From assembly GCA_902570425.1 (NCBI GenBank), contig CACFYB010000001.1, positions 124,001 to 188,000 of the forward strand: DNA of 64,000 bases, read 5' to 3'. Made by a program: the position numbers and the translations under genes. The notes beneath the pieces were generated by a model. It worked only from the letters and a program-made list of their open reading frames with translations, had not been told where the DNA came from and searched no databases. Numbering within the stretch: position 1 is the stretch's first letter; each line of letters begins with the position of its first letter. Below are positions 1-64,000 of the stretch, piece after piece. This DNA is from an uncultured Pelagibacteraceae bacterium (lineage in GTDB: Bacteria > Pseudomonadota > Alphaproteobacteria > Pelagibacterales > Pelagibacteraceae).

Positions 1-44
1 AAGAAAATTTAGAAGATCCAAGAAGGTTATTTTTAGATATTTAA
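1..44 (+). CDS. sucB: 2-oxoglutarate dehydrogenase E2 (dihydrolipoyl succinyltransferase), C-terminal end only
   Basis: Only the last 13 codons are in the window (frame from base 3, stop TAA at 42-44). They read ENLEDPRRLFLDI, which matches the usual C-terminus of the 2-oxoglutarate dehydrogenase E2 subunit (LEDPxRLLLD-type ending). The next gene, lpdA, starts at base 45 with no gap, which is the expected E2-E3 order in alphaproteobacterial sucAB-lpdA operons. The identification rests on this short tail plus the neighbour, so it is good but not certain. Confidence 0.75.
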   Translation, partial: ENLEDPRRLFLDI

Positions 45-1445
45 ATGGCAGAAAAATTTCAAGCAGTTGTAATTGGTGGTGGTCCAGGAGGTTATGTGTG
101 TGCAATTAGATTAGCGCAGTTAGGATTAAAAACAGCATGCATTGAGTCTAGAGGAACACTTGGTGGAACTTGTTTGAACGTTGGATGCATTCCCTCAAAA
201 AGTTTACTAAATTTATCAGAAGAATTTCATAAAGTTCAAAATTTATCAAATAAGGGAATTGAGATAGGAGAAGTAAAATTAAATTTATCGAAAATGATGA
301 AAAGTAAAGATAAAGCCGTCACGATACTAACAAAAGGTGTTGAATTCCTATTAAAAAAAAACAAGGTAACTTATTTTAAAGGGACCGGGAGTTTTAAATC
401 GAAAAATGAAGTTTTAATCAAAGACGAGAAAAATAAAGAAACAATAATAAGTTCTGAAAAAACAATTATCGCCACAGGTTCTGTCCCAGTTTCATTACCT
501 GGGATTGATTTTGATGAAAAAACAATAGTCTCTTCTACTGGAGCTTTAAAATTGGAAAAAGTTCCAAAAAAAATGGTTGTTGTGGGTGGAGGATATATCG
601 GTCTTGAAATGGGGTCTGTTTGGTCAAGATTAGGTTCAGAAGTGCATGTAATTGAATTTTTGGATCATATTACACCTGGAATGGACAAAGAAATTTCGCA
701 GGAATTTATGAAGATTTTAAAAAAACAAGGTATTAATTTTCATATGCAACATAAAGTGGAAGCAGTGAAAACAAATGTTTCTGGAGCTATAGTTTCAACA
801 AAAGATAAAGATGGAAATAAAAAAGATTTTAACACTGATGTAGTTTTAGTTTCTGTGGGGAGAAAACCTAATACAAACAATTTAAATTTAGAAAAAATAG
901 GTGTCGAATTAGATGATAAAAAAAGAGTAAAAACTAATAAAGATTTTCAAACAAGCGTTAATAACATATATGCCATTGGTGATGTAATAGTTGGACCTAT
1001 GCTTGCTCACAAAGCTGAGGACGAGGGTATTGCTGTAGCAGAAAACATCGCAGGCCAATCAGGTCATGTAAATTACAATACTATTCCAGGAGTTATTTAT
1101 ACAACCCCCGAAGTTGCATCTATTGGACAAACAGAAGAGCAATTAAAAGAAAAAAATATTAAATATAGAATAGGTAAGTTTTCATTCATGGCGAATTCAA
1201 GAGCTAAAGCAATTGACGACTCTGAGGGTTTTGTAAAAATTTTAGCTGATGAAAAAACTGACAAAGTTTTAGGGGCACACTTGATAGGACCTCATGCTGG
1301 AGAATTAATAGCAGAAATTGGAATTGCGATGGAATTTGGAGCTAGTTCAGAGGACATAGCCAGAACTTGTCATGCACACCCAACATTTTCAGAGGCAGTT
1401 AAGGAGGCAGCATTATCTGTGGATAAAAGAGCAATACACTCTTAA
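45..1445 (+). CDS. lpdA: dihydrolipoyl dehydrogenase (E3)
   Basis: This flavoprotein reoxidises the dihydrolipoyl arm of 2-oxoacid dehydrogenase complexes and passes electrons to NAD+. The 466-residue length is normal for the family. Visible motifs are the FAD-binding GGGPGG at residues 11-16, the redox-active disulfide Cys43/Cys48 inside GGTCLNVGCIPSK, the NAD-binding GGGYIG at about 181-186, and the C-terminal HAHPTFSEA carrying the catalytic His445-Glu450 pair. It begins one base after the E2 stop codon, so it is almost certainly co-transcribed with sucB and serves the 2-oxoglutarate dehydrogenase complex. Sharing with other 2-oxoacid dehydrogenases cannot be judged here. Confidence 0.97.
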   Translation: MAEKFQAVVIGGGPGGYVCAIRLAQLGLKTACIESRGTLGGTCLNVGCIPSKSLLNLSEEFHKVQNLSNKGIEIGEVKLNLSKMMKSKDKAVTILTKGVEFLLKKNKVTYFKGTGSFKSKNEVLIKDEKNKETIISSEKTIIATGSVPVSLPGIDFDEKTIVSSTGALKLEKVPKKMVVVGGGYIGLEMGSVWSRLGSEVHVIEFLDHITPGMDKEISQEFMKILKKQGINFHMQHKVEAVKTNVSGAIVSTKDKDGNKKDFNTDVVLVSVGRKPNTNNLNLEKIGVELDDKKRVKTNKDFQTSVNNIYAIGDVIVGPMLAHKAEDEGIAVAENIAGQSGHVNYNTIPGVIYTTPEVASIGQTEEQLKEKNIKYRIGKFSFMANSRAKAIDDSEGFVKILADEKTDKVLGAHLIGPHAGELIAEIGIAMEFGASSEDIARTCHAHPTFSEAVKEAALSVDKRAIHS

Positions 1446-1467
1446 TATATTTTCATATTATCAAAAT

Positions 1468-3423
1468 ATGAATTTTCCGATTCTTTTACCAAATATATTT
1501 AATCATCCATTTACGTATGAAAGTGATATTGAACTAAAAATTGGCGATTTTGTTGAGGTGCCTTTTGGTAAATCTAAAATAATAGGTGTCGTTTGGGATA
1601 ATTTTGAAAAGAAAAATAATAAAAGTTATAAAATTAAAAAAATAATTAGAAGATTAAAAATACCTAGATTAAAAAAAAAAACATTAGAATTTTTAAACTG
1701 GTTTTCAGAATATAATATTGTGCCAAAAGGCATGGCTTTAAAACTTGTCCTGTTAAGTGGAAAGCCTATCGAAAAATCTGATAAAAAATTTTATCAGGAA
1801 TTTAACAATAAGATTAAAAAAAATTTATACAAATTGACTAACGAACAAAAAAAAACTTTAAATGAAATTAATATTTCAAACCAAAAATTTAATGTTCATG
1901 TATTACAAGGTACAACAGGATCAGGGAAAACAATTGTCTATTTTGAAGCTTTAAAAAAAATCTTAAACAAGGGTTTGCAAGGATTAATAATGTTGCCAGA
2001 AATTGGATTGACAAATCAATTTGAAAATAAATTTATAGAATTTTTTGGTTTTAAACCAGCAATATGGCATTCAGGCATTACTAAAAAAAATAAAGAAATA
2101 ATCTGGAGTGGTATAATGAGTGGTGAAATTAAAACAGTTATAGGAGCACGTTCATCATTATTTTTGCCATTCAAAAAATTGGGATTGATCATAGTCGATG
2201 AAGAACATGATCAATCATACAAGCAAGATGAAGGAATAATTTATAATGCAAGAGATATGGCTATATCACGAGCATCTTTTGAAAATATTCCTATAAATTT
2301 AATTACTTCAGTTCCATCAGTTGAAACTTACGTTAATATTAAAAAAAAGAAATATAAAATTTCTAAAATTACACAAAGATATAAAAATGCTTCCTTGCCA
2401 AATTATGAAATAATAAATTTAAATGACGTTAAATTAGAAAATCAGTCTTGGATTTCTAAAGAGGTAATTAAAAAAGTAAATGCTCATTTAGAAAAAAAAA
2501 ATCAAGTTTTATTTTTTTTAAACAGAAGAGGTTTTTCACCAAATGTATTATGTAGAAAATGTTATAATAGTTTTTCTTGTCCAAATTGTTCAATAAATCT
2601 AGTTTATCATAAGATTAAAAAAAATTTACTTTGTCATTATTGTGGTTTTAAATCTTCTCTACAAAGAAATTGCACTAAAGAAGGAGTTTGTGATGTTATA
2701 TTCAGTGGCCCAGGAGTAGAAAGAATTTCAGAGGAAGTGAAGAGAAACTTCCCATCAAAAAAAGTTGAAATCTTTTCAAGTGATACAATGAATAAAAAAA
2801 GCTCAAAAGATAAGCTAGAAAAAATAATAAATAATGAAATTCAAATTTTAGTTGGGACACAATTAATCTCTAAAGGGTTTCATTTTCCAAACTTAAACTG
2901 TATTGTTGTAGTCGATATTGATTTATCTTCTCAAGGTCATGATTTAAGGAGTGCAGAAAAAAATTTACAATTATATCATCAGTTATCTGGTAGAGCAGGC
3001 CGAACAGGTGAACAATCAATAGTTTATTTTCAAACTTATAATTATAATACAAATATGATCTCAGATATAACTGATAAAAATCCTGAGATTTTTTTAGATA
3101 AAGAAACAGAAATAAGAAAAAAAAATAATCTTCCACCTTTTCAAAGATTTATCTCTCTAATTTTAACAGGTGAAAATCAGATTAAATTAGAAAAAGAAGC
3201 CATAAAATTGAAATTGTCGATTAAAAATGAGATCTATGGAAAAGTTTTAGGCCCTGTAAGCGCACCTATTTTTAGGTTAAAACGAAAATATCGAGTTAGA
3301 TTACTAATAAGAGGACCTAAAACTCTAAAATTACAGAATTCTCTGGTTTCAATAATTTCAAAATATAAATTTTCGTCAGGAATAAAACTTTCAGTTGATG
3401 TCGATCCAATAAACTTTAATTAA
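1468..3423 (+). CDS. priA: primosomal protein N' (PriA helicase)
   Basis: PriA is a 3'-5' DEAH-type helicase that reloads the replisome at stalled forks. The open frame extends upstream to 1372 inside lpdA, but the protein proper begins at the ATG at 1468 (MNFPILLPNIF), 22 bp after the lpdA stop, giving 651 residues. Walker A (TGSGKT) and the Walker B box DEEHD are present, followed by the cysteine-rich zinc-binding insertion and the GPGVERI segment typical of the family. The last cysteine pair of that insertion is spaced C-x5-C instead of the usual CPxC (see findings). Neighbours: after the lpdA operon and before the ATP synthase operon. Confidence 0.95.
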   Translation: MNFPILLPNIFNHPFTYESDIELKIGDFVEVPFGKSKIIGVVWDNFEKKNNKSYKIKKIIRRLKIPRLKKKTLEFLNWFSEYNIVPKGMALKLVLLSGKPIEKSDKKFYQEFNNKIKKNLYKLTNEQKKTLNEINISNQKFNVHVLQGTTGSGKTIVYFEALKKILNKGLQGLIMLPEIGLTNQFENKFIEFFGFKPAIWHSGITKKNKEIIWSGIMSGEIKTVIGARSSLFLPFKKLGLIIVDEEHDQSYKQDEGIIYNARDMAISRASFENIPINLITSVPSVETYVNIKKKKYKISKITQRYKNASLPNYEIINLNDVKLENQSWISKEVIKKVNAHLEKKNQVLFFLNRRGFSPNVLCRKCYNSFSCPNCSINLVYHKIKKNLLCHYCGFKSSLQRNCTKEGVCDVIFSGPGVERISEEVKRNFPSKKVEIFSSDTMNKKSSKDKLEKIINNEIQILVGTQLISKGFHFPNLNCIVVVDIDLSSQGHDLRSAEKNLQLYHQLSGRAGRTGEQSIVYFQTYNYNTNMISDITDKNPEIFLDKETEIRKKNNLPPFQRFISLILTGENQIKLEKEAIKLKLSIKNEIYGKVLGPVSAPIFRLKRKYRVRLLIRGPKTLKLQNSLVSIISKYKFSSGIKLSVDVDPINFN

Positions 3424-3466
3424 AGCCCAAAAAAAACATTTTTTAGCCAATGTGTTACTTGAAGAC

Positions 3467-3472
3467 TATAAT
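3467..3472 (+). promoter_or_regulatory. putative promoter -10 element for the atp operon
   Basis: A perfect TATAAT lies in the 107-bp gap between priA and atpH, about 59 bp before the atpH start. The matching -35 region is weak (TTAGCC about 18 bp upstream). The rest of the gap holds no recognised element. In such AT-rich DNA TATAAT can occur by chance, so the call depends mainly on position. Confidence 0.4.
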
Positions 3473-3530
3473 TGCATATGCTAATTAATGCGTGATTTTA
3501 AATTAACCACTTAGATTTAAAGGTAATATC

Positions 3531-4088
3531 TTGAGTAAAAATAAGGAATTTTCTGACACTTCGGCCAATAGGTATTCTTTGGCTTTATATGAACTAGCTA
3601 ATGAATCTAATTCTTTGCAAAAAATTGAGGAAAATTCTCAAGCATTATTAAAATTAATTTCTGGCAGTAAAGATTTTAATAATTTAATAAAAGATCCTAC
3701 GATAAGTCGTAATGTTTTGAATCAATTGATAGAGAAGATATCTAATAATTTTAAATTAGAAGTTTTATTTAAAAACTTTCTGAGTTTTTTAATTATAAAA
3801 AGAAGATTTTTTTATATTCAACAAATTTTAAAAAATTTTAATGAAATTTGTTCAGAAAAAAGAGGTGAATTAAAAGCTGAAATAAGATCAGCAAAAAATT
3901 TATCTCAAGATGAAATTAACAAGATTACACAAGAATTATCAAATAATTTTAAGTCTGAAATAAAATTAAACTACACTCACGATCAAAGTTTAATTGGAGG
4001 TTTGGTTGTACAAATTGGCAGTATAATGGTTGACACTTCTATTAAAAAAAAATTACAACAATTAGAAACTAGAATGATAGAGGCATAA
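3531..4088 (+). CDS. atpH: ATP synthase F1 delta subunit
   Basis: The delta subunit (OSCP equivalent) forms part of the peripheral stalk, joining the alpha3beta3 head to the b subunits. The 185-residue length fits. The start is TTG, supported by AAAGG about 7 bp upstream and by the alignment of the N-terminal segment [13 protein letters not shown] with the usual start of the family. The C-terminal part carries the conserved [18 protein letters not shown] stretch. It is the first gene of atpHAGDC; the F0 genes atpBEF are not adjacent, as is usual in alphaproteobacteria. The low-efficiency start codon may tune its level, since one copy per complex is needed. Confidence 0.95.
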
Positions 4089-4089
4089 T

Positions 4090-5625
4090 ATGGAAATCAA
4101 TCCTTCTGAAGTAACAAAAATTTTAAAGGAACAAATCAAAAATTTTGGAAAAAAAGCTGAAATTTCTGAAGTTGGACAAGTTTTATCTGTAGGTGATGGT
4201 ATAGCAAGAATTTATGGTTTAGATAATGTTCAAGCTGGAGAAATGGTCGAATTTTCAGACGGTTCTAAAGGTATGGCTTTAAATTTAGAAAGTGAAAATG
4301 TTGGAGTAGTTATTTTTGGAGATGACAGAAATATCAAAGAGGGTGATGTTGTAAAAAGAACTGGAAGTATTGTTGATACACCAGTTGGAAAAGAGTTACT
4401 AGGAAGAGTCGTTGATGGATTAGGAAATCCAATTGATGGAAAAGGTGCATTAGATAAAAGAACTAAAAAAAGCAGAGTTGAAGTGAAAGCCCCAGGAATT
4501 ATTCCAAGACAATCTGTTAGTGAACCAATGCAAACAGGACTAAAATCAATTGATAGCCTTGTTCCAATTGGAAGAGGTCAAAGAGAATTAATCATTGGTG
4601 ATAGGCAAACTGGAAAAACGGCTGTTGCAATTGATGCAATAATAAATCAAAAAAAAATTAACGAGTCAGGTGATGAGAAACAAAAACTTTATTGTATTTA
4701 TGTTGCAGTAGGACAAAAAAGATCAACAGTAAGACAAATTCAAAAAACTTTAGAAGAATCTGGTGCAATGGAATATACAACTATTGTTGCTGCGACAGCT
4801 TCAGACTCTGCACCTTTACAATTTTTAGCTCCTTATACAGGTTGTGCTATGGGAGAATTTTTTAGAGACAATGGAATGCATGCATTAATCATTTATGATG
4901 ATCTCTCAAAGCAAGCAGTAGCATATAGACAAATGTCACTTATATTAAGAAGACCTCCAGGTAGAGAGGCATATCCAGGAGACGTATTTTATTTGCATAG
5001 TCGATTGTTAGAACGAGCAGCAAAATTAAGTGATGAGCATGGTGGTGGATCTTTAACTGCACTTCCTATCATAGAAACTCAAGGTGGTGATGTTTCAGCT
5101 TATATTCCTACAAATGTGATTTCAATTACTGACGGACAAATTTTTTTAGAAACTGAATTGTTTAACCAAGGTATTAGACCAGCTATTAATGTAGGATTAT
5201 CAGTTTCTAGGGTTGGCTCTGCAGCTCAAACAAAAGCTATGAAAAAAGTTTCAGGTTCAATGAAACTTGAATTAGCACAATACAGAGAAATGGCTGCGTT
5301 TGCACAATTTGGTTCTGATTTAGATGCTTCTACACAACAACTTTTGAATAGAGGATCTAAATTAACCGAACTTTTAAAACAAAAACAGTATTCTCCTATG
5401 ACAGTTGCAGAACAAGTTATTTCAGTTTTTTGTGGAGTAAAGGGTTATTTAGACGATATTGATTTAAGAGATATTTCCGAGTTTGAAAATAAAATAATTG
5501 AGAGGTGTAAAGCTGATAAACCAGAAATTATTGAGTCAATATTAAACTCGGGAAAATTAGAGGAGGATTCAGAAAAAAGTTTAGTTGATGTAATTAATAA
5601 TCTAAAGAAGACTTTTAAATCTTAA
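4090..5625 (+). CDS. atpA: ATP synthase F1 alpha subunit
   Basis: The non-catalytic nucleotide-binding subunit of the F1 head. The 511 residues match the family length. The P-loop GDRQTGKT lies at about residues 170-177, and the C-terminal half contains the characteristic [17 protein letters not shown] and [18 protein letters not shown] segments. It begins one base after the atpH stop and is followed 7 bp later by atpG, so translation is probably coupled along the operon. Nothing in the sequence departs from a normal alpha subunit. Confidence 0.98.
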
Positions 5626-5632
5626 TAATTTT

Positions 5633-7925
<2,293 letters not shown>

Positions 7926-7926
<1 letters not shown>

Positions 7927-8318
7927 TGGGTGAAGAATTTAAAATTGAGATAATAAATCCAGAAAAATCTTTCTTATCAAAAGATGATGTTAAAGAGGTT
8001 ATTATTCCAGCATTTGAAGGTGAAATGGGAATACTTAAAGATCATATCTCTATTATTTCTTTTTTAAAACCTGGGATTATAAAGATTCACTCAAAATCTG
8101 GAGAAGAAAAATATTATGTCGAAGATGGTATTGTAGAATTTAAAAATAATAATTTATCAATTCTTACAAGCTCAATATTTAGTATTAAAGATCTGGAAAA
8201 AACTAAAGTTCAAAATTTAATTAAAACTGCTGAGGAAGAAGCCAATAAGAGTGAGATAAGCGATCAAATAAGATACTTAATTGATCAGAAATTAGAAGTT
8301 TTAAAATCAATTAATTAA
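7926..8318 (+). CDS. atpC: ATP synthase F1 epsilon subunit
   Basis: Epsilon binds the rotor shaft and regulates ATP hydrolysis. The frame is open from a TTG at 7923, but the ATG at 7926 overlaps the atpD stop by one base and is the better start, giving 130 residues. The N-terminal beta-sandwich is recognisable (EIINPEKSFLSKDDVKEVI, AFEGEMGILKDH, YYVEDGIVEF), followed by the short C-terminal helices. It is the last gene of the operon; its TAA stop shares the bases TTAA with the stop of the convergent rppH gene. Confidence 0.95.
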
Positions 8319-8331
8319 TTGACTATTTTTT
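8307..8331 (+). terminator. possible weak terminator after the atp operon
   Basis: A perfect 16-bp palindrome (TCAATTAATTAATTGA) spans the overlapping stops of atpC and rppH and is followed on the plus strand by CTA and a run of seven T. The stem is only 6 bp and nearly all A/T, so its strength as a terminator is doubtful. No better candidate exists between these convergent operons. Confidence 0.3.
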
Positions 8332-8791
8332 TAATTTCCTCCTTTAATTTTTTATATATGTGAAATTTAAAGTCTACCACCACTTCAGTGATCATATCTA
8401 TATCAAGCCATTTCCAATCTAAAAACTCAGGATTTTTGGTTTGAAGATTAATTTCTTTATCTTCACCTAAATACCTCATAAGAAACCATTTTTGTTTTTG
8501 ACCTTTATATTTACCTTTCCATATTACACCTAATAAGTTTTTAGGAAGCTCATAAGTAAATATACTATCAATTTCTTGAATAAGTTTTACATTTTTTACA
8601 CTTGTTTCTTCCTCTAATTCTCTGTAAGCAGCAGTTAAATAATCTTCACCTTTATCTATCCCTCCTTGAGGCATTTGCCAAAAATTTTTTGGGTTATCAA
8701 TTCTTTTTCCAACAAAAACTTTATTTTCTTTATTTAATAATATAATCCCAACACCACTTCTTAGCGGTAAATTTTTGAATTTTTCTTTCAT
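8315..8791 (-). CDS. rppH: RNA pyrophosphohydrolase (Nudix)
   Basis: RppH removes pyrophosphate from the 5' end of mRNA and so starts decay. The 158-residue protein opens with LRSGVGIILLNKENKVFVG and QMPQGGIDKGED, the usual RppH/NudH lead-in, and has the Nudix box with the metal-binding core RELEEE. The glycine normally found near the end of the box is serine here (EEETSV). It is the last gene of the long rplU-to-rppH cluster and lies one base after the ctpA stop. Gene order ctpA-rppH opposite atpC is the alphaproteobacterial norm. Confidence 0.9.
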   Translation of the reverse strand: MKEKFKNLPLRSGVGIILLNKENKVFVGKRIDNPKNFWQMPQGGIDKGEDYLTAAYRELEEETSVKNVKLIQEIDSIFTYELPKNLLGVIWKGKYKGQKQKWFLMRYLGEDKEINLQTKNPEFLDWKWLDIDMITEVVVDFKFHIYKKLKEEIKKIVN

Positions 8792-8792
8792 T

Positions 8793-9929
8793 TTATCCGT
8801 TAATTAGTTTTATCGCATAATTTAATTGATTATCTGTTTCTGTTTTAATCTTAAAGTTTTCAGATTGTTCACCGACTTCTATATCAGGTGAAACGCCAAC
8901 ATCTGAAATAGATTTTCCTGAGGGAAGATAATATTTTGCAACAGTTAAACGTATTGCCCCTTTATTTTTTAATGGAATAATAGATTGGACAGATCCTTTT
9001 CCATAACTATTTTCACCTAGAAGAATAGCTCTTTTTTGATCTTGTAAAGCGCCAGCAACTATTTCAGAGGCGGAAGCTGATCCATAATTAATTAATACAA
9101 TTAAGGTTTTTCCATTTGTTAAATCACCTTTCTTAGCAAACCATTTTCTATTTTCTATTTTTTTTCTACTTTTTGTTGAAACTATTTCACCATTGTCCAA
9201 AAAGAAATCTGATATTTTTATTGCTTGAGAGAGCAAACCACCTGGATTATTTCTGAGATCTAAAATATAAGCACTTATATCTTTATTTTTTTCTAATTCT
9301 ATAATTTTTTTTTTAATTTGTTCTGCACTATTTTCATTGAAAGATGTAAGTCTTAAGTAGCCAATATTTTTCTCTAATAGTTCAGATTTTACAGATTGAA
9401 TTTCAATAGTTTCTCTAACGATTACAAAAGTAAGTGCTTTTTTTTCACCACGTCTTCTAATAGTTAGCTCTATTTCAGTTCCAACAAGACCTCTCATTAA
9501 TTCTACTGCCTCAGTTAAAGATTTACCTTGAACCTGTATACCATCGATTTTGACAATATAATCACCACTTTTAATACCTGCTCTTGAAGCAGGAGTGTCA
9601 TCAATTGGTGAAATAACTTTAACAACTCCTGACTCCATACTTACTTCTATACCTAGTCCACCGAATTCTCCACTAGTCTCTGTTTTCATTTCTTTAAAAA
9701 TCTCAGGTGACATGTAAGCAGAATATGGATCTAATGATTGTAAAAGACCATTTATTGCTGAGTCCATACTTTCTGATTGGTCTATCTCATCAACATATTC
9801 TTTGTTTATTTTATCAAGCACCTCTCCAAACAGATCAATTTTTTTATAAATGTTATTTTCTAAAGAATTAACATTTTGAAAAAAAAGAATAAAAAATATC
9901 ATCTGTAAGATTAAAAAAATTTTTTTCAT
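8793..9929 (-). CDS. ctpA: C-terminal processing protease (S41 family, PDZ)
   Basis: A periplasmic serine-lysine protease that trims or degrades envelope proteins. The frame is open from 9965, but the ATG at 9929 is the likely start: it is preceded by AAAGGAG at a suitable distance, begins the signal peptide MKKIFLILQMIFFILFF, and overlaps the rsfS stop as ATGA. This gives 378 residues. A PDZ domain follows (about residues 80-160, with GGLGIEV and AGIKSGDYIVKI), then the S41 domain with the catalytic Ser in GSASASEI and the Lys in ENSYGKGSVQ. It sits between rsfS and rppH. Confidence 0.93.
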   Translation of the reverse strand: MKKIFLILQMIFFILFFQNVNSLENNIYKKIDLFGEVLDKINKEYVDEIDQSESMDSAINGLLQSLDPYSAYMSPEIFKEMKTETSGEFGGLGIEVSMESGVVKVISPIDDTPASRAGIKSGDYIVKIDGIQVQGKSLTEAVELMRGLVGTEIELTIRRRGEKKALTFVIVRETIEIQSVKSELLEKNIGYLRLTSFNENSAEQIKKKIIELEKNKDISAYILDLRNNPGGLLSQAIKISDFFLDNGEIVSTKSRKKIENRKWFAKKGDLTNGKTLIVLINYGSASASEIVAGALQDQKRAILLGENSYGKGSVQSIIPLKNKGAIRLTVAKYYLPSGKSISDVGVSPDIEVGEQSENFKIKTETDNQLNYAIKLING

Positions 9930-10276
9930 ATAATTATTTTCTCCTTTGGAATTAATTCTGACCAAATTTTTTCGAGTTCATAAAACTTTCTTTTTTCAGG
10001 ATGAAAAATATGAACAATTATATCTATACCATCTATTAACTTCCATTCATTACTCTCTTTTCCCTCAATTTTAGAGTTTTTGATACCATTCTTTTTAAAT
10101 TTTTCTAACACTTGTTCTGAAAGAGATTGTATATGTCTTGATGAATTTCCGCTTGCAATGATCATATATTCAGCCATCGAACTTTTATCTTTTAAATCTA
10201 TACTTACTATATTTTGGGCTTTGTTATTATCTAAAGTATTGATTACAATTTGTTTTAAATTAGAACTTTTATCCAT
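9926..10276 (-). CDS. rsfS: ribosomal silencing factor RsfS
   Basis: RsfS binds L14 and blocks subunit joining when nutrients are short. The ATG at 10276 gives 116 residues; an upstream TTG at 10279 would add one. Family features are DLKDKSSMAEYMIIASGNSSRHIQSL and WKLIDGIDIIVHIFHPEKRKFYELEKIW, shown here only in part. It follows nadD as in most bacteria. The gene rlmH, which commonly comes next in alphaproteobacteria, is absent; ctpA follows directly with a 4-bp overlap. Confidence 0.92.
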   Translation of the reverse strand: MDKSSNLKQIVINTLDNNKAQNIVSIDLKDKSSMAEYMIIASGNSSRHIQSLSEQVLEKFKKNGIKNSKIEGKESNEWKLIDGIDIIVHIFHPEKRKFYELEKIWSELIPKEKIII

Positions 10277-10293
10277 CAATTAAACAAACATTA

Positions 10294-10833
10294 TCAAATT
10301 TTCCTCAATTGAGAAGATGAAATATTAACCTTCTTAAATTCAATAAACTTTAAACTTTTTTCATTTAATCTTTTAAATGATATTGAATTTAAAGACTTTT
10401 TTTTATATCCGTGACGATCAAAGACGATAATTTTACATTTACGAGAAATTAATTTCCACTTATGCCATTTATGAAAATTAATTAAGTTATCAGCCCCCAT
10501 TAAAAAGAAAATTTCAGATTTATTATTCTTTTTTAAATGATTAATGAGATCAATGGTTTTATTTGATCTAATAATTTTTTCATAAAATTTGACCTTAATA
10601 AAATTATTACTTTTGATAATTTTCTTACAATTGTTTATTCTATCTAAAATACTTGTATTACTTTTTTTTTTAAATGGGTTTTTTTGAGTGATAGCCCATA
10701 TAATCTTCGTTAATTTATATTTTTTTGCAGCTACTTTGGAAATTTTCAGGTGTCCTTTATGAGCTGGATCAAATGACCCACCAAGAATTCCAATTTTAGT
10801 TTTTAAACTCAAATTATTTCCTAATTTTACCAT
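10294..10833 (-). CDS. nadD: nicotinate-nucleotide adenylyltransferase
   Basis: NadD adenylates nicotinate mononucleotide in NAD synthesis. The 179-residue protein carries the nucleotidyltransferase motif GGSFDPAHKGHL (HxGH variant HKGH) near the N-terminus, the MGADNL segment near residue 115, and ISSSQLR at the C-terminus. It overlaps the end of proA by 20 bp and is followed by rsfS after 17 bp, the usual proA-nadD-rsfS order. It is somewhat short for the family but both ends of the fold are present. Confidence 0.92.
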   Translation of the reverse strand: MVKLGNNLSLKTKIGILGGSFDPAHKGHLKISKVAAKKYKLTKIIWAITQKNPFKKKSNTSILDRINNCKKIIKSNNFIKVKFYEKIIRSNKTIDLINHLKKNNKSEIFFLMGADNLINFHKWHKWKLISRKCKIIVFDRHGYKKKSLNSISFKRLNEKSLKFIEFKKVNISSSQLRKI

Positions 10834-12063
10834 TACTTGAAATTTGATATTTATACGACACCAATTGATTTAATCCAACAGGACCTCTTGGAGGAAGTGT
10901 ATTTGTAGATATGCCAACTTCACCTCCAAAACCAAACTCACCACCATCAGCAAATTGGGTTGATGTATTATGCATCGCAATAGAACTATTAACATTAGCT
11001 AGAAATTTTTTTGCAGTCATTCTATTTTTTGTAATAATTGAATCTGTATGCATTGTGCCGTATTTATTAATATGTTTTACAGCTTCATTAAGATTTTGAA
11101 CTGATTTAACAGAGACAATTGGTGATAGATATTCTTTAGACCAATCCTTATTAGTGGCTTTAAATATTTTTCCACTATAAGATTTTCTTATTTTCTTATC
11201 TCCGATAATTTTACATCCATTTTTTTCCAAATTTTTTAATATGTGTTTACATGATTGCTTAAGAATTTTTTGATGAATTAAAATTGTTTCTGTAGCACCA
11301 CAAATTGCAGTATTTCTTAATTTGGCATTGAGAACAATTTTTTGTGCAGTTTTAAGATTTGCATCTTTGTCAACAAAAGTATGGCAAATTCCCTCCAAGT
11401 GACCAATTGTTGGTAGATTAGACAAAGTTTGAACTTTTTTTACTAATTTTTTCCCTCCCCTCGGAATAATCACATCAATGTATTTATTCATTTTAGTTAA
11501 TAAAAAATCAACTACTCTTCTATTTTTACTATGAATAAATTGAACAAAATTTTCATCTATATTATTTTTTTTCAAAGAGCTTCTGAATAATTTTGATAAA
11601 ATTTTATTAGAATTGTATGCCTCTTTGCCACCTTTTAATATTAATGCATTACCAGATTTAAAACATAAGGACGCAACATCGGATGTAACATTAGGTCTGC
11701 TTTCGTAAATGACACCGATAATACCTATTGGAATAGTTTTTTTGGAAATATTTAGACCATTAGGCCTTTTCCATCTTTCTAAAATAATATTAGTTGGATC
11801 TTTTAGTTTTATAATTGATTTTATAGAGTTAATAATATTAAAAATTTTTTTCTCGTCTAAAATAAGACGATTAATAAGATTCTGTTTAAGCCCTTTTTTT
11901 TGTGCATCGTAAACATCCTTTTTATTATGTTTAATGATTATTTTTTTATTTTTTTCAATAAGATTGCAATAATCTTTTAAAACTTTATTTTTTTTTTTTG
12001 AATTTAATTGAGTAGTGAAAGCTTTTTTAGATTTTTTTCCAATATTAATTAGTTCTTTTCTCA

Positions 12064-12064
<1 letters not shown>
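10814..12064 (-). CDS. proA: gamma-glutamyl phosphate reductase
   Basis: ProA reduces gamma-glutamyl phosphate to glutamate semialdehyde, the second step of proline synthesis, using NADPH. The 416-residue length fits. Recognisable blocks are PIGIIGVIYESRPNVT, SGNALILKGGKEA, IIPRGGKKLV, the catalytic Cys in AICGATET, and the C-terminal [21 protein letters not shown]. It overlaps proB by one base upstream and nadD by 20 bp downstream, so proB-proA translation is probably coupled, which suits an unstable shared intermediate. Confidence 0.96.
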
Positions 12065-14158
<2,094 letters not shown>

Positions 14159-14170
14159 TTAGTTGTACTA

Positions 14171-14425
14171 TTAATTGGGTTTTACTGAAACAAAAGTTCT
14201 ATCTGATTTAGTTTTTTTAAAAACTACTTTGCCTTTTATAACTGAAAATATTGAATGATCTTTGCCCATTCCAACGTTTTCACCAGGAAATATCTTTGTT
14301 CCTCTTTGTCTAACAATTATATTTCCAGGAATTACAGTTTCACCACCATACTTTTTTACCCCAAGTCTTCTTCCGGCGCTATCTCGTCCGTTTCTTGATG
14401 ATCCACCTGCTTTTTTTGTTGCCAT
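14171..14425 (-). CDS. rpmA: 50S ribosomal protein L27
   Basis: L27 lies at the peptidyl transferase centre. The 84-residue protein starts [20 protein letters not shown] and continues with LGVKKYGGE and [10 protein letters not shown], the diagnostic pattern. There is no N-terminal cleavage extension of the Firmicute kind. An AGGA precedes the start by about 8 bp. It sits 13 bp after rplU and 27 bp before obgE. Confidence 0.98.
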
Positions 14426-14438
14426 TATTTTTTCCTAA

Positions 14439-14837
14439 TTACTTACTAGTTTTCTTTTCTGTAACTTCCTTTTTTGAAGTTTTAGAAATTTTTTCAACTT
14501 CTGATAAAACTTTACCATCTTTAGAAAAAATTTTGTTTATTTTAATCATTGAATATTGTTGTCTGTGTCCGTTTTTTCGTCTCGAATTCTGTCTTCTTCT
14601 TTTTTTAAAAATTAAAACAGTCCTATTTTTACTATTTTTTATTAAATTTGCCTCAACTTTAGCACCTTCTACTGTTGGAGCTCCAATCTCAATTGCTTTT
14701 TCATCACCATACGCAAGAATTTCTTTAAACTCTATTTTAGTATCAGGTTTAGAATTCGGTAGTTTTTCAATTTTCAAGATTTCTCCTGATCTAACTTTGT
14801 ATTGTTTTCCACCTGTTTGTATTACTGCGTAAGACAT
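14439..14837 (-). CDS. rplU: 50S ribosomal protein L21
   Basis: L21 binds 23S rRNA in the large subunit. The protein begins MSYAVIQTGGKQYKV and holds the FKKRRRQNSRRKNGHRQ basic segment typical of the C-terminal half. At 132 residues it is about 30 longer than the common core, owing to a Ser/Lys-rich tail (KTSKKEVTEKKTSK at the end), as often seen in alphaproteobacteria. It is the first gene of the rplU-rpmA-obgE-... cluster, and no Shine-Dalgarno sequence is visible before its ATG. Confidence 0.97.
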   Translation of the reverse strand: MSYAVIQTGGKQYKVRSGEILKIEKLPNSKPDTKIEFKEILAYGDEKAIEIGAPTVEGAKVEANLIKNSKNRTVLIFKKRRRQNSRRKNGHRQQYSMIKINKIFSKDGKVLSEVEKISKTSKKEVTEKKTSK

Positions 14838-14863
14838 AAAGAATATTAAATTTTAATTATCGC

Positions 14864-14891
14864 AATATAATCTCAGCCAAACTATAGTCAA
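14864..14891 (-). promoter_or_regulatory. sigma70-type promoter of the rplU-rpmA-obgE cluster
   Basis: On the minus strand, TTGACT (14891-14886) and TATATT (14869-14864) are separated by 16 bp in the gap between gloB and rplU. The predicted start of transcription lies about 20 bp before the rplU ATG. Both hexamers are close to consensus (5/6 each), and this is the only long-enough gap upstream of the cluster. Confidence 0.6.
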
Positions 14892-14901
14892 GCTATATAA
14901 G

Positions 14902-15621
14902 CTAAAAATTATCCTTTAAATCCCTTAGTTTTGAAAAAGTTTCTAGATCATTTGCTTTAAGAAATATATTACATTCAAGCTCATCTTCTAAAAGAGTCGG
15001 AATAGTAGGTAGATTTTTTTTTAGATTATTTTCGATTTTAGTAATTTTTTCTTTGAGTTTTAAATTTTCAGGATCATTAGCTATACAAAAGATTGAATTT
15101 TGTATTGTGTATTCGTGTCCGCAATAGATTTCGGTATCCTTTGGAAGTTGTTTGATTTTTTTAAGAGAGTTGAACATTTGTTCATATGTACCTTCAAATA
15201 ATCTTCCACATCCAAGAGAAAATAAAGTATCACCAGTAAAAATTTTTTTTTCTTTAAAAAAATGAAAAGCAATATGTCCTGTTGTATGACCAGGAATGTG
15301 ATAAATTTTTGCCTCAAAATTATCTTTTTTCCATATTTGATTATCTTCTAATAGAATATCAATTTCTGGGATACGATCCTTATCTCCTTTAAAGCCTATT
15401 ACACTAGAATTATATTTCTTTTTCAATTCACTATTTCCACCTACATGATCGTAATGATGATGAGTATTAAGAATATATTTGAGATTTATTTTTTTCTTGT
15501 TCAAAAAATTAATTATAGGTCCTGCTTCACTAGGATCAACAACGCATGCAATCTGAGTTTTTTCATCAATAATTAAATAACTAAAATTGTCTTTCAAGCA
15601 TTTTATAATTTCAATCTTCAT
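14902..15621 (-). CDS. gloB: hydroxyacylglutathione hydrolase (glyoxalase II)
   Basis: Glyoxalase II hydrolyses S-lactoylglutathione, completing methylglyoxal detoxification. The 239-residue metallo-beta-lactamase-fold protein carries the metal motif THHHYDHVGG at about residue 52-61, IPGHTTGH, FTGDTLFSLGCGR and YCGHEYT, all expected. It begins directly after the metW stop, so it probably shares the SAM-controlled metX transcript, although a functional link to methionine synthesis is not evident. The same arrangement is known near metXW in several alphaproteobacteria. Confidence 0.9.
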   Translation of the reverse strand: MKIEIIKCLKDNFSYLIIDEKTQIACVVDPSEAGPIINFLNKKKINLKYILNTHHHYDHVGGNSELKKKYNSSVIGFKGDKDRIPEIDILLEDNQIWKKDNFEAKIYHIPGHTTGHIAFHFFKEKKIFTGDTLFSLGCGRLFEGTYEQMFNSLKKIKQLPKDTEIYCGHEYTIQNSIFCIANDPENLKLKEKITKIENNLKKNLPTIPTLLEDELECNIFLKANDLETFSKLRDLKDNF

Positions 15622-16218
15622 TTATTTCTCAATTAGGAATATTCCAAGTTCGCCAAATAGATTTTTAAAGAATAAATTTGATTTAGTTATATTAGATATA
15701 TTCTTATTTTTTAAAGCTAAAGATTTAAAAATTTTAAAACCAATTGTTTCAGAAAATTTTACAAAATCTTTAATTGTACACATATGAATATTAGGAGTAT
15801 TGTACCAATTGTGAGGTAATGAATTTGTAATTGGCATCGTGCCTTTAATTAATAAATTTAGTCTCACTTTCCAATGTCCAAAATTTGGAATAGTTATAAT
15901 AGCTTTTTTACCAATTCTTAAAAGTTCTTTGATAACTAATTCTGGGTTTATAAAAGCTTGTAAAGTTTGTCCAAGAACAACATAATCAAATGAATCGTTC
16001 GGAAATTGTTTTAAATCAAATTCCGCATTTCCTTCAATTACAGTTAATCCCTTAGCAATACAAGTTTGAACTTTTTCCTTAGAAATTTCGATACCCCTAA
16101 TGTTGGTGCTTTTATTAGCTTTTAAAAATTCCATTAAGTTTCCATCATCACATCCCACATCTAATATACTTGAATTATTTTCAATAATATCAGCAATGAT
16201 TTTATATTCAGTTTTCAT
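15622..16218 (-). CDS. metW: methionine biosynthesis protein MetW (methyltransferase fold)
   Basis: MetW is the partner of homoserine O-acetyltransferase MetX in proteobacteria, needed for full MetX activity. The 198-residue Rossmann methyltransferase-like protein has DVGCDDGNLMEFL near the N-terminus, VLGQTLQAF, and the late block HNWYNTPNIHMCTIKDF characteristic of MetW. It overlaps the metX stop by one base, which supports coupled translation. A SAM-binding glycine motif is present but catalytic methyl transfer has no assigned substrate. Confidence 0.92.
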   Translation of the reverse strand: MKTEYKIIADIIENNSSILDVGCDDGNLMEFLKANKSTNIRGIEISKEKVQTCIAKGLTVIEGNAEFDLKQFPNDSFDYVVLGQTLQAFINPELVIKELLRIGKKAIITIPNFGHWKVRLNLLIKGTMPITNSLPHNWYNTPNIHMCTIKDFVKFSETIGFKIFKSLALKNKNISNITKSNLFFKNLFGELGIFLIEK

Positions 16219-17339
16219 TATAATTTTTCTATAAAAGATTTATCTAAAAAATTTTTAACAGCTTTTAAAAATTCTGGGACATCTAGTAAAAATGAGTCGT
16301 GACCTTTATCAGATTCTATTTCAACAAAACCAACATTCGCGTTAATTGCATTTAGAGCAATAACAATTTCTTTATTCTCTTGAGTTGGATAGAGCCAGTC
16401 AGAAGTAAAAGATATAACAAAAAATTTAGTTTTTGTATTTTTAAAAGCATTAGATAGATTACCATTAAATTGTTTTACCAAATCAAAATAATCCATTGCT
16501 CTGGTTATATAAAGATAGCTATTTGCATCAAATCTATCTACAAATACTGAACCTTGATATCTTAAGTAACTTTCAATTTGAAAGTCAGCATCAAAACCAA
16601 ATTTAAGATCATCTCTTTCCTGCAACTTTCTTCCGAATTTTTCTTGAAGCCCTTTTTTTGATAAATAAGTTATATGTGCAGCCATTCGTGCAACTGCTAA
16701 TCCTTTTTCAGGTACAGTTTTTTTTAAGTTATAATTTCCATCAAGCCAATTGTGATCAGCTGTAATTGCTTGCCTACCTAGTTCGTTGAAAGCAATATTT
16801 TGAGCAGAATGATTAGATGTACAAGCAATTGGTATTGCAGTTTTAGCTTTGTCAGGAAAATTACTTACAAATTGTAAAACTTGCATACCACCCATTGAAC
16901 CTCCTACAACTGAAAAAAGTTTCTCAATACCAAAAAAGTCTAATAAATTTACTTGAGCATTCACTATGTCATTTATTGTAATGACTGGAAAATCTGTTCC
17001 ATAAATTTTTTTTGTTTTAGGATTTTCATGGCTAGGTCCAAAAGATCCCATACATCCACCAAGTACATTTGCACAAATTATAAAATATTTATTTGTATCA
17101 ATAGACTTATTTGGACCAACAGCATATGTCCACCATCCATCTTTTTTAGTTACTGGGTTTATACCAGTAACAAATTGATCTCCCGTTAAAGCATGGCAAA
17201 CCAAAATTGCATTATCTTTATTTTTATTGAGTGTTCCAAAGGTTTCATAAGCCAATGGAAAATTACTGATAGTCTGACCACAATCTAATTTTAATGGTTT
17301 TTCAATAATCAATGTTTTAATATTTTCTTTAATATTCAT
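16218..17339 (-). CDS. metX: homoserine O-acetyltransferase/succinyltransferase
   Basis: MetX activates homoserine by acylation for methionine synthesis. The 373-residue alpha/beta hydrolase has the nucleophile elbow GGSMGGMQ, the oxyanion-side segment NVLGGCMGSFGP and the catalytic His in GHDSFLLD, with the catalytic Asp in SFTSDWLYP. Whether acetyl- or succinyl-CoA is used cannot be decided by eye. The gene is preceded by a SAM-II riboswitch, so its expression should fall when SAM is plentiful. No Shine-Dalgarno sequence is seen directly before the ATG at 17339. Confidence 0.95.
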   Translation of the reverse strand: MNIKENIKTLIIEKPLKLDCGQTISNFPLAYETFGTLNKNKDNAILVCHALTGDQFVTGINPVTKKDGWWTYAVGPNKSIDTNKYFIICANVLGGCMGSFGPSHENPKTKKIYGTDFPVITINDIVNAQVNLLDFFGIEKLFSVVGGSMGGMQVLQFVSNFPDKAKTAIPIACTSNHSAQNIAFNELGRQAITADHNWLDGNYNLKKTVPEKGLAVARMAAHITYLSKKGLQEKFGRKLQERDDLKFGFDADFQIESYLRYQGSVFVDRFDANSYLYITRAMDYFDLVKQFNGNLSNAFKNTKTKFFVISFTSDWLYPTQENKEIVIALNAINANVGFVEIESDKGHDSFLLDVPEFLKAVKNFLDKSFIEKL

Positions 17340-17345
17340 ATAAGT

Positions 17346-17419
17346 GCTGATTAGTGAATTATGCGAGAAAAACTTTTTTAGCGGTTTTTTTAAAGCGCTC
17401 GCAATTCAGATAAATCAGC
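17346..17419 (-). promoter_or_regulatory. probable expression platform: sequence downstream of SAM-II complementary to the aptamer
   Basis: Downstream of the aptamer, CTCGC-AT-AATTC (17367-17356) is complementary to GAATTGCGAG inside the aptamer (17407-17398), and AATCAGC (17352-17346) is complementary to GCTGATT of the aptamer (17419-17413). Together this gives 17 base pairs in register, interrupted by a 2-base bulge and a small internal loop. The fold is incompatible with the SAM-bound aptamer and ends 6 bases before the metX ATG. The direction of the switch is an open question (see findings). Confidence 0.6.
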
Positions 17420-17423
17420 GCAT
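17371..17423 (-). ncRNA. SAM-II riboswitch aptamer upstream of metX
   Basis: Read on the minus strand, the leader contains GCGCTGATTTA, then TTGCGAGCGC, then CCGCTAAAAAAG. These are the conserved blocks of the SAM-II aptamer in the right order and spacing: P1 is formed by GCGCT (5' side) and AGCGC (3' side), and the A-rich GCTAAAAA segment forms the H-type pseudoknot with the first loop. SAM-II riboswitches are established regulators of metX/metA genes in alphaproteobacteria. It ends about 31 bases before the metX start codon. Confidence 0.93.
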
Positions 17424-17427
17424 AAAT

Positions 17428-17456
17428 TTTTTACAAGAAGTTATTTAGTATGTCAA
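17428..17456 (-). promoter_or_regulatory. promoter of metX-metW-gloB
   Basis: On the minus strand a perfect -35 TTGACA (17456-17451) is followed after 17 bp by TAAAAA (17433-17428, 4/6 match to -10). Transcription would begin near the 5' end of the SAM-II aptamer, as expected. The rest of the metX-hisC gap (17457-17540) is A/T-rich and should hold the hisC promoter; TATAAA at 17506-17511 is a weak candidate. Confidence 0.6.
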
Positions 17457-17540
17457 TTTTTTAAATATTTATATTTATAACTATGTTAAAAATTCTTATT
17501 TTAATTATAAAGGGCATAAATATTAAAAAAATTAAGTATC

Positions 17541-18617
17541 ATGAGATTTAAAAAACTAAATATCGAAGCCTATAAACCAGGGAAATCTAGTATTAAGAAA
17601 TTTAGAAAAATTATTAAACTTTCTGCGAACGAATCTGCTTTGGGCATGAGTTCAAGAGTTAAGAAAGTCATGTCTAATAAAAAGTTAAAGTTTTTTAGAT
17701 ATCCAGATGGAAAATCAAAAGAACTAAGAAATCAAATTGCAAAAAAATTTAAATGTAACAAGGATAGAATTATTTGTGGAGCAGGTTCTGATGAGGTTAT
17801 CCAAATGTTATGTCAATTATTTTTAAAACCTAAAGATGATGTAATTGTCCCACAATTTAGTTTTTTGATGTATAGAATTTATGCGAAAATAGTTGGAGCA
17901 AATGTAATATTTGCTAAAGAAATAAAATTTAAAGTATCTGTTACTGAGATAATTAAAAAAGTTACTAAAAAAACTAAGATTGTTTTTTTAGCTAATCCAA
18001 ACAATCCAACAGGGACTTATCTTACCAAACTTGAGTTAATTGAATTAAGAAAAAAATTAAGAAAAAATATCCTGTTGGTAGTAGATGATGCTTATACAGA
18101 ATATATGAAAAATCCTGATTATAAATCTGGGTTAGATTTATTTAAAAATAAAAATAATGTTTTTATACTGAGAACATTTTCAAAAATTTATGGTTTATCT
18201 TCACTACGAATTGGATGGGGGTACGGTTCAAAGAAAATTATTGATGCTCTCAATATTATTAAACCACCATTTAATGTAAATGAGGTAGCACAAAAAGCAG
18301 CGTTAGAGTCTTTAAAAGATAGTAAATTTATTACCAGATCAATAAAACACAATATTTTCTATGCAACAAAATTGAAAAACTTTTTAAGCAAGTATGATAT
18401 TAGTTCAAATAATGTTTCTGCTAATTTTTTATTATTAAATTTTATGAAATGTAAATTGAGAGCTAAGTATTTTTATAAAAAATTAAAATTAAAAGGTATT
18501 ATTTTAAGGTCTACTGAATATGGTTATAAAATGAAAAATATGTTGCGTTTAACTATTGGATCTAAAAAAGAAAATTTAGAGTTTATGAAGGCAGTGGAAA
18601 GTATTTTTAATAAATGA
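17541..18617 (+). CDS. hisC: histidinol-phosphate / aromatic aminotransferase
   Basis: A class I/II PLP aminotransferase of 358 residues. The PLP lysine is in RTFSKIYGLSSLRIGWGYG, with ANPNNPTGTYL and VVDDAYTEYM upstream, the standard HisC pattern. The stop codon overlaps the start of the prephenate/arogenate dehydrogenase gene as ATGA, so the two are co-translated. That neighbour suggests that the enzyme also, or mainly, acts as an aromatic aminotransferase in tyrosine synthesis, as shown for the tyrC-linked HisH of Zymomonas. No other his gene is in the window. Symbol hisC reflects family, not proven substrate. Confidence 0.85.
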   Translation: MRFKKLNIEAYKPGKSSIKKFRKIIKLSANESALGMSSRVKKVMSNKKLKFFRYPDGKSKELRNQIAKKFKCNKDRIICGAGSDEVIQMLCQLFLKPKDDVIVPQFSFLMYRIYAKIVGANVIFAKEIKFKVSVTEIIKKVTKKTKIVFLANPNNPTGTYLTKLELIELRKKLRKNILLVVDDAYTEYMKNPDYKSGLDLFKNKNNVFILRTFSKIYGLSSLRIGWGYGSKKIIDALNIIKPPFNVNEVAQKAALESLKDSKFITRSIKHNIFYATKLKNFLSKYDISSNNVSANFLLLNFMKCKLRAKYFYKKLKLKGIILRSTEYGYKMKNMLRLTIGSKKENLEFMKAVESIFNK

Positions 18618-19510
18618 AAAAAGTATTAATTATTGGGTGTGGGTTATTAGGATCCTCTTTAGTAAGAAGAATTTCTAGAAATAAAATAGCAAAAAAAATA
18701 TTTATTTATGAAAAATCGAAATCAAATATTTCAAAGATCAGAAAACTTAAGTTACCTGGAATAGTAGTTAATTCATTAAAGGATGGTGTGGTCAATTCAG
18801 ATCTAGTTATTTTATGCACACCTATAAGTGAGTATAAAAAGCTTATTATCAAAATTAATAAATTTATTTCATCAAAGACAATTATCACAGATATTGGTTC
18901 TTCAAAAATTGAGTCATCAAAAATTATTAAAAAGTTTTTGAAAAGAGGTGTTAATTGGATTCAAAGCCATCCAATAACAGGATCAGAAGTAAGTGGACCA
19001 GAGCATGGTAAAGAAAATATGTTCAAAGATAAGTGGTGCATTTTGATTAAAGATAAAAAAACTAACTCAAGAAATTTAAAATATTTGAACTCTTTTTGGA
19101 AAAAAGTTGGTTCTAAAACAGTCATGATGAATGTAGAAAAGCATGATAAAATTTTCTCAATTACAAGCCATCTACCTCACCTGGTTGCTTATAATTTAGT
19201 AAAATCTGCTCAAGATTTTGAAAAAAAACAAAAATACGATTTGATAAAATACAGTGCGGGTGGTTTGAGAGATTTTTCACGTATAGCAGCATCGAATGAA
19301 ATAATGTGGCGGGATATTTTTTTTGATAATAAAACAAATGTTTCAAAAGCTGTTGATATATTTATAAAAAATTTAAATTCTTTTAAAAAAGATATTAATT
19401 CGAAAAATAGTAAGTCAATTTTAAAGAAATTGATACAAACAAAAAAGGTTAGATCTAAAATCTTAAAATTAAAACAGGATATCAATAAACCTGATTTTGG
19501 CAGAAATTAA
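18614..19510 (+). CDS. tyrA: prephenate/arogenate (cyclohexadienyl) dehydrogenase
   Basis: This NAD(P)-dependent enzyme converts prephenate or arogenate towards tyrosine. The 298-residue protein has the Rossmann motif GCGLLGSSLVRR at the N-terminus, the catalytic-His block SHPITGSEVSGPEHG near residue 118-132, and SHLPHLVAYNLV and SAGGLRDFSRIAAS in the helical dimerisation domain. There is no fused chorismate mutase or ACT domain, so it is the stand-alone type. It forms a two-gene operon with the aminotransferase and its stop codon shares TTAA with the convergent NlpC/P60 gene. Confidence 0.92.
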   Translation: MKKVLIIGCGLLGSSLVRRISRNKIAKKIFIYEKSKSNISKIRKLKLPGIVVNSLKDGVVNSDLVILCTPISEYKKLIIKINKFISSKTIITDIGSSKIESSKIIKKFLKRGVNWIQSHPITGSEVSGPEHGKENMFKDKWCILIKDKKTNSRNLKYLNSFWKKVGSKTVMMNVEKHDKIFSITSHLPHLVAYNLVKSAQDFEKKQKYDLIKYSAGGLRDFSRIAASNEIMWRDIFFDNKTNVSKAVDIFIKNLNSFKKDINSKNSKSILKKLIQTKKVRSKILKLKQDINKPDFGRN

Positions 19511-20259
19511 TATTTTTTTATATTACTTACTTTTTTTACTTTTAAATTAGCTGTTCTTTTAATTAATTCTATTGTTCTATTGATAGGCATTATTATTACT
19601 TTTTTCCTCGGACCATAAGCGTGAATAAATTTAGATTTGTTTAAACATATCCCAACATGACCTTTCCAAAAAATTATATCACCTTTGTCAAGTTTTTTGT
19701 TTTTTGTCTTTTTGCAATATTTAATTTGATCTTTTGAGTCTCGTGGAAAAAAAATTCTATTATAGTAAAAATATATTTGAATTAAAGCAGAACAGTCAAT
19801 TCCATTTAAAGTTTTGCCACCCCATAAGTATTTGCTATTCAAAAATAATTTTATTATTTTTGAATAATTTTTTTCATAGTGATCAATATCTTTGGTATCC
19901 TTTTTTTTAATCCACTTATTGTTTTCAAATTCTAAATATTTTCTGTTTTCACTTAATACTGAAACACTTGAAGCAAAATAAAGAAAATTTCTCGAGGGAG
20001 AAAATTTGTTTTTTTTTTTAATATAAATTCTGGATTTTGATTTAAAAATCTTTAATTGGGGTTTAAAATTATTTCTGTATTTTTTTTTCCTAATATAACC
20101 AACATAATTATCAAAATAAGTTTTAATCTTAAGCCAATTTTTTCTTTTACTTAAAATCTTGAATTTTTCTCCATACAAAATTTGGGTACTTACTTCTGAT
20201 CTAATATGAGGCTTAGTATAGATGTTACTTACAGGAATATTTAAAAAATTATTATCCAT
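19507..20259 (-). CDS. NlpC/P60 cysteine peptidase with N-terminal SH3 domains
   Basis: A probable gamma-glutamyl-diamino-acid endopeptidase acting on muropeptides. The 250-residue protein has bacterial SH3-like segments in the first half (ILYGEKFKILSKRKNWLKI, VGYIRKKKY) and a C-terminal NlpC/P60 domain with the catalytic Cys in GIDCSALIQIYF and His in GHVGICL. There is no signal peptide, so it should be cytoplasmic, as for YkfC-like recycling enzymes. It directly follows the AmpG-like permease gene (no gap), which supports a role in degrading imported muropeptides. Confidence 0.85.
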   Translation of the reverse strand: MDNNFLNIPVSNIYTKPHIRSEVSTQILYGEKFKILSKRKNWLKIKTYFDNYVGYIRKKKYRNNFKPQLKIFKSKSRIYIKKKNKFSPSRNFLYFASSVSVLSENRKYLEFENNKWIKKKDTKDIDHYEKNYSKIIKLFLNSKYLWGGKTLNGIDCSALIQIYFYYNRIFFPRDSKDQIKYCKKTKNKKLDKGDIIFWKGHVGICLNKSKFIHAYGPRKKVIIMPINRTIELIKRTANLKVKKVSNIKKY

Positions 20260-21720
20260 TTAATTTTTAACTGGTGCTACTTTGCTAATCCAAATTATTA
20301 AAATGAGGACTGGTAAACCTAAAAAAGCTGTTAATGAGAAAAAGTATGGATATCCCATAAAATCTACCCAACCACCAGCATACCCTGCAATTAATTTTGG
20401 GACAAAAAGCATAATTGAACTAAATAATGCATATTGTGTTGCTGTAAATTTTATTGAGGTTAATCCAGACAAATAAATTACAAATGCAGCACCTGCAAAC
20501 CCACTAGATATATTATCAGCGGTAATTACAGTTATTAAAAAATTAATACTTATTGATGATATAGCTAACCAGGCGAATAATAAGTTACTTGAAGCTGCAA
20601 TTAAAGCTCCAAAAAATAAAGATTTCATTGTTCCAAATTTATAAGAACAATAACCTCCAATAAATCCACCCAGTATTGTCGCAAATACACCAAAAAATTT
20701 TGAGTAAGTTGCGATTTCTGAAATTTTATATCCTTTTTCTAAATAAAATATATTTGCCATTACTCCCATTACGATATCAGCAATTCTATAAAGAGAGATT
20801 AGAAGAAGTATTAAAAAAGCAAATTTTCCATATCTTTTTATAAAATTAAAAATTGGACCCATATAACTTTTAGAAATCTTATTTTTTGGAGCAAAATCAA
20901 TTAAGATCAATAAAAAAATTATTATAGAAGAAAAAATAAAACAGATTATTAATCTTGTTGTCGAAAAAAGAAAGCTTAATAAAACTTCTTTTTTCTCAAA
21001 AGGATTATCAATTATTGAATATAAAAATATAAAGCCTATTACTGCAACAAAAATAGAAATTAAAAATTTTACATGATTATTAGAATTAAAATTTTTTTTT
21101 AAGTTTGGTTCATCTGAAATAAATGTTGCAAAAACACCAATCAACATGAAGATGGACATTATAAGATATACTTTTTTCCAAACATTTTGATCATAAATTT
21201 CAGTTCCAAAGAAGGATGCAAGCCATAAACTTCCAGCACCAGCAACAAGCATTGCAACTCTATATCCAGCAATATACATTGATGATAAAGGACCTTGCAA
21301 TGATTGTGGGGCCGACTCAATTCTAAATGCATCAATTAAAATATCTTGTGTTGCACTGAAAAAAGCTAAAATTGTTATAAATAAAGCTGTAAAAAATAAA
21401 CTCTCTTTTGGATCTGTAAATGCTGTCAATATTAATGACACAATAATAAGGAATTGAGATAAAAGAAGCCAACTCCTTCTATGACCAAATTTTTTAAGTA
21501 TTGGTAATCTGTAATTATCTACCAATGGTGACCATAAATATTTAAAAGCATAAGCAAAACCTGCCCAACTAAACAACGTTACAGTACTTCGACTAATCCC
21601 TGCTTTTACCAACCAAACTGAAAGAGTTGAAAAAACTAAAAGTATCGGAAGACCCGATGAAAAACCTAGACAGATCATTTTCAAAGGTTTTTTTTCAAAA
21701 AAAATACTAATATTTTTCAT
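20260..21720 (-). CDS. ampG: AmpG-family muropeptide permease (MFS)
   Basis: A major-facilitator protein of 486 residues with about 12-14 hydrophobic segments. The N-terminal part (MICLGFSSGLPILLVFSTL, WSPLVDNYRLP, GHRRSWLLLSQ) is the AmpG signature. AmpG imports GlcNAc-anhydro-MurNAc peptides from the periplasm for peptidoglycan recycling. The following NlpC/P60 gene, and the AmgK/MurU genes at 39179-40812, belong to the same process. The trkH gene upstream is 3 bp away, so it may share a transcript with it. Confidence 0.87.
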   Translation of the reverse strand: MKNISIFFEKKPLKMICLGFSSGLPILLVFSTLSVWLVKAGISRSTVTLFSWAGFAYAFKYLWSPLVDNYRLPILKKFGHRRSWLLLSQFLIIVSLILTAFTDPKESLFFTALFITILAFFSATQDILIDAFRIESAPQSLQGPLSSMYIAGYRVAMLVAGAGSLWLASFFGTEIYDQNVWKKVYLIMSIFMLIGVFATFISDEPNLKKNFNSNNHVKFLISIFVAVIGFIFLYSIIDNPFEKKEVLLSFLFSTTRLIICFIFSSIIIFLLILIDFAPKNKISKSYMGPIFNFIKRYGKFAFLILLLISLYRIADIVMGVMANIFYLEKGYKISEIATYSKFFGVFATILGGFIGGYCSYKFGTMKSLFFGALIAASSNLLFAWLAISSISINFLITVITADNISSGFAGAAFVIYLSGLTSIKFTATQYALFSSIMLFVPKLIAGYAGGWVDFMGYPYFFSLTAFLGLPVLILIIWISKVAPVKN

Positions 21721-21723
21721 AAA

Positions 21724-23163
21724 TTAATTTCTCCAAAAAGAAGGCAAAAATAAAACCAGTATAGCAAATAGTTCTAATCTTCCTAAAATCATACCAACAC
21801 TTAGTATCCATTTAGATACATCTGGTAATGATGAAAAATTACTATTAGGTCCAATCATAGATCCTAATCCTGGACCAACATTTGATATAGAAGTAGCAGC
21901 TCCGGAAATTGAAGTAACAAAATCAAGTCCGGTTAAAGTAAGTAATGACGTAATTAAAAAAAAAATTATTAAATACATATAAATAAAAGAAATTATTGAA
22001 GAAATAAATTTGTTATCTATAGGATTTTGATCATACTTTAAAACAAAAATTCCTTTTGGATAAATAATTTTTTTCAAATTATTTATAATAAATGAATATA
22101 ATATTTGAACCCTAAATATTTTAATACCACATGTTGTTGAACCAGCACATCCACCAATAAACATTAAGATTAAAAATAAAACTAACGGAAAACTTCCCCA
22201 ATTATCAAATTGAGCATTTACGTAACCAGTTCCAGTTAATATTGATACAACATTAAATAATACGGATCTGAAGCTATAAGAGTTAAAGTCATTTATTATT
22301 AGATAAAGCGATAAAATAATTATAGTTGAAATGATAATCTTTAAAAAAGTTATAATTTGAATATCATTAAAAAAAATTAATTTATTCCCACTTATGAATT
22401 TTATATAAGCAATAAAAGGTAAACTACCCAAAATGATGAAAATTATAGCAGAGGTTTCAATTAGAGCACTATTAAAATAACCAATAGACTCATTATAGTT
22501 TGAAAATCCACCCGTTGCGATAGTCGTCATAGAATGTGTAACACTATCAAAAATATTCATACCAAAAAAATAATAGGAGACACCACAAAGTGTAGTTAAA
22601 ATAATGTAAATAAATATTAACCTTGTTGCTATCTCCTTAGATTTTGGAAGAATTTTTTCAGAAGAGTCATTGTTTGAAATTTTAAATAATTGCATACCGC
22701 CTACATTCATTATAGGCATAAGTGTGATTGCCATTACAATTATTCCAATTCCACCTAACCATTGAAGTAAAGCTCTCCATAACAGAATACCCTTAGGCAT
22801 TTCATCTAAATTAGATATGATTGTTGAACCAGTGGTAGTTATTCCAGACATACTTTCGAAAAATGCATTTGTAAAACTAAAATTCATACTTGAGAACACA
22901 AAAGGAAGAGACCCAAAAATTGCTATACTAAGCCAAGATAACGCTGTTAGTAAGAAAGCTTGTTGTAAATTTAATTTTTTATCATGATCAAGATTTGATA
23001 GAAAAAATAAAGTGCCAAAAATAATTGTTACTATAGATGCTCCAAAAAAAGAGGAGTCAATTTCTTTGTATAAAAACTGAGCAATAATCGGAATGAACAT
23101 AAAAAGCCCAAGGATTATTTGAAGAATTCCTAGTGTAAAAAAAACAGTTTTATAATTAGGCAT
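21724..23163 (-). CDS. trkH: Trk potassium uptake protein TrkH
   Basis: The channel-like subunit of a K+ uptake system. The 479-residue membrane protein contains four pore-loop filters in order: TTGSTI, ATGGFS, TGTGY and SNVGPG, and an N-terminal pair of extra helices. The regulatory NAD-binding TrkA subunit is not in the window. It is the first gene of a minus-strand group with ampG and the NlpC/P60 gene, and is divergent from lysS over 88 bp. No specific operator is recognised in that gap. Confidence 0.92.
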   Translation of the reverse strand: MPNYKTVFFTLGILQIILGLFMFIPIIAQFLYKEIDSSFFGASIVTIIFGTLFFLSNLDHDKKLNLQQAFLLTALSWLSIAIFGSLPFVFSSMNFSFTNAFFESMSGITTTGSTIISNLDEMPKGILLWRALLQWLGGIGIIVMAITLMPIMNVGGMQLFKISNNDSSEKILPKSKEIATRLIFIYIILTTLCGVSYYFFGMNIFDSVTHSMTTIATGGFSNYNESIGYFNSALIETSAIIFIILGSLPFIAYIKFISGNKLIFFNDIQIITFLKIIISTIIILSLYLIINDFNSYSFRSVLFNVVSILTGTGYVNAQFDNWGSFPLVLFLILMFIGGCAGSTTCGIKIFRVQILYSFIINNLKKIIYPKGIFVLKYDQNPIDNKFISSIISFIYMYLIIFFLITSLLTLTGLDFVTSISGAATSISNVGPGLGSMIGPNSNFSSLPDVSKWILSVGMILGRLELFAILVLFLPSFWRN

Positions 23164-23251
23164 TTTGAAAGAACATTATTTTATGGTAAATAAATTTCAA
23201 CTCTATATGAATTAACTTAATCATATATTTTAGATTTTATAAGCAATATTT

Positions 23252-24814
23252 ATGATTAAAAAAGAAAACTTAGATAAAACAAGTGCTTGGCCTTTTGTAG
23301 AAGCAAAAAAAATGCTTCGTGAGAGAAAATTATTTATAGAAAAAAAAGGAAAAATAACTCTGCAAACAGGATATGGGCCCAGTGGTCTTCCCCACATAGG
23401 TACATTTGGAGAAGTAGCAAGAACTTCAATGATTGTAAATGCCCTCACACATTTAACAAATCTCCCAACAGAGATTATAACTTTTTCAGACGATATGGAT
23501 GGTTTAAGAAAAGTTCCCGATAATGTACCTAAAAAAGAATTGTTAGAAAAAAATTTACACAAACCTCTTACACAAGTTCCCGATCCATTTAATAAGTTTA
23601 ATAGTTTTGGTGAACATAATAATCAGATGTTAAAAAATTTTTTGGATAATTTTGATTTTAAATATAACTTTAAAAGTTCAACAAAACTTTATAAATCAGG
23701 TTTTTTTAACTCATCTCTTCAAGTAATTTTAGAAAACTATGATGGAATTATGAATATAATTTTGCCTACACTAGGAAAAGAACGTCAAAAAACTTACAGC
23801 CCTTTTTTACCCATTTGTCCAGACACAGGTCATGTTTTAGAAATTCCGATAAAAGAAATAAATAAAAAGGAGTCAAAAATTATTTTTGATAACAAAGGTA
23901 AGAAATTGGAGAAAAGTATTTTGAATGGAAATTGTAAACTTCAATGGAAAGTTGATTGGGCAATGAGATGGTACGCATTAGATGTAGATTTTGAAATGTA
24001 TGGAAAAGATTTAATTGAAAGCGCTATTCTCTCTACAAAAATAATCAAATTAATCGGAAAAACTAATCCGTCGGGATTTGCATATGAATTATTCTTAGAT
24101 GAAAAAGGCGAAAAGATTTCCAAATCAAAAGGGAATGGGATTACAATAGACCAATGGCTGGAATATGCATCACCAGAAAGCTTATCTTTATATATGTATC
24201 AAAATCCTAAAAGAGCAAAAAAATTATATAAGGAAATAGTTTCAAAAACAGTAGATGAGTATTTAGAATTATTACAAAAAACAAAAAATCAAGATGAATT
24301 ACAGCTCTTAATGAATCCTTTGTGGCATGTTCATAATAGTAATGTACCAAAAGAACAAATGATAATGTCTTTCTCAATGCTACTCAATTTAGTTGAAACA
24401 AGTAATGCTGATAACAAAGATCTTCTTTGGAAATTTGTTAAAAGATATAAAAAAGATATTTTAAAAAAAGATTATCCAATTTTTGATAAATTAGTTGGTT
24501 ATGCAATTAAATATTTTAATGATGTTCTTAAAAAAAATAAAAAATATAAAAAACCTAATAATGAAGAAAAAATAGCTTTAGAGGCTTTAATTCAAAAACT
24601 TGATGATTGTAATGATGAAATGTCACCTGAAGATATTCAAACATTAATCTACTCAACTGGAAAAGAAAATGGTTATTCAAAAAACTTGAGAGATTGGTTT
24701 AGATTAATTTATGAAGTTGTATTTGGTGATGAAAATGGACCAAGAATGGGTTTTTTTATAAGTTTTTTTGGTGTTCAAGAAACCAAAGATCTTATAAAAA
24801 ATAAAATTAAATAA
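23252..24814 (+). CDS. lysS: lysyl-tRNA synthetase, class I
   Basis: This enzyme charges tRNA-Lys. It belongs to the class I LysRS family, common in archaea and in alphaproteobacteria, rather than the class II form of most bacteria. The 520-residue protein has the HIGH-type motif in GPSGLPHIGTFGE at about residues 45-57, the FSDDMDGLRKVP block, and the KMSKS-type motif KISKSKGNG near 290. It overlaps pyrD by one base. The start at 23252 places the conserved TSAWPFVEAKK at the N-terminus. Confidence 0.96.
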   Translation: MIKKENLDKTSAWPFVEAKKMLRERKLFIEKKGKITLQTGYGPSGLPHIGTFGEVARTSMIVNALTHLTNLPTEIITFSDDMDGLRKVPDNVPKKELLEKNLHKPLTQVPDPFNKFNSFGEHNNQMLKNFLDNFDFKYNFKSSTKLYKSGFFNSSLQVILENYDGIMNIILPTLGKERQKTYSPFLPICPDTGHVLEIPIKEINKKESKIIFDNKGKKLEKSILNGNCKLQWKVDWAMRWYALDVDFEMYGKDLIESAILSTKIIKLIGKTNPSGFAYELFLDEKGEKISKSKGNGITIDQWLEYASPESLSLYMYQNPKRAKKLYKEIVSKTVDEYLELLQKTKNQDELQLLMNPLWHVHNSNVPKEQMIMSFSMLLNLVETSNADNKDLLWKFVKRYKKDILKKDYPIFDKLVGYAIKYFNDVLKKNKKYKKPNNEEKIALEALIQKLDDCNDEMSPEDIQTLIYSTGKENGYSKNLRDWFRLIYEVVFGDENGPRMGFFISFFGVQETKDLIKNKIK

Positions 24815-25866
24815 TGTTTTCAAATATAAGATCATTAATATTTAAACTTGATCCTGAGACTGCTCATAACTTAGCAATTAAGTCTTTGAAATTTAATTTT
24901 GTTCCTAATGTACCAGATAAAAATAAAGATGATCCATTATTTAAGACAAAATTGTTTGGGAATGATATTGAAAATCCTATCGGCATGGCTGCCGGATTTG
25001 ATAAAAATGCAGAGGTGTATAATTCTTTATTTAAATTAGGTTTTGGGTTTGTTGAAGTTGGAACTATTACACCATTAAAACAATATGGAAATCCAAAACC
25101 TAGAGTTTTTAGATTAGTCGAGGATGAGGCATTAATAAATAGACTTGGTTTTAATAATATTGGTGCAGAAAATATAATAAATAAGATTAAAATGAATAAA
25201 AAAATTGGAACTCTTGGAGTTAATATTGGACCAAATAAAGATACAGAGAATAAAACAGAAGATTATTTAAAATGCCTAAAAATTTTTCATCAAACAGCAG
25301 ATTATATAACAATTAATATTTCGTCTCCTAACACAGAAAATTTAAGAAAATTTCATAATCAAGAAAAATTGGATGATTTATTAAAAAATATTGAAAAAGA
25401 AAAACAAAACCTAAGCTCAAAAATTCCAATAGTCGTAAAAGTCTCACCGGATATTAACAATGTTGAAATAGATCAAATATCACAAGTTCTTTTGAGTAAT
25501 AATGTTCAAGGAGTAATTGTTTCTAACACATCAGACTCAACAAGAGAAAATTTAGCTAATGTTCAAAAATATCAAAAAGGTGGACTATCCGGTAAACCAA
25601 TAAGAACAAAATCTACTGTATTAATAAATAAATTTTATCAACTACTTAAAGGCAAAATAAAGATTATAGGAGTAGGCGGAGTAGACTCTGGCAAAAGTGC
25701 CTACGAAAAATTTCTAGCTGGAGCAAATTATTTGCAGTTATATACTGGCATGGTTTATAGAGGTCCAAATATTGTCAGTATGATAAAAAAAGAGCTTAGA
25801 GAATTATTATTAAAAGAAGGTGTCAAAAATTTTAGTGAAATTGTGGGAAAAAAAACAAATACCTAA
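24814..25866 (+). CDS. pyrD: dihydroorotate dehydrogenase (quinone), class 2
   Basis: PyrD oxidises dihydroorotate to orotate in pyrimidine synthesis and passes electrons to the quinone pool at the membrane. The 350-residue length and the N-terminal amphipathic stretch (MFSNIRSLIFKLDPETAHNLA) indicate the class 2 enzyme. Motifs are NPIGMAAGFDKNAEVYN, VEVGTITPLKQYGNPKPR, NISSPNTENLR with the catalytic Ser, and GVGGVDSGKSAYEK for FMN phosphate. It starts on the last base of the lysS stop codon, so both are presumably translated from one message. Confidence 0.95.
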   Translation: MFSNIRSLIFKLDPETAHNLAIKSLKFNFVPNVPDKNKDDPLFKTKLFGNDIENPIGMAAGFDKNAEVYNSLFKLGFGFVEVGTITPLKQYGNPKPRVFRLVEDEALINRLGFNNIGAENIINKIKMNKKIGTLGVNIGPNKDTENKTEDYLKCLKIFHQTADYITINISSPNTENLRKFHNQEKLDDLLKNIEKEKQNLSSKIPIVVKVSPDINNVEIDQISQVLLSNNVQGVIVSNTSDSTRENLANVQKYQKGGLSGKPIRTKSTVLINKFYQLLKGKIKIIGVGGVDSGKSAYEKFLAGANYLQLYTGMVYRGPNIVSMIKKELRELLLKEGVKNFSEIVGKKTNT

Positions 25867-25877
25867 ATGTATTAAAC

Positions 25878-25906
25878 TTGACGTCATCAATATCTCACCT
25901 TATATA
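25878..25906 (+). promoter_or_regulatory. sigma70-type promoter of rpmB, giving a near-leaderless transcript
   Basis: TTGACG (25878-25883) and TATATA (25901-25906) are separated by exactly 17 bp in the 51-bp gap before rpmB. Transcription would start at about 25912-25914, only 4-6 bases before the ATG at 25918. No Shine-Dalgarno sequence is present. The ATG is confirmed by the L28 N-terminus. Confidence 0.6.
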
Positions 25907-25917
25907 GTTTCTACTTT

Positions 25918-26232
25918 ATGTCAAAAAAATGTGAATTAACTGGAAAAATACCAATGAAAGGTCACAATGTTAGTCATGCTAACAATAAAACTAAGAGAAG
26001 ATTTTTACCAAATTTAAAAAAAGTAAAATTCACTAGCGACCTTTTAAGAAGAAGTTTAAAACTAAATGTAAGCAATGCGGGTGTTAGATCTGTAGATAAG
26101 AAAGGTAGTTTCGATGAGTTTTTAAAAAGTGTGAAAAATAAAAATTTATCTCCAAGACTTAAAAGATTAAAAAAAAGCTTATTATTAAAATCTCCTTACC
26201 AAAAAAAAATAATTCAATCTAAAACAGCTTAA
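25918..26232 (+). CDS. rpmB: 50S ribosomal protein L28
   Basis: The protein starts [23 protein letters not shown] and continues [16 protein letters not shown], the diagnostic L28 pattern, then [14 protein letters not shown]. The 104 residues include a lysine-rich C-terminal extension as in alphaproteobacterial L28. It is preceded by a well-placed promoter whose start point leaves almost no leader. The next gene, a YhhQ-type transporter, starts on the last base of the stop codon. Confidence 0.97.
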
Positions 26233-26780
26233 TGAATAAATTATTCTTATTACTCTCATTAATTATGGGAGTCGTTGTTTTAGCTTCTAATTATTTAGTC
26301 CAATTTCCAATCAAATATTATGGTTTAGAGGAAATATTAACTTATGGAGCATTTAGTTATCCAATAGCTTTTTTAATAACTGATTTAGCAAATAGATCTT
26401 ATGGAAAATTAATTGCAAGACAAATAGTTTACATTGGTTTTATTATAGGTATTAGTTTTACTCTTATCTTTTCAACAAACTTTGCAGATCTGATATCTGT
26501 AAGAATTGCCGTTGGATCAGGAACTGCTTTTTTAGTAGCCCAACTAATAGATGTTCAGATTTTTGATAAATTAAGAAAGAAGAAATGGTTTGTAGCACCA
26601 TTAACCTCGTCTTTTATTGGTTCGGCAGTTGATACCTTCTTATTTTTCTCTATATCTTTTTATGCTACAGGGATACCTTGGATAACATTATCTTTAGGTG
26701 ACTTGGCTGTAAAAATATTTGTTGCTTTAGTAATGTTAATTCCTTTTAGACTTCTTTTAGGCACTTTAAAACCAGCTTAA
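26232..26780 (+). CDS. queuosine-precursor transporter (YhhQ / VUT family)
   Basis: A 182-residue membrane protein with about six hydrophobic segments. The segment SYPIAFLITDLANRSYGK, then ARQIVYIGF, is characteristic of the YhhQ/QPTR family (former DUF165), whose E. coli member imports preQ0/preQ1 for queuosine in tRNA. It is fused translationally to rpmB (one shared base), placing a tRNA-modification precursor importer in a translation operon. No queuosine biosynthesis gene is in the window. The assignment to the family is firm; the exact substrate is inferred from the family. Confidence 0.85.
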   Translation: MNKLFLLLSLIMGVVVLASNYLVQFPIKYYGLEEILTYGAFSYPIAFLITDLANRSYGKLIARQIVYIGFIIGISFTLIFSTNFADLISVRIAVGSGTAFLVAQLIDVQIFDKLRKKKWFVAPLTSSFIGSAVDTFLFFSISFYATGIPWITLSLGDLAVKIFVALVMLIPFRLLLGTLKPA

Positions 26781-26782
26781 AA

Positions 26783-27853
26783 CTATATCAAGGGCTCCTG
26801 TTGCGTCATGCAATGGATTGCACCAAATCCCCAAATAAGTTCACTACAATCAATAGGTATCACTTTTCTTTTTTTAAAAAATTTTTTAAAAATAGAAAAA
26901 ACTTTTTTATCATTTTCGTCGTTAAAAACCGGTAACAGTACTATTCTGTTTGCAATATAGAAATTAAGATAACTTGCAGGAACTTGTATATTATTAATAT
27001 AGATGGGTTTTGGCATCGGAATTTTGATTATTCTAAATTTTTTTCCATTCGTATTTCTTGATTTTTTTAAAATTTGTAAATTTTCATTTAAATTTTTAAA
27101 ATTTCTGTCTTTTTTATTTTTTTCAATTGCAGCCATTATAGTATTTGAAGAAACGAACCTAGCGATATCATCTATGTGTCCATGAGTATCATCCCCCTTA
27201 ATACCTTTATTTAACCATATGAAATTTTTTAAATTAAGATATTTTCTAAAAGCATTTTCTAGATTTAATTTATTTACACCAGGGTTTCTTTGCTGAACTT
27301 TACTTAAGAGACATTCTCGGGTCAAAAGTATTGAACCTTGGCCATTCACGTCTATTGCTCCACCTTCTAAAACAATTTTTTTAAGATTTCTTTTTACTTT
27401 AATTTTGGGTTCAATTTTTTTAATCTTAATCAATTTTGCGATTTTAGTATTAATTTTATTATCTTTTTGATAATCATTATACTTTGACCACCCATTAAAC
27501 CTAAAATTAAGAATAATTTTTTTTCCTTTTTTATTATTAATTAAAAATAGTGGGCCACTATCTCTGATCCAAATTCTATCTGTTAAAATTATGTGAAATT
27601 TGATTTTAGATAGATCACTTCTAAATTTATTTAATTCTAGTTTAATTCTTGCTTTATCTTTATCAGTTCTAATAATTAAATTTACTGTTTGATTAATTGA
27701 CAAATTACTGACAATCCTACTTACTACTTCAGGAATTTTATCAAACAATCCTGGCCAATCTTTTTTATTATATGGCCAAACAATCCAAACAGATTTTTGT
27801 TTTTCCCACTCTCCAGGCATTCTAAAACCTTCAAGAAATAAATCTTTAAGCAT
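26783..27853 (-). CDS. aguA: agmatine deiminase
   Basis: AguA hydrolyses agmatine to N-carbamoylputrescine and ammonia. The 356-residue protein of the guanidino-modifying fold has FRMPGEWEKQKSVWIVWP at the start, RDSGPLFLIN, LEGGAIDVNGQGSILLT, HGHIDDIARFV and the catalytic Cys in GFGAIHCMTQQEP at the end. It is the last gene of a four-gene minus-strand operon and overlaps aguB by 8 bp. No arginine decarboxylase is present in the window, so the source of agmatine is unknown. Confidence 0.94.
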   Translation of the reverse strand: MLKDLFLEGFRMPGEWEKQKSVWIVWPYNKKDWPGLFDKIPEVVSRIVSNLSINQTVNLIIRTDKDKARIKLELNKFRSDLSKIKFHIILTDRIWIRDSGPLFLINNKKGKKIILNFRFNGWSKYNDYQKDNKINTKIAKLIKIKKIEPKIKVKRNLKKIVLEGGAIDVNGQGSILLTRECLLSKVQQRNPGVNKLNLENAFRKYLNLKNFIWLNKGIKGDDTHGHIDDIARFVSSNTIMAAIEKNKKDRNFKNLNENLQILKKSRNTNGKKFRIIKIPMPKPIYINNIQVPASYLNFYIANRIVLLPVFNDENDKKVFSIFKKFFKKRKVIPIDCSELIWGFGAIHCMTQQEPLI

Positions 27854-28727
27854 CTTCAGGATTTTTTAGTAAGCCCTTGTAATAATCAATTCTTCTATCT
27901 CTTAAAAATGGCCAATGTTGTCTTGTATTTTCTACTTTTTTAAAATCAATATCACATATTAATATTTCTTCTTTGTTAGATTTGGATTGTTTGATTATAT
28001 TTCCACTTGGATCAATAATCATAGAATTACCCCAAAATTGAATCTTTTTATTTTTAATTTTTTCCAATCCAATTCTATTTATTGCAGCCACAAAAACACC
28101 ATTTGCAATAGCATGAGATCTTTGCATTGTAATCCAAGCATCTAATTGTGAATTCCCAAATTTTTTTCTCTCTTTGGGGTGCCATCCTATTGCAGTAGGA
28201 TAAAATAAAATTTCAGCACCTTTAAGCGCAGTGAGTCTTGCTGCTTCAGGAAACCACTGATCCCAACATACTAAAGATCCTATTTTACCATGATTGGTAT
28301 TTATTGATTTAAAACCCAAATCTCCAGGAGTAAAATAAAACTTTTCGTAGTAGCCTGGATCATCTGGAATATGCATTTTTCTATATTTAGAAACAATTTT
28401 TCCATGTTCATTAATTACAATACTAGTATTGTGGTAAAAACCAGAAGTTTTTTTTTCAAAAAGAGATATCATTAGAATAATAGAGAGTTCTTTAGCTAGA
28501 TTACAGTAAATATTTGTGATTGGTCCTGGAATCTTTTCAGCAAGTTTGAATTTTGAATGACTCTCGGTTTGACAAAAATAAGGTGAAAGAAATAATTCTG
28601 GTAAACAAATTATTTTTGCATTTCTCTTTGCTGCCTTTTTAATTTTTTCTATTGAATTTTCTAAATTCTTGTTTTTATTTTCAAAAACTTTTGTTTGTAT
28701 TAAACCAATAGTGGTTTTTTTTTTCAT
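27846..28727 (-). CDS. aguB: N-carbamoylputrescine amidase
   Basis: AguB hydrolyses N-carbamoylputrescine to putrescine, CO2 and ammonia. The 293-residue nitrilase-superfamily protein shows the Glu-Lys-Cys triad in LPELFLSPYFCQ, YRKMHIPDDPGYYEKFYF and GSLVCWDQWFPEA, plus AINRIGLE. These blocks match N-carbamoylputrescine amidase rather than other nitrilases. It lies 2 bp after the DHS-like gene and overlaps aguA, so the complete agmatine-to-putrescine route is in one operon. Confidence 0.93.
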   Translation of the reverse strand: MKKKTTIGLIQTKVFENKNKNLENSIEKIKKAAKRNAKIICLPELFLSPYFCQTESHSKFKLAEKIPGPITNIYCNLAKELSIILMISLFEKKTSGFYHNTSIVINEHGKIVSKYRKMHIPDDPGYYEKFYFTPGDLGFKSINTNHGKIGSLVCWDQWFPEAARLTALKGAEILFYPTAIGWHPKERKKFGNSQLDAWITMQRSHAIANGVFVAAINRIGLEKIKNKKIQFWGNSMIIDPSGNIIKQSKSNKEEILICDIDFKKVENTRQHWPFLRDRRIDYYKGLLKNPEDA

Positions 28728-28729
28728 TT

Positions 28730-29773
28730 TTAATCAAAAATTTTAGAGAAGTTTTTTCGACTTCTATTTTTCCATTCACCTTTGTGAAATGCGTCACTGC
28801 AAATTAAAGGTAATACACTGGTAGCTTCTGCAAAAACCATTTGTTCCTTAGTAACATCAACCTTACCCCAAGAGCTAGCCTCTTTTAAAGTTGAACTGCT
28901 ACAAGCTCCATCCCTGGAGTCTGCTACAGTGATTTGAACTGCATATTTGTGCATATCTACATCTTTACCTAAAAGTTCTGCACATATTACTGTGTCTTGT
29001 ATAAAGTTTTTTGGAACACCCCCACCTATCATAAACAGACCAGAATCCTTAGATTGAATCTTTATTTCAGTCAGTTCTCTGAACTCTTTAATTGAATCTA
29101 TAGTTAAATGTTTTTTTGGGTTTTTTTCTTGATGAATTACTAATCCAAAACCTGCACTAGAATCTGTAAAAGCAGGGCAGAAAATAGGAACATTATTGTC
29201 ATATGCGGTTTCAATTAATGAGTCTTTCTTTACTGAATTTTTTTTTAAATATTTACCCATTTCGTGAATAAATTCTCTAGAGGTATAACTTCTTGGTTCA
29301 AGACCATCAGCGATTTCACAAATTTTTTTGTCACAAACTTGTAATTCATCCTCATCAATATATGTGTCATAAATCCTATCAATATAATTTTTTCTAAGCT
29401 CTGTATCGTCCTGAAATTGTGATCCTTGATAATGCTTAAAACCCAATGCTTCAAAAAAGTCCATATCTACAATAGAAGCTCCTGTAGCAACTATTGCATC
29501 GACCATATTGTATTTAATAAGATCTTTATAAATACTCATACAGCCAGCAGCAGAAGTGGATCCTGCTAAAGTTAAAAATATTGTACAATCTTTATCTTTT
29601 AGCATTTCATTATAAATATTTGCTGCATTTGCAGTTTCTCTTGAAACAAACGACATTTTTTTCATGGAAGAAATAATTTTTCTTGAGTCAAATGATGTGA
29701 TGTCAATGTGTTCAACAGGATTTTTAAGAAAATCTTTTTTACTATTGTGACCTAAGTTTCTTTTTTTAGACAT
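28730..29773 (-). CDS. deoxyhypusine-synthase-like aminobutyltransferase (polyamine metabolism)
   Basis: The 347-residue protein belongs to the deoxyhypusine synthase (DHS) superfamily. It has the N-terminal TLAGSTSAAGCMS and VATGASIVDMDF blocks, FIPAFTDSS-like CPAFTDSSAGFG, the IGGGVPKNF block and the reactive lysine in SSWGKVD, all at family positions. Eukaryotic DHS modifies eIF5A, which bacteria lack; bacterial relatives are linked to homospermidine-type synthesis by moving an aminobutyl group between amines in an NAD-dependent reaction. Here it lies between an ornithine-type decarboxylase (1-bp overlap) and aguB. The family is certain; the acceptor substrate is unknown. Confidence 0.85.
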   Translation of the reverse strand: MSKKRNLGHNSKKDFLKNPVEHIDITSFDSRKIISSMKKMSFVSRETANAANIYNEMLKDKDCTIFLTLAGSTSAAGCMSIYKDLIKYNMVDAIVATGASIVDMDFFEALGFKHYQGSQFQDDTELRKNYIDRIYDTYIDEDELQVCDKKICEIADGLEPRSYTSREFIHEMGKYLKKNSVKKDSLIETAYDNNVPIFCPAFTDSSAGFGLVIHQEKNPKKHLTIDSIKEFRELTEIKIQSKDSGLFMIGGGVPKNFIQDTVICAELLGKDVDMHKYAVQITVADSRDGACSSSTLKEASSWGKVDVTKEQMVFAEATSVLPLICSDAFHKGEWKNRSRKNFSKIFD

Positions 29774-30957
29774 TAAGCAACCAATGTGGCTTTACTTGTG
29801 TCTTTATCATAAAGGCTCATAATTGGGTTATCTTCTACTTCATAAATTTCGTCAGAATAAAATCCATTAAACTGCGTTCTAAATGTTAAACCATACGCAC
29901 CCAGTTGACCAAGCTCAATATAATCATTTTCTTTAATATTATTAGGTAAAAGAAAAGGACCTTTCATATAATCCATGCTATCGCAAGTTGGACCATAAAA
30001 ATCAAAAGCAGTTAATTTTTTTGAAATAATTTTATTAGAACTATCTTTAATCATTTTTGTTGGATAGACTATGTTTGGCGTTCCTGCATCAAAGAGTGTT
30101 CCGTAAGTACCATCATTTATGAATAATTTTTGTTTTTTTCTTAAATTTACTCTAACAATTGTTGATCCACTTTCTGCAACCAATGCTCTTCCAGGCTCAC
30201 AAATGATTTCAGGTAAATTAGATAATTTTAAATTTTCTAAACTTTTTTTAATTTCATTAAAATAACTATCTAATGATTGAGGAATTAAATCTGGATAAAT
30301 AGTTGGAAAACCACCACCAACGTTTATGTAATTAGGAATAATTTTTGTCTTTTTAATAATATTTCCTATTTCGGTAATACCTTTTGCGTAGGAAATAGGA
30401 TGCATACATTGAGATCCAACATGAAAGCTTAAACCTATTTTTTTTGCATATTGTTTGACCAATCTTAGCAATCCTGCAGCTTCTGAGTTTAACGCACCAA
30501 ATTTTTTCGACAAATCTATTTCAGCATGTTCATTTGATACAGAAACTCTCACAAAAAGTTCTAGATCTTTTGCATGACTTGTACTTTCAATTATTTTAAT
30601 TAATTCATCTTTTGTATCTAATGCAAATGTTTTAATATCGTATTTGAAATAAGCATCTCTTATACTTTCATGACTTTTTACAGTGTGCATATAGGAGCAT
30701 TTGGCTGTTTGACTAAATTTTCTTACAGATTTTATTTCCTCTATTGATGCAACATCAAATTGATTAATTCCACTTTTTACAAGTGTCTTGATCACTTCAG
30801 AATTTGGATTAGTCTTAACAGCGTACAATATTTTTCCTGGAAATTTTTTTTGAAAAAATTTTGATGCAGAAAGAATGGATTTCTTTCTGATACAATACAC
30901 CGGTTTATCAGGTCTCAGTTGACTTACTAAGTTTTCAACTGATTTAAATTTTTGCAT
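29773..30957 (-). CDS. ornithine/lysine decarboxylase, fold III PLP type
   Basis: A 394-residue alanine-racemase-fold decarboxylase that should convert ornithine (or lysine) to putrescine (or cadaverine). The PLP lysine is Lys48 in YAVKTN; further motifs are FHVGSQC, the phosphate-binding GGGFP, CEPGRALVAESG and the catalytic Cys in GPTCDSMD. It is too short for biosynthetic arginine decarboxylase SpeA. It is the first gene of the odc - DHS-like - aguB - aguA operon, and has a good GGGAG ribosome site 8 bp before the ATG. Ornithine versus lysine preference cannot be read by eye. Confidence 0.9.
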   Translation of the reverse strand: MQKFKSVENLVSQLRPDKPVYCIRKKSILSASKFFQKKFPGKILYAVKTNPNSEVIKTLVKSGINQFDVASIEEIKSVRKFSQTAKCSYMHTVKSHESIRDAYFKYDIKTFALDTKDELIKIIESTSHAKDLELFVRVSVSNEHAEIDLSKKFGALNSEAAGLLRLVKQYAKKIGLSFHVGSQCMHPISYAKGITEIGNIIKKTKIIPNYINVGGGFPTIYPDLIPQSLDSYFNEIKKSLENLKLSNLPEIICEPGRALVAESGSTIVRVNLRKKQKLFINDGTYGTLFDAGTPNIVYPTKMIKDSSNKIISKKLTAFDFYGPTCDSMDYMKGPFLLPNNIKENDYIELGQLGAYGLTFRTQFNGFYSDEIYEVEDNPIMSLYDKDTSKATLVA

Positions 30958-30991
30958 TAAATATGCTCCCTAAAAAAAATTTAACAAAAAA

Positions 30992-31015
30992 AAGTCTTTT
31001 TATTTAAAAAAACTT
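30992..31015 (-). terminator. terminator-like hairpin in the leader of the decarboxylase operon (possible attenuator)
   Basis: On the minus strand AAGTTTTTTT and AAAAAGACTT form a 10-bp stem (one G-U pair) around the loop AAAT, and the stem runs into a further six T. It lies 35-58 bp upstream of the decarboxylase ATG inside the divergent 121-bp gap, where an ordinary end-of-gene terminator is not expected. The stem is mostly A-U and so weak. Confidence 0.35.
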
Positions 31016-31033
31016 TTATATTTCAGGCAAATT

Positions 31034-31077
31034 ATTCAATAGTTATTCAATGTAAAGAAAATAATGATCTATTGAAT
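31034..31077. repeat. three ATTCAAT boxes before regA
   Basis: ATTCAATAG (31034-31042) and CTATTGAAT (31069-31077) form a perfect 9-bp inverted repeat, with a third direct copy ATTCAAT at 31045-31051. The boxes fill the region just before the possible GTG start of regA and could be an operator, but A/T-rich sequence makes chance repeats likely. Confidence 0.35.
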
Positions 31078-31105
31078 TGTGGTAAAAAATCACCATATTA
31101 GTCCT

Positions 31106-31669
31106 ATGAAAAATGAGGGAACATTACAAAATTTGAGCGATTTTGAGAATAAATCGCTATTAATTGTTGATGATGACAATCCATTTAGAGAGAGACTCGC
31201 TAGAGCGATGGAAAAAAAGGGTTTTGAGGTTATTCAAGCTGAAGGTGTAAAAAAAGGTATTGAATCAGTCAAATTAAAGAAACCTGGTTTTGCTGTTGTT
31301 GATCTAAGGCTAGGTGATGGAAATGGTTTGGAAGTTGTAAAAGAAATTCAGTCATCAAATTCCTCAAGCAGAATTATAATGCTTACTGGTTATGGAAATA
31401 TTCCTACAGCAGTTGCAGCGATAAAAGAGGGAGCAATAGATTATCTTGCAAAACCTGCGGATGCTGAAGATGTTGAAAAAGCTCTTCTAGCAGATCCATC
31501 AAAAAAGGCAGCTCCACCAGAAAATCCTATGTCTGCAGACAGAGTTAAGTGGGAACATATCCACAGGGTCTTTGAATTATGTAATAGGAATGTATCTGAA
31601 ACTGCAAGAAGACTTAAAATGCATAGAAGAACTTTACAGAGAATTTTATCTAAAAGGTCACCTAGATAA
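31106..31669 (+). CDS. regA: RegA/ActR/PrrA-type response regulator
   Basis: A two-component regulator that in alphaproteobacteria responds to redox state. The receiver domain starts SLLIVDDDNPFRERLARAMEK, with the phospho-acceptor Asp in FAVVDLRLGDGNG and the Lys in YLAKPADAED; the C-terminal Fis-type helix-turn-helix is ETARRLKMHRRTLQRIL. The ATG at 31106 gives 187 residues; an in-frame GTG at 31079 would give 196, and neither has a clear ribosome site. Its usual kinase RegB is not adjacent, so it is an orphan here. It is divergent from the polyamine operon. Confidence 0.88.
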   Translation: MKNEGTLQNLSDFENKSLLIVDDDNPFRERLARAMEKKGFEVIQAEGVKKGIESVKLKKPGFAVVDLRLGDGNGLEVVKEIQSSNSSSRIIMLTGYGNIPTAVAAIKEGAIDYLAKPADAEDVEKALLADPSKKAAPPENPMSADRVKWEHIHRVFELCNRNVSETARRLKMHRRTLQRILSKRSPR

Positions 31670-32213
31670 CTTTTCTAAGTTTAAATATTTTTTTTGCTAA
31701 GATAGTAAGTATTGAAATTTTAAATATTTCAGCTAATAAAAAAGGTATAACACCCAGCTCTAATAGAGGTTTGTCCCATCCTATGATTGTTCCTAACCAT
31801 AAAATTCCTAATATGTATATAATAGAAACAGACATTATTAACTTTAAAAAAATAATTAGATAATTATCCTTCAATTTTATAAAGGAAGCAAAGTAGGTTG
31901 CTAATAAAAAACCAATTAGATATCCCATTGTTGGGCCAGTAAAATAAACCAAACCTACTCCTCTTTCAGGAGAGTTTGAAAATACAGGAAATCCAATAAT
32001 TCCTTCAATTAAATAAAGACTAACTGTAGCTAAACCAATTTTATAACCAAAACTTAAACCAAGAAACAAAACAACAAAAGTTTGCATTGTCATTGGTACT
32101 GGGTAAAAAGGAATTTTTATTTTCGCTGAAATTGCAAGAACAATTGATCCTATAAAAATTATAGATAAATATTTAATAATTTTTGCTTGACTATTTTGTT
32201 TAATTAGATCCAT
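31662..32213 (-). CDS. bioY: biotin transporter BioY (ECF S component)
   Basis: BioY is the substrate-binding membrane subunit of a biotin ECF transporter and can work alone in some bacteria. The 183-residue protein has about six hydrophobic helices, with IPFYPVPMTMQTFVVLFLG and GPTMGYLIGFLLA, the conserved BioY blocks. The energising BioM and BioN subunits are not adjacent. It is convergent with regA (8-bp overlap) and divergent from polA over 112 bp; no BirA-type operator is recognised in that gap. Confidence 0.92.
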   Translation of the reverse strand: MDLIKQNSQAKIIKYLSIIFIGSIVLAISAKIKIPFYPVPMTMQTFVVLFLGLSFGYKIGLATVSLYLIEGIIGFPVFSNSPERGVGLVYFTGPTMGYLIGFLLATYFASFIKLKDNYLIIFLKLIMSVSIIYILGILWLGTIIGWDKPLLELGVIPFLLAEIFKISILTILAKKIFKLRKVI

Positions 32214-32325
32214 TAAAAATAATACCTTTATTTCTGTTGATAATCTATAAATAATTTATCTTTAAAGTATGATATATATTTTCTAATTCAAAGATAATGA
32301 TAACAATATAATATTAAAAGTTTTA

Positions 32326-35100
32326 ATGAATAAAATTAAAAAAACAGACCATTTTTATCTTGTAGATGGTTCAGGTTATATATTTAGGGCCTATTATGCG
32401 CTTCCTCCATTAACACGAAAAAGTGATGGATTACCTACTGGAGCAGTAAGTGGATTTTGCAGTATGCTTTTTAAACTATTAGAAGACTCAAAATCAGATA
32501 AAAATCTGCAGAAGCCGACACATTTTGCTGTAATTTTCGACTCAGCAAGGAAAACATTTAGAAATGAAATTTATAGTGAATATAAAGCTAATCGATCAGA
32601 AGCTCCAGATGATTTAGCCCCACAATTCGAATATATTAGAAAATCTGTTTTGGCATTTAATTTACCATCAGTCGAATTAATCAACTATGAGGCTGATGAT
32701 TTAATAGCTACTTATGTTGATAAAATTTTAAAAGAAGGTGGAAAAGTAACTATAGTTTCCTCTGATAAAGATTTAATGCAACTATACAAAAAAGGTGTTC
32801 GAATATATGACCCAATGAAAAATAAATTTATTAAAGAAGAAGATGTTCAAAAGAAATTTGGTGTAGACTCAAGCAAAGTTATAGATGTTCAATCTTTGGC
32901 AGGTGATAGTAGCGATAATGTACCTGGAGTTCCAGGCATTGGAGTTAAAACAGCAGCAGAGTTAATTAATAAGTATGGAACACTAGAAAAACTTTTAGAG
33001 TCCGCTAATGAGATTAAACAAAATAAAAGAAGAGAAACACTTCTTGAAAATAAAGATAAGGCTTTAATTAGCAAAAAATTGGTTACATTGAAAAATGATG
33101 CTCCAATTAAGATAAAGTTAAATGAGCTAGAGCTTAAAAATATTGATAAAGATAAACTTTACAAATTTTTAAGAGACATGGAATTTAATAGATTATTAAG
33201 TTCGGCAATATCTGCATATGGTGAACCAGATATTTTTAAAAACAAAGAAAAAAAAAATAACACCGATAAAGGAAAACCTATCACCAGAGATGATTATCAT
33301 TTAATTTCTAAGATAAATGAGTTAGATTTTTGGATTAAAGAAGCCGAAGAGGCTGGAGAGATTGCAGTAGACACCGAAACTAATTCACTCGATCCCCATC
33401 AAGCAGATTTAGTTGGAATATCGTTGTGCTCAAAAGTAGGAAAGGCTTGTTATATACCACTAGGACATAAATCAAAAAAATGTTTAGATAAAAATTTAGT
33501 TCTAACAAAACTCAAACCTTTATTGGAGGACCTCAGCATAAAAAAAATAGGGCAAAATATAAAATTTGATTTTATAATATTTTTTAAGCAAGGTATTAAA
33601 GTTTCATCAATGGAAGATACTATGCTTATGTCATATGTTTTAGATGCAGGAAAAAATAGACATAACATGGATACGCTTGCAAAAATTCACTTAGATCATG
33701 AAACAATATCATTTAAAGATTTGGTTGGATCAGGAAAAAAGGAGATTAACTTTAGTGAAGTTGAAATTGAAAAGGCTAAGGATTATGCGGCAGAAGATGC
33801 TGACATCACTTTAAGACTATATCAAAAATTTAAAAAAGATCTCAAAGCTGAAAAATTGACAAATATTTATGAAATTTTTGAAAAACCTATGATTGAAATA
33901 TTGGCATTAATGGAAATAGAAGGAATAAAAATTGATAGTGGATTTCTAAATAACCTATCATTAAAATTTGAAAAAAAAATTTCAAAGATTGAAAAAGAGG
34001 TCTTTGAGATTTCAAAAAAAAAATTCAATATTGCATCACCCAAACAGCTTGGTGATATAATTTATAATGATTTAAAAATCGCAATTCTCAAAAAGACTAA
34101 AAAAGGAGGATTTGCTACAAGCGCGTCTGTCTTAGAAGACTTAGCTTTTAAAGGTCACAAATTTCCTAAACTGGTTTTAGATTGGAGGCAATTGTCAAAA
34201 TTAAAAAATACTTACTCAGACTCATTGCCAGAGCATATAAATCCAAACACGAAAAGAGTACACACATCCTTTTTGTTAGCAGCTACTACGACTGGAAGAC
34301 TTGCTTCCAGCGATCCAAATTTACAAAATATACCAATTAAAACGGAGGATGGAAAAGATATAAGAAAAGCTTTTATAACCAATAAAGACTATGCTCTGAT
34401 CTCAGCAGATTATAATCAGATAGAAATGAGAATTTTAGCTGACTTAGCAGATGTGAAGGCGCTTAAGAAAGCATTTATAAATAATGAAGACATACATTCT
34501 TTAACAGCAAGTCAAATATTTAATATTGATATTAAAAAAGTAAGCACAGAACAAAGAAGAAAAGCTAAAGCGATTAATTTTGGAATAATATATGGAATAT
34601 CTCAATATGGATTAGCCAAACAAATTAATGTAAGTAATCATGAAGCTGAAGAATTTTTAAATGCTTACTTCACAAGATTTCCAGAAATTAAAATTTATAT
34701 GGATCAAACAATAAAATTTTGTAGAAAAAGTGGCTATGTAAATAATATTTTTGGTAGAAGATCTCATTTTATAAGTATAAATGATAAAAATTATAATGTT
34801 AGGAATTTCCAAGAACGAGCAGCAATTAATGCACCCATTCAAGGTTCTGCCTCTGAAATTATGAGATTAGCAATGATAAGATTGAAAAATCGATTAATTG
34901 ATAAAAAATTTGATAAAACTAAAATGTTACTCCAAATTCATGATGAGTTAATTTTTGAAACACCCAAAGATGAAGCAAAAAGAATCAGTAAAATTATAGT
35001 TGAGGAAATGTCTAGTGTTTCCAAAAGTGATCAGCATTCCTTTACGATACCTTTAACAGTAGATGTTAATATAGGTGACAATTGGGGGTCTCTACATTAG
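32326..35100 (+). CDS. polA: DNA polymerase I
   Basis: PolA fills gaps and removes RNA primers. The 924 residues hold three domains: 5' nuclease (residues 1 to about 290, with VDGSGYIFRAYYALP and EADDLIATYV), a 3'-5' exonuclease domain with the metal motif AVDTETNSLDP near 345-355 and therefore probably active, and the polymerase with motif A SADYNQIEMRILA, motif B RRKAKAINFGIIYG and motif C LLQIHDELIFE. A perfect TATAAT at 32307-32312 ends 13 bp before the ATG and would yield a leader of only about 7 bases. The gap upstream otherwise shows nothing. Confidence 0.97.
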   Translation: MNKIKKTDHFYLVDGSGYIFRAYYALPPLTRKSDGLPTGAVSGFCSMLFKLLEDSKSDKNLQKPTHFAVIFDSARKTFRNEIYSEYKANRSEAPDDLAPQFEYIRKSVLAFNLPSVELINYEADDLIATYVDKILKEGGKVTIVSSDKDLMQLYKKGVRIYDPMKNKFIKEEDVQKKFGVDSSKVIDVQSLAGDSSDNVPGVPGIGVKTAAELINKYGTLEKLLESANEIKQNKRRETLLENKDKALISKKLVTLKNDAPIKIKLNELELKNIDKDKLYKFLRDMEFNRLLSSAISAYGEPDIFKNKEKKNNTDKGKPITRDDYHLISKINELDFWIKEAEEAGEIAVDTETNSLDPHQADLVGISLCSKVGKACYIPLGHKSKKCLDKNLVLTKLKPLLEDLSIKKIGQNIKFDFIIFFKQGIKVSSMEDTMLMSYVLDAGKNRHNMDTLAKIHLDHETISFKDLVGSGKKEINFSEVEIEKAKDYAAEDADITLRLYQKFKKDLKAEKLTNIYEIFEKPMIEILALMEIEGIKIDSGFLNNLSLKFEKKISKIEKEVFEISKKKFNIASPKQLGDIIYNDLKIAILKKTKKGGFATSASVLEDLAFKGHKFPKLVLDWRQLSKLKNTYSDSLPEHINPNTKRVHTSFLLAATTTGRLASSDPNLQNIPIKTEDGKDIRKAFITNKDYALISADYNQIEMRILADLADVKALKKAFINNEDIHSLTASQIFNIDIKKVSTEQRRKAKAINFGIIYGISQYGLAKQINVSNHEAEEFLNAYFTRFPEIKIYMDQTIKFCRKSGYVNNIFGRRSHFISINDKNYNVRNFQERAAINAPIQGSASEIMRLAMIRLKNRLIDKKFDKTKMLLQIHDELIFETPKDEAKRISKIIVEEMSSVSKSDQHSFTIPLTVDVNIGDNWGSLH

Positions 35101-35151
35101 TTTAAATATTATTGCCCAAATTAGAACAATTTAGTATTTTTATATTGGTTT

Positions 35152-35859
35152 ATGCTTAAACAAACAATAGCCCTGATAGATGATGATAGAAATATATTAA
35201 CTAGTTTAAGTATTGCATTGGAAAAAGAGGGATTTAAGGTCCAAACATATATTGATGGAGAGAGTGCTTTGATCGGACTAACAAGAACACCACCAGATTT
35301 AGCAATTATTGATATTAAAATGCCAAAAATGGATGGAGAAGAGTTATTAAAGAAATTAAGAAAAAAAACTTCTATGCCTGTTATATTTTTGACTTCAAAA
35401 GATGATGAAATAGACGAGCTGCTCGGTCTTAAATTAGGTGCAGATGATTTCGTAAAAAAATCTGGAGGTTTTTCAATTAAGGTGTTAATTGAGAGAATAA
35501 GAGTTCAATTAAGAAAAAAAGACTCTAAAGAGTCTATTGAGGAAAATAAGAGCATAATTTCCCATGGCAAGTTAAAATTAGATCCATCACAGTTAGAATG
35601 TGAATGGGATGGAAAGCAGCTTCCTGATAAGTTAACAACAACTGAATTTTTATTAGTTAAAGAATTAGCGAAAAGACCTGGAATTATTAAAGAACGTGCT
35701 CAGTTAATGGATATAGCTTATAGAGAAGATACAGATATTGAGGATCGTACAATTGATAGTCATGTTAAAAGAATAAGAAAAAAATTTAAGAAAGTTGATC
35801 CAGACTTTTCAGCTATAGAAACAAGGTATGGAAGTGGATATAGATGGAATGTTAGCTAA
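35152..35859 (+). CDS. chvI: ChvI-type response regulator (OmpR/PhoB family)
   Basis: The 235-residue regulator has a receiver domain (IALIDDDRNILTSL, phospho-acceptor Asp in AIIDIKMPKMDGEE, Lys in VIFLTSKDDE) and a C-terminal winged helix (ESLTTTEFLL-like DKLTTTEFLLVKELAKRPG and DRTIDSHVKRIRKKF, ending RYGSGYRW). The pairing with the next gene and the position near ahcY identify it as ChvI of the alphaproteobacterial ChvG-ChvI system, which responds to envelope or acid stress. The start codon of chvG overlaps its last base. Confidence 0.88.
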   Translation: MLKQTIALIDDDRNILTSLSIALEKEGFKVQTYIDGESALIGLTRTPPDLAIIDIKMPKMDGEELLKKLRKKTSMPVIFLTSKDDEIDELLGLKLGADDFVKKSGGFSIKVLIERIRVQLRKKDSKESIEENKSIISHGKLKLDPSQLECEWDGKQLPDKLTTTEFLLVKELAKRPGIIKERAQLMDIAYREDTDIEDRTIDSHVKRIRKKFKKVDPDFSAIETRYGSGYRWNVS

Positions 35860-37400
35860 TGTTAAGCAATCTACTTAAAAATTTATCAATTCTAAAGAAA
35901 TTTTTGTTAATCAATTCAATTTTTTTCACAATTATTGGATTATTTACATTTGTTTATTTGAAAAACATTCAGCCTAATTTAATAAAAAAAAAATCCTCAA
36001 ATCATATAGAAATCATTAAAAATACAATAGACAATTTAAATAGGTTAGAGGTCAAATTTGTTGAGGAAGATATTAGAAAGTTTTTATTCTCAACGAGATT
36101 TCTATTTCAAAATTTAGATAGAGTTATTTTTTTCGATAACGAATTAAACTTAGTTGGCGATACTGATACTCTTGATCTTGATCCTAGATCATTTTCAACA
36201 AGGCTAGATTTAGTAGAATTAGAAATTTTGAATGAAAAAAAAACAAAAGAAATTACTGAAACTAAAAATATTGATATTGGAAATGATAATTCAGTCTCTT
36301 TAAAAGATATTTTATTTAATTATGTAGGCTCAAAAAATTACGGAATTCCTTTTACGTTTACACAGGATGAATTTAATAAATTTAAACTTACAACAATTAA
36401 AAATGTAATGAAGGGTGATAAAAATATTGGATATTTGGCTATCAGTGAAAATGCAAATGATGTAAAAGCAGCAATTGATGAAAGGAGAACTTTCATAATT
36501 CGGACAGCAATTGCGGTAGCTATAGTAATATTAATTTTCTCTTTTGTTTTAAACAGATATTTTTTGAAACCAATCAAAAATTTGGTTAGTTATACCAAAA
36601 CTATAAAAGATAAAAATTCAAAAGGAACAAATATTGAAGTATTAAAACTGAGAAATGATGAATTAGGACTTCTCTCGAATTCTTTGAATGATATGACTTT
36701 AGAATTGCAAAAAAGAATTTCACACGCTGAAAACTTTTCAACTGATCTTGTTCATGAGATAAGAAATCCGCTAGCATCATTAAAAAGTGCTTCTGAAATT
36801 TTACATGACACTACTGATATGAATCAAAGGGTAAAACTAATAAATATTTTGAGCCATGATGTTCAAAGAATTGAAAGATTAATTACTGACTATTCACAGA
36901 TGTTGAAAGATGAGGTAGCTTTAAGTAAAGAAAAAACAAAAAAAATAGACATTGAACTAGTAATTAAGTCAGTCGTTGATGATTTTAATAATATTTATAA
37001 AGTTAAGAGAGGTATAAACATTAAGTATGAGAATGATGGTAAAAACAAATACTTTATTTATGGAATTGAGAATAGGATTGAACAAATAGTCGCTAACCTC
37101 TTAGATAATGCCATATCATTTAGTGAGGATAATAAACAAATAATTGTAAAGGTTTCAAAATCAAATAACAAAAAAATTAATATCGAAATTTTAGATGAGG
37201 GACAGGGATTTAAAGAAAAGGATACTAACAAAATATTCAATAGATTTTATAGCAACAGGCCAGACAAATTTGGACAACATTCTGGATTAGGCTTGAATAT
37301 TGTTAAAAACTTAGTTGACTTACACAATGGCTCAATAAAAGCGTCTAATCGAATAGATAAAAAAGGTGCAAGAATGGAATTAATATTTCCAACAATTTAA
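35859..37400 (+). CDS. chvG: ChvG-type sensor histidine kinase
   Basis: A 513-residue membrane kinase partnered with ChvI. It has a transmembrane helix at about residues 15-35, a periplasmic domain of about 170 residues, a second helix near 210-230 (IRTAIAVAIVILIFSF), a HAMP region, the H box HEIRNPLASLKSA, and the ATP-binding boxes N (ANLLDNAISFS), G1 (DEGQGF) and G2 (HSGLGLNIVKN). The genes for HPr kinase and PTS components that usually follow chvG in alphaproteobacteria are missing; ahcY comes next. Confidence 0.88.
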   Translation: MLSNLLKNLSILKKFLLINSIFFTIIGLFTFVYLKNIQPNLIKKKSSNHIEIIKNTIDNLNRLEVKFVEEDIRKFLFSTRFLFQNLDRVIFFDNELNLVGDTDTLDLDPRSFSTRLDLVELEILNEKKTKEITETKNIDIGNDNSVSLKDILFNYVGSKNYGIPFTFTQDEFNKFKLTTIKNVMKGDKNIGYLAISENANDVKAAIDERRTFIIRTAIAVAIVILIFSFVLNRYFLKPIKNLVSYTKTIKDKNSKGTNIEVLKLRNDELGLLSNSLNDMTLELQKRISHAENFSTDLVHEIRNPLASLKSASEILHDTTDMNQRVKLINILSHDVQRIERLITDYSQMLKDEVALSKEKTKKIDIELVIKSVVDDFNNIYKVKRGINIKYENDGKNKYFIYGIENRIEQIVANLLDNAISFSEDNKQIIVKVSKSNNKKINIEILDEGQGFKEKDTNKIFNRFYSNRPDKFGQHSGLGLNIVKNLVDLHNGSIKASNRIDKKGARMELIFPTI

Positions 37401-37444
37401 AGTTATATTGATTAATTTATTCTTTGTTGTTAGAAGAACCAACT

Positions 37445-38731
37445 ATGGATGATTTTAAAGTAAAAGATATATCCCAAGCAGAATTTGGACGAAAAGAAAT
37501 CTCAATTGCAGAAAGTGAGATGCCTGGATTAATGGCTTTACGAGACGAATATAAGGGAAAATCACCTTTAAAAGGAGCAAAAATTATTGGTTGTTTGCAT
37601 ATGACTATACAAACAGCTGTCCTGATTGAAACTTTAGTTAATTTGGGGGCCGAGGTTAGATGGTCATCATGTAATATTTTTTCAACTCAAGATCATGCAG
37701 CAGCAGCAATTGCTAAAGCTGGTATACCAGTTTACGCATGGAAAGGCGAGACTGAGGAAGAATATCTTTGGTGTATTAAACAAACAATAATTGGAAAAAA
37801 AAATTGGAAGCCAAACTTACTTTTAGATGATGGAGGGGATTTAACTGCTGTAATGCATAGTGAGCACAATGAATTATTAAGCGATGTAAGAGGAGTTTCA
37901 GAAGAAACAACAACAGGAATAAAAGCCTTAAATAAGATGGAGAAAAACAAAACACTACTGATACCTGCTATAAATGTAAATGACTCTGTGACCAAGTCAA
38001 AATTTGATAACTTATATGGATGTAGGGAAAGTTTAGTAGATGGGATAAGAAGAGCAACTGATGTAATGATGTCTGGAAAAATTGCGATAGTTGCGGGCTT
38101 TGGAGATGTAGGTAAGGGGAGCGCAGCATCACTAAGGCAAAGTGGAGCAAGAGTTTTAATTACAGAGGCAGATCCAATTTGCGCTCTTCAGGCTGCAATG
38201 GAAGGTTATGAAGTAGTTTTAATGGAAGAAGCAATAAACAAAGCAGATATTGTTGTTACTGCCACTGGAAATAAAGATATCGTTACAGCAGATCATATGA
38301 GAGATATGAAAGATAGAGCAATTCTTTGTAACATTGGTCATTTTGATAATGAAATACAAGTAGAGGCATTGAAGAATTACAAATGGAAAGAAATCAAACC
38401 CCAAGTTCATGAAATAGAATTACCGAGTGGTAAAAGAATAATTCTATTGGCTGAAGGAAGACTTGTAAACTTAGGCTGTGCTACTGGTCATCCTAGCTTT
38501 GTTATGAGCGCATCATTTACCAACCAAGTTATTGCACAAATAGAATTATGGAACAATTTTAAGAATTATGAAAATAAGGTATATGTCTTACCTAAACATT
38601 TAGATGAAAAAGTAGCAACTCTTCACCTAAAGAAAGTTGGAGCAAAATTAACCAAGCTTTCTAAAGAACAAGCAGACTATATAAGTGTTGAAGTAGAGGG
38701 TCCATTTAAGCCTAATGCATATCGCTATTAA
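37445..38731 (+). CDS. ahcY: S-adenosylhomocysteine hydrolase
   Basis: AhcY splits S-adenosylhomocysteine to adenosine and homocysteine, clearing the product of methylation. The ATG at 37445 is preferred over an in-frame TTG at 37424, giving 428 residues. Motifs are [30 protein letters not shown], the NAD-binding [15 protein letters not shown] and the C-terminal [12 protein letters not shown]. No SAH or SAM riboswitch was found in the 44-bp leader. The last 17 bp overlap tsaE in another frame, so the conserved C-terminal sequence is dual-coding. Confidence 0.97.
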
Positions 38732-39170
38732 AAGTGAAAAAATAAATTTAGTTTCAGAAAAAATAACTAATGAGTTAGCAAAAAAAGTTCAAAAAAAAAT
38801 CTATGCTGGTGATATAATTTTAATATTTGGAGAAATTGGTGTTGGCAAAACTACTTTTGTTAAATATTTGATCAATCATTTTCAAAAAGAAAATAATTTA
38901 AAATTGACAGAAATAACTAGTCCAACTTTTAATCTACTTAATGAATATAAGATTAATAATTTGAAAATTTTACACTATGATCTTTATAGGATCAAAGATT
39001 CATCAGAATTGAAAAATTTAAATATATTTGAAAATAATTCTAACGCTATAACTTTGGTAGAATGGCCACAAATAATCAAAGAAAAACCAAAAAGATTTAT
39101 TGAATTTTTGTTTCAATATGAAGACGACTATGACAAAAGGTCAGTTAAAATCAAGGGTTTAAATATTTAA
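38715..39170 (+). CDS. tsaE: tRNA threonylcarbamoyladenosine ATPase TsaE
   Basis: TsaE is the P-loop ATPase needed for the universal t6A modification of tRNA. The 151-residue protein has Walker A in [15 protein letters not shown], then [10 protein letters not shown] and [10 protein letters not shown], then VEWPQII, all standard. Its ATG lies inside the end of ahcY (17-bp overlap). It is followed 8 bp later by the AmgK-type kinase, the usual alphaproteobacterial order. The other t6A genes are elsewhere. Confidence 0.93.
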
Positions 39171-39178
39171 TTTTGTAG

Positions 39179-40129
39179 ATGATTAAATTTCAAAGAATGA
39201 AAGAAATAAAAGGAGATGCATCTTTAAGAAAATTTTTTAGAAAAAAATCAAAAAATTCATCCTCTATTGTTATTTTTTCTTGTAAAGAAAAATTTAAAAA
39301 TTTACTAGTTTATGACTCAATTAATAAAATATTAATTAAGAATAATATTTTAGCTCCAAAACTTTATACTGAGAATTATGAAAAGAATTATATTGAAATT
39401 CAAGATTTAGGAAATGAAACAATTTATCAAGTTTTAGTTCGAAAAAAAAAAAATCATTTTTCTTACTTTAAAAAAATTATAGATACATTAAAAAAAATCC
39501 AATTAATAAAAAATAGAAAGATTAAAAATTTTAAAAATAATAAGTATTCAATCCCAATATATAAAAAAAAGATACTATTCGAAGAAGCTAATTTATTTTG
39601 TGAATGGTTTATTCTTAAAAATTTACCTAAAAGCAAGAAAAAACAATTCAAGAGAAAATTTAGATTATTAGTTAAAAAAATACTCTCAAAATTAAAATTG
39701 AAAAATAATGTTTTTGTTCATAGAGACTTCCATGTATCTAATTTGATTTTAAAAAATAATCGTATTGGTGTAATAGATAGTCAAGATGCTTTGATTGGTA
39801 GCAAAGCTTATGATTTAGCATCTTTAATTGATGATGTAAGATTTAAAACTTCAAAGTCTTTTAAAAATTTAATTTATGAATATTATTTAAGAAGTGAAAA
39901 TAAAATTGACAAAGAACAACTTAAAAATGATTTTGAAATTTTGTCTGTTCTAAGAAACTTAAAAATTATAGGAATATTTACCCGTCTTTCAATTCGAGAT
40001 AAAAAAAAAAAATACTTAAAATTAATTCCTTATGCGTGGAGATTGATTAGTTTAAGAATTAGTGAGAATAAAAATCTGGAACCTCTAGGAGAACTCTTAA
40101 TTAAAAACTTTAAAAACAGAATTAAATGA
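39179..40129 (+). CDS. amgK: AmgK-type amino sugar kinase (aminoglycoside phosphotransferase family)
   Basis: AmgK phosphorylates MurNAc/GlcNAc at the anomeric position in the peptidoglycan-recycling bypass found in proteobacteria lacking MurQ. The 316-residue protein has the kinase catalytic motif VHRDFHVSNLIL, then IDSQDALIGSKAYDLASL, and the N-terminal GDASLRKFFR typical of AmgK. It overlaps the MurU-like gene by 4 bp, and together they would make UDP-MurNAc. The protein is unusually rich in lysine and isoleucine, but both active-site blocks are intact. Symbol by family and context. Confidence 0.82.
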   Translation: MIKFQRMKEIKGDASLRKFFRKKSKNSSSIVIFSCKEKFKNLLVYDSINKILIKNNILAPKLYTENYEKNYIEIQDLGNETIYQVLVRKKKNHFSYFKKIIDTLKKIQLIKNRKIKNFKNNKYSIPIYKKKILFEEANLFCEWFILKNLPKSKKKQFKRKFRLLVKKILSKLKLKNNVFVHRDFHVSNLILKNNRIGVIDSQDALIGSKAYDLASLIDDVRFKTSKSFKNLIYEYYLRSENKIDKEQLKNDFEILSVLRNLKIIGIFTRLSIRDKKKKYLKLIPYAWRLISLRISENKNLEPLGELLIKNFKNRIK

Positions 40130-40812
40130 AAATTAAAACAGCATTAATATTGTGTGCAGGTTTAGGTAAAAGACTTAACCCTTTAACTATTAATACACCT
40201 AAACCACTATTAAAACTAAGAAATATAACAATGTTAGAACATTGTATAAATACAATTTTAAAACTAGATATAAAAAAAATATTTCTTAATACTTTTTACT
40301 TACAAGAACAAATTTTTGAATTTATAGAAAAAAAAAATTTTCCTGCAGATATAAGAATTGTTACAGATGGAAAAGAAATTTTAAATACTGGAGGTGGCAT
40401 CTTAAATATGGTTAACCAATCATCAGATAGTGATTTTATAATTTTTAATCCTGATACTTATTGGAACAATAATTACATTAATGAGATAAATGAAATGCAA
40501 AATTTTTATTTTTCAAAAAAATTAGACAATCTTCTTTTAATAGTTAAAAACAATTTGAGTTTTGACGAAAATTTAAAAGGTGATTTTGATCTAAAAAATA
40601 ATATCATTTCAAGAAAAAATAAAGAATATATATTTATAGGATGTCAAATTTTAAATAAAAGACTATTTGATAAAAATAATTTAAGTAATTTTTCGATTTC
40701 TGAAATTTGGAATGATTTGAATGATAAGAATAAACTTAATGGCTTCGAAAGTATCAATAAATTTTACCATTTGACTGATTATGAAATTTTTAAAAAATTA
40801 AAAGATCTTTAG
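40126..40812 (+). CDS. murU: MurU-type MurNAc-1-phosphate uridylyltransferase
   Basis: A 228-residue sugar-nucleotide transferase. The N-terminal motif ALILCAGLGKRLNPLT and TPKPLLKL, then LNTGGGILNM, and FNPDTYWNN are the expected nucleotide- and metal-binding blocks. Directly coupled to amgK (overlap ATGA), it should make UDP-MurNAc from MurNAc-1-phosphate, feeding recycled sugar to cell wall synthesis and bypassing MurA/MurB. Its 3' end overlaps gpmA on the other strand by 23 bp. Confidence 0.82.
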   Translation: MKIKTALILCAGLGKRLNPLTINTPKPLLKLRNITMLEHCINTILKLDIKKIFLNTFYLQEQIFEFIEKKNFPADIRIVTDGKEILNTGGGILNMVNQSSDSDFIIFNPDTYWNNNYINEINEMQNFYFSKKLDNLLLIVKNNLSFDENLKGDFDLKNNIISRKNKEYIFIGCQILNKRLFDKNNLSNFSISEIWNDLNDKNKLNGFESINKFYHLTDYEIFKKLKDL

Positions 40813-41503
40813 CCCTACTTTTATCAAGATACTCACTTTTAAAAATTTTATGATCATTTTCAATATTAATTAAAAGAGGATTGCCCGTAGGTATTTCTAA
40901 ACTAGAAATTTGAATTTCATCTAATTTAAATAAATATTTACATAAAGCTCTTATTGAATTTCCATGTGCTGAAATAAGTACATTATTTTTATTTAATTTA
41001 TCCCTAATTTCTTGTTTATAAAAACTTATTACTCTTTCATAAGTATCCTTCAAAGATTCAGTATCGGGTATTTTTTCTTTTGGAATATTGTTGTAAGTTT
41101 CAATATTTTTTGGATGATAGGGACTTTCTTTATTTAATGGTTCAGGTCTAATATTCCAGGATCTTCTAAATTCATGTACTTTTTTTTCTCCAAGTTTTCT
41201 TATCATTTCAACTTTGTTTAAACCTGTTAAGGCTCCATAGTGTCTTTCATTCAGTTGCCATGCTTTGGTAAAGCCTTTTTTTTCATTTAGAATAGACTGG
41301 ATTATTTCCAAAGTTTTATTGGCCCTTAATTGTAATGAAGAATAGAAATAATTAATGACTATTTTTTTTTCTTTAATTAAATTACCAGCTTTTTCTGCCT
41401 CAATTTTACCCTGATCTGTAAGATCAACATCAACCCATCCAGTAAATTTTTTTTCAAGATTCCATTTACTTTGACCATGTCTTATAAGTATTAAATGATT
41501 CAT
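40790..41503 (-). CDS. gpmA: phosphoglycerate mutase, 2,3-bisphosphoglycerate-dependent
   Basis: GpmA interconverts 3- and 2-phosphoglycerate. The 237-residue protein has the phospho-His motif LIRHGQSKWN at the N-terminus, FTGWVDVDLTDQG, the ERHYGALTGLNK block and the second catalytic His in SAHGNSIRAL. It is about ten residues shorter than E. coli GpmA, with the loss at the C-terminal tail. It stands alone on the minus strand between the muropeptide-recycling operon and a VanZ-like gene, whose start is only 26 bp from its own. Confidence 0.95.
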   Translation of the reverse strand: MNHLILIRHGQSKWNLEKKFTGWVDVDLTDQGKIEAEKAGNLIKEKKIVINYFYSSLQLRANKTLEIIQSILNEKKGFTKAWQLNERHYGALTGLNKVEMIRKLGEKKVHEFRRSWNIRPEPLNKESPYHPKNIETYNNIPKEKIPDTESLKDTYERVISFYKQEIRDKLNKNNVLISAHGNSIRALCKYLFKLDEIQISSLEIPTGNPLLINIENDHKIFKSEYLDKSRAKDLLIF

Positions 41504-41529
41504 TATAATTTTTTTAATATAAAGTATCT

Positions 41530-41928
41530 ATGTATTTCTTAAAGATAACCTTTTATATTTCAAATCCTATTTTATTTTTATTTTACCTTTATCCAGGAAG
41601 TATATTGGGATGTATAATTACAAACGATTGTGATACACAACCTCAAATTTTAAATCAATCTGTATTTTTGTCTTTAAATCATATTTTGATATTTATTTTA
41701 TTTTCAATTTTAGGATTTTTTGCATATTATAAAAATTTCAAAAATATATTGATATATCTCATAGTAATTTCAATATTTTTAGAGCTTGCTCAAATAATAG
41801 TTCCTATTCGAACATTTCAGGTAATTGATTTGATTAGTAATTTGTTGGGAATAATGATTTCAATTGTGATTTACAAATTGTTTAATATTTGGAAACAAAA
41901 AAATAAGGAAATTAATAAAATAGTGTGA
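41530..41928 (+). CDS. VanZ-like membrane protein
   Basis: A 132-residue protein with about four hydrophobic helices. The pattern LNHILIFILFSILGFFA, then FLELAQIIVPIRTFQVIDLISNLLGI (here split: ELAQ, R, D, N and G conserved), matches the VanZ-like family. The family is widespread and its function uncertain; VanZ itself gives low-level teicoplanin resistance. The stop overlaps the GTG start of the following SLT-like lipoprotein, so the pair forms an operon. An envelope role is inferred from this neighbour only. Confidence 0.65.
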   Translation: MYFLKITFYISNPILFLFYLYPGSILGCIITNDCDTQPQILNQSVFLSLNHILIFILFSILGFFAYYKNFKNILIYLIVISIFLELAQIIVPIRTFQVIDLISNLLGIMISIVIYKLFNIWKQKNKEINKIV

Positions 41929-42524
41929 ATATTAGAAATAAAATATTTATTATACTTATTTTAATTTTTCTATCATCATGCACTTCTATTCCAAAAAATA
42001 CAAAAAATAGTTGCTTAATTTTTGACGAAAAATATCTTTGGTACAAACATACAAAAAATGTAGAGCAAAAATGGGGAACTCCAATTTATATTCAATTAGC
42101 TATAATTAAAATGGAGTCCAATTTTAATTGGCTCGCTAAACCTTCAAGACAAAAAATATTTAAAATAATTCCATATAAGCGACCATCAAGCTCTTTTGGT
42201 TATTCGCAAGCAGTTAAAGGAACCTGGGAGCAATATAAAAGAGAAACTGGTAATAAATTAGCAACAAGAGCAAGATTTAAAGACAGTGTTGACTTCATTG
42301 GATGGTATACAAATAAATCAGAAAACATTTTAAAGATATCAAAGAAAGATGCTTTCAAACAGTATCTTGCATATCATGAAGGATGGGGAAATTATAAAAA
42401 TTATAAAAAAAATAAAAAAGTAATTGGACTAGCTAAAAAAGTTGAGAGACAATCTAATAATTACAAAAAACAATTATTGAAATGTAAAAGCACATTAAAC
42501 AAAAAAAAGTATGTTATTTTTTAG
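41925..42524 (+). CDS. lipoprotein with lysozyme-like (SLT) domain
   Basis: A 199-residue protein with a lipoprotein signal peptide (ILIFLSSCTS; lipidated Cys at about residue 19). The middle contains IQLAIIKMESNFNWLA, with a Glu at the position of the catalytic residue of lytic transglycosylases, then SFGYSQAVKGTWEQYKRETG and YLAYHEGWGNY, which resemble SLT motifs II-IV. It is likely a small membrane-bound lytic transglycosylase or relative. The start is GTG, overlapping the VanZ-like stop (GTGA). Family assignment is by motif only. Confidence 0.65.
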   Translation: MNIRNKIFIILILIFLSSCTSIPKNTKNSCLIFDEKYLWYKHTKNVEQKWGTPIYIQLAIIKMESNFNWLAKPSRQKIFKIIPYKRPSSSFGYSQAVKGTWEQYKRETGNKLATRARFKDSVDFIGWYTNKSENILKISKKDAFKQYLAYHEGWGNYKNYKKNKKVIGLAKKVERQSNNYKKQLLKCKSTLNKKKYVIF

Positions 42525-45500
42525 ATAATTCTTTTTTTAGTTCCAAGTCGACTATATCAATTCTTTTTGTATTTTTTGCTAATGCGAGATACATTGAAGG
42601 AGTAACATATAAAGTAAAGAAAGTTGAAATAATCATTCCTCCTAATATTGTAGAACCAACTGCTAATCTTGAACCCTCTCCTGCACCTGGGCCAAAATTT
42701 CCAATCACTAAAGGCATCATTGCAATCATTGTACTCAGTGATGTCATTATAATTGGTCTAAACCGAACAGCGCACGCCTCTTTAATAGCTAATTCAATAG
42801 TTTTTCCACTTGATCTAATTTGGTTTGCGTAATCTACAATTAAAATACTATTTTTAGTTGAGATACCTATCAGTATAATTAATGCAATTTGAGAAAAAAT
42901 ATTTACTGAGCTATTTAAAAATAAAATAAACACTAATCCTCCAAAAATAGCCAAAGGCACAGTTAAGATTATTACAAATGGATGAACGAATGAGTTAAAT
43001 GTTGCAGCCATAACCAAATAAGCAGTTAGTAAAGCTAAAGCAAAAATTATAAATAATTCATTACTTGTCTCTTTAATTTCCTCTGATTTTCCTTTCCAAG
43101 TAATTTGGGTTTCTGGTGTTAAATCAACCATCACATTTTCGAAGTATTTAATCGCCTCTGTTAATGTGTACCCTTCACTAATATTTGCAGAAATTGTTAC
43201 TGCTCGTTGTCTATTATATCTAGCAAGTTCTTTTGCTGAACCTTCTTCCTTAAAACTAACAAGATTTGCTAAAGATATTAATTTTCCATTTGTTTCAGAG
43301 CGAACAAATATTTTCGAAACACCCTCTTTATTTCGTCGATCAGATAAATATTGTTGAACAATTATTGGATATTCTTTGCCCAGTTTGCTAAAAGTCGTTA
43401 TCTTTTTACCACCATAAAGTGTTTCAAGTGATTCACCAATCGATTTAGTTGAAACACCTAAATCTTTGGCTTTATTTTTATTTATAATTAATTTTACTTC
43501 TGGTTTGTTTCGATTGTAATCAGACTCAATTCTTGAGAGATTTTTATTAGATCTGAGTGTTCGTATAACTTTTTTTTGTATCGCCTCAAGTTCTTCATAA
43601 GTATTTCCATAAATGACCATTTGAACTGGTTTGTTGTAATTTGATACTCTGATAGATTGAGGAGATATAGGAAAAGCCAGGGCTTGGGGTAAAGTTACTA
43701 TTTTCCCAATTGCCTCTCTAAGAACAACTTGTTGACCTTTTTTACGATTTTTCCAATCATCAAGGAGAGCGATTATTATAAAGCTATTATATGAATTAGC
43801 TGAATTTCCAAATCCTGGAACACGCATTATAAATCTTGAATATGGACTATCCTCAGCTTGTAGCAAAGGAATAAGTCTTGCCTCTACTTTTTGGGCTTGT
43901 TCTTGAGTATATTCAAAAGAACTTCCTTCATCAGTTGAGCCAATTATTAGATATGCTCCTCGATCCTCCATAGGCAAAAGTTCTTTTTTTGAGAAACTAA
44001 ATAAAAGTACTGAGGCAATTATTATAAAAATAATAAAAAAACCTACACTTTTAGTTTTATTAATAACATTAACCAAAGTTTCCTCATAAAATTTAGCGAA
44101 GTTGGAAAAAATTTTTTCAAACTTTTGAATAAAAATTTTTTTCGATTTTTTTTTGTATAAAAATTTACTTGCAAGCATTGGTGACAAAGTTAATGCAACA
44201 AAAGAAGAAACTACAATTGAAAAAGATAATGCAATCGCTGTTTCTCTAAATAATGTTCCAGAAATTCCCTCTATAAATATTAATGGTAAGAAAACTGCTA
44301 CTAAAATTAGTGTTGTAGCAACGATAGCAAAGGAAATTTGTTTAGAGCCTTTATAAGCTGCAACGAGCGGTGTCTCACCATTCTCTATTCTTCTATAAAT
44401 TGCATCTGTCATAATTACCGAGTCATCTGTGATTATACCAATTGCTAAAATAAAACTTAAAAGTACAAAAATGTTGATAGAAAGACCAAATATGTATAAG
44501 CCTAGAAAGGATGCTATTAAACTCACAGGGAGTGCAATAGCAGGCACAATGACTGCCTTTAAATTCCCTAAAAATAAATAAATTATCAATACTACTAAAA
44601 CAAAAGCGATTATCAAAGTTTTATAAACTTCTTCAATGGCGGCCTCAACATAGTTAGCCCTATTGAAAGAAACTCTCAAATCTAATTCTTCTGGTAAAGA
44701 TTTTTTTACTTCGACAATTTTTTTTTTAATATCATTTGAAAGTTCTACTGTTGAAGCACCACTTCTTGCGTAGATACCTATTCCTACAGTTTTCAAATTT
44801 ATTTGATCTTTAGTCTGAGCTTTAAAAAGAGTTTTCTCTGATACTGGGCCGAATTCAACGTTTGCTACATCTGATAACAGAATTACACGATTACTAGTTT
44901 TTTTGATGGGTATTTGTTTTATAGTTTCAATATCGTTGTATGATTTATCTAGATTTAGTGTTAAATCGATATTATCTGCTTCCAACGTTCCTGCAGGCAA
45001 ACTTATATTTTCTCCACGAATTGCAAATTCAACTTCTTTAATGGTTAAATCATTAGCTGCAAGTTTAATAGGATCAATCCATACTCTAATGCTTAATTCT
45101 CTTAATCCACCAACCCTTATTCTTCCAACATTTTTAACACTTGAAAATTGGTCTACAAGATATCTCTCTGCGTAATCTCCTAATTCAAGGTCGCTCCATG
45201 AGGGTGAGGATAATGACAGCCACATAGTTGTTGTAAACCCTGCAGCTCGTTTAAGTATTTGTGGTGGGTCTGACTCGGTTGGCAAGTTATCCACAACTCT
45301 TGCAACTCTCTCTCTTATATCATTGGCAGCATTATCTAGATCAATACTCGTATCAAATTCAACATTAATTGTGCTTCTTCCATTTTCAGATTTCGAGTCT
45401 ATATTTTTTATACCTTCAGCCCCACCAATAACATCCTCAACAACTTGTGTAACTTCTTGATCTACTATCGAAGCTGATGCAGATTTGTAGTCCACTTGAA

Positions 45501-45642
45501 CTTGAACAACAGGTGGCTGAATTCCATTGGGCAATTCTCTAACAGGCAATTTCCAAAAAACAAATAAACCAAATATGATCAGTATTAGGGACATAACCCA
45601 TGATACTGTCGGTCTTTTAATACTTAATTCAGTAATAAACAT
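42514..45642 (-). CDS. RND efflux transporter, AcrB/HAE1-type inner membrane pump
   Basis: A proton-driven multidrug pump subunit of 1042 residues. The protein starts LSIKRPTVSWVMSLILIIFGL and shows the twelve-helix, two-loop RND plan, with LPVRELPNGIQPPVVQV, the TM4 acidic residues in AIGIITDDSVIMTDAIYR (two Asp as expected), and the TM10 Lys in IGISTKNSILIVDYA. It overlaps the adaptor gene by one base. No outer-membrane TolC gene is adjacent. Substrates cannot be predicted. Confidence 0.92.
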   Translation of the reverse strand: MFITELSIKRPTVSWVMSLILIIFGLFVFWKLPVRELPNGIQPPVVQVQVDYKSASASIVDQEVTQVVEDVIGGAEGIKNIDSKSENGRSTINVEFDTSIDLDNAANDIRERVARVVDNLPTESDPPQILKRAAGFTTTMWLSLSSPSWSDLELGDYAERYLVDQFSSVKNVGRIRVGGLRELSIRVWIDPIKLAANDLTIKEVEFAIRGENISLPAGTLEADNIDLTLNLDKSYNDIETIKQIPIKKTSNRVILLSDVANVEFGPVSEKTLFKAQTKDQINLKTVGIGIYARSGASTVELSNDIKKKIVEVKKSLPEELDLRVSFNRANYVEAAIEEVYKTLIIAFVLVVLIIYLFLGNLKAVIVPAIALPVSLIASFLGLYIFGLSINIFVLLSFILAIGIITDDSVIMTDAIYRRIENGETPLVAAYKGSKQISFAIVATTLILVAVFLPLIFIEGISGTLFRETAIALSFSIVVSSFVALTLSPMLASKFLYKKKSKKIFIQKFEKIFSNFAKFYEETLVNVINKTKSVGFFIIFIIIASVLLFSFSKKELLPMEDRGAYLIIGSTDEGSSFEYTQEQAQKVEARLIPLLQAEDSPYSRFIMRVPGFGNSANSYNSFIIIALLDDWKNRKKGQQVVLREAIGKIVTLPQALAFPISPQSIRVSNYNKPVQMVIYGNTYEELEAIQKKVIRTLRSNKNLSRIESDYNRNKPEVKLIINKNKAKDLGVSTKSIGESLETLYGGKKITTFSKLGKEYPIIVQQYLSDRRNKEGVSKIFVRSETNGKLISLANLVSFKEEGSAKELARYNRQRAVTISANISEGYTLTEAIKYFENVMVDLTPETQITWKGKSEEIKETSNELFIIFALALLTAYLVMAATFNSFVHPFVIILTVPLAIFGGLVFILFLNSSVNIFSQIALIILIGISTKNSILIVDYANQIRSSGKTIELAIKEACAVRFRPIIMTSLSTMIAMMPLVIGNFGPGAGEGSRLAVGSTILGGMIISTFFTLYVTPSMYLALAKNTKRIDIVDLELKKELSKK

Positions 45643-46511
45643 TATTTATTTATAGGTTTTATTTTTCCACTAGGCCTTACCTTTTTTAGACCCTCAGCTA
45701 CAATTATATCACCCACAATTAAGCCTGAAATTATTTCAATGTTACGATCGCCTCTAAGGCCAGTTTTTACCTCAGTTTTATTTGCAATATTTTCTGCATT
45801 AATTTTGTAAACATATGATTTATCACCCTCTATCATCACACTCGTATCAGGTACACTTAAAGAATTTCTCAAATCAAATTTAACTTTTACCTCTAAAAGT
45901 GAACCTGAGATTAATTCTAAATTTTCGTTTTTCACTTTTATTCTTGATAATAAACTTCTGGTGTCTGCATTTATTCTGCTTGAAACAAAATCTATTTCAC
46001 CTGAAAAAGTTTTATCTTTGAAACTAGATAAGGTAACTTCGACTGGAAGACCTTTTTTTATAAATTTAGAGTAATTTTCTGGAATTTTAATATCTGAGTA
46101 AATTATTGAGTTATCATCAAGTGTAATGATAAATATGTTGTTTGAAACAAGAATGTCTTCAGTTAAACCTGTGTAGCCAAGAACTCCACTAAATGGAGCC
46201 AATATATCCCCACTTTTCAATTTAATTAAAACATCTCCTTTTTTAATAAAATTCTTAAGTTTTAAATCCTCAAAAAGATCATCTTTTTTAATCTTAAAAG
46301 TTTTTGATTTTTTAGAAATTGCTGTACCGTAAGTTTCTATTTGTTCAGAGAATTCTTTTTCAATAACCTCAGTTACAATTATTCCTGGCGGTGGTATCTT
46401 ACTGAATTTTTTTTTAAAATGATTGCCAATCATAGATCTTCCAACAATTACAATTGTAATTATTAAAAAAAATACAAATATTATTGAAATAGTTTTTGTA
46501 GATCTTTTCAT
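45642..46511 (-). CDS. RND periplasmic adaptor (membrane fusion protein) without alpha-hairpin
   Basis: At 289 residues this is much shorter than AcrA-like adaptors. An N-terminal membrane anchor (STKTISIIFVFFLIITIVIV) is followed by the beta/lipoyl halves, then a beta-barrel (LPVEVTLSSF, FVSSRINADTRSLLSRIKV) and the membrane-proximal domain ending LIVGDIIVAEGLKKVRPSGK. The two lipoyl halves join directly at LIKLKSGDILAPFSGVLG, with no room for the coiled-coil hairpin that contacts TolC. It is translated just before the pump gene. Family is secure, mode of assembly is not. Confidence 0.85.
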   Translation of the reverse strand: MKRSTKTISIIFVFFLIITIVIVGRSMIGNHFKKKFSKIPPPGIIVTEVIEKEFSEQIETYGTAISKKSKTFKIKKDDLFEDLKLKNFIKKGDVLIKLKSGDILAPFSGVLGYTGLTEDILVSNNIFIITLDDNSIIYSDIKIPENYSKFIKKGLPVEVTLSSFKDKTFSGEIDFVSSRINADTRSLLSRIKVKNENLELISGSLLEVKVKFDLRNSLSVPDTSVMIEGDKSYVYKINAENIANKTEVKTGLRGDRNIEIISGLIVGDIIVAEGLKKVRPSGKIKPINK

Positions 46512-46518
46512 ATAAAAT

Positions 46519-47334
46519 TTAAATTAATCCGTATTCGGCCCAAGAGCCATCATAAATACAAGGTTGATATTTATCATTTATTAGAGAATAAGCTAGTGCC
46601 AAAACACACGCAGTAACTCCGGAACCACAGGAAAAAACAATATCTTTATCATTCAAATCATCTATGAAAGATTCAAAAATAGTTTTAAGTTCATTTTTAT
46701 TTTTAAAAGTTTTATCATTATTAAGACAATAGTCGAAAGGTATACATAAAGAATTTTTTATTGATCCACTCCTTAATCCTTTTCGTGGCTCAGGGACCTT
46801 TCCCTCAAATCTTTCCTTGCTTCTTCCGTCGATAATTTTAAATTTTTGGGAAATTATGTTTTTATCAATTAAATTTTTATTCTTAACTAGTTCTTTTTTT
46901 TCATCACTTTTGTAATTAGAAAAGTTAATCTTTAATTCAGTCGAACTAATTTTTCTATTTTCTTTAATCCATTTTTTTAGTCCTCCATTTAGAACATGTA
47001 TCAATTTAGGATCATGTCCGAAGTAAATGAAATTGAACCAGCAACGGCAAGAACTTATTACATCTGAATTATCGTAAACAACTATCTTATCATTTATATT
47101 TATTCCCATTTTTGAAACTATTTTTTCCCAATCTTTTTTGTCGGTTAACATGTGTGGTAGGGAAGTATTTTTTTTTGAATTTTTGTCTAAATCAAAAAAA
47201 ATTGCACCAGGTATATGATTTAATTTATATTCCTGATATCCGTCTCTCAAGGTATGTGGCATATGCCACGAACAATCAATAATCTTTACATTATAAAGAT
47301 TTTTTTCTAACCATTTTGTTTCAACTAATGACAT
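46519..47334 (-). CDS. sseA: 3-mercaptopyruvate / thiosulfate sulfurtransferase
   Basis: A tandem rhodanese of 271 residues. The C-terminal rhodanese domain carries the active-site Cys in FSCGSGVTACVLALA; the loop CGSGVTA is the 3-mercaptopyruvate sulfurtransferase type. The N-terminal non-catalytic domain has HIPGAIFFDLD and VVYDNSD. It moves sulfur from 3-mercaptopyruvate to acceptors such as thiols or cyanide. It begins 1 bp after the msrA stop, so both sulfur-related genes share a transcript that probably continues into the RND genes 7 bp on. Confidence 0.9.
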   Translation of the reverse strand: MSLVETKWLEKNLYNVKIIDCSWHMPHTLRDGYQEYKLNHIPGAIFFDLDKNSKKNTSLPHMLTDKKDWEKIVSKMGININDKIVVYDNSDVISSCRCWFNFIYFGHDPKLIHVLNGGLKKWIKENRKISSTELKINFSNYKSDEKKELVKNKNLIDKNIISQKFKIIDGRSKERFEGKVPEPRKGLRSGSIKNSLCIPFDYCLNNDKTFKNKNELKTIFESFIDDLNDKDIVFSCGSGVTACVLALAYSLINDKYQPCIYDGSWAEYGLI

Positions 47335-47335
47335 T

Positions 47336-47779
47336 CTATCTTTTTTCTAAATATTTCTGGTGATATTCTTCAGCTGGACAATAATTTTTTAAGAAAGAAA
47401 TTTTAGTTACAACTTTACCAGATAATCTATCATTTACGTCGTTTAATACTTTTTCAGCTACCACTTTCTGTTTATCATTTAAAATAAATATTTCACTTCT
47501 ATATTGTGTACCAAAATCTGGTCCTTGAGAATTTAATGTAGTTGGATCATGTATTTGAAAAAAAATTTTTAAAATCTTTTCATAAGAAATTATTTTTTCA
47601 TCAAAATCAAGTTTGACAACTTCAGCATGATTTGTATTACCAGTACACACTTCTTTGTAACTTGTTTTTGGGCTATTGCCCCCGCAATATCCAACCTCTG
47701 TTTTAATGATGCCATTAATTTTGCTAAACTTGATTTCTGGACCCCAAAAACACCCTAATGCTAAAACTGCTATTTCCAT
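47336..47779 (-). CDS. msrA: peptide methionine sulfoxide reductase MsrA
   Basis: MsrA repairs oxidised methionine in proteins. The 147-residue protein starts with the catalytic motif LALGCFWGPE at residues 6-15, then VGYCGG, NHAEVVKLDFD and DPTTLNSQGPDFGTQYRSEIF, all diagnostic, and ends YCPAEEYHQKYLEK. It is the minimal-length form, without signal peptide or fused MsrB domain. It is first in the minus-strand group msrA-sseA-adaptor-pump and divergent from the EamA gene over 35 bp. Confidence 0.94.
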   Translation of the reverse strand: MEIAVLALGCFWGPEIKFSKINGIIKTEVGYCGGNSPKTSYKEVCTGNTNHAEVVKLDFDEKIISYEKILKIFFQIHDPTTLNSQGPDFGTQYRSEIFILNDKQKVVAEKVLNDVNDRLSGKVVTKISFLKNYCPAEEYHQKYLEKR

Positions 47780-47814
47780 TGATTATGATTTAAATTAATT
47801 TACAAATTATTCAT

Positions 47815-48699
47815 ATGCTGAGTAAAAATCAATTAGGTTTTTTGTACATGTTTTTGTCCATTTGTGCGTTTTCTCTAATGGATGTAATCGTAAAATGGTC
47901 TGTTGATTATCCTATAGGACAGGTATTATTTTTTAGAGGATTTATTGGAATTATATTTTATTTATTTATCATTCCTAAAGAGAGATTACACAATTTTTAT
48001 AAAACGGATAGACCGGGCTTACATTTTCTAAGATGTGCATCAGGATTAGTAGCATTAGTTGCAATTTTTATTGCTTTAAGAGAATTGCCGTTGGCAACAG
48101 TTGTTAGTATATCATTTGCAGCTCCAATCTTTACAACTATTTTTTCTATATTTTTACTGAGCGAAAGAGTTGGAATCTTTAGATGGTTAGCGGTGATAAT
48201 TGGATTTTTGGGTATTATAATAATTACAGAACCAGGTATCACCGAGTTAAATATATATTATGTGTTTCCTATAATTTTTTGTTTAGGACTTTCATATGTT
48301 GCGATTGCAATTAGACAACTTTCTACGACAGAGCCTGTTTGGTTAATTTCATTTTATTTTTCTTTATCTATAACTATATTGAGTTTTTTTACTATTCCCC
48401 AAGGTTGGGTGATGCCAAGTTTTAATCATTTAATTTTATTGTCACTAGTTGGTATTTTTGGTGGAGTTGCAAATTTATGGCTCAGTCAATCCTACAAATA
48501 CTCAGAGGTTTCTCTTGTAACTCCTTTAAAATATTTGGCTTTAGTTTTTGCTATAATTTTTGGTTATTTTATTTGGGGTGAGATACCAACAATCAAAACA
48601 CTTATTGGTGCTTTCTTAGTTATCATTTCAACATTGATAATTTTTAGAAGAGAAATATATAACAAAAAAATTATTACCTCTAAAACTATCAATGACTAA
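47815..48699 (+). CDS. EamA/DMT-family permease
   Basis: A 294-residue drug/metabolite transporter family protein with about ten hydrophobic helices in two EamA repeats. Typical segments are FRGFIGIIFYLF, ALRELPLATVVSISFAAPIF and LSERVGIFRWLAVIIGFLG in the first repeat, and SLVTPLKYLALVFAIIFGYFIWGE in the second. Substrates of this family range from amino acids and SAM to sugar nucleotides and cannot be read here. It overlaps alkA by 8 bp, which is probably just compaction. Confidence 0.88.
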   Translation: MLSKNQLGFLYMFLSICAFSLMDVIVKWSVDYPIGQVLFFRGFIGIIFYLFIIPKERLHNFYKTDRPGLHFLRCASGLVALVAIFIALRELPLATVVSISFAAPIFTTIFSIFLLSERVGIFRWLAVIIGFLGIIIITEPGITELNIYYVFPIIFCLGLSYVAIAIRQLSTTEPVWLISFYFSLSITILSFFTIPQGWVMPSFNHLILLSLVGIFGGVANLWLSQSYKYSEVSLVTPLKYLALVFAIIFGYFIWGEIPTIKTLIGAFLVIISTLIIFRREIYNKKIITSKTIND

Positions 48700-49327
48700 A
48701 GTACCAAAATATTGGAATAAAGCTAAAAAATATTTAGCGAAAAAAGATAAAATAATGTCTAAATTAATACAAAATTACAAAAGCCCATCAGAGATTATTT
48801 TGACATCAAGAAAAGATATTTTTTTCTCTTTATGCAAGAGTATAATTGGTCAACAGATAAGTGTTTCTGCAGCAAATTCTGTTTTTTTAAAATTTAAAAG
48901 GAAATGTGGCAATAAAATTAACGCAAAGACTGTTTCCAATTTAAGTTTTGAACAACTTAAAAGTTGTGGTTTGAGTCGTCAGAAAGTCTTAGGAATCAAA
49001 AGTCTTGCTAAACAAATTATAAATAAGTCTTTTAATCCCAAGTTAATTGAAAAGATGGAAGATGAGGAAGCTATAGAATACTTGTCTACTTTAAGACAAA
49101 TAGGAAGATGGTCTGCTGAGATGATTTTGCTGTTTACATATAATAGATCTAATATTTGGCCAGTTCAAGATATAGGTCTGTTAAGATCTATTTCAAAAAA
49201 TTATAAAAAAAAATATTTACCACCAGAGAATTTTGTAAAATTACTAAAGAAAAGATTTACTCCATACTGCTCAGTGGCAACATGGTATTTATGGAGAAGT
49301 ATAGATCCAGAACCTATTCAATACTAA
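48692..49327 (+). CDS. alkA: DNA-3-methyladenine glycosylase II (HhH-GPD)
   Basis: A base-excision repair glycosylase of 211 residues for alkylated purines. It has SIIGQQISVSAANSVFLKF, the helix-hairpin-helix segment with LRQIGRWSAEMILLF, and the catalytic Asp in WPVQDIGLLRSI, as in the AlkA core. The N-terminal TBP-like domain of E. coli AlkA is absent, so it is the short form. It overlaps the convergent DUF1330 gene by 14 bp. Confidence 0.87.
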   Translation: MTKVPKYWNKAKKYLAKKDKIMSKLIQNYKSPSEIILTSRKDIFFSLCKSIIGQQISVSAANSVFLKFKRKCGNKINAKTVSNLSFEQLKSCGLSRQKVLGIKSLAKQIINKSFNPKLIEKMEDEEAIEYLSTLRQIGRWSAEMILLFTYNRSNIWPVQDIGLLRSISKNYKKKYLPPENFVKLLKKRFTPYCSVATWYLWRSIDPEPIQY

Positions 49328-49610
49328 AACCCTCAATCACTTGCATATGTCTTGAAGTAGTGGTCTTTGCTAGGTTCCAACCATCTTGATACTCCTTAGA
49401 CTCATGACATTTTAATGCCTGTTCATAGCTTGGAAATTCCCATACAACTGTCCTAGAAAAATCTTCACCATCAAAAGTTGTATGTTTTCCTCCCCTTACA
49501 AGAGGAACGCCACCATATTTTTTTATTATAGGTGTTACAGTTTCAGCATATCTTTTTAAATTATCTTGATTATTTACTTTAGAATATAAACTTATCCAAT
49601 AACCTTTCAT
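49314..49610 (-). CDS. DUF1330 family protein
   Basis: A small ferredoxin-fold protein of 98 residues. The ATG at 49610 is chosen because AGGAG lies 5 bp before it and the protein then starts MKGYWISLYSKVNN, as in the family; the frame itself is open to 49676. Conserved features are GGVPLVRGGKH, VVWEFPSYEQALKCHESKEYQ and a C-terminal VIEGF. The family is dimeric and its function unknown. It is convergent with alkA and divergent from the phosphoribosyltransferase gene over about 43 bp. Confidence 0.85.
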   Translation of the reverse strand: MKGYWISLYSKVNNQDNLKRYAETVTPIIKKYGGVPLVRGGKHTTFDGEDFSRTVVWEFPSYEQALKCHESKEYQDGWNLAKTTTSRHMQVIEGFSIE

Positions 49611-49653
49611 CATTTCTCCTTTTTTAATAATTTCAATTATGATAATAAATTTT

Positions 49654-50181
49654 ATGGCAGAGAAATTAATTATCAATTTTGATGAATATACTCAAATTGT
49701 TGAAAAATTAGCAATACAAATTCATAAAAACTATAAACCAACAGTTTTAGTTGGCATTATGAGGGGTGCAGCTCCAATTATTGACATTTTATCAAGAATT
49801 TTAAAATTACCCATAGCTTACATAGTAATACAAAGTTATTCCGGTAAAGGTATAGAGGATCAACAAGGGCAACTTATATTTGCAAGAGAAATTAGTTCAT
49901 TAGCAAAGAATGAAGATTTTAACAAAGTACTTTTAATAGATGATCTTTCAGACACAGGTTTGACATTAAATAAGAGTATTGAGTGGTTAAAAAATTATGG
50001 GCCAACAAAAAATTATATTAAAGAGGTAAAAACTGCATGTTTATGGAAAAAAAGATCTTCTACTTTTGAACCTGATTTTTGCCCAATTAGATTAAATTCT
50101 GACCCTTGGATTGTTCAACCTACTGAACATTATGAGGAATTGTCTATAGAAAAAATTGTAGAAAAAAACAGGGCCAATTAA
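49654..50181 (+). CDS. purine-type phosphoribosyltransferase
   Basis: A 175-residue type I phosphoribosyltransferase starting at the ATG at 49654 (MAEKLIINFDEYTQIVEKLA). It has LVGIMRGAAPIIDILSRIL, the PRPP-binding loop VLLIDDLSDTGLTL and a C-terminal DPWIVQPTEHYEE resembling xanthine/hypoxanthine enzymes. The convergent NCS2 permease (purine type) 26 bp away suggests joint purine salvage. Exact base specificity is not decidable by eye. Its end overlaps a GC-rich hairpin that terminates the permease gene. Confidence 0.75.
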   Translation: MAEKLIINFDEYTQIVEKLAIQIHKNYKPTVLVGIMRGAAPIIDILSRILKLPIAYIVIQSYSGKGIEDQQGQLIFAREISSLAKNEDFNKVLLIDDLSDTGLTLNKSIEWLKNYGPTKNYIKEVKTACLWKKRSSTFEPDFCPIRLNSDPWIVQPTEHYEELSIEKIVEKNRAN

Positions 50182-50193
50182 AAACTGGCCCTG
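50162..50193 (-). terminator. intrinsic terminator of the NCS2 permease gene
   Basis: CAGGGCCA (50169-50176) and TGGCCCTG (50186-50193) form a perfect 8-bp stem with a 9-base loop. On the minus strand the stem is followed by a run of seven T (50168-50162). It is one of only two GC-rich hairpins at a convergent junction in this window, and it includes the last codons of the phosphoribosyltransferase gene. On the plus strand no T-run follows. Confidence 0.8.
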
Positions 50194-50207
50194 AATAGAA
50201 TAACTAA

Positions 50208-51518
50208 TTAAGCCACTGCAAAACTTACAACGCTTAATATTGCTACAACCCATATTGCTGGCGAGGTGCTTGAAAATTTACCAGTAAATATTTTGATCAA
50301 AGCATAAGATATAAAAGCTAAAGCAATACCATTACTTATACTATAAGTTAAAGGCATTGATATCATTGCAAGTATAGCTGGAGCAGACTCTGAAATATCA
50401 TTCCACTCTATATCAGTAATGTTTCTTATAAAAAGCACTGATACAAAAAGCAAAGCGGCCCCATCAATTTGTTTTGGTAAACTAGTTGCTAAAGGAGCAA
50501 AAAATATACATGCTAAAAATAATATTCCTATTACCAAGGAAGTCATTCCAGTTTTTCCTCCTGCTTTAACACCAGCTCCAGATTCTACATAACTAGTAAC
50601 AGTTGTTGTTCCCATCATGGCACCAGCAACTGTACTTACGCTGTCTGATAACATCGCTTTATTGATATCTTTAACCTTTCCATCTTTATCAACTTTACCA
50701 GCTACATTAGCAACTGAAGTCAAAGTTCCAGCTGTATCAAAAAAATCAATAAACAATAGAGTAAATATTACAGTTGACATTCCCGCTGTCATTGCCGCTG
50801 ATAGATCAAATTCAAATAGATAAGTCATCGGTGGCGGTGAGCTTGCAATACCATTGAATTTAGCTAGTCCCGTAGCCCAAGCAATAATACTAAATACTAA
50901 AATACCTATAATTATATTTCCTTTAACATTCATTTTATCTAGAACAATTATTGCTATAAATGTTGCACATCCAAGCAAAACTAACGGATCACTTAAGTTA
51001 CCAAGTTGTACTAATGTTACAGGATTATCGACAACAACCTCCATGATTTGAAGACCAATAATTGCTAGGAATAATCCTATACCTGCTCCAATTCCTAGTT
51101 TTAAACTTTTTGGAATAGAATTTATTAACCATGCTCTTATTGGTGTTAAAGATATTATTAAAAATAGAATACCCGCGACCAATACTGCCCCTAATGCTTC
51201 TTGAGGTGTATATCCCATACCGGCACAAACTCCGAAAGCAACAAATGCATTTATTCCCATTCCAGGCGCTAGTCCTATTGGCCAAGTTTTTCCGTAAAAA
51301 GCCATTATAAAACATGCAAGTGCTGTAGCTAAAATTGTTGCAGTGTAAACTGCACCAAAATCAAAGAAACCTTTTTCAGGTCCAGCAAATTCTCCTGATA
51401 AAATGAAAGGATTTAAAAACATTATATAAGCCATAGTTAAGAACGTTGTTGTTCCTGCTATTACTTCGGTTTTAAAATCTGTTTTATGTTTTTTGTAATC
51501 AAAATATTTATCTAACAT
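50208..51518 (-). CDS. NCS2-family purine permease (AzgA type)
   Basis: A 436-residue nucleobase transporter with about 12-14 membrane segments. KTEVIAGTTTFLTMAYIMFLNP at the N-terminus (here in part), then GLAPGMGINAFVAFGVC, FIDFFDTAGTLTSVAN and SYVESGAGVKAGGKTG, are the AzgA-like pattern for adenine, guanine or hypoxanthine. The start has a strong AGGAGG site 5 bp upstream. It is convergent with a purine phosphoribosyltransferase, so import and salvage lie together. No purine or xanthine riboswitch was recognised upstream. Confidence 0.9.
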   Translation of the reverse strand: MLDKYFDYKKHKTDFKTEVIAGTTTFLTMAYIMFLNPFILSGEFAGPEKGFFDFGAVYTATILATALACFIMAFYGKTWPIGLAPGMGINAFVAFGVCAGMGYTPQEALGAVLVAGILFLIISLTPIRAWLINSIPKSLKLGIGAGIGLFLAIIGLQIMEVVVDNPVTLVQLGNLSDPLVLLGCATFIAIIVLDKMNVKGNIIIGILVFSIIAWATGLAKFNGIASSPPPMTYLFEFDLSAAMTAGMSTVIFTLLFIDFFDTAGTLTSVANVAGKVDKDGKVKDINKAMLSDSVSTVAGAMMGTTTVTSYVESGAGVKAGGKTGMTSLVIGILFLACIFFAPLATSLPKQIDGAALLFVSVLFIRNITDIEWNDISESAPAILAMISMPLTYSISNGIALAFISYALIKIFTGKFSSTSPAIWVVAILSVVSFAVA

Positions 51519-51525
51519 TTTTCCT

Positions 51526-51542
51526 CCTAATAGTTATTAGGT
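51526..51542. repeat. small inverted repeat over the ribosome site of the NCS2 permease gene
   Basis: CCTAATA-GT-TATTAGG is a 7-bp inverted repeat with a 2-base centre, lying about 7-23 bp upstream of the permease ATG and overlapping the start of its AGGAGG site. It could be an operator. A hairpin is unlikely because the centre is too short. Chance is possible. Confidence 0.3.
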
Positions 51543-51583
51543 ATGTGATTCTTTAAGTAAATACTTTGATAATTGTAATTTTA

Positions 51584-51613
51584 TTCACAAAATACAACTA
51601 GTAAGTTTATATT
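51584..51613 (+). promoter_or_regulatory. putative promoter of the small lipoprotein gene
   Basis: TTCACA (51584-51589, 5/6 to consensus) and TATATT (51608-51613, 5/6) are 18 bp apart. The expected start of transcription lies about 25 bp before the GTG start of the lipoprotein gene. The rest of the 126-bp divergent gap carries only the small inverted repeat near the permease gene. Confidence 0.45.
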
Positions 51614-51644
51614 TATGCTTTAAATTTGATGGTAAAGTAAAAAT

Positions 51645-51950
51645 GTGCAAAAAATAAAATTAATATTTATTATTTGTTTTTTAAACTTTTTAATATTGGG
51701 TTGTCAAACTGTTAAAGAGAAAACAAAAGATATTGTCGAAAAAGAAAATGAAAAATTAAGTAAATATATTGGAAAGACATCAGCAGTACTTAAAATTGAT
51801 TTGGGAAATCCTGATGAAGATTACAGAAACAACAAAGGAAATTTAGAGCTTGTTTATAAAACTAAAAAATATGGCATTCCATGTGAGAGAAAGTTTGAGT
51901 TGAATTCAGACTCTGTAGTCGTTGGATTTGTTTCAAATGGATGTTTCTAG
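51645..51950 (+). CDS. small lipoprotein, unknown function
   Basis: A 101-residue protein with a GTG start and a clear lipoprotein signal peptide (IIFCFLNFLILGCQT; lipobox LILGC, Cys at about residue 20). The mature part has a charged helix (VKEKTKDIVEKENEKLSKYIG) followed by a short beta-rich region that resembles SmpA/OmlA-like repeats in outline (GNPDEDYRNNKGNLELVYKT) and two Cys (GIPCERKF and NGCF at the end). No named family was recognised. It is convergent with hsp20 and separated from it by a hairpin. Confidence 0.7.
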   Translation: MQKIKLIFIICFLNFLILGCQTVKEKTKDIVEKENEKLSKYIGKTSAVLKIDLGNPDEDYRNNKGNLELVYKTKKYGIPCERKFELNSDSVVVGFVSNGCF

Positions 51951-51953
51951 ATA

Positions 51954-51981
51954 TACTTGCGGAGCATGATCCCCGCAAGTA
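51954..51981. terminator. hairpin between the lipoprotein gene and hsp20
   Basis: TACTTGCGG (51954-51962) and CCGCAAGTA (51973-51981) make a perfect 9-bp stem with a 10-base loop in the 41-bp gap between two convergent genes. It is GC-rich against an A/T background, as expected of a shared terminator, although neither strand has a long T-run after it. Confidence 0.65.
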
Positions 51982-51991
51982 AGGCAATTTC

Positions 51992-52438
51992 TTATTTGAT
52001 CTCAATAAGCCTTTTCTTTTTGTGATCAGGTAAAATTCTTTCACAATCAATTGTTAAAAGACCATCTTTCAACTCTGCACCATTAACCTTTACATCATCT
52101 GCAATAGTAAACGATCTAGCAAATTGTCTTTGTGAAATACCTTTATGTAAAATTTTACCATCTTCACTCTTTTCCTCTGATTTATTAACTTGTTTAGTTC
52201 TTACAGTTAATAAATTATCCTCAAACTCAACTTCAACATCTTTTTTATTAAAACCAGCTAGAGCAACCTCTATTGAATAGTTGTCTTTTCCAGTCTTTCT
52301 AATATTGTAGGGTGGGTAATTTGACTGCATTGTCAAATTTCCATTTCCCAACATACTTTCAAATTGATCAAACATATCATCAAAACCAATTGAGAAAGGT
52401 CTTAGAGAGTTGAATATAGATAAATCCTTACTTGTCAT
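51992..52438 (-). CDS. ibpA: small heat shock protein Hsp20 (IbpA type)
   Basis: An ATP-independent holdase of 148 residues that binds unfolding proteins. It starts LRPFSIGFDDMFDQFESML, then YPPYNIRKTGKDNYSIEVALAGF, and has the alpha-crystallin core motif LTVRTKQVNK and the GISQRQFARSF block typical of IbpA/HspA proteins of Proteobacteria; a C-terminal I-x-I-like element is RLIEIK. Expression should be heat-controlled twice: by an RpoH-type promoter and by a ROSE-like hairpin over its ribosome site. Confidence 0.94.
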   Translation of the reverse strand: MTSKDLSIFNSLRPFSIGFDDMFDQFESMLGNGNLTMQSNYPPYNIRKTGKDNYSIEVALAGFNKKDVEVEFEDNLLTVRTKQVNKSEEKSEDGKILHKGISQRQFARSFTIADDVKVNGAELKDGLLTIDCERILPDHKKKRLIEIK

Positions 52439-52444
52439 ACATAT

Positions 52445-52461
52445 CCTCCTTTTAAAGCAAG
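52445..52461 (-). promoter_or_regulatory. ROSE-like RNA thermometer hairpin over the hsp20 ribosome site
   Basis: On the minus strand CTTGCTT pairs with AAGGAGG: C-G, U-G, U-A, G-G mismatch, C-G, U-A, U-A, with the loop UAA. The strand opposite the Shine-Dalgarno AGGAGG contains UUGCU, the hallmark U(U/C)GCU of ROSE elements, including the characteristic G-G opposition. The ATG follows 6 bases after the hairpin. Family knowledge (ROSE elements before small heat shock genes in Proteobacteria) supports the call; no folding was computed. Confidence 0.7.
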
Positions 52462-52470
52462 TTATTTTAT

Positions 52471-52493
52471 ATAAGCCCCAATAGGCGACTTAT
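52471..52493 (-). promoter_or_regulatory. 5' hairpin of the hsp20 leader
   Basis: ATAAGTCGCC and GGGGCTTAT form a 9-bp stem with one bulged G and the loop TATT. It lies right after the predicted transcription start and before the thermometer hairpin. ROSE leaders normally contain one or more such constant hairpins 5' of the temperature-sensing one. Confidence 0.6.
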
Positions 52494-52500
52494 AAACTTT

Positions 52501-52528
52501 ATGTAGTAATTAAATTTTAATTTTCAAG
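52501..52528 (-). promoter_or_regulatory. RpoH (sigma32)-type promoter of hsp20
   Basis: On the minus strand CTTGAAA (52528-52522) is a perfect heat-shock -35 element, followed after 15 bp by CTACATAAA (from 52506), which resembles the CCCCATNT -10 element (the CAT core is kept). The spacing is in the accepted range. Transcription would start near 52493, exactly where the leader hairpin begins. The element lies in the gap behind the oligopeptidase gene. Confidence 0.7.
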
Positions 52529-52538
52529 TCTTGTATGC

Positions 52539-54614
52539 TTATATTTTTTTAGAGATTTTCAAAATAAATGCGTAATCGAGAGCAATTTCTTCTATTGCCC
52601 CATCTCTACCAGATTTTCCACCATGACCCGCATTCATTTCCGTTTTCAATAAAAGAAGATTATTATCAGTTTTATAATCCCGGAGTTTTGCAGTAAATTT
52701 TGCAGGTTCGTCAAACAAGACTCTGTTATCACTTAAGCTCGTGGTAATTAACATATGTGGGTAGTCCATTTTTTTTATATTGTTGTATGGTGCGTAAGAA
52801 AAAATATAATCAAAATGTTTTTTATTCTCTTTTGCGTTGCCAAATTCATCAAATTCGCCAATCGTCAATGGAAGTGAGTGATCTAAATTTGTAGTCAAAG
52901 AGTCTACGAAAGGCACTGCCATCACAATACCAAGGAATAATTCTGGCGCTTCATTAATAACCGCACCCATTAGTAATCCTCCCGCAGAACCTCCCATGCC
53001 AATTATTTTTTGTTTAGATGTAAATTGATTTTTAATTAAAAAATTTGCCACGGCAATATAATCTTTAAAAGTGTTTTTTTTATTTAATAACTTTCCTTCT
53101 TTCCACCATCTCATTCCTCTTTCCATCCCACCCCTTATGTGTGCTGTTACCCAAATAATATCTCTATTAATCAAACTAAGTCTAGTTGAGGAAAAATCTG
53201 GAGACATAGAACTTCCATAAGATCCATAACCATAAAGAAGCAAATTTGCAGATCCATCGAGTTTAGTATTTTTATGCCTGGTTATTGTAATTGGAATAGA
53301 TTTCCCATCATGTGAATTACATTGCAATCTATCAACTATATAATCTTCAGGATTATGACCTGATGGAATTTCTTGGTTTTTAACTAATTTTTTTTCTTTA
53401 GTTTTTAAATTATATAAATAAATTTTGCCTGGAGTTTTCGGTGATGAGTAAGATAAATATACAAAATCTGTATTTCTATCTCTTTGTTTCAATGATATTC
53501 CTGGTACTATTACTTTTTCATCTGAGAATATTAACTCTTGCTCTAAATTGGTTTTTTTATTTCTCACGAATAATTTATCTAAAGCATTTGATTTTTCTCC
53601 TCTAATAATCCAGTTTTCTAAAAATATTAATCCTCCAATTAGAACTCCATCTTTAGCTGCAATATAAGGTTCCCAATTTTGTTTGTCTAAATTAGAACAT
53701 CTGTCAATTTTGAAATCTTCAGCATCCTCATTTGTATGACAATAGAAATAATTTTGCCATGATGAAACAGAGTAAATTACTCCTTTTTTTCTTTTTTTGA
53801 TTAGTTTTGGTTTTGGTTTGTTCTCATTTACTGCAAAATAATATTGTTCAGACGTATTATGATCAGATGTTGTAATAAAAAAATATTTCTCGTCTGCACT
53901 TAATCCTATTCCAACTGTAAATGCTTCGCTTTTTTCCTCAAAAATTAATTCATCATTTTTACAAGAAGTTCCAATTTTGTGTCTATAAATTTTTCTAGGT
54001 CTATGAAATTCATCAAGTTGAGAGTAGAATATATATTTATCATCTAAACTAAAAGTTACACCTCCGTTAGTGTCTTTAATTCTTTCTGAGATTAATTTTC
54101 CTGATTGTATATCTCTTAAATAAATAGTGTAGTATTCAGAACCTTTTAAGTCTAAAGAGTATCCTAAATATCTATCGTTATAACTTATTTCCAAATCTCC
54201 AACACCAAAATATTCTGTTTTTAACTTTGCTTTTTCTTTATCCCCATTCCATATCTCTTCAATTTCTTTATGACCAATCTTTTTTCTTAATTTAATTGAG
54301 TAATTTCCTTCAGTTGTTGTTTTAGTCCAATACTCGTATTTTTTATCTTTAAATGGCAAAGACTCATCATCTAATTTAATTCTTCCTTTAATTTCCTGAA
54401 ATAGTTTTTTTTGGCATTCTTTCGTATCCTTCAAATTGTAATCTGTATAATCATTTTCTTCCTCAAGATATTTTTTAATTTCAGGAAGTAATTTTGAACT
54501 ATCTTTTAATACATCAAGAATATTTTCTTGGTGAATCCAACTATAATTATCTTCCCAAGTAACATTGTGACAAGTTTTTATTTCTGGTTTTTTTCTAAGT
54601 TGTGGTATTTTCAT
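52539..54614 (-). CDS. ptrB: oligopeptidase B / prolyl oligopeptidase family (S9A)
   Basis: A cytoplasmic serine peptidase of 691 residues that cuts short peptides, probably after basic residues. The N-terminal beta-propeller starts with the family lead-in HNVTWEDNYSWIHQEN; the catalytic alpha/beta hydrolase domain has AHIRGGMERGMRWW, the nucleophile in GMGGSAGGLLMGAV, Asp in SDNRVLFDEPAKF and His in NAGHGGKSGRDG. Its start codon is only 13 bp from the divergent J-domain gene, so the promoters of the two must overlap coding sequence. Confidence 0.92.
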   Translation of the reverse strand: MKIPQLRKKPEIKTCHNVTWEDNYSWIHQENILDVLKDSSKLLPEIKKYLEEENDYTDYNLKDTKECQKKLFQEIKGRIKLDDESLPFKDKKYEYWTKTTTEGNYSIKLRKKIGHKEIEEIWNGDKEKAKLKTEYFGVGDLEISYNDRYLGYSLDLKGSEYYTIYLRDIQSGKLISERIKDTNGGVTFSLDDKYIFYSQLDEFHRPRKIYRHKIGTSCKNDELIFEEKSEAFTVGIGLSADEKYFFITTSDHNTSEQYYFAVNENKPKPKLIKKRKKGVIYSVSSWQNYFYCHTNEDAEDFKIDRCSNLDKQNWEPYIAAKDGVLIGGLIFLENWIIRGEKSNALDKLFVRNKKTNLEQELIFSDEKVIVPGISLKQRDRNTDFVYLSYSSPKTPGKIYLYNLKTKEKKLVKNQEIPSGHNPEDYIVDRLQCNSHDGKSIPITITRHKNTKLDGSANLLLYGYGSYGSSMSPDFSSTRLSLINRDIIWVTAHIRGGMERGMRWWKEGKLLNKKNTFKDYIAVANFLIKNQFTSKQKIIGMGGSAGGLLMGAVINEAPELFLGIVMAVPFVDSLTTNLDHSLPLTIGEFDEFGNAKENKKHFDYIFSYAPYNNIKKMDYPHMLITTSLSDNRVLFDEPAKFTAKLRDYKTDNNLLLLKTEMNAGHGGKSGRDGAIEEIALDYAFILKISKKI

Positions 54615-54627
54615 AAAATAAAATTAT

Positions 54628-55131
54628 ATGAATATAATTATCTATACTTTAGTAATATTAACAATTTTTTATTTCTTATTAAGGATTGTTAGTAATATTT
54701 CATCAAAAAAGATATCAAAAAGTCTAAGAATTTTGATTATCGTTTCTCTATTTGCTTTAGCAATCTTATTTGCTGTTGGTGGGAAATTTTTGTTAACTTT
54801 GCCTCTTACTTTAGCAAGTCTTGCATTAATAAAACTAAAAGGGCTGTCAATTTTTCAATTGATATCTCTTTATAGACTAATCCAAACACTAAGAGGATCT
54901 GGAAGATTTTCTTTTAATCAATCAAATGCAAATAATGCTTCATCTATTTCAGTACAAGAGGCGTATAGAATTTTAAATTTAGAACCAGATAAAAAAATTA
55001 CGAAAGATGATGTAAATAAAGCTTATATCAAAATTCAGAAAAAAATTCATCCAGATGTTTCCCCCGAGACCTCTCGTTTATCATCAATTGTTAATGAGGC
55101 GAAAGAAATAGTGTTAAAAGATATTTCTTAA
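54628..55131 (+). CDS. membrane-anchored J-domain protein
   Basis: A 167-residue protein with two hydrophobic N-terminal helices (IIIYTLVILTIFYFLLRIV and a second around residues 34-62) and a C-terminal partial J domain: SVQEAYRILNLEPDKKITKDDV, then the HPD tripeptide in KKIHPDVSP. The layout is like TIM14/Pam18-type or short alphaproteobacterial DnaJ-like membrane proteins, which recruit an Hsp70 to the membrane. The DnaK partner is not in the window. The stop shares TTAA with the convergent glycosyltransferase gene. Confidence 0.82.
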   Translation: MNIIIYTLVILTIFYFLLRIVSNISSKKISKSLRILIIVSLFALAILFAVGGKFLLTLPLTLASLALIKLKGLSIFQLISLYRLIQTLRGSGRFSFNQSNANNASSISVQEAYRILNLEPDKKITKDDVNKAYIKIQKKIHPDVSPETSRLSSIVNEAKEIVLKDIS

Positions 55132-56090
55132 TTTATTATTTCCATAAATTTTTCAAATATTTTTTTAGAATTTATTTTATCTTTTCCATTTGTATTGTGT
55201 GTAACTATTTTCACATCATCAGGTATTATTGGATACATTTTTGAACTATAATTCCCATAGGTTAGTGGAGTATCGGCCATTAAAGTAATTGTTTTAATGC
55301 CTAAAGCAGCAGACAAATGACTAAAACTTGAGTCATTACATATAGAGACATTGCAATTTTTAATTATAGGTAAAATTTCTTTAATAGAAAGACTATCTAA
55401 CGGCTGACATATTTTTTTATAATTTGAATCCATAATTTGATTTAATATAATTTGTTCATCTTTATTTTTTCCAGTCGCGAGAAAAAAATTGCAATTTTTT
55501 ATTTCTATTATTTTCTTAATTACACTTAAAAAAGTATCGGCTGGTATTCTTTTAGTTGGTCCTGATCCACCAATCCCAAGTAATATATTCATCTTATTTT
55601 TATCTATTTTAAAATTTTTGACTGCATTTTGAATTAAATTCTCATTCAGTTCAATTTTAGGATCATCATTTACATTTATTCCTAAATTATCATTAATAAA
55701 TTTTTTTGGAGTATTAGTAATATGTTGATATTTTTTTTCGAAAAGAGGGTATTGATAAATTTCTTTAATATTAGATAATTTTGCGATCAAATGATATCTT
55801 AGTGAAGAATTAAATATAAAAATTTTATTAAAATTATATTTTTTAAGATCTTTAATTAAGTTTAATCCTCCAAATAAACCACTATGTCTACTTTGAGTTT
55901 TTTTTGTTCTATCTAAAATAATTATTTCATCTATATAACTTGCTCCAAATAAGTATTGATCAGCTTTTGAGTTTTCTTTGACCAATATACTCACAGGTGA
56001 ATTAAATTTTTCTGAGATTGCTTTTATATAGGGTAAAAATATTATGGTATCTCCAATACCCATTCTGCTCTGTAAAGCTAATATTTTCAT
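55128..56090 (-). CDS. glycosyltransferase family 9 (heptosyltransferase-like)
   Basis: A 320-residue GT-B protein of the ADP-heptose:LPS heptosyltransferase family. Features are the N-terminal LALQSRMGIGDTIIFLPYIKAI (shown in part), the middle LLGIGGSGPTKRIPADTF and the C-terminal NVSICNDSSFSHLSAALGIKTITLMADT. It may add a sugar to lipopolysaccharide core or another surface glycan. It stands alone; no other LPS gene is nearby, so the acceptor cannot be inferred from context. Confidence 0.85.
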   Translation of the reverse strand: MKILALQSRMGIGDTIIFLPYIKAISEKFNSPVSILVKENSKADQYLFGASYIDEIIILDRTKKTQSRHSGLFGGLNLIKDLKKYNFNKIFIFNSSLRYHLIAKLSNIKEIYQYPLFEKKYQHITNTPKKFINDNLGINVNDDPKIELNENLIQNAVKNFKIDKNKMNILLGIGGSGPTKRIPADTFLSVIKKIIEIKNCNFFLATGKNKDEQIILNQIMDSNYKKICQPLDSLSIKEILPIIKNCNVSICNDSSFSHLSAALGIKTITLMADTPLTYGNYSSKMYPIIPDDVKIVTHNTNGKDKINSKKIFEKFMEIIN

Positions 56091-56139
56091 AAGATATTTA
56101 TAAACTTTACTAAATGTTTTTTTTAGATAAATTTTCTAT

Positions 56140-57024
56140 ATGACAAAAATAAAAGGAATATTTGCAGCTTCAATGTCAATTTTAAATCAGAATTTGAGCC
56201 TAAATATACCTGAAACTATAAAACATGCAGAAAAACTCATTACAGATGGATGTCATGGTACGGCGATATTTGGGAGCACAGGTCAGGCCCAATTAATATC
56301 AATTTCTGAAAAAATAAAACTTTTAAATAGACTTTCTGAGACGAAATATAAAGATAACCATTTGATTGGCACAGGATTAAATTCTTTAAATGAAACAATT
56401 AATTTTTTAAAAATTGCAAGCTCACTAAATTTTGAAAAATTTTTAATTATGCCGCCAGCTTATTATAAATACAATGATGAAGAAGTTATAAAATTTTACT
56501 CAAAGATAGTAGATGCAATTCCTGAGAGTAAAATTATTCTTTACAATTTTGAAAAATTATGCGGTTATAAATTTAGTTTAGAATGTATAAAAAAATTAGC
56601 AAAAAGATTTCCACAACAAATAATTGGAATTAAAGATAGCTCATATAATGTTTATGAAAATTTAAAATTAGAAAACTTTTCTATTTTTCCTGGATCAGAG
56701 ACAAAATTATTGAAAGGCTTGGAAATAGGTTGTTCAGGTGTAATCACTGCAACATGTAATGTGACCGCAAAATTATCAAGAAAAGTTTATGATGATTATT
56801 TTTCAAATAAACAACAATCAGTCAATAAAAAATTAATTGATGTTAGAAGTGTGTTCGATAAATATAATCTGATTTCTGCACTACATACGCTGTATTCTAA
56901 AAAAAACAAAATTTATGAAAACATTTTACCACCTTTAAGACTTTTGAATGAGATTGAAGAAAAAAATTTGATAAAATCTTTAAATGATTTAGATTTTTCA
57001 ACAAAGATAACACTAGCAGCCTGA
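56140..57024 (+). CDS. DapA-superfamily aldolase/lyase (not a typical DapA)
   Basis: A 294-residue class I aldolase of the dihydrodipicolinate synthase / N-acetylneuraminate lyase superfamily. GTAIFGSTGQAQLIS, the catalytic Tyr in IILYNFEKL and the Schiff-base Lys in IIGIKDSSYN are present. The Arg that follows YNVP in true DapA (binding the aspartate semialdehyde carboxylate) is missing here, so a sugar-acid or other 2-oxo-acid aldolase is more likely. The cyclopropane synthase gene begins one base after its stop. Substrate unknown. Confidence 0.8.
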   Translation: MTKIKGIFAASMSILNQNLSLNIPETIKHAEKLITDGCHGTAIFGSTGQAQLISISEKIKLLNRLSETKYKDNHLIGTGLNSLNETINFLKIASSLNFEKFLIMPPAYYKYNDEEVIKFYSKIVDAIPESKIILYNFEKLCGYKFSLECIKKLAKRFPQQIIGIKDSSYNVYENLKLENFSIFPGSETKLLKGLEIGCSGVITATCNVTAKLSRKVYDDYFSNKQQSVNKKLIDVRSVFDKYNLISALHTLYSKKNKIYENILPPLRLLNEIEEKNLIKSLNDLDFSTKITLAA

Positions 57025-57025
57025 T

Positions 57026-58213
57026 ATGCAATTAGCTCGATTCTTAAATAAAATAATTAAAAAAGGCGGTTTCATTTTGACCGATGCTAACGCAAAAGAT
57101 TATATAATTGGCAATCCAAATGATGAACCTTTAAAATTGAAAATTTTAAATAAAAAACTTCATTACAAATTACTACTTCATCCAGATTTATATTTTGGAG
57201 AGGCATATACTAATGGAGAAATTATAATTGAAAATGGAACTCTAACTGATTTTTTAGATTTAGCTTTAATGAATATTGGAAGAGGTGAGGTAAATTTTTT
57301 TAGTTATTTAATTAATAGATTAAGAGGATCATACAGATATTTTACTAATTTTAATTTCATTAAAAAATCTAAAATGAATGTTGCTCATCATTATGATATT
57401 TCAGATGATTTATATGATTTATTTTTAGATCCAAAGAGACAATACTCATGTGCATATTTTAAAAATGAAAATGACAATCTCGAAACAGCACAAAATAATA
57501 AAATTAAACATATAATTAAAAAATTAAATATTAAATCTAATCAAAAAGTATTGGATATAGGTTGTGGATGGGGATCATTAGCTATTGATATTGCTAAAAG
57601 TACAAAATGTGAGGTCACGGGTATTACTTTGTCTGAAAATCAATTCAACTATTGTAATAAAAAAGTAAAAGATCTTAATTTAGAGAATCAAGTTAATTTT
57701 AAATTAATAGATTACAGGGAATTAAATGAAAAATTTGATAGAATTGTAAGTGTTGGAATGTTTGAGCATGTTGGACGAAAATTTTATAAAAAATTTTTTA
57801 ATCAAGTTGAAAATCTTTTAACAGATGATGGGGTTTCTTTAATACACACTATAGGATCTGTTAACCCTCCCAGGGACCCTCATCCTTGGATTACAAAATA
57901 TATTTTTCCAGGTGGATACACGCCAAGCTTGAGTGAGGTTACAACTCCTATAGAAAGAGCTGGATTAGTTGTAACAGATATTGAGGTATTAAGATTGCAT
58001 TATTCTCATACTTTAAGACATTGGAAGGAAAATTGTATAAAAAACAAAGAGAAAATTGTTCGAATGTTTGATGAAAAATTTTTTAGAATGTGGGAATTCT
58101 ACCTTACAGGATGTGAAATGGCATTTAAGTGGGGCGATCAAGTTGTATATCAATTTCAACTTACAAAAAATTACAGATCAACACCAGTTACAAGAGACTA
58201 TATTTATCAATAA
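57026..58213 (+). CDS. cfa: cyclopropane-fatty-acyl-phospholipid synthase
   Basis: Transfers a methylene group from SAM to unsaturated acyl chains of membrane lipids. The 395-residue protein has NVAHHYDISDDLYDLFLD, the SAM motif VLDIGCGWGSLAIDIA, GITLSENQFNYC, and DYRELNEKFDRIVSVGMFEHVG (shown in part), with the C-terminal LRHWKENC and YQFQLTKN typical of the family. The C-terminal end is complete. It is placed directly behind the aldolase gene. As a SAM consumer it has some metabolic tie to metX/ahcY, but no shared regulation is seen. Confidence 0.92.
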   Translation: MQLARFLNKIIKKGGFILTDANAKDYIIGNPNDEPLKLKILNKKLHYKLLLHPDLYFGEAYTNGEIIIENGTLTDFLDLALMNIGRGEVNFFSYLINRLRGSYRYFTNFNFIKKSKMNVAHHYDISDDLYDLFLDPKRQYSCAYFKNENDNLETAQNNKIKHIIKKLNIKSNQKVLDIGCGWGSLAIDIAKSTKCEVTGITLSENQFNYCNKKVKDLNLENQVNFKLIDYRELNEKFDRIVSVGMFEHVGRKFYKKFFNQVENLLTDDGVSLIHTIGSVNPPRDPHPWITKYIFPGGYTPSLSEVTTPIERAGLVVTDIEVLRLHYSHTLRHWKENCIKNKEKIVRMFDEKFFRMWEFYLTGCEMAFKWGDQVVYQFQLTKNYRSTPVTRDYIYQ

Positions 58214-58241
58214 ATACTTGTTAGAATCCACTTTCCTTTAA

Positions 58242-59423
58242 ATGAAAAAAAAGAGAAAAAATTCTAAAAAAAAAAATAAGATTATTAAAAAGAAATTGAA
58301 AAGCAGTCTCTTTAGAAAGATTCATAAAAAAAAAAAAAAATTTAAAAAAAGTATTAAAAAGTCTGAAAAAAAAAAGAAAAAAATTAAGCTTAAAAAAATT
58401 GATACTAGATCAATTAAATCAAAAAAACAAAGCTTAACATCAAGATTTGTTAGGTTTCAACTATCTTTAAAACCAAAATTACAATTTAGAATTAATTTAA
58501 ATCCAGAAAAATATATACAAAGATTTTTTGATAAAATTTCAGAGACAATTTCTAATTATAAAGAGCTTAAAGATGAGGAAAAAAGAAGAATCAAACTAGA
58601 GCAAATTGAAAAAGAAAGAAGAGAAAAAATTGAAATTCAAAAACAAAAAATTCAAGAAGAAGCTGAAAAAATAAAGCTAAAGGAAAGAGCTCTCAAAGAA
58701 GAAGCTAGACTAGAAAAACAAAGAAATAGGGACATTAAATTGTTTTTAAGAAAAGAACAGGCCATCTTAAGAAGTGAACAGGCAGAAAAACAAAAACAAT
58801 TTTTAAAACAACTTCAATTAGAACGTCAAATTGAGAAATTTAGAATTAGAGAAGTAAAAGAATTAGAAAAACTTGAAAAAATTGCGCTTAGAGAAAAAAG
58901 AGAGGACTACCAAGGTTTACAAGAAAGAATTGATAAACTTAAAGAAAAGTATCGTATCATTAGAGATAAAAAAATTAAAGAACGAGTTGAGGCTTTAGGT
59001 GTAAAACTTCAAGGAGATGAGGATAGAGAAACTTTACTCCAAAAAGAGAGAGATTATACATTAGCAAGACAAAAAGTTGAGTTTGCTCTCGAAAGTTTTT
59101 ACCGAAGTGCTAGTAGTTTGGTTTTTCAATTAAATAAAAGACATGTAACTCGCGATATGTCTATTTTACGATGTATTGATAGAAGATTTGAAACGGGAGA
59201 AGTTTTTATTAAATGGGATGAATCAGAAGATGATGAGTGGCTATTATTAATTTACATTAAAAACAACTCTCCTGATGAGGGAATTATAATAGAAGATAAA
59301 ACAAATCCTGAAAAAAATCTTTCTCATGAATTTAAAAGTATCGATATCTTTAAAGCTTCAGACACAATGGTAGACTCCTTGACGCAACTAATTGCCAAAA
59401 AAAGATTAAAAAAAGATAATTAA
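58242..59423 (+). CDS. lysine-rich coiled-coil protein, unknown function
   Basis: I do not recognise this 393-residue protein. Residues 1-55 are extremely basic, mostly Lys in runs, encoded by long A tracts. Residues about 95-270 form a continuous Glu/Lys/Arg/Gln-rich helix predicted to be a coiled coil. Residues about 275-393 look globular (ESFYRSASSLVFQLNKRH, EVFIKWDESEDDEWLLLIY) and end in a lysine-rich tail. There is no signal peptide or membrane helix. A nucleic-acid or membrane-surface scaffold role is possible but not shown. It is followed 30 bp later by a small membrane protein. Confidence 0.8.
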   Translation: MKKKRKNSKKKNKIIKKKLKSSLFRKIHKKKKKFKKSIKKSEKKKKKIKLKKIDTRSIKSKKQSLTSRFVRFQLSLKPKLQFRINLNPEKYIQRFFDKISETISNYKELKDEEKRRIKLEQIEKERREKIEIQKQKIQEEAEKIKLKERALKEEARLEKQRNRDIKLFLRKEQAILRSEQAEKQKQFLKQLQLERQIEKFRIREVKELEKLEKIALREKREDYQGLQERIDKLKEKYRIIRDKKIKERVEALGVKLQGDEDRETLLQKERDYTLARQKVEFALESFYRSASSLVFQLNKRHVTRDMSILRCIDRRFETGEVFIKWDESEDDEWLLLIYIKNNSPDEGIIIEDKTNPEKNLSHEFKSIDIFKASDTMVDSLTQLIAKKRLKKDN

Positions 59424-59453
59424 ATTAATTTAATTGGATATATAATATTTTTT

Positions 59454-59747
59454 ATGATTTTTGGTTCTGTTGTTCTCATTATTTTATATTTGATATTAAA
59501 ATATTTGATAGCCTGGATTACTTATTATAATAATTTGGATCCGAGACTTGGAGATAGTACTTGGCGTTTTACTTACGATTATCCTGTGGTAGGTGATAGA
59601 GATATTTCAGATTTAGATGATAAAGATTTTGTAAGATTAAGAAGAAAAAAAAATAAATTTGTATTATGGATGTATTCAATTGTATTAATAATGTTTATAG
59701 CTTCAATGTCTTTGTTAAGTGAATTTTTACTATTTTTTTTTAGTTAA
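59454..59747 (+). CDS. small two-helix membrane protein, unknown function
   Basis: A 97-residue protein with one hydrophobic helix at each end (FGSVVLIILYLILKYLIAWI and FVLWMYSIVLIMFIASMSLL) and a polar loop in between containing DPRLGDSTWRFTYDYP and RDISDLDDKDFVRLRRKK. I do not recognise the family. It follows the coiled-coil gene by 30 bp and may form an operon with it. Its stop shares TTAA with the convergent DCC protein gene. The regular codon pattern and the two helices make it a credible gene. Confidence 0.7.
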   Translation: MIFGSVVLIILYLILKYLIAWITYYNNLDPRLGDSTWRFTYDYPVVGDRDISDLDDKDFVRLRRKKNKFVLWMYSIVLIMFIASMSLLSEFLLFFFS

Positions 59748-60091
59748 TTTTTTAGTTGTTTTTTGTTTTTAAGATAAAGTAAAAATGCAACTATTTCATA
59801 AATTAAAGAAAATAAAGTAAAAACTATTGGCAGCTTAAAAAAGTTATATAAAAATTTATATTTTGGCATTTTTTTCCATAATAATAAAAAAGCTTCTGCA
59901 CCTCCAATAACTTTCTCACCATCTTTTACATGCAGTCTTCTCAAAAGTTGTTTACTATCTTTAGAGGTTTCTTGTTCAGCTAATTCATTATCTGTAATAT
60001 CAACCCAATCAATTTCCTCTATTTCTTCCTTCTTATAGAGATCAATTTCTGCCTTACAAATTTTACAAGAATTATTAAAATAAACTTTCAT
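59744..60091 (-). CDS. DCC family thiol-disulfide oxidoreductase-like protein (DUF393)
   Basis: A 115-residue thioredoxin-fold-like protein. The N-terminal VYFNNSCKICKAEIDLYKK has the CxxC of the DCC family in the normal place, but the preceding DG is NN. The middle SKQLLRRLHVKDGEKVIGGAEAFLLLW is a strong DCC match. The C-terminal approximately 30 residues are hydrophobic (FTLFSLIYEIVAFLLYL), probably a membrane segment. Function is unknown in the family. It is divergent from tldD over 85 bp, where nothing special is seen. Confidence 0.8.
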   Translation of the reverse strand: MKVYFNNSCKICKAEIDLYKKEEIEEIDWVDITDNELAEQETSKDSKQLLRRLHVKDGEKVIGGAEAFLLLWKKMPKYKFLYNFFKLPIVFTLFSLIYEIVAFLLYLKNKKQLKN

Positions 60092-60176
60092 AATTAGATG
60101 TTTTATTACTAATTTGTCCCATATATGTACATGCGTAAAATACTCTAGTTGAAAAATCTTTGAAACAATTTATTTA

Positions 60177-61598
60177 ATGTCTTCTATGAGTAATTTCTTT
60201 GAAAAATCTGACCTATCAAGAAGTGAGGCTGAAAATATTATTTCGGATACTCTTCAAAAATGTGATGATGGTGAGTTGTACTTAGAAAATTCTAAATCTG
60301 AGTCAATTTTACTAGATGATAATAAGATAAAAAATTCTAGTTATAATTCAGATTTAGGATTTGGGTTTAGAGCTATCTCCGATGAAGTAGTTGCTTATTC
60401 TCACTCTAACGAAATTTCAAAAAACTCATTAAAACAATCTTCAGAAAATTTAAAATTAACACTTAAATCTGTCAAAGGCACCTATAATCATGAAATTCCT
60501 AAATCTAATAAGAAATATTATGAAAACATTAACCCTATTGAACAAAAATCTCTTAATGAAAAAATTAAAATACTTAATGAAGTAAATAATTATTTACGTT
60601 CAAAAGATGACAACATTAAACAAGTTACAGCTAATTTTTTGGGAGAACAAAAATCGGTTGAAATAATTAGATCTGGTGGAGAAACTTTAACTGATGTTCG
60701 TCCTTTAATAAGATTCAACGTATCCGTTATGCTTGAGAAAAATGGGAGAAAAGAGACGGGTGTGTATGGTGTTGGGGGAAGACAATCTTATGACTCTTAT
60801 TTAAAAGATGATAAGTGGAAAAGTGTTTGTGATGAGGCTTTGAGAATAGCTTCAGTAAATTTAGAGAGTAAACCTGCACCAGCTGGTGAAATGAAAGTTG
60901 TGCTAGGACCTGGCTGGCCAGCAATATTAATTCATGAGGCTGTTGGTCATGGTTTAGAAGGGGATTTTAACAGAAAAAAAACCTCAGCTTTTCATAATTT
61001 AATGGGCCAAAAAGTTGCAAGTGAGGGAGTTACAATTGTTGATGATGGTACTATTGATAACAGAAGAGGTAGTCTTACGATTGATGATGAGGGAACCCCG
61101 ACAGAAAAAACTGTTTTAATTGAGAATGGGATTTTAAAAAATTTTATGCAAGATCGTCTAAACGCTCGTTTAATGAAAACCAAATCTACTGGTAGTGGAA
61201 GAAGAGAAAACTATAGACATATCGTTCTTCCAAGAATGAGAAATACGATGATGCTGAGTGGAAATCAGACTCAAGATGAGATGATTAAAGCTGTAGATAA
61301 AGGTATTTTTGCTGTGAGTTTCGGTGGTGGACAGGTTGATATCACCTCTGGAAAATTTGTATTCAATTGTACTGAAGCTTATGAGATTGTTAATGGCAAA
61401 ATTGGATCTCCAATTAAAGGTGCAACACTTATTGGAGATGGACCTTCAATTTTAAAAGAAGTTTCTATGGTAGGGAATGACATGATGATGGATCCTGGTA
61501 TTGGAACATGTGGAAAAGCTGGCCAAGGTGTTCCCGTAGGCGTTGCTCAACCATCTATACTAATTAATAAGATGACTGTTGGGGGCACAAAACTTTAA
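60177..61598 (+). CDS. tldD: TldD metalloprotease subunit
   Basis: TldD is the catalytic subunit of the TldD/TldE (PmbA) zinc protease, which degrades unfolded peptides and matures some peptide products. The 473-residue protein has the zinc motif HEAVGHGLEGD near residue 259-269, and GSLTIDDEGTPTEKTVLIENG, GSGRRENYRHIVLPRMRNT and the C-terminal CGKAGQGVPVGVAQPS, all diagnostic. It is followed directly by pmbA (no gap). A second ATG at 60186 is possible. No RiPP precursor was found near it. Confidence 0.95.
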   Translation: MSSMSNFFEKSDLSRSEAENIISDTLQKCDDGELYLENSKSESILLDDNKIKNSSYNSDLGFGFRAISDEVVAYSHSNEISKNSLKQSSENLKLTLKSVKGTYNHEIPKSNKKYYENINPIEQKSLNEKIKILNEVNNYLRSKDDNIKQVTANFLGEQKSVEIIRSGGETLTDVRPLIRFNVSVMLEKNGRKETGVYGVGGRQSYDSYLKDDKWKSVCDEALRIASVNLESKPAPAGEMKVVLGPGWPAILIHEAVGHGLEGDFNRKKTSAFHNLMGQKVASEGVTIVDDGTIDNRRGSLTIDDEGTPTEKTVLIENGILKNFMQDRLNARLMKTKSTGSGRRENYRHIVLPRMRNTMMLSGNQTQDEMIKAVDKGIFAVSFGGGQVDITSGKFVFNCTEAYEIVNGKIGSPIKGATLIGDGPSILKEVSMVGNDMMMDPGIGTCGKAGQGVPVGVAQPSILINKMTVGGTKL

Positions 61599-62915
61599 AT
61601 GGTCAAAGATCAAGAATTTCTAAAGAAAAAAGCATCGTATTGTTTAGGTTTGGCTAAAAAATTAGGCGCAACCGAGTCAAGTGTGATTGTTAATAACTCT
61701 GTATCTGAAACTGTTAATTTTAGAAATAAAAAACTAGACGAGTCTAATAGATCAGATGATCTTGGAATAAGCATTACCACTTACATTGGAAAAAAAAAGT
61801 CATCAATATCTTCCTCTAATTTACTTGACGATAACCTAAACATTTTGATTGAAAAATGTGTTGAGACAACAAAAAATACTCCTGAAGATGAATTTAATTC
61901 TTTACCAGATAAAGATTTATTGGCCAAAGAGGTTAAGGATTTGAATCTTTATGACGATACCCATATAGAAAATGATCAAAAAATAGATTATTTAAAAAAA
62001 TTAGAATCTGCTGCTTCCAATGATATAAAGATTGTTAATACAGAATCTAGTTTTACTCAAAATAAATCAAATTTTATTTTAGCCAATAGTGGAGGTTTTT
62101 GTGCTGGCTACAAAACATCTTCATTTACAGCTTCGAGCGTCACAGTTGCAAAAGATGAAAAAAGTATGGAGAGAGATTATGAATATTCTAGTAAATGTTT
62201 TCTTAAAGACTTGGATGACGCAGGAGAATTAGGTAAACAAGCTGCTGATCAAACAATTAGAAAATTAAGCCCTAAAAAAATAGGTAGTGAAAAAATTGCT
62301 ATAATTTTTGACAAAAGAATAGCTAAGGGAATACTAAGTACCTTTGCAAGTGCGATTTCATCATCAGCGATATCAAGAGGAACCTCTTTTTTAAAAGATA
62401 AAGTTAACCAAAAAATATTTTCTGATACAATTAATGTTTTAGATAGACCGGATATACTCAAAGGTTTAGGCTCAAGAAATTTTGATAGCGAGGGGGTTAA
62501 AACTGATACTCTTAAATTAGTAGACCAGGGAATTTTAAAACATTATTTGATTGATACTTACAATGGAAAAAAATTAAACCTTAAATCAAATGGAAGATGT
62601 GGAGGGACAAGTAATCTTTATTTTGAAAATGGAAATATTAGTTTTAAAGATTTATTGAATTCAAAATCAAAAAGTCTCTATATTACAGAAACTATAGGAC
62701 ACGGAAGTAATATTGTAACTGGTGATTATTCTGTAGGTGCAACAGGGTTTTTAGTAGAAAACGGACAGTTTAAGTATCCTATAAATGAAATTACTATTGC
62801 AGGTAATTTTAAAGACATGTTTAAAAATATTACCCTCGCAAATGATTTAGAGTTTAAATATGCAACTAATTCACCTACCATGATGGTTGAGGGAATGGTT
62901 GTTGCTGGTAAATGA
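61599..62915 (+). CDS. pmbA: TldE/PmbA metalloprotease subunit
   Basis: The non-catalytic partner of TldD. The 438-residue protein lacks the HExxxH zinc motif, as expected, and contains GGFCAGYKTSSFTASSVTVAKD, SAISRGTSFLKDKV, FDSEGVKTDTLKLVDQGILKHYL (in part), GRCGGTSNL and GDYSVGATGFLVENGQ, typical of PmbA. It starts one base after tldD and overlaps the next gene by 4 bp (ATGA), so all three are one operon. Confidence 0.95.
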   Translation: MVKDQEFLKKKASYCLGLAKKLGATESSVIVNNSVSETVNFRNKKLDESNRSDDLGISITTYIGKKKSSISSSNLLDDNLNILIEKCVETTKNTPEDEFNSLPDKDLLAKEVKDLNLYDDTHIENDQKIDYLKKLESAASNDIKIVNTESSFTQNKSNFILANSGGFCAGYKTSSFTASSVTVAKDEKSMERDYEYSSKCFLKDLDDAGELGKQAADQTIRKLSPKKIGSEKIAIIFDKRIAKGILSTFASAISSSAISRGTSFLKDKVNQKIFSDTINVLDRPDILKGLGSRNFDSEGVKTDTLKLVDQGILKHYLIDTYNGKKLNLKSNGRCGGTSNLYFENGNISFKDLLNSKSKSLYITETIGHGSNIVTGDYSVGATGFLVENGQFKYPINEITIAGNFKDMFKNITLANDLEFKYATNSPTMMVEGMVVAGK

Positions 62916-63883
62916 GTGAATTTTGCGTAATCGGCTCAGGTATTTCCGGAGCTACAATTGCGAATCTTCTTAATAAAAAAAATTCAGTAATCCTATTTGA
63001 CAAAGCGAGAGGTCCAGGAGGTCGTGCATCTTTCAAAAGAGTGAAAGGCAATATAGGCTTTGATCATGGCACTCAATACTTTTCGCCAAAAACCCCAGAA
63101 TTTAAAAAATTTACTAAAGATTTAATTAAAAAAAGAATTTTAAAGGTTTGGGGAGGCAAACACGTTTTTCTTAACTCCAAAAAAAAAGAAAATAAAAAAC
63201 ATCTGAAAATTATAGGTAAAAATGGAAACAATGATATTATCAAGTACTTACTAAAAAAAATTAAGTGCAACTATCAAAGTGAATTAAAAAAAATTCATTA
63301 TAAAAACAAACTTTGGCATTTATCATTTGCTGATGGAAAATTGAAATCTTTTAAAAGTATTATTTTAACTTGTCCTTTTCCACAATTAAAAAAACTCTCT
63401 AAAAGATTTATAAATAATTCTTTTTTAAAAAAATCAATAAAAATGGATGCAAATATAACTACTATGATTGCTATAAAAAAAAACAAGAAATCAAATAGTA
63501 GCTATCTTTTCGAAGATCCAATTCTTGGTTGGGCGGGTAATGAAAACTCGAAAAAAAGATTTAAATCAAAATATGATTTATGGACCCTTCAAAGTACTTT
63601 TAACTGGGCAAATAAAAAGATTAATCAAAATAAAAATAATAAGAAAGAGAATTCAAAAATTATGATTGATAAGTTTTTTCAACTTTCAAATATAAAAAAA
63701 ACAAAAATTAATTTTTCTTTTAATCATGGTTGGAAATATTCTTCCAATTCAAAACCTTTCAAAATTAAAAGTTATTGGGATCCAAAGAAAAAAATAGGCG
63801 TTTGTGCTGATTGGTTTGTAGGGCCAAGACTAGAGTCAGGGTGGATAAGTGCACAGGACTTATTTAAAAAAATTTCAAGATAA
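62912..63883 (+). CDS. FAD-dependent amine oxidase-like protein (RenA type)
   Basis: A 323-residue flavoprotein. The N-terminal FAD motif GSGISGATIANLL is followed by LFDKARGPGGRAS, FDHGTQYFSPKTPEF and, near the C-terminus, GVCADWFVGPRLESGWIS; these match the short NAD(P)/FAD-dependent oxidoreductases related to renalase. Substrate is unknown. It overlaps pmbA as ATGA, so is translated with tldD/pmbA, though no functional tie is known. It is convergent with the next partial gene (1 bp between the stops). Confidence 0.85.
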   Translation: MSEFCVIGSGISGATIANLLNKKNSVILFDKARGPGGRASFKRVKGNIGFDHGTQYFSPKTPEFKKFTKDLIKKRILKVWGGKHVFLNSKKKENKKHLKIIGKNGNNDIIKYLLKKIKCNYQSELKKIHYKNKLWHLSFADGKLKSFKSIILTCPFPQLKKLSKRFINNSFLKKSIKMDANITTMIAIKKNKKSNSSYLFEDPILGWAGNENSKKRFKSKYDLWTLQSTFNWANKKINQNKNNKKENSKIMIDKFFQLSNIKKTKINFSFNHGWKYSSNSKPFKIKSYWDPKKKIGVCADWFVGPRLESGWISAQDLFKKISR

Positions 63884-63884
63884 A

Positions 63885-64000
63885 TTATTCAAAGCTTTTC
63901 AATCTGTATTCCCAATTACCCATCCTCGAGTAAGTCACTTTTAAAATTCTTAAATTTTGTTGATCGTACCAAATATTAAAGTCTAATCGTTTATCTTTAG
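63885..64000 (-). CDS. C-terminal end of an unidentified protein
   Basis: Reading the minus strand gives an open frame from the window edge to a TAA at 63887-63885, ending YDQQNLRILKVTYSRMGNW and then EYRLKSFE (37 residues visible). The pattern, an acidic-aromatic WYD turn followed by beta strands, resembles the end of some small exported beta-barrel-like DUF proteins of alphaproteobacteria (DUF6134 or DUF3108 type), but too little is visible for a firm name. Codon use matches the neighbours. Confidence 0.5.
   Translation of the reverse strand, partial: KDKRLDFNIWYDQQNLRILKVTYSRMGNWEYRLKSFE

Follow-up and report, generated by a model that had tools for sequence, protein, structure and literature searches.

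How does a SAR11 bacterium, one of the commonest marine cells and a carrier of very few regulators, control its small heat-shock gene hsp20? A preliminary description of a window of 64,000 nucleotides from an uncultured Pelagibacteraceae bacterium (contig CACFYB010000001.1, positions 124,001 to 188,000) had proposed that this gene is preceded by a sigma32 promoter, a constant hairpin and a ROSE-like thermometer, so that both transcription and translation would respond to heat. Here, we collected Pelagibacteraceae hsp20 loci, both from genome contigs and from whole genomes (188 distinct leaders), and compared them with one another and with known thermometers. The window belongs to a 0.92-Mb assembly that is 80.5% complete. 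Every proposed part is present in the minus-strand sequence before hsp20 (Table 1), which places the element, like other ROSE elements, in the 5' leader of a small heat-shock gene. On the basis of the comparisons below, it is highly probable that this leader acts as an RNA thermometer of the ROSE type, downstream of a sigma32 promoter.

Table 1. Features of the hsp20 locus in the window and leaders of other heat-shock genes with a similar element
Feature	Position	Strand	Remarks
hsp20 (small heat-shock protein, 148 aa)	51992..52438	-	Pfam HSP20 PF00011, E 5e-18
Codons 2-4, ACA-AGT-AAG	52427..52435	-	Nucleotide sequence frozen; AAGUAAG (52433-52427) is a possible pairing partner of CUUGCUU (52461-52455)
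Shine-Dalgarno AGGAGG	52445..52450	-	Opposite the ROSE box, G52458 against G52448; in register with the ROSE_3 alignment
ROSE box CUUGCU	52456..52461	-	
Hairpin I, 10 bp	52470..52494	-	TATAAGTCGCCTATTGGGGCTTATA; bulged G at 52486, loop UAUU
-10 region	52499..52508	-	TACTACATAA; weak CAT-containing match to CCCCATNT
-35 element CTTGAAA, sigma32-type promoter	52522..52528	-	Perfect match
Prolyl-oligopeptidase-like gene	52539..54614	-	3' end about 10 bases upstream of the hsp20 -35 element
dnaK leaders L247, L327, L329, L330, L250, L254, L261	about 60 bases before ATG		Bulged-G hairpin I and UUGCY box
rpoH leaders L246, L326, L328, L332	about 60 bases before ATG		Bulged-G hairpin I and UUGCY box

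The sigma32-type promoter

The -35 element was found exactly as first described. TTGAA is retained in 180 of the 188 distinct leaders, and the exact CTTGAAA was observed in 118 of 185. A CAT-containing -10 had also been reported; the CAT is there, but the -10 of the window copy is weak, whether it is read as TACTACAT with a 13-nt spacer or as CTACATAA with a spacer of 15. The consensus is strong in relatives, where the -10 reads YCCATATA. Of 178 scored leaders, 163 have a spacer of 13 and 174 a promoter score of at least 10 (5/185 in shuffled sequences). Thus, the arrangement expected of a sigma32 promoter (CTTGAAA, 13-15 nt and a CCCCATNT-like -10) can be recognized in the window and across the family. 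In 141 leaders, 13 nt separate the end of the -10 from the YGCC of hairpin I, and transcription should therefore start at the foot of this hairpin. A prolyl-oligopeptidase-like gene lies immediately upstream on the same strand. It is possible that transcription running from this gene into hsp20 would skip the promoter, not the thermometer.

RpoH was identified above the cut-off in 92 of 98 Pelagibacteraceae genomes, which makes sigma32 control plausible. No RpoH over the cut-off was found in the 80.5% complete assembly of the window itself, probably due to an assembly gap. When the strict promoter pattern was looked for in the first 800 kb of a complete SAR11 genome, it preceded no more than three genes, namely hsp20, groES and a third one. 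The groES copy (minus-strand offset 706123) reads CTTGAAA-N13-ATCTATAT and lies 57 bases before the ATG, and this sigma32-type promoter suggests a small SAR11 sigma32 regulon.

Hairpin I is supported by covariation

A 9-bp hairpin had been noted at the expected start point. The hairpin was recovered, not as a plain 9-bp stem but as 10 pairs with a diagnostic bulged G, which is present in all 184 leaders aligned on sequence motifs only. Eight of the nine modelled pairs vary on both sides and yet stay paired, with 98.7% of cells paired, so that a stable hairpin stands 5' of the putative sensing hairpin, as in ROSE elements. Two-sided changes amounted to 47 compared with 8.9 in shuffled alignments (0/500 shuffles reached this count), and all covariation was located in hairpin I. 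When the stated structure was placed on a MAFFT alignment (A2), 97.6% of cells were paired, and this pairing collapsed once the partner strand was slid. RNAalifold alone also recovered hairpin I at 37 °C. Folding software predicted it in 0.8-0.9 of the ensemble across sampled leaders, and gave the window leader a long-range fold up to 30 °C.

A bulged G followed by CC also occurs in hairpin I of the Rfam ROSE and ROSE_3 consensus and of E. coli ibpA (GC-G-CC-UGAU-GG). Since this odd detail is not forced by pairing with the Shine-Dalgarno (SD) sequence, it argues for homology with ROSE.

Hairpin II and its invariant ROSE box

The proposed UUGCU arm opposite AGGAGG, with a G-G opposition, was seen in the window. 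Loss of this arm in relatives would have spoken against a thermometer; U(U/C)GCU was kept in 186 of the 188 distinct leaders, and the two leaders without it are distant paralogues or have mis-set starts (33-38% identity). GGAG is retained in 187/188, and the G-G opposition between box and SD, a mark of ROSE, occurs in 185/185 leaders on the motif-only alignment. Both box and opposition stay the same in every SAR11 genus sampled. Since the core of hairpin II does not vary, it offers no covariation, and this hairpin is backed by conservation and homology. It was not predicted by RNAalifold at 37 °C.

Comparison with known ROSE elements

At gathering scores, no match to Rfam was obtained over the whole window. 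When the leader alone was searched against 4227 Rfam families, the best match was ROSE_3 (22.5 bits, E 0.007; cut-off 43) and the second was ROSE (17.7 bits; cut-off 45), both spanning the two hairpins in register. Among 20 relatives, 4/5 Rfam matches with E up to 1 (4227 families searched) were to ROSE families. Every SAR11 leader tested falls short of the gathering score (relatives reach at most 27.3 against 43), and by this measure, which is a cut-off set by curators and not a structural definition, the leader is not a member. It should be noted that the ROSE_3 model found almost no matches in 192 Alphaproteobacteria, so the low scores are partly a limit of the model. ROSE_3 as a search model was useless, both in the genome of the window and in these 192 Alphaproteobacteria, compared with a model trained on SAR11.

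Such a covariance model, trained on 42 leaders with that of the window excluded, scored the latter at 59.6 bits (E 3e-12 in the 0.92-Mb genome of the window), whereas the next-best match had 18.9 bits. When 134 well-assembled genomes of the order were searched with this model, the element was detected in 117. All strong matches were in one family, and the other family of the order had no match to the leader model in this search. Weak matches in the genome of the window and in other SAR11 genomes were considered to be chance: they are located within genes or upstream of unrelated ones, such as those for a substrate-binding protein and ATP synthase subunit c, and have no bulged-G hairpin. The element was not found in SAR11 rpoH leaders.

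The validated ibpA elements of Pseudomonas have two hairpins and sigma32 promoters (PMC3669281). They share with the SAR11 leader a stable 5' hairpin I, U(U/C)GCU opposite the SD in hairpin II, a start codon outside the structure, a sigma32 promoter and a small heat-shock gene. They differ in that hairpin II of Pseudomonas is G-C-clamped on both sides, whereas that of SAR11 is flanked by A/U and has no more than one lower C-G; the frozen codons 2-4 described below also belong to SAR11. The ROSE_3 family (RF02523) has its hairpins in the same register, with the bulged G in hairpin I and the box opposite the SD, and the SAR11 leader departs from it by a much lower G+C content and a sub-cut-off score. 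The ROSE family (RF00435, rhizobial hspA type) shares a hairpin I of the form CC-UUAU-GG with the bulged G, as well as UUGCU opposite GGAGG, although rhizobia have three to four hairpins and SAR11 two. Finally, ibpA of E. coli (NC_000913.3) has the same kind of hairpin I, a UCGCU box, a heat-shock promoter and a small heat-shock gene, and differs by an extra middle hairpin.

A structured-RNA survey of SAR11 published in 2009 mentions neither hsp20 nor heat shock (PMC2704228). A later screen of SAR11 strain HIMB5 reported a 'possible RNA thermometer' in a relatively GC-rich intergenic region (Stav et al. 2019, PMC6429828); its main text names no gene and draws no link to ROSE, and its motifs are described as confined to SAR11. 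This candidate may be the same hsp20 leader. Thus, the SAR11 leader, which may have been noticed once before, would join an established kind of element. What is new here is that it is recognized as ROSE and followed across the family, together with the frozen codons and the leaders of dnaK and rpoH.

Temperature behaviour and possible mechanism

The sequences themselves show a conserved promoter and two conserved hairpins, the first of which covaries, and the following course of events may be proposed. RpoH-holoenzyme would begin transcription approximately at the foot of hairpin I, and the stable bulged-G hairpin would be the first to fold and would then persist. The invariant U(U/C)GCU box would then pair with the SD through a short helix with the G-G opposition, and this helix is expected to block ribosomes at normal sea temperature. 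Warming would melt it, so that Hsp20 could be translated.

Structure prediction is of limited use in judging the last step. In ViennaRNA calculations on transcripts ending at the AUG, SD exposure rose slowly from 0.18 at 15 °C to 0.26 at 42 °C, and the E. coli ibpA control rose from 0.17 to 0.33, with no sharp predicted melting. Since a validated thermometer behaves in an equally shallow manner, nearest-neighbour folding neither backs nor refutes melting. Leaving melting aside, the initial reading as a ROSE-like thermometer with sigma32 control is upheld by the conservation of box, SD and promoter, the covariation of hairpin I and the register shared with ROSE.

Two other readings of the leader were considered. 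The little melting predicted, together with the concentration of covariation in hairpin I, would also agree with a static structure, in which hairpin I shields the mRNA at its 5' end, the box keeps basal translation low and heat induction comes from sigma32 only; hairpin I of Pseudomonas is heat-stable and has been proposed to protect the mRNA (PMC3669281). However, the SD-facing box with its G-G opposition is invariant in the SAR11 genera sampled and is seen again before dnaK and rpoH in other bacteria. Tested thermometers bear this signature (PMC3669281), and we consider a static structure improbable. Alternatively, the leader might bind a protein or a small RNA and not sense temperature directly. 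The sequence of hairpin I, and not its pairing alone, is indeed conserved (the bulged G and the CC-UNAU-GG loop region), but the E. coli ibpA element, which is a thermometer, has the same loop and bulge, and we have no candidate binding partner. This makes such binding very improbable, and a ROSE-type thermometer remains the preferred reading.

Codons 2-4 are frozen and can pair with the box

Analysis of 159 distinct coding sequences starting with MTSK or close variants revealed that codons 2-4 hardly vary: ACA was used in 158/159, AGT in 156/156 Ser codons and AAG in 155/156 Lys codons. In the remaining body of hsp20, which is near synonymous saturation, the use of these three codons is 0.43, 0.11 and 0.22, respectively, and among the early Lys codons of a complete SAR11 genome AAG likewise makes up 0.12. 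At codon 6, CTA is used in 0.82 of the sequences compared with a background of 0.09.

Pairing of these codons with hairpin I was rejected as the cause of the freeze, since the codons stay fixed while hairpin I changes: of 152 of these sequences, 91 have no CUUAC in the 3' arm of the hairpin. The available partner is the invariant box, with which AAGUAAG(G) forms a helix of 7 bp including one G-U. When the coding region was included in the calculations, the box was predicted to pair with codons 2-4 as often as, or more often than, with the SD; the codon helix was predicted to be the more stable one by 3-4 kcal/mol at 10-25 °C and about 2-2.5 kcal/mol at 37-42 °C.

These observations would fit a switch in most SAR11, in which the box pairs exclusively with either the SD (the closed state, formed first during transcription) or codons 2-4, and temperature shifts the balance. 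Such a switch would account for a freeze that goes against codon use in an otherwise saturated gene, for a partner that is the box, for the predicted stability of the codon helix and for the preservation of all 7 bp in two forms, A-CUUGCU-U or C-CUUGCU-A. However, the two flank types are clade markers, and thus not independent events, and covariation is impossible with an invariant box. Moreover, the complement is absent from other SAR11 genera (whose proteins start with MN or MK) and from the other alphaproteobacterial hsp20 genes seen, and folding predicts no temperature switch between the two box states. We therefore regard the two-state switch as conceivable but doubtful; judged from sequence, codons 2-4 may serve a second state or may be held by some other constraint.

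ROSE-like leaders of dnaK and rpoH in other Alphaproteobacteria

A model built from SAR11 hsp20 leaders only matched the leaders of hsp20, dnaK and rpoH in other Alphaproteobacteria, and a general hsp20-leader model gave likewise matches to all three. In a search of 386 Alphaproteobacteria with the hsp20-leader model, the element was found outside SAR11 in 13 hsp20 leaders, 7 dnaK leaders and 4 rpoH leaders, each from a different genome for the gene concerned. Among the inspected matches outside SAR11, which are the stronger ones of those listed, few were located elsewhere than in these leaders. RpoH was identified by NF005143 in all four cases (in three also above the TIGR02392 cut-off) and DnaK by NF001413. 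The elements recur within families: the dnaK element was present in three sampled genomes of one family (f51), the rpoH element in two of another (f21), and both hsp20 and dnaK elements in two of a third (f123). The scores are modest here (24-35 bits). In hairpin I of the non-SAR11 leaders and a few other matches, two-sided changes numbered 51 compared with 15.7 in shuffled alignments, a count that leans towards structure because the alignment was fitted to the model.

In a 2014 review, ROSE was tied to small heat-shock genes only. Our results suggest, with fair likelihood, that ROSE is a general heat-shock thermometer module of Alphaproteobacteria, which in some lineages stands before dnaK and before rpoH itself. 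The more inclusive reading, namely that ROSE is such a general module, that SAR11 kept the hsp20 copy only and that its box gained a second partner in the first codons to give a two-state switch, is unlikely to hold as a whole.

Significance for SAR11 and related bacteria

Whole lineages escape the ROSE models of Rfam, and in other Alphaproteobacteria a ROSE module may govern dnaK and the heat-shock sigma factor. For SAR11, the element allows one to test whether the opening temperature of a natural thermometer tracks the temperature of the habitat. Its two-layer heat control has hardly changed within the family, which suggests that controlling protein quality by temperature pays for the bases it occupies.
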